IMG/VR virus record: IMGVR_UViG_3300042914_001924
Location: 1 to 35,371 of that record
Direction: 5' to 3' (one strand)
Source: a virus
DNA length: 35,371 nucleotides
Position numbers and translations under genes: made by a program. Under the pieces are notes generated by a model that searched no databases, was not told the DNA's origin, and saw only the letters and a program-made list of their open reading frames with translations. Position 1 is the first letter of the stretch. Each line of letters begins with the position of its first letter. This document shows, one piece after another, positions 1 through 35,371 of the stretch.

Positions 1-756
1 CAAAGTGAAACTATTGTAAGTAGCCAGTACGGAATTGGTATAGTCATTATCCTGAAGTGATGCCTGAATGATTCGCTCCATGATGCTTATCACATAGGCA
101 TCATCGGCATTCAATTGTGGCAACTGAAACTTCCTTTGATTTTCATAGGGATTAGCCGGTGCAGGGAATCTCTCAATCTCGTTGCCATCAAGTCTCCAGT
201 CCTTTCCTCTGGCAAGTCCAGAAGTGGCAACCAGTGACAATGGATCAAAAGAATAGGTAATCGGAAAGAAGGCAGAGCCATTGAGATTTATTACCTCTAA
301 TGCCTCTTTTACCTTCGACTCCTCTGCAATCAATGGAGCATCGAATGTTCCAGTGTATGCACCAGGCGTAAACCCTGCATAAATACCAGATGCAGTAATG
401 ACTTTATTACTAACATTGGCTAAACCAAATATCCAAACCTCCTGAGATGGGTCTACCTTATAAAGATTTAAATCCCTTATGTAAAAGTTATAGATATAGT
501 CAGTTCCAGATATTACAATGTTAGAAACTATGGTATAGTTGCCATAGTACGGATAGGCATTATATTGGTCAATAAATGTCCTTAGACTTAACTTCAACTG
601 AGGAAGTGTAGTTACCCCGACTGTTACCCATGTTGGCAACGCAGCAGTTACTGCTAAATAAATCTCATTAAGCAAATCAGAGGCAATCTGATTGTCAGGA
701 TAAAATCCGGTGTTCCATCCGGTTTCCCATCGGTAAAATGGATGTGGATTAAGCAT
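1..756 (-). CDS. Large virion protein, N-terminal part (gene crosses the window ends)
   Basis: Open frame of 252 codons starting at ATG 756 and running off the left edge with no stop. It overlaps the stop of the upstream gene by 8 bases (ATGCTTAA), which supports this start. The protein is rich in Y, N, T and aromatic residues and looks like a beta-rich structural protein; I recognise no family. The frame at base 1 is in phase with the minus-strand frame that enters at base 35371, so this is most likely the first quarter of one protein of about 976 residues completed by 33197-35371, if the genome is circular. It sits after the tail fibre and two small genes, so a distal tail or host-contact role is likely but inferred only from position. 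Confidence 0.7.
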   Translation of the reverse strand, partial: MLNPHPFYRWETGWNTGFYPDNQIASDLLNEIYLAVTAALPTWVTVGVTTLPQLKLSLRTFIDQYNAYPYYGNYTIVSNIVISGTDYIYNFYIRDLNLYKVDPSQEVWIFGLANVSNKVITASGIYAGFTPGAYTGTFDAPLIAEESKVKEALEVINLNGSAFFPITYSFDPLSLVATSGLARGKDWRLDGNEIERFPAPANPYENQRKFQLPQLNADDAYVISIMERIIQASLQDNDYTNSVLATYNSFTL

Positions 757-1156
757 AGAAATAGAATGGCTCTAAAACTTCGCCTACTACCTCCCAAGGA
801 TTTTGTTTGGCAAAGTCAGCAGGAAGTACCTGGCACAATTCTGCATAGCTAAGAGGAGTAAAGTCAAACTCTACTTCCCTACTCAGCAACTCCTTGTGTG
901 CCTTCTTGAATGCCCTTTCACCATCGGCAGTAAATTCATAGTTGCCTTGGGCATCTCTGGTAATCTTATTGTTTTCCTTATTGCAATGCTCAATTCTTAA
1001 ATCATCAATATCCTCTGTCAATTGCTCAAGAATAGGCTGCAACTTTTTAGCAAGTTTACCCAATTGAATTACCGGAGCATAGTCATCTACTTCTGGCAGT
1101 GACTTGACACCATCATTAAAGTTTTTAAGAATTATTGCCTTTTTATAGGTTATCAT
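749..1156 (-). CDS. Hypothetical protein in the tail region (135 aa)
   Basis: Soluble, charged protein of 135 residues with no membrane segment or signal peptide. It is rich in E, K and aromatic residues and ends in a hydrophobic, tyrosine-rich tail (FYFYA). It starts 5 bases after the stop of the 103-aa gene and overlaps the start of the large virion protein by 8 bases, so it is translated within the tail operon. Similar small genes after fibres sometimes encode fibre-assembly chaperones, but nothing here proves that. Family not recognised. Confidence 0.75.
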   Translation of the reverse strand: MITYKKAIILKNFNDGVKSLPEVDDYAPVIQLGKLAKKLQPILEQLTEDIDDLRIEHCNKENNKITRDAQGNYEFTADGERAFKKAHKELLSREVEFDFTPLSYAELCQVLPADFAKQNPWEVVGEVLEPFYFYA

Positions 1157-1161
1157 AAGTA

Positions 1162-1473
1162 TTAATTGAATCTGCCTTCTTGGTCTGCTTGCTGAATCTT
1201 GGCAATTACTAAATCCTGAATAATTACTTGCTCATCAAGCATAGCCATATACATTTCAAACTCCTCCCCAACGGCAGTTAGATTAACAATCTTCGGAGGA
1301 ATGATGTCAATAGGCAAATCATTCTGGTCAAAGTAATTTACTTGAGTCATCAGATTGATACACTCTCCTGTGAATGGTAGCGCATTGATTTGCAAGGCTG
1401 CCATTGTTGCCGTCCTCTTAAAGCCATACACAGGCTCATTGCTGATGGGTACTATGATGTTGTAGTTGCTCAT
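1162..1473 (-). CDS. Hypothetical protein downstream of the tail fibre (103 aa)
   Basis: Small soluble protein of 103 residues with the start ATG only 4 bases after the fibre gene stop. The N-terminal half is beta-like and hydrophobic, the C-terminal half is helical and acidic. Its tight spacing between the fibre and the 135-aa gene suggests it belongs to the tail operon, possibly as a minor tail or fibre-accessory protein. I do not recognise a family and no catalytic motif is visible. Confidence 0.75.
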   Translation of the reverse strand: MSNYNIIVPISNEPVYGFKRTATMAALQINALPFTGECINLMTQVNYFDQNDLPIDIIPPKIVNLTAVGEEFEMYMAMLDEQVIIQDLVIAKIQQADQEGRFN

Positions 1474-1477
1474 ATTG

Positions 1478-3829
1478 TTATGCTAATATACCTGTGTTTA
1501 CAAGTGCTGCTGCTATCTGCGCAATTGTATATCCTCCATAAGTATCGGTGGTGGTTACTGTTGTTCCCGCCCCGCCTACACGGGCAGCACCCGTTATTGC
1601 AGTGGTCGGCTGAACTATTGGAGTTTTATTCCAGAAAGCTATTTTCTGATTCGTTGCTGTGCCTATCTTAGTTCCGGTTGTGGCGTTTACAGCAATATTT
1701 ACAGCATCGGCAAGTGTTAATGCAGAGGAATCGATTGCTGCTCTTACGGTGGTTGAGCCATTTGTATAAAATTTAATGGCGTTAGGAGTTGTTATCCAAA
1801 GGTTTCCTCCAGCAGACGAGCCATCTACGCCAAATCCGTTGTCTAAAGTTGTGTGCGAATACAACACAATTTTTGTGCCTGCCGAGCGAGTGCCGCTTGT
1901 TAATGCCGGGTCTCCAAAATTGCCAGCCCCAAAGCTAATCCATTGATAGGTAGTGCCATTTATTAACATCTGCGGTATTGTTGCTGCTCCTGTTGCAGTT
2001 AGATTTAAGCCGCGAACTGTTGATGCATACCTAAATGCTCCTGCAATTGCTGTACTGCTGTCTGGATAGAAACCAACGCTATTTGGACTTGAAATCCATA
2101 AATTACCTCCGGATGCGCCTCCGTCTGCACCAATCGCATTGTCTGTGGTAGTTGGACCTATATTTGGATATATAACTATTTTAGTTCCTGCACTTCTTGT
2201 TCCAGTGGCTGGAATGGCAAGTCCATTTACTCCAAAATTTATCCAGTTCATTGTGCTTCCAGAAAAAGCCACTTGAGCTGTTGTTGTACTTCCTGCCCCT
2301 GTTATGCTTATGGCAGTTCCTGTGGATGCAGGTAAATTAAAAGTTTTAGTTCCTCCTCCAATTGTTTGCGCCACTGTACTAATCATACCAGGAACTGTAT
2401 TACTTGCTGGTCCAAATGTTATTACTGAACCGGCTATGCTTGCTCCATTTGTTTGAGGAGATGCGCTGAATGCACCAACTGTACTAACTCCAGTAGTTGT
2501 TCCGGATGTCCATTGTAAAGTGCCACCACTTCCTGTTGATTGTAGGTATTGCGCACCTACTGATGCAGCAGGAGGCATTGTAATAGTATATGAGGAAGAT
2601 GTAGTTCCTGATTGCAAAGTCAATGTATTAGCATTGGTTGCATTATGAAGTACAATTGTTCCAGTAGTTGCAGAAGCATCACCTATGGTAACACTTGAAG
2701 TAGATGTAAGACTACTAAATGAGGCAGGATTTGCAAGCAATGCCACTGTGCCAGATAGGTCTGGGAAAGTATAAATCAGGTCGCTTGTAGCATTAAACTG
2801 AAATGCACTTGTGTATGTGTCCTGCTCAAACCTAAAACCAACCTGCTTTGGTGACTTGTCAACCCAGAAAGTAATATAATCAACCAATCCAGATGGAGGA
2901 CTGGCATTGATTGTGTGCATATGGAAATGCCCATTGCCAACACTTTGACCAATTCTTGGATTTTTTATGGTAAGGACATTGTTAATGTCATCCCAAGTCA
3001 AATCGCTTACACCACCAAAAGCAGTACCTCCGTTATTGTACTGAATTTCAGTATCTGCTCCACCTGGCATAGTGCCTGGTGAAGTATTATCTATTGTGAA
3101 GTTTGGGTAAGTACCAGTTATGCCTATGCCAGTTCCGGCAGTTAAGGCAACTACCTGATCTGGTGCAGTATTTGTAACCGTGTTACTGGCAATGCTTATG
3201 CCTGTTCCTGCACTCAAAACATCCTGCTTACCATTGAATGTAGTCCAGTCTGCACTATCCAGAAAGCCATCAGTAGTACCATTAGCCTGTGGTATGCTTA
3301 TATCAGGCGCAGAACCACCAGATGATGCTAGAGGCGCAGTAGCAGTTACTGCGGTCACTGTTCCACCTCCACCACCTCCTGCAATCGGGAAGTAGCCTAC
3401 TACCCTCCAATTTCCAGAACCCTCACTCACTATCATGCAGCAGTCATTGGCAGCAGTAGTAATGTTGGCAGTACCTGGAAGAATCAGTGATGTGGCATTA
3501 TATGTCAAAGTGCAGACACCATCAAAGACAAGGACAAACCTTGCTCCGGCAGTGACTGTACCAAAGGAACTGATTGTGGCTGCTCCAGTGATGTGCAAGA
3601 AGTTTCCAGTAGCAGAACTAAGATCAACAGTAGATGATGCAGCCAAGGCACTTCCCTCTGCCTCATAGATGGCATTCTCAAGTGTTGACTTGTCCTTCTG
3701 AGTGATAAAGGAATCAATCCCATTGGTTATCCACTGCCTTAAATCAGCAGGGGAAATCAGTTGGGATGTATTGTCCGGGAAATTGCTTTGGCTTGTAGCC
3801 TGTAATTGACTTCTATTCTGGTTAGCCAT
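1478..3829 (-). CDS. Tail fibre / receptor-binding protein
   Basis: 783-residue protein rich in G, A, S and T. Residues 1-60 form a polar, helical N-terminus that may anchor to the tail. A glycine run at 151-156 is followed by motifs common in phage fibres (VTAVTATAPL, DGFLDSADWTTFNGKQ, EIQYNNGG). Residues about 524-600 and 625-698 are two diverged copies of one module sharing GTRSAGTKIV and GGNLWI. The C-terminus (IAFWNKTPIVQPT, then a GGAGTTVTTTDTYGGYTIAQI-type ending) resembles the trimerising end of many phage fibres. I see no peptidase S74 chaperone domain. It lies directly after the distal tail protein, the usual place for a host-recognition fibre. Function is inferred from composition, motifs and position. 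Confidence 0.85.
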   Translation of the reverse strand: MANQNRSQLQATSQSNFPDNTSQLISPADLRQWITNGIDSFITQKDKSTLENAIYEAEGSALAASSTVDLSSATGNFLHITGAATISSFGTVTAGARFVLVFDGVCTLTYNATSLILPGTANITTAANDCCMIVSEGSGNWRVVGYFPIAGGGGGGTVTAVTATAPLASSGGSAPDISIPQANGTTDGFLDSADWTTFNGKQDVLSAGTGISIASNTVTNTAPDQVVALTAGTGIGITGTYPNFTIDNTSPGTMPGGADTEIQYNNGGTAFGGVSDLTWDDINNVLTIKNPRIGQSVGNGHFHMHTINASPPSGLVDYITFWVDKSPKQVGFRFEQDTYTSAFQFNATSDLIYTFPDLSGTVALLANPASFSSLTSTSSVTIGDASATTGTIVLHNATNANTLTLQSGTTSSSYTITMPPAASVGAQYLQSTGSGGTLQWTSGTTTGVSTVGAFSASPQTNGASIAGSVITFGPASNTVPGMISTVAQTIGGGTKTFNLPASTGTAISITGAGSTTTAQVAFSGSTMNWINFGVNGLAIPATGTRSAGTKIVIYPNIGPTTTDNAIGADGGASGGNLWISSPNSVGFYPDSSTAIAGAFRYASTVRGLNLTATGAATIPQMLINGTTYQWISFGAGNFGDPALTSGTRSAGTKIVLYSHTTLDNGFGVDGSSAGGNLWITTPNAIKFYTNGSTTVRAAIDSSALTLADAVNIAVNATTGTKIGTATNQKIAFWNKTPIVQPTTAITGAARVGGAGTTVTTTDTYGGYTIAQIAAALVNTGILA

Positions 3830-3831
3830 GT

Positions 3832-6099
3832 TTACCCATTGTCATATCCATCATCAAATCCTGCATCGAATGCTCCACCCAAGGCAGAATCTAAATTAGA
3901 CATTAGTAAGGTGAAATTGGTTGTACCACCGGAGGCATCTTCTGGCTGATTGGTCGCATTGGTGATGAATCCCTCAATGACCAGACTTCCAGAAGTGAGC
4001 CGAACCTTCCGGTATTGCTCATCTTGGCTCAAAGTTAAGAAATCGCACAGACTTTGTGGATAACTAAAATTGACTTCAATGGGTTTGAATAAATAATCTT
4101 TGTAGGCATCAGCCAGAATCAGAGGAGAGATAGGATAGTTCTCATTTACTGCCTGACTTGGTAAAGCAAACATCTCACAAATCACATAGCCAGGGTCAAC
4201 TGAACTAACAAAGGTTGTCTGGTACTGCCCAACCTGGTAACGCAGATTAGGATATGGATAGGCAACAGTCAGTGGCACTCCATAGGTATGCATACCTAAG
4301 ACCTTCCACCAGCGATAGGCAACCCTTGCAGGAGTGTGGTAGATATTGTAAAGTCCATCCAGAAAGCCACTATTGTTTCCAGAAACATCCGAACTCAAGC
4401 TCACTGTGCCTGGTAAGAATACAATTGAGCCAGTCTCATCCGGTAGAGCATACTCTGATGTTTCAATTGGATTGATGGTCAGGTCATCATTATTGAGCCA
4501 GATAATGAATATGTCATAGTCATTAGGTCTGTCTGATGTCGCTCCTCCATAAGTAATGTCTGACATCCTACGGTAAAACTCAATGCACATCCCTTCTGCT
4601 ATAATTTCAGACCTCAAGTCTTCTTTAGCAGAAGAGCCTTCATTCATTGCTTTGTTTGGCACAAAGTAATTGCGGTCAGTATGCACAGCATAAGTACCAG
4701 TTAGCTGAATGTTCTTCCACTTGTCGGTATAGCCAAGGGTAAAGTTGTTTTTAAGAATATCGACCTTGGCTATTTGGTCTATCTCTCCGACATTGGCAAA
4801 GGTCTGGCTAAGTAAGTTCTGGTAGAAGTACTCTCTTGGCTCAACTCTGATTTTCCACTCTGACCCAGTCCATTCAAATGCCCATCCAAGGCAGAAGATT
4901 TTATCCAGATTGTCAAAGCTAAACTTCCAAGATGTCTTTAGCTGCTCATATCCTGATGTATCAGCAGAACCTCTTATTCTTAGTCCATTGGTTAGGGCAT
5001 TATTCCAGTAGCAACCACCACCAGTTTCACTGAAGGTATCTGATAGCAGCTTATTGTTGCTACCAGTCATAATATAGATTGCACGGTTTAGCCATTCTTC
5101 AATGGTTAGTACATCACAAAGAGAAGCAAATTGAGAATTGCTTTTTTCAGTCAACTTAAAGCTGACAATATCAATTGTGACATCAGAATTGAATGGATTG
5201 CCAAGATAGCTTGCATAAACTAAAAGATTAAGCTTGATACCTGGGTTTACACAAAGCTGAACATTGGTAAAGCTAATGTTATAGGTTTGAACTCCTGGTC
5301 CTTGAGTTGTATTTAAAATATATGTTGGAGTGCCAGGAACATTCCCATTAAAGTCTAAAAAATATACTTGAACATCAACAGTGTTTGTTGGATGATTATT
5401 TTGAACTGTTAATTCAAAGCTTCCAGTAGCATCTACACACCTTGCAAATCCTCCATTATTGACAAAAAATGGACTTGATCCCCATGTTGCTGGCTGAATA
5501 AAAGTCAAGTCAGTGTTAAAGGTAGAGCCATACTGTTCCTTAAAGTCAGATGTTGTATAGTAAATTGGAACAATTACATCCTGATTATTAGCCTGACTGT
5601 GAGTCCTTACACTATATGACTTTGCAAATGCCTCTAAATAAAGTTCTTGCTTGTGCATCCGAATATTTCGGAAAGTCAGTGCCGAAATAGTGTCATCATT
5701 CAAGTCCTTTGTGCCATTCAGGTCAATCTCCACATCCTGCCTTGACTTGAATTGCTCCCTAAACTCATCATCAATGATGCCTACGGTAATCTCCCATGAA
5801 TCCGTGTCGCACACATTATGCTCCTGGTAGATTGCCATGTTCAGGAATCCCTGAAATTCATAAGGCGCATTGTTATAGCCTACATCAGAGGTGATGGTAA
5901 TGGCAATAGGCTGATTGATAAAGTATTGGTCAAAGATTGACTTGATATACCTTGCTCCTCGCTCATAGAACTTAACCTCAGTACTGAATGGCTGATCTAT
6001 GCCATGCGATTCCATTCTGACTGCTGTGAACTCCACGGCATCCCAGCCAATCGGTTCTTCAACCTCAATGCCATCAAGGTAAAACTTCCAGTTTGCCAT
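3832..6099 (-). CDS. Distal tail / baseplate hub-like protein
   Basis: 755-residue protein encoded immediately after the tape measure; its ATG shares a base with the tape measure stop (TAATG). The N-terminus (about 1-160), with alternating beta-type sequence and the segment FYERGARYIKSIFDQY, is plausible for a Dit-like or hub fold. Residues about 200-300 contain an asparagine- and threonine-rich beta segment like a carbohydrate-binding insertion. In siphophages this slot holds the distal tail protein or tail-associated hub that links tube and fibre, so I infer that role; sequence alone does not identify the family. Confidence 0.7.
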   Translation of the reverse strand: MANWKFYLDGIEVEEPIGWDAVEFTAVRMESHGIDQPFSTEVKFYERGARYIKSIFDQYFINQPIAITITSDVGYNNAPYEFQGFLNMAIYQEHNVCDTDSWEITVGIIDDEFREQFKSRQDVEIDLNGTKDLNDDTISALTFRNIRMHKQELYLEAFAKSYSVRTHSQANNQDVIVPIYYTTSDFKEQYGSTFNTDLTFIQPATWGSSPFFVNNGGFARCVDATGSFELTVQNNHPTNTVDVQVYFLDFNGNVPGTPTYILNTTQGPGVQTYNISFTNVQLCVNPGIKLNLLVYASYLGNPFNSDVTIDIVSFKLTEKSNSQFASLCDVLTIEEWLNRAIYIMTGSNNKLLSDTFSETGGGCYWNNALTNGLRIRGSADTSGYEQLKTSWKFSFDNLDKIFCLGWAFEWTGSEWKIRVEPREYFYQNLLSQTFANVGEIDQIAKVDILKNNFTLGYTDKWKNIQLTGTYAVHTDRNYFVPNKAMNEGSSAKEDLRSEIIAEGMCIEFYRRMSDITYGGATSDRPNDYDIFIIWLNNDDLTINPIETSEYALPDETGSIVFLPGTVSLSSDVSGNNSGFLDGLYNIYHTPARVAYRWWKVLGMHTYGVPLTVAYPYPNLRYQVGQYQTTFVSSVDPGYVICEMFALPSQAVNENYPISPLILADAYKDYLFKPIEVNFSYPQSLCDFLTLSQDEQYRKVRLTSGSLVIEGFITNATNQPEDASGGTTNFTLLMSNLDSALGGAFDAGFDDGYDNG

Positions 6100-8636
6100 T
6101 AGTTCTTTATTCCAAATCTATTGTTAAGAATCTTAGTGCTGCGCCTTGGAGTCCTGATGTACTTCTCAAAGCCTTTTTCATCCATGCTTAGCTGAGTGAT
6201 TGGTAGACCTTTTAGAATGCTTCCAAGCTCATCCAATTTGCCCACAACTGGAGAGGCTGTGCTGCTGCTTCTGTTGGCATAGTGGTTAGCCAGGAACAAC
6301 TCCTGCCTACTCAGTGCATGGTTAGGTATTACTTGAGAGCCTTTTGGAAGGTCAACCAGAGTAGCAGTAGGAGGAGTGAAGTAGACCTTGCCTGATTCAG
6401 TGACAACCTTTTCAACTCCTCTCTCACCGACAATTGCCTTACCTCCTTTGAATGGCTTGCCCTTAGTACCTTCTGCAAATTCTGGTACTGGTTGAGCCAT
6501 TATAAAGCCAATCTGGGCAGCTGCAATACCTGCTGATAAGGCTGCAAGTGGAGCAGTTAAAGGATTTGCACTATACTTTACAAGTTGTTGACCTAATTCA
6601 AATATAATATTTGCAATTGCAGCAGCTTGTTGTGCTTTAAATTGCTTGATATTTATTTCCTTTTCCTTCTCTGCTTTCTTTTGATTTAACTCATCAATCT
6701 TCTGCTGATTGCCATCAGCTAACTTTATCTCTTGGTCATATCTTTTCTGGAGCAAGGTCATCTCATTACTAAGGTTAGCCTGATAAAGATTGAATGCGCC
6801 ATTGACAAGTGTTGAACCTAATTCAATAGCTTTTTCACGGATTGCTAATTTCTCTTCTTCTTCTCTTTTTGCTCTTTCAATTCGTTCTTTAGCAAACTTT
6901 TCATCTAAATCATTTAACTTTTCTTGAAGTTTTATTTCTAATTGTTCCTTTTCAAAATTGGTTTTTGCTGTTCTATCAACACTTTCCTTTTGAGCCTTTG
7001 CCCTTTCTTCATCATTTTTCTTATATTCCATCCGCATTTTGTTAATGGAATCTAAAGTACTTTGAGTTTCTTCCTTTAATCCTCGGATGGTTTCAACTTT
7101 ATTTAGTTCTCTTTGAAGTCTGGTTTTTTCTATTCCATCAATAGCTGCCTGTACACCTAAATCAGAATATTTGACCTGTAAATCATAAACATCTTTTAGA
7201 TATTTTTCCTCTGCCTTATATTCTTCTCTAAGGATATCAGCTTTTTTCGTAAAGTTTATTTTTATTCTAAGATTAGCTAATTCTTTTTCCAATTGTAAAA
7301 GCCTAAGTCTTTCTTGATATTCTTTCGCTAACTCCTTAGGGTCAATATTTAATTGATTAACCTTTTCTTTTTTATTTATTAGTTCATCAAGTGCTTTAAG
7401 TTCACCTTGATATTTTGCTGTTCTAAGTCCTATTGCTTCTATTTCATCCTCAATAGCTCTTATATTAGCTCTCATTACTTGCCTTCCGTATAGCCGGAAT
7501 GGACTTGACTCTTCTAGTTCTTTTTTCTGTGCTTTGAGTCTTTGATTTGCTCCATCAATTTCAGCCTTAGTTAATTCAATCTGATTTTGGATCGCAATTT
7601 TTACTTTTTCTTTTCTAGCTTTATCATAGGTAACAATTTCAGAATCCATTATAGCTTGATAGCCTTTTCCCATTGCCTTTTCCTGCTCCTGCATTGCAGT
7701 TTGTGTAGCAGTTGCTAAAAAGTCTAATGTTCTTGTTAATGTATTTACAAATTTCCCTATACCAACATTTTCATCTACTTGTCTTCCTAAGGTTTCCATC
7801 ATTGCTTGCCAAGCATTTTGGAATCTTTGAAAACCTTTACCCATTGAGTCAAGTGTAGATGCTTGCTCAGACATTTTTCCTAAAGCCTCAGTGAATGGAA
7901 CTACAAACTCGGCAGCAGTTACCTTTCCTGTTGCCATTAACTTGTTAAGCTCTTTTTCTGTAACTCCCATTGCTTTAGCAGCAATGCTGAAAGCACCAGG
8001 TATCCTATCTCCTATTTGCCCTCTAAGTTCTTCAGCTTGTACAGTACCCTTTGAAATAATTTGTGACAATGCTCTAAAAACTCCAGCAGCATCATCACTA
8101 CTTAAACCAAAAGCAGCCACAGCTTTACTTACATTTTCAAAAATCTTTTGAGTTTGTAGGTTAGAATAGCCAGCCTGATTAGCAGATGCACTTATTGCTT
8201 TAAAACCAGATGCTGCTGATTCAAGACTAATCCCAAGACTTTTACTAACATTTCTTAAAAATTCCATGTTAGCAGCACCTGCCTCAATTGATCCAGAAGT
8301 AAAGTTTATAGCTTTACGGAGAGACTCAAATTGAATTGTTGTATTGATAACTGCCTTAGAAAATTCATAGATTTTAGTAACAGAGAAATATGTAACTATA
8401 GCATTACCAACTCTTTGAGTAGCCTTTTCAATATCACTCATTCCTCTTGCTGCATTATTTGCAGCAGTTGTTGCTGATAGTCCGGCAGCTTCAAATTGTT
8501 TTTTTAACTTACCAAGCTCATTAAGAAGTTGTCTTTCCTCTGATGTAATTTTATCAAATACATCTGATGCTTGCTGAAGCTTACTCAGGTCAATGTCATA
8601 CCTGATCTTGATGTCATTGGTGGATAATGTTGCCAT
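6099..8636 (-). CDS. Tail tape measure protein
   Basis: 845 residues. Residues about 90-260 match the tape-measure N-terminal domain style (SGFKAISASANQAG, AEELRGQIGDRIPGAFSIAA). Residues about 330-660 are a long charged coiled coil. Residues about 665-710 are hydrophobic, and the C-terminus has the usual glycine-rich GERGVEKVV element. It sets tail length; at about 1.5 angstrom per residue this predicts a tail of roughly 125 nm (inference). It lies between the frameshifting chaperone gene and the distal tail gene, the canonical order. A terminator-like hairpin and a TATCTTTG box stand directly before the ATG, so it may have its own promoter. Confidence 0.95.
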   Translation of the reverse strand: MATLSTNDIKIRYDIDLSKLQQASDVFDKITSEERQLLNELGKLKKQFEAAGLSATTAANNAARGMSDIEKATQRVGNAIVTYFSVTKIYEFSKAVINTTIQFESLRKAINFTSGSIEAGAANMEFLRNVSKSLGISLESAASGFKAISASANQAGYSNLQTQKIFENVSKAVAAFGLSSDDAAGVFRALSQIISKGTVQAEELRGQIGDRIPGAFSIAAKAMGVTEKELNKLMATGKVTAAEFVVPFTEALGKMSEQASTLDSMGKGFQRFQNAWQAMMETLGRQVDENVGIGKFVNTLTRTLDFLATATQTAMQEQEKAMGKGYQAIMDSEIVTYDKARKEKVKIAIQNQIELTKAEIDGANQRLKAQKKELEESSPFRLYGRQVMRANIRAIEDEIEAIGLRTAKYQGELKALDELINKKEKVNQLNIDPKELAKEYQERLRLLQLEKELANLRIKINFTKKADILREEYKAEEKYLKDVYDLQVKYSDLGVQAAIDGIEKTRLQRELNKVETIRGLKEETQSTLDSINKMRMEYKKNDEERAKAQKESVDRTAKTNFEKEQLEIKLQEKLNDLDEKFAKERIERAKREEEEKLAIREKAIELGSTLVNGAFNLYQANLSNEMTLLQKRYDQEIKLADGNQQKIDELNQKKAEKEKEINIKQFKAQQAAAIANIIFELGQQLVKYSANPLTAPLAALSAGIAAAQIGFIMAQPVPEFAEGTKGKPFKGGKAIVGERGVEKVVTESGKVYFTPPTATLVDLPKGSQVIPNHALSRQELFLANHYANRSSSTASPVVGKLDELGSILKGLPITQLSMDEKGFEKYIRTPRRSTKILNNRFGIKN

Positions 8637-8650
8637 GCCCCAAAGATAGC

Positions 8651-8679
8651 AAAGAAAAAAGCCACCGGAATCCAGTGGC
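8651..8679 (-). terminator. Intrinsic terminator between chaperone and tape measure genes
   Basis: On the minus strand GCCACTGG-ATT-CCGGTGGC forms an 8-bp stem (one G·T pair) with a 3-base loop, followed by TTTTTTCTTT. This is a classic intrinsic terminator placed after the chaperone genes and before the tape measure ATG. It may partly reduce tape measure expression relative to upstream genes. A candidate -7 box, TATCTTTG, follows it at 8641-8648. Confidence 0.75.
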
Positions 8680-8719
8680 TCTTTCGGTTCTGAAATCTAA
8701 ACCAAAACAAGATGACAAT

Positions 8720-9004
8720 TCATGATGCCTTACTTCTTTTTTTCTTTTGCTCCGCAATATAGCTGCTTACTATCAGATAGTACTCGTAGATTGGTCTTTC
8801 GACCAGGAACTTAATTCTTTGAGCATCTCCACCTGCAACTCTAAACTGCTCATCAAATCTTTGTCTGTGCTGTCTTGTGATTGAAGTCCAATAATGTGTT
8901 TCAGGTTGTTTAGGCTTTGGAGAGTTTCTGCCTGCAAATAGGTCGGGAAATTCTTGCTGTATTCTGTCAAAGAGGGCAGAAAAGCGTACTCCGGCAGATT
9001 CAAA
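8720..9004 (-). CDS. Frameshift extension of the tail assembly chaperone (-1 frame)
   Basis: At 9002-9010 the minus strand reads GG followed by nine T after a G (codons GGT TTT TTT TTG), an ideal slippery run. A -1 slip there opens a frame of 94 further codons ending at TGA 8722-8720, giving a 268-aa fusion instead of the 250-aa unshifted protein. The extension looks like a true protein: PKPKQPETHYW, RQRFDEQFRVAGGDAQRIKF and ERPIYEYYLIVSSYIAEQ, the last resembling the ends of T-type tail chaperones. It uses 53 bases beyond the zero-frame stop that are otherwise non-coding. Position just before the tape measure fits lambda G/GT. A homopolymer sequencing error is the alternative. Confidence 0.75.
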   Translation of the reverse strand, partial: FESAGVRFSALFDRIQQEFPDLFAGRNSPKPKQPETHYWTSITRQHRQRFDEQFRVAGGDAQRIKFLVERPIYEYYLIVSSYIAEQKKKRSKAS

Positions 9005-9525
9005 AAAAAACCCTCCACATCATTGTGCTTCATCCAATGCTCAAGCTTCTGCTTATTGTATGGGTATTGGTAGTCGAGTGGATTCTCCTGCTCATCAAAG
9101 TAAACAACAGTAGCCAGCTTTAGCTGCCTTACCATGCTCACGGACATATCCATCTGCTCCTTTAGTCTGGAGGCAAGGATGCCTATCTCATAAAGCTTCT
9201 TGTCATCCTTCTTCTTCTTGTCCAGGAGCAGGTTTATCAGTCCATTGTTCCAGCCTTTAAGGAAGTCTGGGTTGATTTGCCATAGCTCCTCAGTGAAGAT
9301 GTCTCTTGCTGCTACTGCCCTCTGGAATGGCACATTGACCTCTGCGGTGAACCTAAAGTAATTAATGCCTCCAGAGGTGAAGGCAAACTCAATCTGATCC
9401 CATCTGTCCTTAGGAGCTACACCCCTGTAAAGTATTCTGCTGCCTTGTTCTTGTATAGGAGCTTCTTCTGCCACTTGTTGAGCAGGAGCAGCACCATGTG
9501 ATTTGCGCCTAAATAAATTGAGCAT
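8773..9525 (-). CDS. Tail assembly chaperone, unshifted product
   Basis: 250-residue protein just upstream of the tape measure. The N-terminus (1-30) is basic then proline/alanine/glutamate-rich. The middle (about 35-170) is a mixed fold with an acidic-basic segment LLDKKKKDDKK. Codons 172-175 contain the nine-T slippery run; after it both the zero frame (75 codons) and the -1 frame (94 codons) stay open. By family precedent the shorter or unshifted G-type and the shifted T-type chaperones coat the tape measure and recruit tube subunits. Identification rests on position plus frameshift, not on a recognised domain. It overlaps the end of the 131-aa membrane protein gene by 109 bases; an internal later start is possible. 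Confidence 0.75.
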   Translation of the reverse strand: MLNLFRRKSHGAAPAQQVAEEAPIQEQGSRILYRGVAPKDRWDQIEFAFTSGGINYFRFTAEVNVPFQRAVAARDIFTEELWQINPDFLKGWNNGLINLLLDKKKKDDKKLYEIGILASRLKEQMDMSVSMVRQLKLATVVYFDEQENPLDYQYPYNKQKLEHWMKHNDVEGFFLNLPEYAFLPSLTEYSKNFPTYLQAETLQSLNNLKHIIGLQSQDSTDKDLMSSLELQVEMLKELSSWSKDQSTSTI

Positions 9526-9812
9526 AAAAGGAATGGATAGTCAAAGTATAGCCAGCTGATGGCAAGGAACTGCCATGCACCGGAGCAGAAAGGGCATTCA
9601 CCCAGCGGCTTCGCTAAGTAAGTTGGTAGCCTCTGGATTTGGTATAGATACCACTGCCCAATCGGCTGATCCTCCAACAGATAGTCCAGAAATAAAGAGA
9701 ACGATGCGCTGAGTGCTGCTATCAGCAACAACATCAGTAGGCTCGGCATCGTGAGGTAATTCGATAAGGCAGCAGCCTCTGCGCTTGCCACCACAACTTG
9801 CATCAATGTCAT
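9417..9812 (-). CDS. Membrane protein with a CxxC motif (131 aa)
   Basis: The start ATG overlaps the stop of the upstream gene as ATGA, a strong sign of translational coupling. The protein has a hydrophobic segment at about 22-45, then a conserved-looking LGECPFCSGAWQF stretch at about 70-82, and two further hydrophobic stretches at about 80-112. It ends in a basic tail. The CPFCSGxW pattern recalls small phage and bacterial membrane proteins of unknown function. The first 70 codons share DNA with another open frame (9598-9825) and the last 36 overlap the chaperone gene, an unusually dense arrangement. Function unknown. Confidence 0.7.
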   Translation of the reverse strand: MTLMQVVVASAEAAALSNYLTMPSLLMLLLIAALSASFSLFLDYLLEDQPIGQWYLYQIQRLPTYLAKPLGECPFCSGAWQFLAISWLYFDYPFLLCSIYLGANHMVLLLLNKWQKKLLYKNKAAEYFTGV

Positions 9813-9825
9813 ATTGGTTGGTCAT
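9598..9825 (-). CDS. Overlapping small ORF (75 aa), possible second product
   Basis: A 75-codon frame starting at ATG 9825, 17 bases inside the end of the upstream gene, and lying almost wholly over the 131-aa membrane protein gene in another frame. Its codons have the purine-any-pyrimidine rhythm of coding DNA, and the product is acidic with a cysteine pair near the N-terminus. Either both frames are expressed or one is a shadow; I favour the membrane protein as the certain gene because of its ATGA coupling and length. No family recognised. Confidence 0.35.
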   Translation of the reverse strand: MTNQYDIDASCGGKRRGCCLIELPHDAEPTDVVADSSTQRIVLFISGLSVGGSADWAVVSIPNPEATNLLSEAAG

Positions 9826-10204
9826 TATTGATAGGATTGATTATTGCAATTACTGTCTCTTGATTGCTGATGGTGTGTGCAAAGGTCAGGCAGATGCTGT
9901 CATACTGCTTGCCATCCATTGCAGTGAATAGGATAGGCTGACCTGCTGAATCAGCAAAGCTAATGCTGTACTGACCACCCCAAGGATTGAAAAAGCCTTC
10001 TGGCAGTGCCTCAAGGTCAACCTCAACAAAGCCATCTTCTCCCACATTTAGCACTTGCTGCCCTTGGACATTTACTCCAGGCTTAGTGATGTTGACTGTG
10101 ATAGTAAGTCCTTGATAGTCAATTGGCACTTTTACATAGACTGCTGATGGGCAGCTTGCAAGTGGCTGGCAGATTGGGTAGCAATTATTGCAGCATAGTG
10201 CCAT
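9809..10204 (-). CDS. Cysteine-rich beta-type protein next to terminase (131 aa)
   Basis: 131 residues; the first 20 contain five cysteines (CCNNCYPICQ then C18). The remainder looks like a beta-sandwich, with alternating hydrophobics and a glycine/proline turn segment (LPEGFFNPWGGQY). Its ATG lies 20 bases inside the end of the large terminase gene, so the two are coupled. Similar cysteine-rich N-termini occur in the tail-tube candidate and the giant virion protein of this window, suggesting a virion role, but I do not recognise a family. Not a terminase component by any visible motif. Confidence 0.75.
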   Translation of the reverse strand: MALCCNNCYPICQPLASCPSAVYVKVPIDYQGLTITVNITKPGVNVQGQQVLNVGEDGFVEVDLEALPEGFFNPWGGQYSISFADSAGQPILFTAMDGKQYDSICLTFAHTISNQETVIAIINPINNDQPI

Positions 10205-11519
10205 ACTTTTCTAGATTGAAGTTGGAAGTTATCTCTGCAAAATTAGAGAAAATAAAATAGCGGAAGGCATCCAGAGCATGAGACTTGTCTGGATTCTTGT
10301 TTTTCCACTGGTCAAGGCTTCCTTGGCGGTCTACCTTGGCTTCCTTTAGGTCAGTGACTAACTCATCACATCGCTTGCTGCTGATCTGCACCTTTGCCTT
10401 CTGGAAGGTTAGGATAGTCACCAGTCTGCTGGCTATGTGGCTTGGGTTTGAGCGAGGAACTTGCAGCTGCATATCAGGGATGCCAAGGTAGTTCTTGATG
10501 AGCGCATAGGCACTGATGTTGTCCTGAGTAAAGGCATTCCTGCTTGCACCGGAGGCATCACCGTTGATGATGTAAACCATATCAGGAAACTCTTGCTTGA
10601 TGGTCTGGCATAGTGCTGCAAGGTCTCCAATACGATACACCTTGATGATGTTGATGGTGGCATAGTAGATGCCCTCCTCAGAGTTTTTGATGTACTGAGC
10701 CACTACGCATGTGTTAGTCACATTGAAGTCAAAGCTTAGGTATAGGTTATGCACCGGAGAGGCTTTAATGTAGCCATCATACACATGCTTGCTGTACTCA
10801 AAGCTGGTGGCAAAGAGTGACTCTCTATCCCAGATTCCCCATTGCCCAAGGGCATAGACTTCATAGTAGGTCTGGCTCACTGACTTCAGTGCCTCCATCC
10901 TGGTTACATATTCTTCATCCAGAAAGTTCAGAGCATCCCGGTAAGTGCCATGCAGCCGGAGGATTTGTCCTTGCTCCTTTGCTGGCACATCATCAAAGAA
11001 CCGCTTTTTAATCCAGTGGCTATCGGAGACCGGGTTAAAGGTCAAGAAGAATCGCTTTGGTGTTTCTGACTTACCTCTTAGGCGCAGAGTAATCTGGGTG
11101 AAGTCCTCCAGACTTAGCTCGGTTGCCTCCTCAATCCAGATGTACTTAGCCTGGGAGAGTGACTTTAGCTTCTCAGGATCATCACAGCCAAGGAAGACAA
11201 TCTTATTGCTGCCAGATTGCAACTCAAGGTAGCCAGTCTTAGCCTTTACCAGCTTCTCAAATCCCCACTGGCTAATCTTGTTCCTAAAGTCAGCAAAGAC
11301 AGAGTTACGGAGAGTGCTGGCTACCTTCCTGATGACAAAGTAAGTCTGGAACTGGTTTGCCTTGTGATTGCATATCTCAGCCAGCAGAAGCTGAATCATG
11401 GTCTGGCTCTTGCCTGATCCTGCTCCACCCCAAAGGATGTTGTAGGTTTTTGGCTCAACCAGAGCAGGCAGATACTTCTGACTCCAAAGGTCAGCAGATG
11501 ACAAGTCAATTACTGCCAT
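10185..11519 (-). CDS. terL: Terminase large subunit
   Basis: 444-residue packaging motor. The ATPase domain has a Walker A GGAGSGKS at about 31-38, a Walker B YIWIEEATE with the catalytic acidic pair at about 125-133, and a coupling-type segment FFLTFNPVS near 160. The C-terminal nuclease begins with LSFDFNVTNTC, whose aspartate is expected to bind metal, and continues with INGDASG and HALDAFRY. This is the PBSX-like phage terminase type. The ATG overlaps the small-subunit stop (TGATG). Length is normal for the family. It cuts and pumps concatemeric DNA into the prohead through the portal. Confidence 0.95.
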   Translation of the reverse strand: MAVIDLSSADLWSQKYLPALVEPKTYNILWGGAGSGKSQTMIQLLLAEICNHKANQFQTYFVIRKVASTLRNSVFADFRNKISQWGFEKLVKAKTGYLELQSGSNKIVFLGCDDPEKLKSLSQAKYIWIEEATELSLEDFTQITLRLRGKSETPKRFFLTFNPVSDSHWIKKRFFDDVPAKEQGQILRLHGTYRDALNFLDEEYVTRMEALKSVSQTYYEVYALGQWGIWDRESLFATSFEYSKHVYDGYIKASPVHNLYLSFDFNVTNTCVVAQYIKNSEEGIYYATINIIKVYRIGDLAALCQTIKQEFPDMVYIINGDASGASRNAFTQDNISAYALIKNYLGIPDMQLQVPRSNPSHIASRLVTILTFQKAKVQISSKRCDELVTDLKEAKVDRQGSLDQWKNKNPDKSHALDAFRYFIFSNFAEITSNFNLEKYGTMLQ

Positions 11520-11980
11520 CAGTCTGCCTGCTCCTCCTTGCGTAGAACTTTAGGCACAATGACTTCATGCATCTGCACAGTCATCTGCTCCTGGTTCATT
11601 AAGCCAAGGTCTCTGGCTATGATATTGTGGTTAAAAAAGCCAGAAGAAGCTCCTTCAAACTTCTGCAAGCGGATGGCTTCTTCTACGCGTGTAAAGACCT
11701 TATTGAAATCTTCTGATTTGTTGCGGTAAACAGCTAAGGTTGCCCAGCAGCTAAAGCCACAAGCAAGTGCAAAGCCATCCTTAGTCAGCACTCTTTTTTT
11801 AGGGATTTCAACTCTCATTGCATCCTTGCCTCTGAAATCAACTTCGATTAGTGGATTCTCTTCTGCCCACTGCACATACTGCTCAAAGTTGTGCATGATT
11901 TCATCAGGTGATTTGAACTTGCCATCAAGACCATGCTTGAGGCGCAATTGCCAACAGTTATTGCCTTTCGGTGCTGCCAT
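11519..11980 (-). CDS. terS: Terminase small subunit, P22 gp3-like
   Basis: 153 residues. The N-terminus (MAAPKGNNCWQLR, then FKSPDEIMHNFEQYVQWAEENPL) closely matches the pattern of the P22 gp3 DNA-packaging family (MAAPKGN, SPEE, YFEW, NPL) as I know it. It selects viral DNA at a pac site and loads the large subunit. It overlaps terL by a TGATG junction. A gp3-type subunit suggests headful packaging, consistent with the circular assembly inferred from the window ends. No pac site was identified. Confidence 0.88.
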   Translation of the reverse strand: MAAPKGNNCWQLRLKHGLDGKFKSPDEIMHNFEQYVQWAEENPLIEVDFRGKDAMRVEIPKKRVLTKDGFALACGFSCWATLAVYRNKSEDFNKVFTRVEEAIRLQKFEGASSGFFNHNIIARDLGLMNQEQMTVQMHEVIVPKVLRKEEQAD

Positions 11981-12018
11981 AAATTGTACCGGGATTACTC
12001 CCCTTTTTTAGTGATTGA

Positions 12019-12162
12019 TTATTTTTTCTTAGCTGCCTTCTTAGCCTTCTTAGCAACAGATAGAGCAATGGCTACTGCCTGCTTTTGAGGCTTGCCTTTC
12101 TTCATTTCAGCCTTGATGTTGCTGCTTACGGTCTTAGCCGAATAACCTTTCTTGAGTGGCAT
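12019..12162 (-). CDS. Small lysine-rich protein (47 aa)
   Basis: 47-codon ORF with ATG at 12162, 3 bases after the stop of the upstream gene, ending in TAA. The product is very basic: an N-terminal MPLKKGYSAKTVS, a helical middle containing KPQKQAVAIALS, and a run of KKAKKAAKKK at the end. Proteins with this layout, including the PQKQAVAIAL core, recur as tiny genes in many phages and bacterial genomes; function unknown, probably nucleic-acid binding. It sits between the replication genes and the terminase. Confidence 0.75.
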   Translation of the reverse strand: MPLKKGYSAKTVSSNIKAEMKKGKPQKQAVAIALSVAKKAKKAAKKK

Positions 12163-12165
12163 GAC

Positions 12166-12429
12166 TTATTTTATTTTGTACAAATTTAAGTAATTTAAAA
12201 TTGCCTGATACATTTCTCTTTTATTCTGCCAGCCTCTGGTTACCATTGAGTCTTTATTTCTGGCAATTTTTTTATCCAGGTCTTTGATTTTGCGAGTCAG
12301 GTAATCTCTACAATCAGTAGAGGTAAACTTGTTTGGGATGTGTTCGTACATAAGATCGTTTTGGTATGTTACATTAGTTTGCCATAGGTCTGGCAGTTGA
12401 CTTAGATTAATTTCAGAAAGGTACATCAT
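12166..12429 (-). CDS. Hypothetical protein after the primase-helicase (87 aa)
   Basis: Charged, mostly helical protein with a basic C-terminal half (RKIKDLDKKIARNKDSM). A longer frame reaches a TTG at 12462, but ATG 12429 overlaps the end of the helicase gene by only 17 bases and gives a natural MMYLSEINL start, so I choose it. Tight placement between helicase and the 47-aa gene suggests the same transcript. No family recognised; a small DNA-metabolism accessory is a guess from context only. Confidence 0.65.
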   Translation of the reverse strand: MMYLSEINLSQLPDLWQTNVTYQNDLMYEHIPNKFTSTDCRDYLTRKIKDLDKKIARNKDSMVTRGWQNKREMYQAILNYLNLYKIK

Positions 12430-14305
12430 CAAATGGAAATGTGTCTTGAAAGTTTGGTGCAATTACTTGTGGACTTGGCAAGTAAGCACGAAGATTTAAG
12501 TCTCCCAATATTTTTTCCATTGGATCATGTCCGTTAAATAAAAATCTTCGTTTTGTGTATTTGTATTCAAATTGAATAAACCCTCGTTTACCCACTTCCT
12601 TACGCTTAATTTTTTTTGCATGCAGTTCGCAGGTAGGGTCTTGTGGAAGGGAGTAAAAAAGCGGTCTATGGTAAATTAGAATGTTCCACATCTTATTGTT
12701 CCACATTGCTCCTCCGGCTAAATCATAGACATCAGGACATGGATAATTGTCTCCATTTGTTTTTTTACCTCCTCCCTTTGGATGGCTTAGGATAAAAAAG
12801 TAAACATTATTCTGAGCAGCAAATCTGGCAAAGTCTCCAAGAACTATGCTAAGATATTGGTCATCACGCCCTCCAGCACGGCTAATGTCATTATCCATTT
12901 GGTTGAATGGGTCAATTATGCATCCATCAACTTTTTCTTTGATAATTAGTTCTAGGAATCGCTGCTTAATGTATGCTGGAGTAGGACTTTCAGTTTCTGG
13001 ATAGATATAAAAAAAGTGGTCACTTACCCATCTAAATGCTCTTTCATAATTTGCCTTATTAGGAGCAAAATGATTTTTCGGATTACACTCTAATCCAAGT
13101 AAAATTTCTACCAGGTCATGATAAAATAACTCAGCAGGATTGTCTTCTGGAGGAAATATGGCAAACTTTCTTCCATAGATAGCAGCATGACATAACATCA
13201 TGTATTTCATAATGCTTGACTTTCCATGATTACCATGACCGGAAAGCAAGGTTATTTCACCTCTTCTAAACTTAAACATATCATCGAGCATTGGAATGCC
13301 TATACCTTCAATATAGGGTAATCCATTTTCAAGAAGGTCAAGCGCACGATCAATTACTGAAGCACCATAAACTACATCCTTTGCTGGCTGAGTAGTATCA
13401 AAAAGCTCGGCTGGTGGAGCAACATCAATCTCCATCAGAGTTTTTGTGTCCACTACTTTGCCTGAATTAAATTCGGCAGTTCCAAATTGATTTTGCCAGA
13501 ATCGGTAAGCATTGGCTATGGTCTGCTCACATTCCTTTCTGCTGAAGGATGTATCATTAGCCAGGAATTGATTATCGCAAAAGGCGAGACAGTCATATTG
13601 ATCAATGCCGAATCTACAACAAGCTCCTGCAAAACATAGGATAAAGTGATTCCTCTGTCCATCTTGAAAGTATTGGTTTTTGCTTGCTGTCCATTTTAAT
13701 ATACGAGGTATAAGCTCAACCTTACTTTCGTAGGTTGGCATTTCCATGCGCTCGTGTTTAATGTAGTATTGAAATGGCTTAGCCTCTCGATTTATGTATA
13801 AGTCAGGGTCATAGCTTTCAAAGCATCCTCTGGCAATGTCTTTGTTTGCTTTATCAGCCTGGCAGTAGTCAATTGTCAATCCATTAAAGTAGTCAAGAAG
13901 TGCCTCATATTGCTCTTTGTACTTTTCTGCATCAGCTATCCTGATAAGTGCTTTCAGACCTCCTCTTGGAGATACCCAGCAGGCATAGGTATATGGCTCT
14001 GAAATAATAATAGTTTGAAGGTCACGCAGATTTTCTGGTTGCACATCATCCCAATCCATTATGGCTAATCCTGATGCCTTCTTAAAGGCTACTGCTGCTC
14101 TCCTGGTAAATTGACCAGAGAAACAAATTAGAGGCAACTTGTTTAGCTTAAAATCCTTTTGCTGTTCAGGATCAGTAATTGACCTCAACTGCTCAATAAG
14201 TTCTTTTGAAGCTCCATTCTTAATGCGCTCAAGAACCATATCTACTGGAAAAAACTTAGGATCATTAACTGTCCTAAAATTGTCGAAATAGGTAACTGTC
14301 ATCAT
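12413..14305 (-). CDS. Primase-helicase fusion (BT4734/VirE-N-like primase plus DnaB-type helicase)
   Basis: 630 residues in two parts. Residues about 55-175 resemble the BT4734/VirE N-terminal primase-like domain: FSGQFTRRAAVAF, AIMDWDD at 81-87, VSPRGGLKALI at 111-121, and DIARGCFESYDPDLY. Residues about 335-600 are a RecA-type helicase core with Walker A SGHGNHGKSS at 355-364, a PPEDN motif at about 385, Walker B GCIIDPFNQMD at 461-471, and SHPKGGG near 507. It would prime and unwind DNA at the phage fork. No phage DNA polymerase is visible, so host polymerase is probably used. It lies 5 bases after the initiator gene. Confidence 0.85.
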   Translation of the reverse strand: MMTVTYFDNFRTVNDPKFFPVDMVLERIKNGASKELIEQLRSITDPEQQKDFKLNKLPLICFSGQFTRRAAVAFKKASGLAIMDWDDVQPENLRDLQTIIISEPYTYACWVSPRGGLKALIRIADAEKYKEQYEALLDYFNGLTIDYCQADKANKDIARGCFESYDPDLYINREAKPFQYYIKHERMEMPTYESKVELIPRILKWTASKNQYFQDGQRNHFILCFAGACCRFGIDQYDCLAFCDNQFLANDTSFSRKECEQTIANAYRFWQNQFGTAEFNSGKVVDTKTLMEIDVAPPAELFDTTQPAKDVVYGASVIDRALDLLENGLPYIEGIGIPMLDDMFKFRRGEITLLSGHGNHGKSSIMKYMMLCHAAIYGRKFAIFPPEDNPAELFYHDLVEILLGLECNPKNHFAPNKANYERAFRWVSDHFFYIYPETESPTPAYIKQRFLELIIKEKVDGCIIDPFNQMDNDISRAGGRDDQYLSIVLGDFARFAAQNNVYFFILSHPKGGGKKTNGDNYPCPDVYDLAGGAMWNNKMWNILIYHRPLFYSLPQDPTCELHAKKIKRKEVGKRGFIQFEYKYTKRRFLFNGHDPMEKILGDLNLRAYLPSPQVIAPNFQDTFPFDDVPF

Positions 14306-14310
14306 AAATG

Positions 14311-15264
14311 TTATTGGTTAGATGTTGCAAGAATAGCTTTTTGCTCGGAGACAAAATTTTCAAAATTCCAGTCAGTGGGGAGGTATCTTGTGTCCTCTGG
14401 AGGCATAGGCTTTTTCCCATTTAAAAGCATCCACCGAACATACTCCACATAATTGCTGTGGTTGCCCTGGTCAAGCATTGCATAGTCAATTATTTCTTTC
14501 GGTGGATGCCCATTTAGTAGAGGTTCATAGTATAGTTTTGACTTGGGATCAAAAAGACATGTTCCATTGCCTTTGCCATAGTTTACTATTTGCGAGGGAT
14601 CGACCGGCAGCTGGCTATTACCTCTGTTTGCATTCGTAGGTTGTTGTCTTAACTCAAATAAACCTTGCCACTGATTTGCTATTGACTGTTCAACTATTGC
14701 CTCTGCTTTCTGATAGTCTCCTCCTGATAGCTCATTTAATTTTTTAGAAACAATATCAAGACTGCTTTGAGACTTGTATGAGTTTTTTATTGACTTTTTA
14801 TAGTCAACCCATTTTTGAATTATGTCACTTAAATTTCCATACTTAGAAAAATCAAATCTCTCTTTCTTTTGTTCTTTAGTTCCTTTATTCTTTAGTTCTA
14901 TTGTTGTATCAGATAGATTGTCATTTAGATTGTCAGGTAGAGAATCAGATAGAATATCAGATAGAGTGTCATTTTTTGACAGTCTAACATAGGAGCATTC
15001 CTTATATCTATTGCATGCTTTTGATACCTCCTCAATAAAACCGAATGCAATTAAATCTTGATAAATTTTTTTGTAAGTGTTATGGCTTCCTATGCCTAAC
15101 ACTTCCATTGTGAGTATTCTTGGGCAGCTAAATACTTGCTTTTGACCAAATCTATTCCAGCGATCAAGAAGGTAAAAATAAAACTCAGAATGAGCTGCTG
15201 TTACTTTATGGCTGTTTTCAAATCTGAATGAAAACCATTGCCTGGTTAATTGATAGCCATTCAT
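14311..15264 (-). CDS. Replication initiator-like protein (winged-helix) containing internal iterons
   Basis: 317 residues. The N-terminus (about 1-95) looks like the winged-helix DNA-binding domain of Bacteroidota phage replication proteins: GYQLTRQWFSFRFENSHKV, FYFYLLDRWNRFG, then VLGIGSHNTYKKIYQDL. Residues about 100-120 are a repeated D-x-L-S-D linker encoded by five 12-bp DNA repeats (14909-14968). A lysine-rich stretch and a conserved-looking C-terminal half (about 140-215) follow. Placed directly before the primase-helicase and coupled by ATGA to the 62-aa gene upstream. By analogy with lambda O it probably binds its own coding sequence as the origin and loads the helicase; this is inference. 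Confidence 0.75.
   Translation of the reverse strand: MNGYQLTRQWFSFRFENSHKVTAAHSEFYFYLLDRWNRFGQKQVFSCPRILTMEVLGIGSHNTYKKIYQDLIAFGFIEEVSKACNRYKECSYVRLSKNDTLSDILSDSLPDNLNDNLSDTTIELKNKGTKEQKKERFDFSKYGNLSDIIQKWVDYKKSIKNSYKSQSSLDIVSKKLNELSGGDYQKAEAIVEQSIANQWQGLFELRQQPTNANRGNSQLPVDPSQIVNYGKGNGTCLFDPKSKLYYEPLLNGHPPKEIIDYAMLDQGNHSNYVEYVRWMLLNGKKPMPPEDTRYLPTDWNFENFVSEQKAILATSNQ
14909..14968. repeat. Five 12-bp tandem repeats inside the initiator gene: candidate origin
   Basis: Five head-to-tail 12-mers of the form TCAgaTAGAnnn start at 14909, 14921, 14933, 14945 and 14957, with a sixth partial TCATTT at 14969. They encode the D-x-L-S-D linker of the initiator. The flank at 14866-14905 is AT-rich and pyrimidine-rich (TTCTTTTGTTCTTTAGTTCC type), suitable for unwinding. 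Iterons plus an AT-rich flank within an initiator gene is the lambda ori layout. Confidence 0.6.
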
Positions 15265-15449
15265 ACCAAACGCAGCAAAACATCCTTAAATAATTTTAGT
15301 GCATCGTGAGCTGACATTGATTTTAGTTCTTCTGCCATCTCCTGGTTAACTACTCGGTAAGCAATTAAAATTTCACGCTCACGGAGATCAAGACGCTCTG
15401 GTCTTGAAAGGACTTTCTTATAGTCCTCATTTGCCATAATTTTTTTCAT
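15261..15449 (-). CDS. Hypothetical protein upstream of the initiator (62 aa)
   Basis: 62-residue helical, highly charged protein (ERLDLREREILIAYRVV, then MSAHDALKLFKDVLL). The stop overlaps the initiator start as ATGA, and the ATG overlaps the stop of a 31-codon ORF also as ATGA. A second in-frame ATG at codon 5 could be used. The gene belongs to the replication transcript; no family recognised. A role in regulating or assisting initiation is possible only by position. Confidence 0.7.
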   Translation of the reverse strand: MKKIMANEDYKKVLSRPERLDLREREILIAYRVVNQEMAEELKSMSAHDALKLFKDVLLRLV

Positions 15450-15541
15450 AAAAACAAAACCCCCATCCGGCTTTCCTGTGTGAGACCAGCGAACCTATAA
15501 CGCTGCACAGTACGACCGAATGGGGCTTTTAATTTCTTCAT
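15446..15541 (-). CDS. Tiny ORF in the replication leader (31 aa)
   Basis: 31-codon frame starting at ATG 15541, about 45 bases after a candidate promoter, and ending with TGA that overlaps the next ATG (ATGA). The product is basic (MKKLKAPFGRTVQRYRF then a hydrophobic VLFL end). Two-sided evidence, start near the leader and coupled stop, favours translation, perhaps as a leader peptide that controls a hairpin formed by the same RNA. No homologue recognised, so it may instead be a chance frame. Confidence 0.45.
   Translation of the reverse strand: MKKLKAPFGRTVQRYRFAGLTQESRMGVLFL
15461..15525 (-). promoter_or_regulatory. Large stem-loop in the replication leader RNA
   Basis: On the minus strand CCCCATTCGG (15525-15516) pairs with CCGGATGGGG (15470-15461) across a 45-base loop. 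One G·U wobble would be an A/C mismatch on the other strand, so the structure fits minus-strand RNA. AAAA/TTTT flanks extend the stem past one mismatch, and TTTTGTTTTT follows, giving a terminator- or attenuator-like end just before the ATG at 15449. Candidate attenuator overlapping the 31-codon ORF. Confidence 0.5.
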
Positions 15542-15584
15542 AGATTTATTTAACCCGGGTCTCAATCGGGGGCTTTCGCCAGTG

Positions 15585-15613
15585 CAAATATAACTACTTT
15601 CTTATCGCCCAAA
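15585..15613 (-). promoter_or_regulatory. Candidate promoter for the replication operon
   Basis: Minus strand TATATTTG at 15592-15585 matches the Bacteroidota -7 box TAnnTTTG. A TTTG lies upstream at 15613-15610, spaced 17 bases, slightly short of the usual 19-21. Predicted transcripts start near 15578, 40 bases before the 31-codon ORF. A GGCGAAAGCC mini-hairpin lies at the expected 5' end. Confidence 0.5.
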
Positions 15614-15878
15614 AAAATAAAACTGACATGGCTATGGAAAAGATGGCAAGCACAACGGATACTGTACTCCAGATATAGGCACTCCTGCGCTCATTTACAT
15701 AAGCATCATCCATTTTGTCATGCTGACCTTTCCAAAACTCAATGACTCCTTGTAGCTCCTTGACCTCCTCACGCAGATCAGCTGACTGCTCCTTGTGGTA
15801 GTCTCTGCTGCGCCTGTGATTGTCAGAATGCCTCCTGCACTCAGCCAGCTTGTTCTGTAATTCAGTTAGTTCTTCCAT
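15594..15878 (-). CDS. Coiled-coil protein with a C-terminal membrane anchor (94 aa)
   Basis: 94 residues: about 1-62 are a charged heptad-like coiled coil rich in E, R and K. Residues about 67-90 form a single hydrophobic helix (AYIWSTVSVVLAIFSIAMSV) followed by a short basic tail, predicting a cytoplasmic domain tethered to the inner membrane. It lies between the methyltransferase and the replication leader, away from the lysis genes, so a spanin role is less likely. Possible jobs are membrane attachment of replication or superinfection exclusion; neither is proven. Confidence 0.7.
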   Translation of the reverse strand: MEELTELQNKLAECRRHSDNHRRSRDYHKEQSADLREEVKELQGVIEFWKGQHDKMDDAYVNERRSAYIWSTVSVVLAIFSIAMSVLFFWAIRK

Positions 15879-15943
15879 GATTTTAATGTTTTAGTAAAGA
15901 TTTTTTTGCAAATAAAATGTAATGGAATTGACACTACCAAATT

Positions 15944-16519
15944 TTAAATGAAAACCATCAAAGAATTTTTGAACCACCAAAGGCTCGCTGCTTTGCGAAG
16001 CTGGTCAGTTAAAGTGTTATCAAGGTAAAAGCCTCTGTCCTGCATCTGCTGCATGATGTAGTCATTGCTCTGGCAATTTACATGACCATCACCATCCTGC
16101 CCAGGCACACCCCAGCTAAGAATAATAAGTGAGCCATCCTCTCCGGTGGAGTGAGTGATTAAATTGTCAAGGAATGCCTGCTCAAACTCTGCCGGGATAT
16201 GCTCGCCTACTTCAAGACTCATCACACAGCCAAACTGCTTGAGCAGGTTAAATCGCTGGCTTAGGTCTTTGACCTGACCAATGCCTCCGGTGAGCTGCTC
16301 AGTCCAGGGGTTGCCATCATAAGCCTCCACAACTAACCTATGCCTCCGGAAGAACCTTGCATACTCGCCTGTGCCACATCCAAAGTCTACCAGAGTGTCA
16401 ATCTTTCGAGCCTTTAGGATTTTAAGGATTGCACCTGCCAGCCTGCTGTCATGGGCATGCCCTTCCTTGGTTGGATTCTCCCAGAATCCCTTGTCATTTA
16501 TTTTCATAGTACCAATCAA
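15944..16519 (-). CDS. SAM-dependent methyltransferase
   Basis: 191 residues with the class I SAM-binding motif LVDFGCGTGEYARF at about 43-56, an acidic residue after strand 2 (VEAYDGN), and SLEVGEHIP at the post-II/IV position near 100, typical of the Methyltransf_23/11 type. No NPPY or DPPY catalytic motif of N6-adenine or N4-cytosine DNA methylases is seen, so the substrate is probably a small molecule, sugar or protein rather than DNA bases. It overlaps the VRR-NUC gene end by 26 bases (a start at Met5, 16507, would cut this to 14). A role in modifying glycans alongside the two glycosyltransferases is conceivable but speculative. Confidence 0.75.
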   Translation of the reverse strand: MIGTMKINDKGFWENPTKEGHAHDSRLAGAILKILKARKIDTLVDFGCGTGEYARFFRRHRLVVEAYDGNPWTEQLTGGIGQVKDLSQRFNLLKQFGCVMSLEVGEHIPAEFEQAFLDNLITHSTGEDGSLIILSWGVPGQDGDGHVNCQSNDYIMQQMQDRGFYLDNTLTDQLRKAASLWWFKNSLMVFI

Positions 16520-16880
16520 TCATAGTTACAACTTCATCCAGTGACCAGGACACAACTACTAACCAACCGGAGTCAACCAATTTGTCAAAAATTGACAACT
16601 GATGCTCTGATGGTTTATTGTAGCCTACTTTAAGCTCAATAGCCATCCCGGAGTAGCCTTTGCGCTGATCCAGGATAAGACAGTCAGGAATGCCTGCCTT
16701 TACTCCCATTGCCTTTAGCTTGGCAGCTTCAATGCCATTCCTGCTGCCTCCATTTGGGCAGTGAAACCAGAATGCGCCTATGGTATCCAGATAGCGAGCA
16801 ACTGCCTTCTGAAAGTTGTCCTCTGTGCCGACATACTTCTTATAGGCTGGATTAGGCTTAATGATTTCCTGCAACTGCAT
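16494..16880 (-). CDS. VRR-NUC family nuclease
   Basis: 128 residues from ATG 16880; a TTG at 16901 could add seven residues. The fold markers of the VRR-NUC (PD-(D/E)XK) family are present: TEDNFQ with E20, HCPNGGSRNGIEAAKLKAMG at 40-59, GIPDCLIL with D66, and MAIELKVG with E82-x-K84, then KPSEHQ. Phage members are small structure-specific endonucleases, often treated as Holliday-junction resolvases, acting on replicating or packaging DNA. It is the first gene of the minus-strand replication block and diverges from the plus-strand early genes. Confidence 0.85.
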   Translation of the reverse strand: MQLQEIIKPNPAYKKYVGTEDNFQKAVARYLDTIGAFWFHCPNGGSRNGIEAAKLKAMGVKAGIPDCLILDQRKGYSGMAIELKVGYNKPSEHQLSIFDKLVDSGWLVVVSWSLDEVVTMIDWYYENK

Positions 16881-16903
16881 TTCAAATATTATTCCTGCCA
16901 AAT

Positions 16904-16923
16904 TATTTTTGCACTTACTTTTG
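16904..16923 (+). promoter_or_regulatory. Candidate early promoter with two overlapping -7 boxes
   Basis: TATTTTTG (16904-16911) and TACTTTTG (16916-16923) both match TAnnTTTG, about 20 bases ahead of the first plus-strand gene at 16942. No clear upstream TTTG at 19-21 bases was found. The leader motif CTAAACCAA follows at 16929. Confidence 0.5.
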
Positions 16924-16941
16924 CAAACCTAAACCAAAAGA

Positions 16942-17304
16942 ATGGACTTATTAAAGATTTCTGACTTCTGCCGGAAGTACAAGTTGCCTCCGCATCGCTT
17001 TACGAGGTACAAGAGGATGTTCCATACTCAGCAGGTAGATGGCTACATTAAGCCTTGGGTAAAAGTTGATGACTGGAATCTGGCTTTGGTTGCTGACATC
17101 CTTCAGCACAGAGGCACTCGCAGGTTTAAAGATAGACTTACCCTGGAGGAGTTTTGCAAAAGGCACAAGCTGACTGATCAGCACTTCAAAAAAGTCTTTC
17201 ACCGGATGAATCTGGAGAACCACAATGGCACAATGATGCTGGTGGATACCAAGCACAATTATGCCCTCCTGAAGCATGGGAGGCTATATCGGACAAAAAA
17301 CTAA
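16942..17304 (+). CDS. Internally duplicated HTH-like protein (120 aa)
   Basis: 120 basic residues built of two similar halves. Residues about 1-45 (LKISDFCRKYKLPPHRFTRY) and about 65-105 (LTLEEFCKRHKLTDQHFKKV) share the pattern L-x-x-x-F-C-(K/R)-(K/R)-(H/Y)-K-L, like paired helix-turn-helix units. It is the first plus-strand gene behind a promoter and is divergent from the replication block, a position often held by regulators. A DNA-binding regulator is likely; no family is named. The ATG follows the shared leader motif CTAAACCAA by 4 bases. Confidence 0.65.
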   Translation: MDLLKISDFCRKYKLPPHRFTRYKRMFHTQQVDGYIKPWVKVDDWNLALVADILQHRGTRRFKDRLTLEEFCKRHKLTDQHFKKVFHRMNLENHNGTMMLVDTKHNYALLKHGRLYRTKN

Positions 17305-17332
17305 AAAAAATTAAAAATATTTTTGCAGATAA

Positions 17333-17363
17333 TTTGCAGATATAAAATCTGTGCTTACCTTTG
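17333..17363 (+). promoter_or_regulatory. Bacteroidota-type promoter (TTTG - 19 bp - TAnnTTTG)
   Basis: TTTG at 17333-17336 and TACCTTTG at 17356-17363 are separated by exactly 19 bases, a perfect match to the primary sigma consensus of Bacteroides and Flavobacterium. Predicted start is near 17370, giving a leader of about 25 bases before ATG 17394. A second TATTTTTG lies at 17318. This is the strongest promoter I can see and a main reason for the host assignment. Confidence 0.75.
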
Positions 17364-17393
17364 TCTCAACATTTACCAATAACAATTACAGAC

Positions 17394-17621
17394 ATGATAA
17401 CAGCACAAGTTCTTCCGTTTAAAAATTTTAGAGATGCCCTACTTGAAATCGAAGAGGTAGGCGAATCAATTAACGCATTCGGATATGCTCATCGCCTCTG
17501 CATTTCACTTCGTTTGGAAACAATATCGTTTGATCAATTTGATGGTCTTTGCAACGAATTAAAATGGCATTGCCAAGTGAATAAAATTTCAACATCAAAC
17601 GAAATCGCATCCTTATTTTAA
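17394..17621 (+). CDS. Small early protein (75 aa)
   Basis: 75 residues from ATG 17394. The in-frame TTG 33 bases upstream lies inside the promoter, so the later ATG is chosen; it also follows the same ACAGACATGA context as the next gene. The protein is mixed alpha-beta and acidic, with no membrane segment or motif I recognise. Strong promoter upstream and a strong terminator downstream make it a self-contained, probably highly expressed early gene, a pattern often seen for host-takeover or anti-defence proteins (inference). Confidence 0.6.
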   Translation: MITAQVLPFKNFRDALLEIEEVGESINAFGYAHRLCISLRLETISFDQFDGLCNELKWHCQVNKISTSNEIASLF

Positions 17622-17630
17622 GTTACATTG

Positions 17631-17654
17631 GGGAGGGGCAACCCTCCCATTTTT
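17631..17654 (+). terminator. Intrinsic terminator with GCAA tetraloop
   Basis: GGGAGGG (17631-17637) pairs perfectly with CCCTCCC (17642-17648) around a GCAA tetraloop, followed by ATTTTTCT. It ends the transcript of the 75-aa gene; the next gene begins 17 bases later with only a CTAAACCAA motif between, so read-through or a separate weak promoter is needed for it. Confidence 0.85.
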
Positions 17655-17670
17655 CTAAACCAATAAAGAC

Positions 17671-17853
17671 ATGACAACAGCAGAAATTTATGACTTGGTT
17701 CAAGACCTTCGGTCGCACATCACATTCATTCAGAATCAAATTGAGAATGAAAGTTTAGTAGTAAAGGAAGGAACTATTGATGCCTACCTATGGGATGCCC
17801 AGCAAGCACTTAGCAGCATCATTTCAATGATTGAACCTAATCCGTATAAGTAA
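17671..17853 (+). CDS. Small early protein (60 aa)
   Basis: 60-residue acidic, helical protein (TTAEIYDLVQDLRSHITFIQ). The start ATG sits 7 bases after a CTAAACCAA leader motif and has the same GACATGACAACAGCA-like context as the preceding gene. It lies directly behind a terminator hairpin. No family recognised, no membrane segment. Followed after 2 bases by a 32-codon membrane peptide ORF. Confidence 0.6.
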   Translation: MTTAEIYDLVQDLRSHITFIQNQIENESLVVKEGTIDAYLWDAQQALSSIISMIEPNPYK

Positions 17854-17855
17854 TC

Positions 17856-17954
17856 ATGTTAGAACACCCTCAAATGCCCCTAAAGGATCAGCTTATCCTT
17901 TTTGCAAAACTCTTCGCAGTCTGGGCAATCTGCTCCATCATCTACGCACTTTAA
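17856..17954 (+). CDS. Small membrane peptide (32 aa)
   Basis: A 32-codon frame begins 2 bases after the previous stop. Residues about 12-31 are one hydrophobic helix (LILFAKLFAVWAICSIIYAL), preceded by a short charged head. A similar one-helix peptide (39 aa) lies at 24060 after another small plus-strand gene, hinting that such peptides are real. Function unknown. The next promoter box overlaps its stop. Confidence 0.5.
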   Translation: MLEHPQMPLKDQLILFAKLFAVWAICSIIYAL

Positions 17955-17959
17955 TTTTG
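17952..17959 (+). promoter_or_regulatory. Candidate -7 box before the SSB-like gene
   Basis: TAATTTTG matches TAnnTTTG and lies 24 bases before ATG 17984, with CTAACCAA between. The -33 position shows only a weak CTGC, so this is a suggestion rather than a firm call. Confidence 0.35.
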
Positions 17960-17983
17960 TTTAACTTATATATCTAACCAATC

Positions 17984-18685
17984 ATGGCAATTATTGCTAA
18001 ATCCTCTGGAGAGTCTCACAATCGTGAGTTAATCCCTGCTGGCACTTATGTAGCCAGATGTTACTCAGTTGTTCACCTTGGTCATGTCACGCAGAAGTAC
18101 ATGGGTGAGGAGAAGGTAGTAGACCTGGTCAGGTTTACTTGGGAGCTTCCCACCGAACTCAGATGCTTCAATCAGGACAAGGGCATGCAGCCTTGTGCAA
18201 TCAGCAAGGAGATGACCTTCAGCTTGAATGAGAAGTCAAACCTCAGAGCCATGCTTAATGCCTGGAGAGGTAAGGCACTCACAGAAGAAGAGGCTAAGGC
18301 ATTTGACCTTGCCAAGCTGATAGGCGCACCGTGCATGATTAACCTAATCCATCAGCCATCCAAGGCTAACCCAGAGAAGGTCTATGAGCGCATTGCTGCT
18401 GTGATGCCAATGATGAAAGGCATGACATGTCCTCCGCAGCACAACCCAAGCATGGAGTTTTCTGTGCTGGAATTTGACCGCACTAAGTTTGAGACATTGC
18501 CAACATTCCTTCAGGAGATGATTACCGGTAGCAAGGAATACCAGGCAATGATGAAAGCACCAATTGCTCCTGCTCCGGCATTGGCAACTCCTACTCCGGC
18601 AGAGCAGCAGGAGATGCTCTATGCACAGCACCAGGCTCAAGTGGCTGCTCAGGTTGAAAACTTTGAGGATGAATTACCTTTTTAA
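17984..18685 (+). CDS. Single-stranded DNA-binding-like protein
   Basis: 233 residues. The N-terminal two thirds read like a beta-rich OB-type domain (IPAGTYVARCYSVVHLG, VRFTWELPTE, SKEMTFSLNEKSNLRAML). Then comes a proline/alanine/glutamine-rich flexible linker (about 190-220) and an acidic tip ending NFEDELPF. That layout, core plus disordered linker plus acid-PF tip, is the hallmark of SSB proteins, whose tip recruits replication partners. The conserved block resembles phage proteins found next to Gp157 genes. It would coat ssDNA at the phage fork. Assignment rests on architecture and context. Confidence 0.7.
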   Translation: MAIIAKSSGESHNRELIPAGTYVARCYSVVHLGHVTQKYMGEEKVVDLVRFTWELPTELRCFNQDKGMQPCAISKEMTFSLNEKSNLRAMLNAWRGKALTEEEAKAFDLAKLIGAPCMINLIHQPSKANPEKVYERIAAVMPMMKGMTCPPQHNPSMEFSVLEFDRTKFETLPTFLQEMITGSKEYQAMMKAPIAPAPALATPTPAEQQEMLYAQHQAQVAAQVENFEDELPF

Positions 18686-18688
18686 GTC

Positions 18689-19192
18689 ATGGCAACACTC
18701 TGGCAACTAAGACAAGAAGAACTCTCCTTCATCGCAATGATGGAGGAGAACGGAGGCGAGGTCAATGATGAGATCATGGAGGAGCTTGCCATCCGCAGGG
18801 AGAACTTCCAGTACAAGGCAGAAGCTTACTCTAAGTTCATCCTGAAGCTGGAATCAGAGGCTGAACAAGCTGCTGCTGAGATCAAGCGCATACAAGCACT
18901 CAAGAAAGCCAAGGAGAACACCGCACAGAGGCTTAGAGATACACTACTGGCTGCACTGATGGTCTTCACAGAAGAAGATGCTAAAGGCATCAGAAGGTAT
19001 GAAACACCACTTGCCAAGCTCAGCACTCGCAAGAGTCAGTCAGTAGAGGTTTTGGATGATACTGCTATTCCTGCTCAATACTGGGTCATTAAGACTGAAA
19101 TAAGCAAGTCAACCATCAGTCAGGCAATCAAGGATGGCACAGAAGTACCAGGAGCGCAGCTAAAGGACAATATATCACTGAGCATCAGATGA
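18689..19192 (+). CDS. Siphovirus Gp157 family protein
   Basis: 167 residues. A long N-terminal helix rich in E and A (about 1-90) precedes the C-terminal element typical of Gp157: IRRYETPLAKLSTRKSQSVEVLD, then IPAQYWVIKTEISKSTI, KDGTEVPGAQL. The family is common in siphophages beside ssDNA-binding or recombination genes and its molecular role is unknown; in Streptococcus phages it was linked to resistance phenotypes. Starts 3 bases after the SSB-like gene and overlaps the next gene by 4 bases. Confidence 0.85.
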   Translation: MATLWQLRQEELSFIAMMEENGGEVNDEIMEELAIRRENFQYKAEAYSKFILKLESEAEQAAAEIKRIQALKKAKENTAQRLRDTLLAALMVFTEEDAKGIRRYETPLAKLSTRKSQSVEVLDDTAIPAQYWVIKTEISKSTISQAIKDGTEVPGAQLKDNISLSIR

Positions 19193-19419
19193 TGGAGAAT
19201 AAGAAATATAGGTTTGATGTCATCAGCACTATCACTGGCAGACAAGAGCCTTACATCGGATTATTTAAGAATCGCTATGAAGCATTAGCCTGGTATGAGA
19301 ATCATGGCAAATGGCACAAGAAGAGAGGCAGACCTTTAATCCTTGTGCAGTGTGTAACTCAATATGCAGACAATGAATTTGATGAAACAGACAATATTAT
19401 TGAGGATAATAATTGTTAA
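19189..19419 (+). CDS. Small hypothetical protein (76 aa)
   Basis: 76 residues: a compact alpha-beta segment (YRFDVISTITGRQEPYIGLF, ALAWYENHGKWHKKRGRPL) and an acidic tail ending in repeated D, E and N. The ATG overlaps the Gp157 stop, so it is the last gene of the early operon, followed 18 bases later by a bidirectional terminator. No family recognised. Confidence 0.7.
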   Translation: MMENKKYRFDVISTITGRQEPYIGLFKNRYEALAWYENHGKWHKKRGRPLILVQCVTQYADNEFDETDNIIEDNNC

Positions 19420-19437
19420 TTGGTGAACAGGTAGAAT

Positions 19438-19473
19438 AAAAAAAGGGAGGTTTTTAGCCTCCCTCTTTTTTTA
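19438..19473. terminator. Bidirectional terminator between convergent genes
   Basis: AAAAAAA GGGAGG TTTTTAG CCTCCC TCTTTTTTT: a 6-bp GC stem (19445-19450 with 19458-19463) flanked by A and T runs works on both strands. It separates the plus early operon from the end of the minus capsid gene (stop at 19487). Confidence 0.88.
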
Positions 19474-19486
19474 TCCTTAGTTTAAA

Positions 19487-20608
19487 TTAAGGAGCTGTCA
19501 CGAAATCAGCGGTGAATACACCATTAACACCTTCATTTACATCTCCCGCAGGGAACATAGATGTGCCTGGAGTATATGTGTCATAAAAATGACTCATGAA
19601 GAATGAGTAAGTTTCCTCACACTCGCTTGGCAATATTCTCGCGTCTATTGATACGCGCTCAAGTCCTGGAACTGGCATTGTAAAGCGAGTCATTGTACCA
19701 ATGTTTCCAAAGTTTCCAACATACTCAAGGAACGGAGTATAAACAATTGAACCAGGAGCGAATACAATAGCTGCATCCTCATCACCCAGAATGGTATTAG
19801 CATTAGGGTCAAAATAAAACTCAGCTAAGCCAGTGTTTTCACGAACAGTTGCAAAGTTAATACCATTAGCACCCTGACCGAAGTAACGGCTATCGTTCAT
19901 CCATACTCGCTGAAGCGCACCAGCACCACCAATAATGATAGGCGCACCAGAGAAACCAGTGTTCATGTAGTTCTGCTTCATGGCAAATAAACCAGCAGCA
20001 TAGATTGAGCCATCAGTACCCTCAACAGTGTAAGAAGGGTTGGTAGCACCACCATACCAGTTACCAGCAGCAGCTTGAATCTGAGTAAGGAGATCATCAT
20101 TGATAGCCTGTACAAGAGCATTAGCAGAAAGCTGAATGTCCATGAACATTTCACGAACCACTGAAAGCGCACCTTGAGCAGCACCAATACCATTGGCTCG
20201 TTCTGCAATCATGCCTGGCTGATTTGCGCCAGTAATTTGCACTAGTTCAGAATATGCTGCACAGTATGCACGAAGTTGAGCCTCAGACATTGTAAATGAA
20301 ACTTGCTTAAAGTTGTTCACAGTAAGAGTTTCTTCAATGTAGTTAAGTTGAGGACCAGCATCGCATGACTTGGTATCAACTGCTGATGAAGGAAGCTGGC
20401 GTTGCTTGTAAACTACACGCACTTCACGAGAGTGACCAGTTCCATTGTCGTTAGCCTGACGGATAATCTGACCAGAACGAAGGTTTGAGGGATCAGTTAG
20501 GGCAGCAAGTGTACCACCCATAAGCTGCACATTGGCAGGGTTGTTTATTAGGTTGTCGCTCAGTGAGGTCAAGACCGCTGGGCAGACATTAGCTGTTGAT
20601 AATGACAT
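19487..20608 (-). CDS. Major capsid protein
   Basis: 373 residues. Placed directly after a coiled-coil scaffold gene and ahead of a strong terminator, as expected for a highly expressed head protein. The sequence has the look of HK97-fold capsids: an N-terminal arm, a long helix (about 145-185, MIAERANGIGAAQGALSVVREMF type), an E-loop-like beta region, and a beta-rich C-terminus (IVFAPGSIVYTPFLEYVG, RVSIDARILPS). It has no enzymatic motif. No protease gene lies next to it, so maturation may be protease-free or use a distant gene. Assigned by context and general appearance rather than by a signature motif. Confidence 0.8.
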   Translation of the reverse strand: MSLSTANVCPAVLTSLSDNLINNPANVQLMGGTLAALTDPSNLRSGQIIRQANDNGTGHSREVRVVYKQRQLPSSAVDTKSCDAGPQLNYIEETLTVNNFKQVSFTMSEAQLRAYCAAYSELVQITGANQPGMIAERANGIGAAQGALSVVREMFMDIQLSANALVQAINDDLLTQIQAAAGNWYGGATNPSYTVEGTDGSIYAAGLFAMKQNYMNTGFSGAPIIIGGAGALQRVWMNDSRYFGQGANGINFATVRENTGLAEFYFDPNANTILGDEDAAIVFAPGSIVYTPFLEYVGNFGNIGTMTRFTMPVPGLERVSIDARILPSECEETYSFFMSHFYDTYTPGTSMFPAGDVNEGVNGVFTADFVTAP

Positions 20609-20623
20609 TTTAGTAAATGAATT

Positions 20624-21523
20624 TTAACGCATTTTGTTCGCAATAGAGTCAATTTGCGCTAGGGCAGACCTGACCGATTGCGGAAGTTGTGTGCCTTGGC
20701 TTACCACAGGGGCAGCCGGAAAGTTTGGTGTGCCTGCTGCATATTGACCAGGGTTAGAGCCACCTGATCCCTGTTCTTTAAGCAGCTTATTTTCCTGCAA
20801 AACTAATGCAGAAAGGTCAGAATAGCTAAACTCCCTTCCGTTATGCACAAGAGGAAGTGTAGGGTCTTTTGCGTTTACAAGTCTAGCAGTGTTGCGCTCT
20901 GCATCATAGATAATCTGACCATCCAAAGCAGCAAGTTTGCGGTCAAGCACTGCCTGATAAGCTGGCACTCTGGCTGCCTCTGGAATCTGGTCATTCCACT
21001 GGATGCCATTAAGCTGTGTCTGCTCCCAAAGTGACTTCATCTTGCTTACATATCTCTGCTCAATCAGATTTTTGTCTGCCTCTGCTTTGCTTACCAGGTC
21101 ATCATATTTAGCCTGAGCCTCTGCCATCTTCTTTAAAAACTCCTCTGACTGATTGCTATTAGTAGCATTCTTTGCCTTCTCTTCCAGTTCTTTGAGCTTC
21201 TTGAGAGCAAGTTTAATCTTGTCTCCACTGTTTTTGGTAACCTTTAGCTCCTCAATTGAGTTGCTATCCAGACCATACTCTTTTGCCATTCGCACAATCT
21301 CTTCATCATAACCCATCATATAATTAGAGATGAAGTGCTTTTTTAGGTCAAGGCTGGTCTTGGCAAGCTCAAAGTCATAAAGATTAGTATTGAACTTATT
21401 GCTTACTGCCTCTGGTACTTGGATGTCATTGAGAGCAGATGCAGAAATCATCAAGTTAAACTCAGGATCATCTGCAACACCTGCTCTCTTTGCTTGATTA
21501 ATTAAAAACTCTTTGATATTCAT
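20624..21523 (-). CDS. Scaffolding-type protein
   Basis: 299 residues. Residues about 90-170 form a lysine/glutamate-rich coiled coil (LKKLKELEEKAKNATN, EEFLKKMAEAQAKYDDLVSKAE). The C-terminus has a glycine/proline-rich low-complexity linker and a short basic end (SVRSALAQIDSIANKMR). That design and its position 15 bases before the major capsid gene are typical of scaffolds that template the prohead and leave before DNA entry. No protease motif visible. Good confidence from context, none from a named family. Confidence 0.78.
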   Translation of the reverse strand: MNIKEFLINQAKRAGVADDPEFNLMISASALNDIQVPEAVSNKFNTNLYDFELAKTSLDLKKHFISNYMMGYDEEIVRMAKEYGLDSNSIEELKVTKNSGDKIKLALKKLKELEEKAKNATNSNQSEEFLKKMAEAQAKYDDLVSKAEADKNLIEQRYVSKMKSLWEQTQLNGIQWNDQIPEAARVPAYQAVLDRKLAALDGQIIYDAERNTARLVNAKDPTLPLVHNGREFSYSDLSALVLQENKLLKEQGSGGSNPGQYAAGTPNFPAAPVVSQGTQLPQSVRSALAQIDSIANKMR

Positions 21524-21526
21524 AAA

Positions 21527-21985
21527 TTAAAAAATTGAGTCAGTTTCAGTTTTTAAGTCTGGAGAATCAAGACCGCTTAACTCCTCCTCTACTACTACTT
21601 TGCGCTTGCGCTTTGGCTTATCCTCTGCCTCTACTTCTTCGGCAATATTTGCTTTCATTTCAGCTTCAATTTCTGCCCGAATCTGAGCTTTCAAATCCTC
21701 TTTTAGCTTGCTAAGAAGCTCAGGATTGCTAAGAGAATTTTGATCAATTGGCTGCATAACCTTACCGATATAAAGCTCACCAATTGGTCTTATTCTTGCC
21801 CATGAGAATGACCGTTTGTTTATAGGCTTTGAAAGTTCACGAAGCGCACCAACAGCATTTACTGTTACCTCATAGGGTATGTCCTGCGCTCCTGTTTCGG
21901 GATTAATTTGCCACCGAATCACTTTAACTAAGGCTCGTTTGCCATCTTTTCTGATAGCATCACGGATGTACTGTAAATTATCCAT
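21527..21985 (-). CDS. Hypothetical head-operon protein (152 aa)
   Basis: 152 residues in two parts. About 1-85 form a folded basic domain (YIRDAIRKDGKRALVKVIRW, IPYEVTVNAVGALREL, ELYIGKVMQPID). About 90-152 are a charged, probably disordered tail with an acidic helix, the basic patch KPKRKRK and an acidic end. It lies between the GT25 gene and the scaffold, 3 bases from the latter. A head-assembly or accessory role is likely by position; the family is not recognised. Confidence 0.7.
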   Translation of the reverse strand: MDNLQYIRDAIRKDGKRALVKVIRWQINPETGAQDIPYEVTVNAVGALRELSKPINKRSFSWARIRPIGELYIGKVMQPIDQNSLSNPELLSKLKEDLKAQIRAEIEAEMKANIAEEVEAEDKPKRKRKVVVEEELSGLDSPDLKTETDSIF

Positions 21986-22004
21986 TTATGTAAATTAAAA
22001 ATAG

Positions 22005-22667
22005 TTACCCTGTATGATGTATTGAACTGCGAAGCATGCCTGAAGTGCCTCGCTCCTGATAGACAATGGCTGGCTTAAAGCCATAGGCATTGCAATCGCT
22101 TTGCATGTCAGCAGTCATGGCATCAAGACCATTATTCTGCACAACAGTGCGCTGCAACCAATCTAATGCACAATGATTGGTAATGATGTAGGCATGAGTC
22201 AACCACATGCCATCACCTTTCCAGAGATCAGGCAGCTCAGGTATCTCAAATTTTGAGATAGTCTGCTCCTTATAGCCTGCATAATAATTCCAGCCAAGGT
22301 GTAGAAAGTCAAAGTCAGGCAGCTTATCCCAATGCTCTACCAGATTCTGAAGTTTATCCCATTCAAATCTGGCATCATCCTCCAGAACCAATGCTCTTTC
22401 ATGCCCATTTTGGACAATTTTTGTCCAAACTTCCCGGTGTGATGCACAGCATCCAATTTCTCCAATTGACATATTAGGTCTCTTTCTTGACCTCTTTAGG
22501 CTATTGTCAACCACATGCCCAGGCTTATTACCATCATTGGCTATGTGCCACTGAGCAGGCTTGCCATTTGCATCGGTCAGACCTTTCAAGTGCTGGAGAA
22601 GTCTATTCCTCCGTTGACTTGCTTTTTGCAGACTTATAAAGTAGATAGCATCAACAGGCAACCTCAC
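22005..22667 (-). CDS. Glycosyltransferase family 25 (LPS-type)
   Basis: 220 residues with GT25 landmarks: VDAIYFISLQKASQRR at the start, GEIGCCASHREVW at about 69-81, and LVLEDDA at about 94-99 holding the metal/nucleotide-binding acidic cluster. A longer frame reaches ATG 22784 but would overlap the neighbouring gene by 134 bases. GTG 22667 is preceded by GGAAAGGATT, a good ribosome binding site, and overlaps the upstream stop by 17 bases, so I choose it. GT25 enzymes transfer sugars (often galactose) to LPS or to hydroxylysine. Its place inside the head operon suggests a virion or host-surface target; the substrate is unknown. Confidence 0.82.
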   Translation of the reverse strand: MRLPVDAIYFISLQKASQRRNRLLQHLKGLTDANGKPAQWHIANDGNKPGHVVDNSLKRSRKRPNMSIGEIGCCASHREVWTKIVQNGHERALVLEDDARFEWDKLQNLVEHWDKLPDFDFLHLGWNYYAGYKEQTISKFEIPELPDLWKGDGMWLTHAYIITNHCALDWLQRTVVQNNGLDAMTADMQSDCNAYGFKPAIVYQERGTSGMLRSSIHHTG

Positions 22668-23136
22668 AGCTAATCCTTTCCGTGACAGAGAAGTCAATTG
22701 AGAAGAAGCTGGTCTCAAAGTTTCGCTCGGGTAGTCCGAAATATTGATTGGCGATTGCTTTGGAGTTGTAGTCCGTACCTGCATAAGTTATGCCTTTTGT
22801 TCTGTTGATTATGGATGTGATGCCAAACTCAGCATTTTCATAGTTGCTGTTGGCTATAAGTTTAAAGTTTACTGTCCTGAGTAGGCTATTGGCTCTGCCT
22901 CCGGCTGGAGATGTTTCTACTGAAGCTGATTCTCTGACAAAGAACACAACCAGAGGATAGGTATCATTGACAGCGCAATAGGTTTGCCCATCCTTGGTTA
23001 CATAATTGCCTGCACTGCCCTCCAGAATGCTCTCCACAGCCTCGCCATAGTTGAGCATATTGTTGACAAATGTTCCTGCCAGATTCTCGCAGAGAGCCTT
23101 TAGAGCAGATTCAACAGTGACTTTTGTAACAATCAT
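22651..23136 (-). CDS. Neck/tail-completion-like protein (161 aa)
   Basis: 161 residues with an N-terminal helix-turn (VESALKALCENLAGTFVNNML) and a beta-rich body containing YPLVVFFVRESASV and NSLLRTVNFKLIANS. The size and pattern resemble small head-tail joining or tail-terminator proteins, and it is coupled by ATGA to the 179-aa gene of likely tail-completion type. Its stop overlaps the GT25 start by 17 bases. Role inferred from neighbours and fold impression. Confidence 0.55.
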   Translation of the reverse strand: MIVTKVTVESALKALCENLAGTFVNNMLNYGEAVESILEGSAGNYVTKDGQTYCAVNDTYPLVVFFVRESASVETSPAGGRANSLLRTVNFKLIANSNYENAEFGITSIINRTKGITYAGTDYNSKAIANQYFGLPERNFETSFFSIDFSVTERISCEVAC

Positions 23137-23672
23137 TTACTAAGGAATTGTGTTGCCAGGCGATTGATAATCTGAAGTGATTGATCAAGTTCTTTATCTG
23201 ACAATTCAAAAATAGCACCAAATCTCTCCTCCAAATAGCCTGCAATCTTAGATTGTTCTGTTGCTGTGAAGGTTACACCATAGGCAGTATCAGAAATAGG
23301 CACAGGCTTCCAGCTTGCCCACATATCTCCGGTTAATGTCAAGTCCATGTAGGCAGTTTGTCTACCTAATCTTTGTCTAAATTCTTTATAGCTACTAAAT
23401 GATGCTCTATCCCCAAAGGCTTTAGCTTGTTTTTTAGTGGCTATATCACCGAATTTCTTGCCTATTGGACTAGCAGTGCTTATTGTGCGCCCAGAGTCAT
23501 AAGGAGGCAAATCAGAACCATCCGACTTTTCTCCATCCTGCTGCACTCTAGCCTGCACAGCCGGGGCAGCATAAAGCGCAGCTGCTCTAAGCACCTTGTC
23601 GGCTTTGGATGCCTCCTTAAAGTTCTTCAGCTGCTGCTTCAGGAAGGCAGATGTTGAGTCATAGACTGGCAT
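23133..23672 (-). CDS. Phage virion morphogenesis / HK97 gp10-like protein
   Basis: 179 residues. The run GRTISTASPIGKKFGD, KEFRQRLGRQT and YMDLTLTGDMWASWKP, followed by YGVTFTATEQSKIAGYLEERFG, is the style of small tail-completion or virion morphogenesis proteins (HK97 gp10/Mu gpG families) that seal the head-tail junction. First gene of the second minus-strand head block. A divergent plus-strand gene starts about 75 bases away. A TAGATTTG box (23734-23727) on the minus strand upstream could be its promoter, without a clear -33 element. Confidence 0.65.
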   Translation of the reverse strand: MPVYDSTSAFLKQQLKNFKEASKADKVLRAAALYAAPAVQARVQQDGEKSDGSDLPPYDSGRTISTASPIGKKFGDIATKKQAKAFGDRASFSSYKEFRQRLGRQTAYMDLTLTGDMWASWKPVPISDTAYGVTFTATEQSKIAGYLEERFGAIFELSDKELDQSLQIINRLATQFLSK

Positions 23673-23748
23673 AAACTTTTTTTAAAATAATTTTGCAGTT
23701 ATTTTTCCTTTGCCTTAATTGCCATCCAAATCTAACCAAAATAAACTT

Positions 23749-24057
23749 ATGTACATGAAAGCAAAGGTCAGAATTGACCTAAACAACCAGATGTGGGTTG
23801 ACATCTATGAAGCAACCTTATTTGACATCCAGAGAGCATGCCTGCTTGGAGGCACTTTGATGGTCTATCCAGTTTACAAGGATGAGTACAGACTTGGCTT
23901 CACTTATAGCCAAGACAGAGTTAATGTCCAGTTTGTTGGCATAGAAATTACCAAAGAACAGTATCAGACTCAGAAGTCAATGTGGGGAGGAGACCATCAA
24001 AAGCGAGTTGCACCGAATACCGAATTATTGTTACTTGACAACCAATACTTTCTATAA
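23749..24057 (+). CDS. Hypothetical plus-strand accessory protein (102 aa)
   Basis: 102 residues from ATG 23749 (an upstream in-frame TTG at 23719 is less likely because CTAACCAAA, the leader motif shared by other plus-strand genes, lies between). The product is alpha-beta with a hydrophobic core (MWVDIYEATLFDIQRACLLGG, LMVYPVYKDEYRLGFTY). First gene of the second plus-strand island. No family recognised. Confidence 0.65.
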   Translation: MYMKAKVRIDLNNQMWVDIYEATLFDIQRACLLGGTLMVYPVYKDEYRLGFTYSQDRVNVQFVGIEITKEQYQTQKSMWGGDHQKRVAPNTELLLLDNQYFL

Positions 24058-24059
24058 CC

Positions 24060-24179
24060 ATGAACAAACAGATTAACCAACTCTTAAAGGATGCACTTTG
24101 GAAGTTCATCTTTGTTTCTGTTTACGCAATCCTTTTCACCCTTCTAATCATAAAGTTTATTGATTATGTTAACGGATGA
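24060..24179 (+). CDS. Small membrane peptide (39 aa)
   Basis: 39-codon frame with ATG 2 bases after the previous stop. Residues about 12-34 form a hydrophobic helix (LWKFIFVSVYAILFTLLIIK). The stop overlaps the start region of the glycosyltransferase gene by 14 bases. It mirrors the 32-aa membrane peptide of the first island. Could anchor or regulate the neighbouring GT2 enzyme at the membrane, but only position suggests this. Confidence 0.55.
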   Translation: MNKQINQLLKDALWKFIFVSVYAILFTLLIIKFIDYVNG

Positions 24180-24873
24180 GCGAGATATAACCGTATGCCT
24201 CACAAGTTGTGGAAGGTGGAACTTGTTAGAGAAAACAATCAGTAGTCTTCTGAGCAATTGGGATGGCAAGCCTCCGGCTGCTTTTTACATTCATGATGAC
24301 TCCGGTGCATTAGATGTAGTTCTGGTAAAAGAATTAGATAGGTTTCTAATGAGGCACTGGCAAATCATGGCTGAGTGGTCAAACACTAATCGAAAAGGTC
24401 AGGTGCATGCAATTGATACTCTCTATGCCAAGGTGACTACACCTTATATCTTCCATTGCGAGGATGACTGGGAGTTTTATAACAGTGGATTTGTTGGTGA
24501 TTCTAAGTCTGTTTTGCAATCAGAGCCTAAGTGCGCTTGTGTATGGATCAGGCATCCGAATGACCGCAATGGACACAGAACTTTGCCTGGAGTAAAACTT
24601 ACTAAGAAAGGTGTGCGGTATCAGCAACTTGCACACCGATATAAAGGAGATTGGCATGGCTTCACTTGGAATCCTGGTCTTCGTAGGCTATCTGATTACA
24701 AAGCAGTTGGTAAGTTCAGTGACTTCTGCGAGTGGAGAGATAATGACCATGCAATTGCTGAGAAGCAATACAATAAAAAGTATTATGACCTTGGCTTTGT
24801 AGGCATGACTCTATGCAGAGGATTTGTCAAGCATATTGGTCATTTAGATTCGATTAAAAATCGCAAACCATGA
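24166..24873 (+). CDS. Glycosyltransferase family 2-like
   Basis: 235 residues from ATG 24166. GT-A fold markers: ITVCLTSCGRWNLLEKTISSLL at the start, FYIHDDSG at about 40-47, GQVHAIDTLY, and the DxD-like FHCEDDWEFY at about 97-105 for metal and nucleotide-sugar binding; the C-terminal segment WRDNDHAIAEK may hold the catalytic base. GT2 enzymes move sugars from nucleotide donors to glycans, lipids, proteins or modified bases. In phages they act on host surface glycans, virion proteins or DNA; the target here is unknown. Last codons overlap the next gene by 4 bases. Confidence 0.8.
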   Translation: MLTDERDITVCLTSCGRWNLLEKTISSLLSNWDGKPPAAFYIHDDSGALDVVLVKELDRFLMRHWQIMAEWSNTNRKGQVHAIDTLYAKVTTPYIFHCEDDWEFYNSGFVGDSKSVLQSEPKCACVWIRHPNDRNGHRTLPGVKLTKKGVRYQQLAHRYKGDWHGFTWNPGLRRLSDYKAVGKFSDFCEWRDNDHAIAEKQYNKKYYDLGFVGMTLCRGFVKHIGHLDSIKNRKP

Positions 24874-25100
24874 AGGCTACACTAAGCTTTGACCTTGATG
24901 ATTCTGATGATGCTATGGAACACTTCCGGTGCATCAAAAGTCTTGACATGGCTTTATTCATCTTTGATTTTGCAACCATACTTAGGAACTTGACAGACAC
25001 TTCTGAGGATGGAAAGCACATTGATGAGGCTCTAATCTGGGAGAAGTGGCAAGAGACAATGAATGCTTATGATATTAATCTTGACCGACTAATACTATGA
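24870..25100 (+). CDS. Small conserved-looking phage protein (76 aa)
   Basis: 76 acidic residues: KATLSFDLDDSDDAMEHFR, then a hydrophobic helix (ALFIFDFATILRNL) and EDGKHIDEALIWEKWQETM. Small proteins beginning KATL-F-L and continuing with a helix ending in R-x-x-x recur in many phages without assigned function. ATGA overlaps link it to both neighbours. Confidence 0.7.
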   Translation: MKATLSFDLDDSDDAMEHFRCIKSLDMALFIFDFATILRNLTDTSEDGKHIDEALIWEKWQETMNAYDINLDRLIL

Positions 25101-25270
25101 CACAGCTAGAGCAACTTTTAGTGATTGTAAAGCGAGAAATGAAAAGCAAGGAAATGCTTATGGGGCATGATGCCAACACAAAGGAGACCAGGAACTATTG
25201 GCAAGGTGGTCTATCAGCACTGACTTATGTTAAGCATGTTATTGAGCGATTACTTGAAGAGGAAAAATGA
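25097..25270 (+). CDS. Small helical protein (57 aa)
   Basis: 57-codon frame fitting exactly between its neighbours: its ATG overlaps the upstream stop (ATGA at 25097) and its stop overlaps the downstream start (ATGA at 25267). Product is a charged two-helix protein (LEQLLVIVKREMKSKEM, YVKHVIERLLEEEK). No family recognised. Coupling on both sides makes it a secure gene despite its size. Confidence 0.75.
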   Translation: MTQLEQLLVIVKREMKSKEMLMGHDANTKETRNYWQGGLSALTYVKHVIERLLEEEK

Positions 25271-25494
25271 ATCAGCCATCACCTATTGAAGAACTAATTG
25301 ACTTTATTCTGAATAATCAGGATGACATAGATGTCAATGATGTCTTAATCAAAGCTGAACTTATTAACATGCGAAGCAAACCAAGACTTGCTGGCTGGTA
25401 CTTCAATGGCAAACTTTACAGAGACATGGAAGAGCTAAAAGGCAGAACCATGTCAGAATTTAATCACCCTAAACCAGTTTATTATTATCCGTAA
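25267..25494 (+). CDS. Small hypothetical protein (75 aa)
   Basis: 75 residues: an acidic helical N-terminal half (PIEELIDFILNNQDDIDVND) and a C-terminal tail with tyrosines and prolines. Preceded by GAGGAAAA, a good ribosome binding sequence that is also the coding end of the upstream gene. No family recognised. Confidence 0.7.
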   Translation: MNQPSPIEELIDFILNNQDDIDVNDVLIKAELINMRSKPRLAGWYFNGKLYRDMEELKGRTMSEFNHPKPVYYYP

Positions 25495-25495
25495 T

Positions 25496-25750
25496 ATGGG
25501 AAGCATAATCAGTAGCTACTTAGACAATCAGCCAGAGCAGCAGACATCGCAGGCAGTAAATCATCCTACTCACTATGGTGGAGCAGACAACACCTATGAG
25601 GCAATCAAAGTAATAGAGGCTTGGCAGCTTGGCTTTAACCTTGGCAATGTGGTCAAGTATATCAGCAGGGCAGGCAAGAAAGGCAGCAAGCTGGAGGATT
25701 TGAAGAAGGCACAGTGGTACTTGAACAGGGAGATAGAAAAAGGATTTTAA
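25496..25750 (+). CDS. DUF3310 family protein
   Basis: 84 residues that follow the DUF3310 pattern closely: VNHPTHYGG, YEAIKVIEAWQLGFNLGNVV, KYISRAGKKG, then EDLKKAQWYLNREI. The family is widespread in phages, sometimes fused to nucleotide kinases, and is thought to have a nucleotide-linked role, though its biochemistry is unsettled. Starts one base after the previous stop. Confidence 0.9.
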   Translation: MGSIISSYLDNQPEQQTSQAVNHPTHYGGADNTYEAIKVIEAWQLGFNLGNVVKYISRAGKKGSKLEDLKKAQWYLNREIEKGF

Positions 25751-25762
25751 ACCTGTATAAAT

Positions 25763-25975
25763 ATGGCATCAGTACAGTTGATAAAGTCAATCAATGACAA
25801 ATTTCCACAAGTTATTGAGCAGGTAGAGAATGGTAAAACAATAGCTGAAGCACTTACTTCATTAGGCATTAACAGAGGTGCTTTCTATCAAATTATATCT
25901 CCAAAGCAAAAAGTAGAACTTCAGATGGCTAAAACTGCTAATGCTGAGTTTGGTGTGTATTGGCATTTTAAATAA
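25763..25975 (+). CDS. Putative HTH protein (70 aa)
   Basis: 70 residues with a homeodomain-like helix-turn-helix: FPQVIEQVENGKTIAEALTS, then LGINRGAFYQIIS as turn and recognition helix. Similar mini proteins occur as phage regulators or small terminase-like DNA binders. Starts 12 bases after DUF3310. Regulator role likely but unproven. Confidence 0.65.
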   Translation: MASVQLIKSINDKFPQVIEQVENGKTIAEALTSLGINRGAFYQIISPKQKVELQMAKTANAEFGVYWHFK

Positions 25976-25982
25976 ATAAATT

Positions 25983-26219
25983 ATGACAGCAGTAGAGTGG
26001 CTATTAGAGCATGACTATTTGATTAGGACAACCAAGTGGAAAGACATTGTTGAACAGGCTCTGCAAATGGAGAAGGAGCAGCACGGAGAAACCTGGGATA
26101 TGGCTCTTAAGCAAATGGTTGAAAGAGGCTATGTATGGGAGAGAGCCATGTGCGACTTTGATGACTACTGGGCAGAAAAATCGAAAACCCCTCCGGGTGC
26201 GCATTGTGAAGAGGCGTGA
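25983..26219 (+). CDS. Small phage protein of the 'TAVEWL' type (78 aa)
   Basis: 78 residues starting MTAVEWLLEHD and containing VEQALQMEKEQHGETW, a pattern I know from many small Bacteroidota phage proteins with no assigned function. Last gene of the second plus island. Its final codons lie in a GC-rich segment that can fold into a hairpin (26187-26224). Confidence 0.75.
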   Translation: MTAVEWLLEHDYLIRTTKWKDIVEQALQMEKEQHGETWDMALKQMVERGYVWERAMCDFDDYWAEKSKTPPGAHCEEA

Positions 26220-26224
26220 GGGGT
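26187..26224. promoter_or_regulatory. GC-rich hairpin at the end of the plus-strand island
   Basis: ACCCCTC (26187-26193) can pair with GAGGGGT (26218-26224) around a 24-base loop. It covers the end of the last plus-strand gene and is followed by CTTATT, not a long T run, so termination is uncertain. Confidence 0.35.
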
Positions 26225-26275
26225 CTTATTGTCGCAAATATCGGCAACTTTTGTGACAGGATTGTACGGCAATTG

Positions 26276-26290
26276 TCCGGAAATTCCGGA
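26276..26290. repeat. 15-bp palindrome TCCGGAA-A-TTCCGGA
   Basis: TCCGGAAATTCCGGA is a perfect palindrome around a central A, in the gap between convergent genes. Related sequences ATTGTACGG and ATTGTCCGG lie just before it. Possible protein binding site, packaging or recombination signal; function unknown. Confidence 0.6.
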
Positions 26291-26299
26291 TAGTTGTGC

Positions 26300-26329
26300 A
26301 ATCATTTTCCTGAACCCAGGAAGATGATT
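26300..26329. terminator. 13-bp hairpin at the end of the 344-aa gene
   Basis: AATCATTTTCCTG pairs with CAGGAAGATGATT through an AACC loop, with a single T·G pair. It covers the stop of the minus-strand gene at 26328. No T run follows on either strand, so it may protect the 3' end or act as a Rho-assisted terminator for both converging units. Confidence 0.55.
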
Positions 26330-27362
26330 AAGGTCTTACAAACCCCTGCTGAATGAGTCCAGCATTGTCACAATTAAAGCACAGACCTTCACCTCTTAGA
26401 TTCAGCTGCCTTGCCCAGATGGCAAGTGATTGATTGTAGCCATCAAGGAATGTAGCCATAGCTCGCTCAGTAAACTCTCTGTTCCCTTGGCTGAAATAGT
26501 TGGCTCTTGGTGAAGCTACCTTCTGCCAGAGGATATGGTAGCAAAGCAGGTTTGCCCAGGCATCCAGAAGAAACTCTCTCTGCTGACAGATGAAGCTATC
26601 AAGTGAGCATAGCAACTGAGCATCTATGTACACTCCAGACTGGCTATTGTCCTGACTCCATGAATCGCCAAAGCCATATCCAAGCGGAGCAGTTACCGGG
26701 AAAATAGACCAACCATTGCGCCACAGATAGCTAAAGCGAGAGGCACATTCCAAGTCCATTTGCTGCCAGCCATAGTCACTGAACATTCCGGTGCTGGTAG
26801 GCAAGTTGGTGCAGTCAACTGCAACCATGATGTTAAGTTTATCGAAGTCAGAGTAAAACTCCTTATTCACCTGAATGTAGTTCATGCCTTCAACCAGGTC
26901 AGCAGTGCCTGACTCCAGCAGCTTGCCATCCTGAGTCTGGTAAATGTACCAGTCAATGCCATTAACTGGCGCACCGGCATTAAAGATGTAAATCTGCTTA
27001 ACTCGCAATGACAGATACTTGCTGCCTTGGATGCTTACAAATGTGCCTTTAAGAATTGCCTCTGCTGGAACTGTCTGCACTTGCTGCCACTGCTGCACAA
27101 ACTCTTTGCGAGTCTGGAACAACACCTGATCCAATTGAGCCTCTGCTGCACTGTATAAAGCAGCCTGAATGTCTCTCTTGATTCTGACATAGCTTACAGC
27201 TTGTGCGCTGTTCCACATGCCTACATAGCTTGCCTGCTCCGGTGTGGCAATCTTGTCCAGCAGCTCCGAACTCATGCCCGGATAATCATTTATGTATAAG
27301 CCAGACAATGGCGCACCAGTGGTGCATCCCTTTAGTCCGATGTAGTCTTGTAGGCAATTCAT
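26328..27362 (-). CDS. Unknown virion-type protein (344 aa)
   Basis: 344 residues; begins MNCLQDYIGLKGC and continues PLSGLYINDYPGMSSELLDKI, a start I associate with uncharacterised proteins of Bacteroidota phages. The middle is beta-like (SKYLSLRVKQIYIFNAG) and the C-terminal third has helices and several cysteines (CASRF, LLCSLDSFICQQ, GLCFNCDN). No enzyme motif. It follows the lysis cassette and precedes the second head block, so a structural role, perhaps connector or tail, is plausible. TATTTTTG lies 5 bases before its ATG, a possible leaderless promoter. Confidence 0.75.
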   Translation of the reverse strand: MNCLQDYIGLKGCTTGAPLSGLYINDYPGMSSELLDKIATPEQASYVGMWNSAQAVSYVRIKRDIQAALYSAAEAQLDQVLFQTRKEFVQQWQQVQTVPAEAILKGTFVSIQGSKYLSLRVKQIYIFNAGAPVNGIDWYIYQTQDGKLLESGTADLVEGMNYIQVNKEFYSDFDKLNIMVAVDCTNLPTSTGMFSDYGWQQMDLECASRFSYLWRNGWSIFPVTAPLGYGFGDSWSQDNSQSGVYIDAQLLCSLDSFICQQREFLLDAWANLLCYHILWQKVASPRANYFSQGNREFTERAMATFLDGYNQSLAIWARQLNLRGEGLCFNCDNAGLIQQGFVRP

Positions 27363-27376
27363 AATGACAAAAATAA

Positions 27377-27607
27377 CTAATTATCGGGTGTGCTGATATT
27401 CGGTGCAGTGATGCGGAATATCTTATTTGTCAAGGCTACCCAGGCACTCAATACCTGCCCTAGAATGAACATTAGGACAGAGTCTGATGCTTGTACCTTC
27501 TCAATCTTATAGAGCCAACCTACACCAATCAGAAGACCAATCATGACCACTGATGTGCAAGTATAGGCATAGACCTGCATGCGCTTGCTAAATAGCGCAT
27601 GGTTCAC
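27377..27607 (-). CDS. Holin-like membrane protein
   Basis: 76 residues from GTG 27607, whose GTGA overlaps the upstream stop; a longer frame starts at ATG 27697 with a 94-base overlap and no ribosome binding site. Two hydrophobic helices (VYAYTCTSVVMIGLLIGVGW and SVLMFILGQVLSAWVALT) joined by a short charged turn, with a polar tail, are the layout of class II holins. It lies at the end of the cassette with the M15 peptidase. It would form membrane lesions that release the endolysin. Role inferred from topology and context. Confidence 0.6.
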   Translation of the reverse strand: MNHALFSKRMQVYAYTCTSVVMIGLLIGVGWLYKIEKVQASDSVLMFILGQVLSAWVALTNKIFRITAPNISTPDN

Positions 27608-27924
27608 AGTCCTGGGAACAATCCCTTCAGAAGTCCTCCCACGAACCTTCCCCTTCTCTCTGCTCTGTCTTGCTTGATTGTCTTGTTGCTCTGACATGAG
27701 TCAAGGTAGATAACTGTCTTAGCCAATGCCTCTGTCTCAATCTTTAGGCTATCAATGCTGCGCTCTGTTCTGGCAATCTTCCAGTAGGCTGCTGATGACC
27801 ATTCGGTATTCTCCTTGACAACTTTGTCAATTTTTTGATGAGCAATGCGAGCTGTATAGATGTCTCCTCCTACATAAAGCAAGAAGACCATAAACAGCAC
27901 AAAAGTATCTTTGCTAATTGTCAT
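27604..27924 (-). CDS. Single-span coiled-coil membrane protein, spanin-like
   Basis: 106 residues: an N-terminal hydrophobic helix (TFVLFMVFLLYVGGDIY) then a charged heptad-like periplasmic-type region (IAHQKIDKVVKEN, RTERSIDSLKIETEALAKTV) and a basic, glycine-rich end. This resembles an inner-membrane spanin (Rz type), which connects inner and outer membranes at the last step of lysis of Gram-negative hosts. ATGA-coupled to the gene before. No lipoprotein partner with a lipobox was found, so the assignment is tentative. Confidence 0.5.
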   Translation of the reverse strand: MTISKDTFVLFMVFLLYVGGDIYTARIAHQKIDKVVKENTEWSSAAYWKIARTERSIDSLKIETEALAKTVIYLDSCQSNKTIKQDRAERRGRFVGGLLKGLFPGL

Positions 27925-28214
27925 TTGAATATGGATTTCATTTGCTGAATGATCTTAGCATAACGAGTCATTGGAACAAGCTCACCAGTCTCATCATGCC
28001 ATAGAACCTGCTGCTTGTACTCCTTATGGATGTCAATAATCATCCGGTAAAGGCGATAAAGTAAAATGATTGACCATCCGTGATGGTACAGCCATTCCTC
28101 AACTGGATTGTAAAAATTAGGTGTTGGATTTGCCAATTTAGTTATGATGATAGCTCCATAAGCAGGAGTATCATGAATAAACTTGACAAGCTCCTCTCTT
28201 AATTCGTGGGTCAT
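27921..28214 (-). CDS. Hypothetical lysis-region protein (97 aa)
   Basis: 97 residues, basic, with an amphipathic stretch (GWSIILLYRLYRMIIDIHKEY) that is only weakly membrane-like. It lies one base after the endolysin stop and overlaps the spanin-like gene by ATGA, so it is co-translated with lysis functions. No family recognised; it could regulate the lysin or holin. Confidence 0.65.
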   Translation of the reverse strand: MTHELREELVKFIHDTPAYGAIIITKLANPTPNFYNPVEEWLYHHGWSIILLYRLYRMIIDIHKEYKQQVLWHDETGELVPMTRYAKIIQQMKSIFK

Positions 28215-28215
28215 T

Positions 28216-28581
28216 TTAGTATGTCCAGATCACCTGGGCAGGCTTTGTAGGGTCACAATCAACATGAACAAATGAGCTTGCAATCCCTATGCGAGTGAAT
28301 CCTGCCTTTAGCAGAGCATTCACAATTTGAAACTTTGATGTGCCGGAGGTAGCTGCTATATCAGCTGCCCATCCCTGAGTATGTGAACTATCAGCAACTC
28401 CACCAACTTTGGTATTATGAGCAGCAGTGCGAAAGCCTGAGTTAATCTTGAAAGGAACTCCTCCCAATGCTCTGGCATTATCAAGCCTTTGCAAAAACTC
28501 TGGCTTCATCTGGCTACCAGAACCAGGTGCATCAGGAGAATCAAACTCCGACACTTTAAAATGCTTTAGTTGCTGTTGCAT
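28216..28581 (-). CDS. Endolysin, peptidase M15 family
   Basis: 121 residues. The zinc-binding motif of M15 peptidases is clear: SSHTQGWAADI with H67 and D74, and FVHVD with H106 and D108; INSGFRTAAHN provides the conserved arginine region. The N-terminal HFKVSEFDSPD matches small VanY/M15_3 phage enzymes. It cleaves the peptide stems of peptidoglycan for host lysis. No signal peptide, so it needs the holin nearby. Length is normal for the single-domain type. Confidence 0.9.
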   Translation of the reverse strand: MQQQLKHFKVSEFDSPDAPGSGSQMKPEFLQRLDNARALGGVPFKINSGFRTAAHNTKVGGVADSSHTQGWAADIAATSGTSKFQIVNALLKAGFTRIGIASSFVHVDCDPTKPAQVIWTY

Positions 28582-28590
28582 GTTGTAAAG

Positions 28591-28824
28591 TTACTTAATG
28601 CGAGTGAATTTTTTCGCTGCACTTTTTACAGACTTTTTGCCAACACATCCCCATGCCTTTCTGCTTAGGTCATTAGGACAAGGAGGATTCTTGCACTTTT
28701 TTATGCCTGATGACCTAGCACAGTAAGCATCACCCTTGGCTGTGCCTGGTGCAATGGAATAGCCTTTAGCTCCGAACTTAACCGTTCTGCCATTGACCTT
28801 GGTTTTATACTTCTTCTCAGCCAT
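28591..28824 (-). CDS. Small basic cysteine protein (77 aa)
   Basis: 77 residues, strongly basic, with four cysteines: YCARSSG, IKKCKNPPCPNDLSRKAW and GC. The phrase RTVKFGAKGYSIAPGTAKGD followed by YCARS is a recurrent small phage protein pattern of unknown function. The cysteines could bind zinc. Preceded by two TACAATGTA boxes and located upstream of the endolysin. Confidence 0.75.
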   Translation of the reverse strand: MAEKKYKTKVNGRTVKFGAKGYSIAPGTAKGDAYCARSSGIKKCKNPPCPNDLSRKAWGCVGKKSVKSAAKKFTRIK

Positions 28825-28849
28825 TTTACAGTTTGTATGCTTTTTATTT

Positions 28850-28869
28850 TACAATGTATATACAATGTA
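28850..28869. promoter_or_regulatory. Two TACAATGTA boxes 11 bp apart: candidate operator
   Basis: TACAATGTA occurs at 28850-28858 and 28861-28869, on the same face of the helix. Each copy is itself a palindrome around a central A. They lie 26 bases before the 77-aa gene start and just after the stop of the 43-aa gene. This is a typical dimeric repressor or activator site; the binding protein is unknown. Confidence 0.5.
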
Positions 28870-28870
28870 A

Positions 28871-29002
28871 TTATCTGCCTTGTCCTTTATAGGACTTTTG
28901 CCTGCTATCCTTTGGTCTTCTGGCTTTCCGGTGCTTGCCCTCTCTGCGCTTACCAAAGCTTATCTTAGCTACTGGAGTGCTTCCTGTTTTTACTTTTTTC
29001 AT
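28871..29002 (-). CDS. Small arginine/lysine-rich protein (43 aa)
   Basis: 43-codon frame from ATG 29002 to TAA at 28871. The product is highly basic (MKKVKTGSTPVAKISFGKRR, then HRKARRPKDSRQKSYKGQGR) with no hydrophobic segment, the style of nucleic-acid-binding or ribosomal-like peptides. First gene of the minus unit that diverges from the nuclease gene. No homologue recognised. Confidence 0.6.
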   Translation of the reverse strand: MKKVKTGSTPVAKISFGKRREGKHRKARRPKDSRQKSYKGQGR

Positions 29003-29050
29003 GCTCAAATATCGGTTTTTATGAGTTATTATTGTAATCCATTATGAGCC

Positions 29051-29551
29051 TTGAAGATAACATTCACAGAACGAGAAATGGAGCTACTCCGGGTGCTGGC
29101 AAAAGGCAGGCACTTCCTAAAGGATCAAGCTAATCCTAACCGCTATAAGAAGCAGTGGGGCAATGACCAGCAGACTGCTGACATGCTCGGTGTCATGGGT
29201 GAATATGCTGTAAGTAAGGTTCTTAAAATTCCAATGGACATGTCCTGCGGTTTGGAAGGTGATGGAGGCACAGACCTTATGATGGATGAGTACAATATTG
29301 ATGTCAAGACTACCAAGTACAAGACTGGCAGGCTTGTGTTGAATCTCAATGATGAGCTGAATGCTGATGTGTATATTTTGTGCTATGCAATCGAAGAAGC
29401 ATCAGAGGTAATTATACAAGGCTACATCAGGAGGCAAAGCATGGATGCTGTCATGGTTCAGCAGAATCTTGGCTATGGCTTACGCAATGTGATTGAGCAA
29501 AGAAATCTAAAGCCTATCTCCCTACTTTTATCTTATAGGGAGAATAAGTAG
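29051..29551 (+). CDS. PD-(D/E)XK-type nuclease
   Basis: 166 residues from TTG 29051; the only in-frame ATG is at codon 10 (29078), and an in-frame stop lies just upstream, so the start is unusual. Nuclease markers: LGVMGEYAVSKVL with E51, DGGTDLMMDEYNIDVKTTKY with D75 and D84-x-K86, the PD-(D/E)XK catalytic set. The remainder is beta-type. Phage proteins like this are homing-type or host-DNA-degrading restriction-like nucleases. It is alone on the plus strand between two minus-strand units. No intron or partner methylase adjoins it. Confidence 0.75.
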   Translation: MKITFTEREMELLRVLAKGRHFLKDQANPNRYKKQWGNDQQTADMLGVMGEYAVSKVLKIPMDMSCGLEGDGGTDLMMDEYNIDVKTTKYKTGRLVLNLNDELNADVYILCYAIEEASEVIIQGYIRRQSMDAVMVQQNLGYGLRNVIEQRNLKPISLLLSYRENK

Positions 29552-29556
29552 GGTGA
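29510..29556 (+). promoter_or_regulatory. Competing inverted repeats at the nuclease gene end
   Basis: TCTCCCTA pairs with TAGGGAGA (loop 11 bases) and, alternatively, CCCTACTT pairs with AAGTAGGG (loop 18). The two hairpins share the CCCTA strand and exclude each other. They overlap the end of the nuclease gene. No T run, so a simple terminator is unlikely. Confidence 0.4.
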
Positions 29557-29573
29557 AAAGCTAGGGTGAAATC

Positions 29574-29600
29574 CGTATCAAAACGCATCAAATCGTATCA
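29574..29600. repeat. Three CGYATCA repeats spaced by 10 bp
   Basis: CGTATCA at 29574, CGCATCA at 29584 and CGTATCA at 29594, one helical turn apart, with a loose fourth GGCATCA at 29616. They lie between the convergent nuclease and MuF-type genes, after a doubled TAGGGTGAAA (around 29549 and 29562). Iteron- or operator-like; possible pac or binding site. Confidence 0.55.
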
Positions 29601-29630
29601 TACTGGAATTAAGTCGGCATCAAGTTGTAG

Positions 29631-30497
29631 TCATCTCATACCTGCTCTGCCTCTCTCTTGCGCCTGCTCATACTGTTCCTTGCTCACTGGATAAAGCTGA
29701 TGTCTGCAATTGTAGCCTCCTCGATAGATGAAGATGGTGCTGCTATTAGTGCCAGCCATTCGCCCATTCCAGCCTTTTAGGTTTGCCCAGGCTTTGACTT
29801 CATCAGTGGTAAAGTATCTGCCTGCCCTTGAAACACAGAATTGTCTGGAGTCGGCTATAAGTGTGCCAGAATATAGATAGTACTCCACATCAAGATCAGC
29901 AGCAATGGTCTGAATGTACTCTGAATTAAAGGTCATCACAGCATCATTGGTTGTCTGCTTGATGTAGCGATTAAGGAAGGGAGCTTCCTGCTCTGTGCCT
30001 TCAATAAACCGCCTCAGTGTCTTGTTAAGTTCGGAGCGAGTGCCAATGCCTGCAATGTTATCCTTTAGCACTTCCTGAATGGCTGTGCCAAAGTTCTCCC
30101 GAATGCCTGCACCAAGTAACGCATCTTTTGTTGTGGCGATGTTAGTTTCAAGGATAGCCTTATAGAGTGCCTTCTTCTCACTGAAGTCACCGATTGCCAA
30201 AGTGATGTATTCATTGCTAAGTTCAGCCAGCATCTCAAAGCCTTTAATGACTTCTGCCACCTGAATCTGGTAAGGAGCATTAGCAACAATAGTGTCAGCA
30301 ATATCTTTCTTGAGTTTGATTAGTTCTTTAAGTGACTTGGCTCTATCCTTTGGGTCAAGGGATAGATTAGTGGCAAGGTCAATCACCTGGTCTGATAGCT
30401 TGCTGAAAACTCTTGGCAGAGCATCATCCATCCGGCTTTCTATTGCCAGCTGAAGTTCCTGAATTTGCTTGATTAACTGCTCAGGAGTCTTTGCCAT
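29631..30497 (-). CDS. MuF-like minor head protein
   Basis: 288 residues. The long helical N-terminal part (about 1-180) fits the portal-bound region of MuF/SPP1 gp7 proteins. The C-terminus has YSGTLIADSRQFCVSRAGRYF, VKAWANLKGWNGRM and IFIYRGGYNCRHQLYPVS, with conserved cysteines and the RGGYNCRH signature of the phage head morphogenesis family. Starts one base after the portal stop. It is packaged in the prohead and assists assembly or DNA delivery. Good confidence. Confidence 0.85.
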   Translation of the reverse strand: MAKTPEQLIKQIQELQLAIESRMDDALPRVFSKLSDQVIDLATNLSLDPKDRAKSLKELIKLKKDIADTIVANAPYQIQVAEVIKGFEMLAELSNEYITLAIGDFSEKKALYKAILETNIATTKDALLGAGIRENFGTAIQEVLKDNIAGIGTRSELNKTLRRFIEGTEQEAPFLNRYIKQTTNDAVMTFNSEYIQTIAADLDVEYYLYSGTLIADSRQFCVSRAGRYFTTDEVKAWANLKGWNGRMAGTNSSTIFIYRGGYNCRHQLYPVSKEQYEQAQERGRAGMR

Positions 30498-30498
30498 A

Positions 30499-32304
30499 TC
30501 ATAGTCCTTCAGGCATTATTGGCACAAGTGATTGCCTAATCTGCGCCTGCTTCTCGGCTGCTAAAGCATACACCTCTGCCCTCTGCACATTGAATTGCTT
30601 ATCATACCATAAGGCATCTTCCTCCACTTTCTGAGTGATAAATGCTGCAAGGTTGGCACTTAGGATATAGTCAAGCTGAGAGCATCCATTGCTTGCCAGC
30701 AGCACAGTCTTCTCATCAGTGGACTTGAATGGCAAAGGATCAAGGCTACTTAAGAGTTTTAGATAGGTCCTCTGGATGCTATTCTCGCCATACAACTTCT
30801 CCACATAGTCCATCTCAATGCCTGAAGTGATGAGAGGATTAAACTTGCTATCTACTGCCTTCTTTAGCTGCTCTGCTACCATGTCGGCAGTCATTACATC
30901 ATAGTCAGTAGGCACAGTAATCTGAGGCAATGCAGCCTGTATCTTGTCGCTGTCCATAAGTGCAGAGGCAAACAAGCTGTTATACCTCTGGAGCATAATG
31001 TAAAAGCAGACCTTGCGATAAATCTGAGCAAGATGCACAGTCACAGAGAAGCAGAAGGTATTAAGCTCCTTTCTGTCATACTCTTTTGCAATCCCAGATT
31101 GAGCAGCAGGAATCTGACCAAGCAACTCCAGACCAATAGCCTTAAATCCTTGAAACTCCTTCTGCATGATGTCCTCCTGGAACAACTTTACTGTCTCTAC
31201 TGGTCTTTCGATGTAGCCAGCAGGAGGCACTGGAGGAATTTGTGGAGTAGGATTAACTGCACTCACTCGGTCAATGTTAATCTCCATCAAACCAAATGGT
31301 GAGCTGCTTGCCCTTCCAGAGCCAGAGCAGTCATTACAACTAACCTTCTCCTCCTTTCTGTTTGTCCTGATGCCTGTGCCATTGCAAGTCTTGCAAGGAG
31401 ACATCTTTAATGCCCACTTCTGGGGCAGGGCATGCATCGCCCACAATATGTTAAGGTCATCAGTTCTGAATAGCACTTCATTCCATGCCGGAAGGCAAGG
31501 AGCAAGCACTGAGTCATAGACTAACTTACCATCTTCTTCCTCATAAATAATGTTGCCTACTTTACATGCAGGCAGATAGCCAAACTGATAAGGCAGAACG
31601 AATACCTGGAATGGCTGGTCATAGGTATACTCATTGACCTGCCTGAAAAGCATTAGACCTTCAGTAGTGATGCAGAAGAACTGATCCCACTTCTTGCGGT
31701 TCATGTCCACATATTCTTCTGCCTTCATGATGACAAACTCTTCATCCTCCCAGATTAGGTCTTCCGACTCAATAATCTGTGGGTAAGGTCTTGTCCAATC
31801 AAGAGTAGTTGTGCCTGATGGGTCTTCAATGAAATCCTCAAAGTCTGGAAGGGTAACAACTACGGCATTGCTATCCATCAGATAGGTCTTGAGAAACACA
31901 TTGAATAGCCATGTCTCAAGGCTACCAGTCTTTGGCAACTCATCTTCTACATAGTACTTCAAAGTGTTATTCTGCAAGCCTATGCGCTCTGCTATGCCTG
32001 TCTTCTGGAAGTCAGACTGAAAGGTTATCTTAAAGTCATCAGCCTGCTGAATCTTTTGCAGGAAGGTATAAACTCTTCCAGTGGCAGTGGTAGTAGGTGC
32101 TTGCCATCTGCGCTTCCTGTACTCCTTCATCCAAGGTTCTTCGCTCGGATGTTGAGCATTGAGGAGTTTTTCGGGATACTCGTTCTCGAAGTGATACTCC
32201 AATTCTTCGGCTTTCTCACGAGCATACTTAATATAATCGTGCCTGCCTTCCCGGATTTCCCGATCGAGCAACTTAGATAGGAGCATCCCGATTAACTCTT
32301 CCAT
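30499..32304 (-). CDS. Portal protein with an inserted DnaJ-like zinc motif
   Basis: 601 residues. Position just before the MuF-type gene, length, and the mix of acidic clip/wing segments and a long C-terminal helical part (from about 370, VETVKLFQEDIMQKEFQGF) support a portal, the dodecameric DNA gate at the head vertex. Residues 304-330 contain C304KTC307NGTG and C323NDC326SGSG, two CxxCxGxG knuckles like those of DnaJ, expected to bind one zinc ion; this is unusual for portals. A proline-rich loop (about 352-361) follows. No single signature motif of portals is visible, so context carries weight. Confidence 0.82.
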   Translation of the reverse strand: MEELIGMLLSKLLDREIREGRHDYIKYAREKAEELEYHFENEYPEKLLNAQHPSEEPWMKEYRKRRWQAPTTTATGRVYTFLQKIQQADDFKITFQSDFQKTGIAERIGLQNNTLKYYVEDELPKTGSLETWLFNVFLKTYLMDSNAVVVTLPDFEDFIEDPSGTTTLDWTRPYPQIIESEDLIWEDEEFVIMKAEEYVDMNRKKWDQFFCITTEGLMLFRQVNEYTYDQPFQVFVLPYQFGYLPACKVGNIIYEEEDGKLVYDSVLAPCLPAWNEVLFRTDDLNILWAMHALPQKWALKMSPCKTCNGTGIRTNRKEEKVSCNDCSGSGRASSSPFGLMEINIDRVSAVNPTPQIPPVPPAGYIERPVETVKLFQEDIMQKEFQGFKAIGLELLGQIPAAQSGIAKEYDRKELNTFCFSVTVHLAQIYRKVCFYIMLQRYNSLFASALMDSDKIQAALPQITVPTDYDVMTADMVAEQLKKAVDSKFNPLITSGIEMDYVEKLYGENSIQRTYLKLLSSLDPLPFKSTDEKTVLLASNGCSQLDYILSANLAAFITQKVEEDALWYDKQFNVQRAEVYALAAEKQAQIRQSLVPIMPEGL

Positions 32305-32316
32305 TAGCTTAAATTA

Positions 32317-33189
32317 TTAGGCTTCGCAATCTACCGTTAAAGTAATTGTCTGCTGACCAAAAACGCAACCATATTCATTAGTTACTGTAACGGTGAAAAT
32401 GTAAACACCATTGCCTCCGGTAGCATCCCATTGTAGGTCATTATCAACAAAGGTTAGACCAATGTCAGTAATATCATCACTGCCATCAGCTTGATCAACT
32501 GACCATACAAGTGCTGGCGCACCAGAAATAGCTCCTACATTCAAAACAGCAGAAAATGTTGCTTCTTCAGATGATGTGCAGTTACTTGTCCAAACATCAC
32601 CAGTGTATCCGGTTGAGCTGATAATGTAGTATAGACCTTCAAGGAAAGTATCAGTATCAAACTCATAAGGCAGAGGATTGACCTTGCTCACCCAGTTTAC
32701 AGTGACTTCAGCCATCTGATAAGTGTTCAGGTCAGCAGTAACCACAGGATCACCGATAACAGTCACATAGTAGCCGGAGGCATCCCAGATGCGACCAGGA
32801 GTGAAATAGTAGAAGTCAAAGTTCTGAGCTGAACTAAGGATGTCATTGTAGAACTGAACATTGTTCTGAACTACACCTTGCATGTCCTGATAGGTCAAGG
32901 TATGAGTCTTAGCAAGAGCCTTGGTATTCTGCATGCCTCTACCAGCAACAGTAGCTGTTTCAGGCTTTGGCTTTTCACCAGAGGTATTGAACACCAGATA
33001 TGCCTCACCATTAAGGTAGCGGTCATATAGCGCAGCAATCCAAGAATCAGCAGTGGATTTCTCCTGGGCAGTCAAGGAAGAAGACTTACGAACATAAGCA
33101 ACTGCCACAACCTTATTCTGAAACTCAGGATCGCACAGAAAGTTTTGATAGCACCCTACATCGGGGCATGTTAATGAGAAAATAGACAT
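32317..33189 (-). CDS. Putative tail tube protein with C-terminal Ig-like domain
   Basis: 290 residues in two parts. Residues about 1-195 are beta-rich (VVAVAYVRKSS, KALAKTHTLTYQDMQGVVQ, FYYFTPGRIWD, YQMAEVTVNWVSKVNP), in keeping with tail-tube proteins. Residues about 205-290 look like an Ig/PKD-type decoration (ALVWSVDQADG, GVYIFTVTVTNEYGCVFGQQ, ending TLTVDC). Such surface Ig modules on tail tubes are known in other phages. It lies between the giant virion protein and the portal. The tube role is an inference; another virion protein is possible. Confidence 0.5.
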   Translation of the reverse strand: MSIFSLTCPDVGCYQNFLCDPEFQNKVVAVAYVRKSSSLTAQEKSTADSWIAALYDRYLNGEAYLVFNTSGEKPKPETATVAGRGMQNTKALAKTHTLTYQDMQGVVQNNVQFYNDILSSAQNFDFYYFTPGRIWDASGYYVTVIGDPVVTADLNTYQMAEVTVNWVSKVNPLPYEFDTDTFLEGLYYIISSTGYTGDVWTSNCTSSEEATFSAVLNVGAISGAPALVWSVDQADGSDDITDIGLTFVDNDLQWDATGGNGVYIFTVTVTNEYGCVFGQQTITLTVDCEA

Positions 33190-33196
33190 TGTTTTT

Positions 33197-35371
33197 TTAG
33201 CAAGTTAAGCAACTTGAGTTCCTGGGTTGAAACCCTTGAATGAGTGCCTGAAACTTCATTTGTGATAAAGTTTCAAATGAGCTTTGAGTAGTGAAATCCT
33301 GAGTGGTGGCTACCTCAATATCTCCCTTCACAAAGATTGACTTCCCTTCCCAGATTAAGTATGGATGCCGGGTGGCATCGGTCATCGCTAACTGTGTATC
33401 TAAGTCAAAGAAATCTGTATGCAAATCTACGGATAAATCCTGCTTGTTTTGTGGTCTTCTATGGACTCCATTGGACTGCCTGTATAGGCTCTCCTCAAGC
33501 ACTGGCTTCTCTCCTCCTCCATTAAGACCAATTCTAACTCTCTGCTTCCAGTCATTGAAATACTCAAAGCTTTGAGCAATCTGATTGCTATCTGCCCAAT
33601 ACTCAAGGATTGTAGAGAAACAATCTGAGGCATCAATTTTAATGATGTTGCTTAGTGAGTAAAGACCATAGAAAGTATCTGGCTCTGGTTCAGGAGGACA
33701 AGGGCATGACTGTTGCTCTGTTGATGTCACTCCAGATGTTAACTCATTTGATTCATCTACATAAGTAGTAACCAACTTATATGGTGTATCACATGGCAAA
33801 TCAATTGTCCAGTTGACTACAAAAACACATGGCTCTGCTAATGGGTCATAGGTTACTGATACCCCTGGAATAGATAGAAACCAGTTAGCCATAAAGTCTT
33901 GCTGAGTTTCATCTGATGGTATTTCACTTACTGGTATCGTTTTTAAGCAATACTTATTATCATAAGGCAAATCATTGTCTGGAGTCAAAAATATTGCAAA
34001 TTGATTTTCTTCCTGACCTGCCGGAGTAAAGTCTGGGCATCCTCCTCCTCCAATAGTTAAATCAAGGTTAAAACTTAGTTCACATTTAGGATCACATGGG
34101 CAGCAAGCAGATTGAGTTAAAAACCAAGGGTATTCTGTATCTATGCACTCTCCACTTTCATTTGATGCACAACCACTAAAAACAACTTCTGATCCGCACT
34201 CTACTTCTGTAGTCCAGGCAAAGTTTAAAATAAAGGTATCCTCAATCCATGTGGCAACCATTCCGGGTATTGTGTTCGCCCAATCTGCAATCTGTTGAGG
34301 AGTAGTTGTATTGCTAATTACTGTGTACACATAAGAAATACCATTGCTCAGTTTAAATGCTAAATATGAATTTTCACTTCCAAAGAGTGCATTGACCGCA
34401 ATCATAAACTCCTCTGTGTTTGAAAACTCACCTTGATTAAACTCTTTTTCAAAAGTTACTGTGCAGTTAGTATTTTCAGATGGATTGCCTTCAGGGAGTC
34501 TATACAAACCCATGCGAAAACATCCATTCTTGCTTGGAATAGTAACCGATGCCTGATGCTGCGTTTGCTGCGGATAGTTCTGACTTAAGTCAGCAGGATC
34601 AATAAAGTAATGCTCAACATCTTCATCATCCATCATTACCATCTGAATGCCACAGAAACAAGCCTGTGATGGTCTCATTGTTAAAGTGAATGTAATCTGA
34701 CCGCCAACTTGATTGACTTCAGCAGAAGTGATTACAGAAGGAAATTCTATGCTTTCAAACTCAGTCTTGAACAGAGCAAATGAACTATTGATTAGAGCAG
34801 CAGCAGGTATAGTTCCTAATGTTCCTTCAATGGGATTGCCATTGCAATCTGACAACTTAAATGAAATTGCAGGACTACCCCACTCAGTGTACACATCATT
34901 GTACCACTGGGAATACCCAAGATTGCTTTCTGATGGTTGCCACCAGAACCCACTAAATTGTAAGGTAACTGAGTCAATGACTGCCTCACCTATCTTCTGG
35001 ACAAACTGACCATCTTCTGTAAATAGTCCTACATCAACCTGGTCAATGCCCTCCAGATTGCCATCCACAACATTAAACTGCCACTGGTCACCCGGCTTTG
35101 CCGGCATAGGGTAAAACTCTGGAGATACATAGCAGCCAGAAGTAAACTCTACAAACTCAAAGTCAAATGTGTCGGAATTGTATATCCACCTTCCTGCCTG
35201 GTTAGGTTCATAAGGAAGTGCAGTTGATTCTGTATAGGCAGTTAAAAAGTCAAATGGAGCATTGCCATACTCATCGCTTACAAACCGCTGCCATAGCCAT
35301 TCTCCATCAAGTCTACCAACAAGAATAAACTTCCTTCTGGTAGAATCAATAAAGTCAAACTGGACTCTGTT
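33197..35371 (-). CDS. Large cysteine-rich virion protein, C-terminal part (gene crosses the window ends)
   Basis: Frame of 724 residues plus stop, open at base 35371. An internal ATG at 35107 is not the start, because the frame stays open with clear coding sequence upstream of it. Beta-rich, with clusters of cysteines near the middle (SGCASNESGEC, SACCPCDPKCELSF, SCPCPPEPEP) that could form disulfides or metal knots, and a C-terminal domain (about 560-724) with YRQSNGVHRRPQNKQ and ending SCLTC. Probably a tail-tip, fibre or decoration protein; no family recognised. In frame with the piece 1-756, suggesting one protein of about 976 residues. Confidence 0.75.
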   Translation of the reverse strand, partial: NRVQFDFIDSTRRKFILVGRLDGEWLWQRFVSDEYGNAPFDFLTAYTESTALPYEPNQAGRWIYNSDTFDFEFVEFTSGCYVSPEFYPMPAKPGDQWQFNVVDGNLEGIDQVDVGLFTEDGQFVQKIGEAVIDSVTLQFSGFWWQPSESNLGYSQWYNDVYTEWGSPAISFKLSDCNGNPIEGTLGTIPAAALINSSFALFKTEFESIEFPSVITSAEVNQVGGQITFTLTMRPSQACFCGIQMVMMDDEDVEHYFIDPADLSQNYPQQTQHQASVTIPSKNGCFRMGLYRLPEGNPSENTNCTVTFEKEFNQGEFSNTEEFMIAVNALFGSENSYLAFKLSNGISYVYTVISNTTTPQQIADWANTIPGMVATWIEDTFILNFAWTTEVECGSEVVFSGCASNESGECIDTEYPWFLTQSACCPCDPKCELSFNLDLTIGGGGCPDFTPAGQEENQFAIFLTPDNDLPYDNKYCLKTIPVSEIPSDETQQDFMANWFLSIPGVSVTYDPLAEPCVFVVNWTIDLPCDTPYKLVTTYVDESNELTSGVTSTEQQSCPCPPEPEPDTFYGLYSLSNIIKIDASDCFSTILEYWADSNQIAQSFEYFNDWKQRVRIGLNGGGEKPVLEESLYRQSNGVHRRPQNKQDLSVDLHTDFFDLDTQLAMTDATRHPYLIWEGKSIFVKGDIEVATTQDFTTQSSFETLSQMKFQALIQGFQPRNSSCLTC

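Follow-up and report, generated by a model that had tools for sequence, protein, structure and literature searches.

Many tailed phages make use of G/GT frameshifting, which is widespread among them (PMC5009743; PMC4493119), and in TP901-1 a locked GT fusion led to non-infectious particles (PMC4493119). In the systems measured on the records, the unshifted product ends shortly after the slip: lambda and HK97 each have ~6 zero-frame codons beyond it, and P2 has ~7. In lambda the slip occurs on GGGAAAG and the tape measure gene follows right after; P2 gpE/gpE+E' shifts by -1 on a T-rich site (T_TTT_TTG) and is immediately followed by the putative tail length gene T, and its products comprise 91 aa plus a short extension; HK97 gp13/gp14 makes two products through a -1 shift on GGGAAAAG near the tape measure gene, with a moron gene lying between and predicted terminators nearby. 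Outside tail assembly, a homopolymer slip on A or T runs likewise yields two proteins with a common N-terminus in dnaX tau/gamma and in the recoding of IS elements.

The locus analysed here lies in the metagenomic virus record IMGVR_UViG_3300042914_001924, of which positions 1 to 35,371, the whole stretch analysed, are referred to as the window. Like lambda G/GT, it consists of a gene that immediately precedes the tape measure gene, with a predicted -1 slip, a common N-domain and a -1 tail at the T position; it shares with P2 the T-rich site and the predicted -1 shift directly upstream of the tail length gene, and with HK97 the predicted -1 shift, the two probable products, the tape measure gene close by and a terminator-like element. 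Unlike in all three, its slip on T_TTT_TTT is followed by a conserved zero-frame tail of 76 codons (67-85 in relatives), so that the contrast with lambda drawn in a preliminary description of this sequence was borne out by measurement; sequence homology to lambda G/GT was not found. Compared with dnaX and the IS elements, the function differs, and the present locus retains long, selected coding beyond the slip in both frames. The G/GT-like -1 slip is of a known type, and the long conserved zero-frame tail after it appears to be new; a small survey of open-access papers brought up no description of a tail chaperone whose tail is dual-coding over a long stretch. The features concerned are as follows.

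9002..9010, minus strand: slippery T9 run with the heptamer T_TTT_TTT (9010-9004); zero-frame codons GGT TTT TTT TTG
8773..9525, minus strand: zero-frame ORF of 250 aa, probable G-like tail assembly chaperone; full length kept in relatives
8720..9004, minus strand: -1-frame extension, GT-like, of 94 residues, the first encoded by the TTT that follows the slip; stop codon 8722-8720
8776..9003, minus strand: dual-coding stretch of 76 zero-frame codons; wobble sites suppressed in both frames
8655..8685, minus strand: hairpin resembling an intrinsic terminator, in the gap that separates the chaperone and tape measure genes; a similar GC hairpin with T run in the relatives L234, L260 and L274
6099..8636, minus strand: next gene downstream, which encodes an 845-aa tape measure protein (match to phrog_2335, tail length tape measure protein, with E 2.3e-47)

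The 250-aa zero-frame product is composed of a 174-aa N-domain and a 76-aa tail (LNLPEYAF...STSTI), and the -1 tail of F plus 93 residues (ESAGVRFSALFDRI...FLVERPIYEYYLIVSSYIAEQKKKRSKAS), which gives a -1 fusion of 174 + 94 = 268 aa; the same 228 bases encode two different protein ends. The T9 run with its codons, the 94-codon -1 frame, the 268-aa fusion and the near-equal lengths of the two products (250 vs 268 aa) are all present as the preliminary description had stated. Its zero frame is likewise open after the slip, for 76 codons rather than the 75 given, and its -1 tail was read in the right frame but extends beyond the quoted ...YIAEQ to ...YIAEQKKKRSKAS. We consider it probable that this one gene gives rise to two tail-assembly chaperones by a -1 slip on T_TTT_TTT, with alternative C-terminal tails.

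The main alternative raised earlier was a miscounted homopolymer, and homopolymers are error-prone in a window that is a single metagenomic virus record; a homopolymer or assembly error would mean that the true gene is one continuous frame. Relatives were collected by searching IMG/VR with the zero-frame protein, and by further searches with the N-domain alone, which included a distant set of relatives, with the -1 tail alone and with the tail of L084, a relative considered below. The search with the zero-frame protein returned 80 loci, each of which has an in-phase run of exactly T9 and ends its zero frame near codon 250. Among 116 distinct relatives, ranging down to ~60% aa identity and drawn from many metagenomes, exactly T9 was found in 113, and the remaining three (L274, L277 and L285) carry T7 in the same phase, that is, the bare T_TTT_TTT heptamer, followed by an A (codons GAT TTT TTT ATT); the slippery heptamer positions are invariant. 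After the slip, the zero frame runs for 67-85 codons and the -1 frame for 90-102 codons, both frames being open in nearly all relatives. The subsets from the N-domain-only and -1-tail-only searches, which exert no selection for the zero-frame tail, displayed the same T run and two open frames, and all 11 clusters below 75% nt identity keep both frames open. The cellular genomes of GTDB, when scanned, yielded no relative. The exceptions to the two-frame layout are L084, L300 and the truncated contigs L120, L138 and L261. The conservation of T9 in 113 of the 116 relatives, with T7 in phase in the other three, refutes the miscount, and homologues all lacking the second frame, the other outcome considered in the preliminary description, were not what was found, as the -1 frame is open in nearly all relatives.

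An observation in this set that speaks for a continuous frame is L084 (IMGVR_UViG_3300007169_001207, 426-1247), which retains T9 but carries a -1-type tail joined to the N-domain in the zero frame. The frames are joined by a single additional base in comparison with L232, which has nearly the same tail DNA in the normal two-frame layout. With a window-type N-domain and an L232-type tail, L084 looks like the outcome of recombination, of a chimeric assembly or of an indel; from the fusion it is evident that this N-domain and the -1 tail belong together. Since selection in both frames, described below, is also not expected from a single frame, an error in the homopolymer or the assembly was rejected and has next to no probability. 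In L300, one base is lost around position 4470, just upstream of the T run, and both tails are intact; this deletion is either an error or the mark of a broken gene.

Selection on the two frames was then assessed from the substitution pattern. In the -1 overlap geometry, the -1 wobble base is the second base of the zero frame, and the zero-frame wobble base is the first base of the -1 frame. Parsimony changes per site, counted on a tree of 106 sequences, amounted to 4.8, 2.6 and 18.6 (18.55) at codon positions 1, 2 and 3 in the upstream single-coding part, to 8.2 (-1 position 1, the zero-frame wobble), 3.3 and 5.8 (5.84; -1 position 3) in the overlap, and to 7.7, 9.0 and 20.0 past the zero-frame stop, where the -1 frame is the sole coding frame. 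The -1 wobble is hence suppressed in the overlap both against the upstream part (p = 3e-21) and against the part past the zero-frame stop (p = 4e-8), and the zero-frame wobble is suppressed against the upstream part (8.2 vs 18.55, p = 2e-14), these p-values being descriptive as they assume independent sites. Counted codon by codon, the -1 wobble changes jump at codon 75-76, which is the zero-frame stop. The two tails are about equally conserved, with a mean aa identity of 68% for the zero-frame tail and 66% for the -1 tail. Purifying selection on both frames of the overlap is strongly supported by this pattern, and no simple single-frame explanation would account for the step at the stop together with the two-way suppression. 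The earlier claim that about 230 bases code for two proteins is in this way upheld by the comparative data, through both the open frames and the substitutions.

These counts also bear on the reading that the -1 tail alone is functional, with the zero-frame tail accidentally open or the wobble sites held by RNA structure. Synonymous shuffles of a single sequence indicated that the zero frame would be open by accident with a probability of 0.01-0.43 given the -1 amino acids, and that in the reverse case the -1 frame would be open by chance with a probability of at most 0.02. Because a chance-open zero frame is that frequent, one sequence is not proof of dual coding, but persistence across the 11 clusters is. 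Within the first 66 aligned codons, zero-frame stops occur in none of the 106 aligned sequences. Moreover, the suppression stops at the zero-frame stop, and the first 60 nt are without a conserved fold. An accidental zero frame was rejected on the substitution pattern, and we regard this reading as a whole as very improbable.

The position of the frame switch could be narrowed down from the -1 frame itself, which in 101 of the 106 sequences meets a stop 3-6 codons before the slip, with the T-run codons counted; of the other five, one is closed at 2 codons and four open a little further up (8, 16, 29 and 29). With the -1 frame closed just upstream in nearly all sequences, the switch must sit at or very near the T run, where the preliminary description had placed it, and the comparative data strongly support this. 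A separate start for the -1 tail was considered and rejected, as no start codon is common to the sequences save a TTG, which 34 of the 106 have at codon 66. Programmed -1 ribosomal frameshifting, by a tandem slip on T_TTT_TTT, offers the best fit as the mechanism. The majority of ribosomes would read T_TTT_TTT_TTG in frame and make the 250-aa protein, while a fraction would slip back one base on T_TTT_TTT, with two tRNA-Phe re-pairing perfectly, and make the 268-aa protein. By analogy with lambda gpG, the 174-aa N-domain common to both would coat the tape measure protein. The C-terminal domains would be mutually exclusive, being either the 76-aa zero-frame tail or the 94-aa -1 tail, and the latter would stand where lambda has its T domain, the part responsible for recruiting the tail tube protein; the two tails would then split the roles between them.

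RNA folding around the slip was examined as well. In six relatives (L274, L277, L285, L255, L270 and L281), which comprise the clade of all three with T7 and its close kin, a 9-10-bp stem-loop (CUCCCGGAG/CUCUGGGAG) lies 5-6 nt after the heptamer, the usual place of a stimulator, with z down to -3.7; it is possible that the T7 relatives have traded run length for stimulator strength. No stimulator RNA common to the family was found, as the consensus fold is empty and the folding energies have a median at background level; with no structure conserved across the family, a stimulator is not general. A Shine-Dalgarno-like stimulator was rejected, the GGAGGG that abuts the T run in the window not being conserved in relatives. 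An Rfam CsrC match at 8643-8837 (minus strand), at 21 against a gathering score of 61 bits, is probably due to chance and was set aside.

The same two proteins would also result from programmed transcriptional slippage, in which transcription of the T9 run would yield mRNAs with a U too many or too few, and normal translation of this mixture would give both products. Such slippage on bacterial runs of 9 A or T is documented (PMC5009743), and it would agree with the lack of a general RNA stimulator and with the retention, in 113 of 116 relatives, of a run longer than the heptamer needs, although the codon needs of two frames may also keep T9. The runs on which transcriptional slippage occurs are, however, typically of 8 or more (PMC3711429), and because the three T7 relatives, all of one clade, lie below this length and keep both frames, this clade favours the ribosome; it also bears the strong stem-loop at stimulator spacing, and the phase of the heptamer is exactly right for a tandem -1 slip. 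Slippage by the polymerase is accordingly considered unlikely, and ribosomal frameshifting is retained as the favoured mechanism.

As to the identity of the proteins, a tape-measure-like start lies 36-124 nt downstream in 69 of 103 relatives under a strict motif, and from this position and the G/GT logic the gene most likely makes G/GT-like tail assembly chaperones. The term tail chaperone, as used in the preliminary description, thus finds indirect support in the adjacency to the tape measure gene and the G/GT-like logic, but it is not backed by a sequence or fold homologue: sequence and profile searches of PHROGs, Pfam, PDB and INPHARED phages gave no match to either product, and Foldseek searches with the models returned nothing below E 0.001, the BFVD matches being weak and non-significant. 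AlphaFold2 was applied to the 250-aa form and to the continuous L084 form; the models, of moderate confidence (mean pLDDT 65), predict an N-domain of a beta hairpin and helices, a zero-frame tail forming a helical hairpin (186-214, 222-247) and a helical -1 tail. In the cultured Leeuwenhoekiella phage Arctus_1 and Polaribacter phage P12002S, which have the same tape measure type, the genes upstream of the tape measure gene displayed no more than short frame overlaps at the tested ends.

Both proteins might instead be real frame-switch products with another role, for example as other morphogenesis or virion proteins. They share no homology with any tail chaperone family, and no tail tube protein was recognised just upstream, where a small membrane-like ORF is found instead. 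Tail chaperones are nevertheless known for low sequence similarity (PMC5009743), and the adjoining tape measure gene, together with a shared N-domain and a -1 extension as in G/GT, is what a chaperone gene would display, so that a non-chaperone role appears distinctly unlikely. The upstream ORFs at 10204-9809 and 9812-9417 have no confident family match; the latter, of 131 aa, is membrane-like with a CPFCSGAWQ motif, and overlaps the start of the chaperone gene (9417-9525, minus strand) by 109 nt in a different frame. This 5' overlap is retained in relatives, mostly at 64-109 nt, and the chaperone gene thus seems to be dual-coding at both ends.

Taking the gene as one for two chaperones, we tentatively suggest, as an idea that falls somewhat short of an even chance, that the zero-frame tail functions as a domain in its own right and has a partner of its own, and that the slip switches between two C-terminal domains similar in size and perhaps also in abundance, a splice-like pair encoded on 228 bases. 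In the measured G/GT systems the frameshift adds a domain, whereas in the window phage one selected domain would be exchanged for another. An own function of the G-side tail, and control of tail assembly by the ratio of the two chaperones, thereby become testable. With more than 100 sequences, the locus is a clear natural case of overlapping frames made by recoding in a DNA phage, both under selection, of which standard gene callers would report just one protein.

The cultured matches of the next structural gene are exclusively Polaribacter phages, and the best-covered match of the tape measure protein is a Leeuwenhoekiella phage; on these matches, the host is probably a member of the Bacteroidota. 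The window also carries a gene of glycosyltransferase family 25 (LPS biosynthesis) at 22005-22784 on the minus strand (Pfam PF01755, E 1.9e-20).
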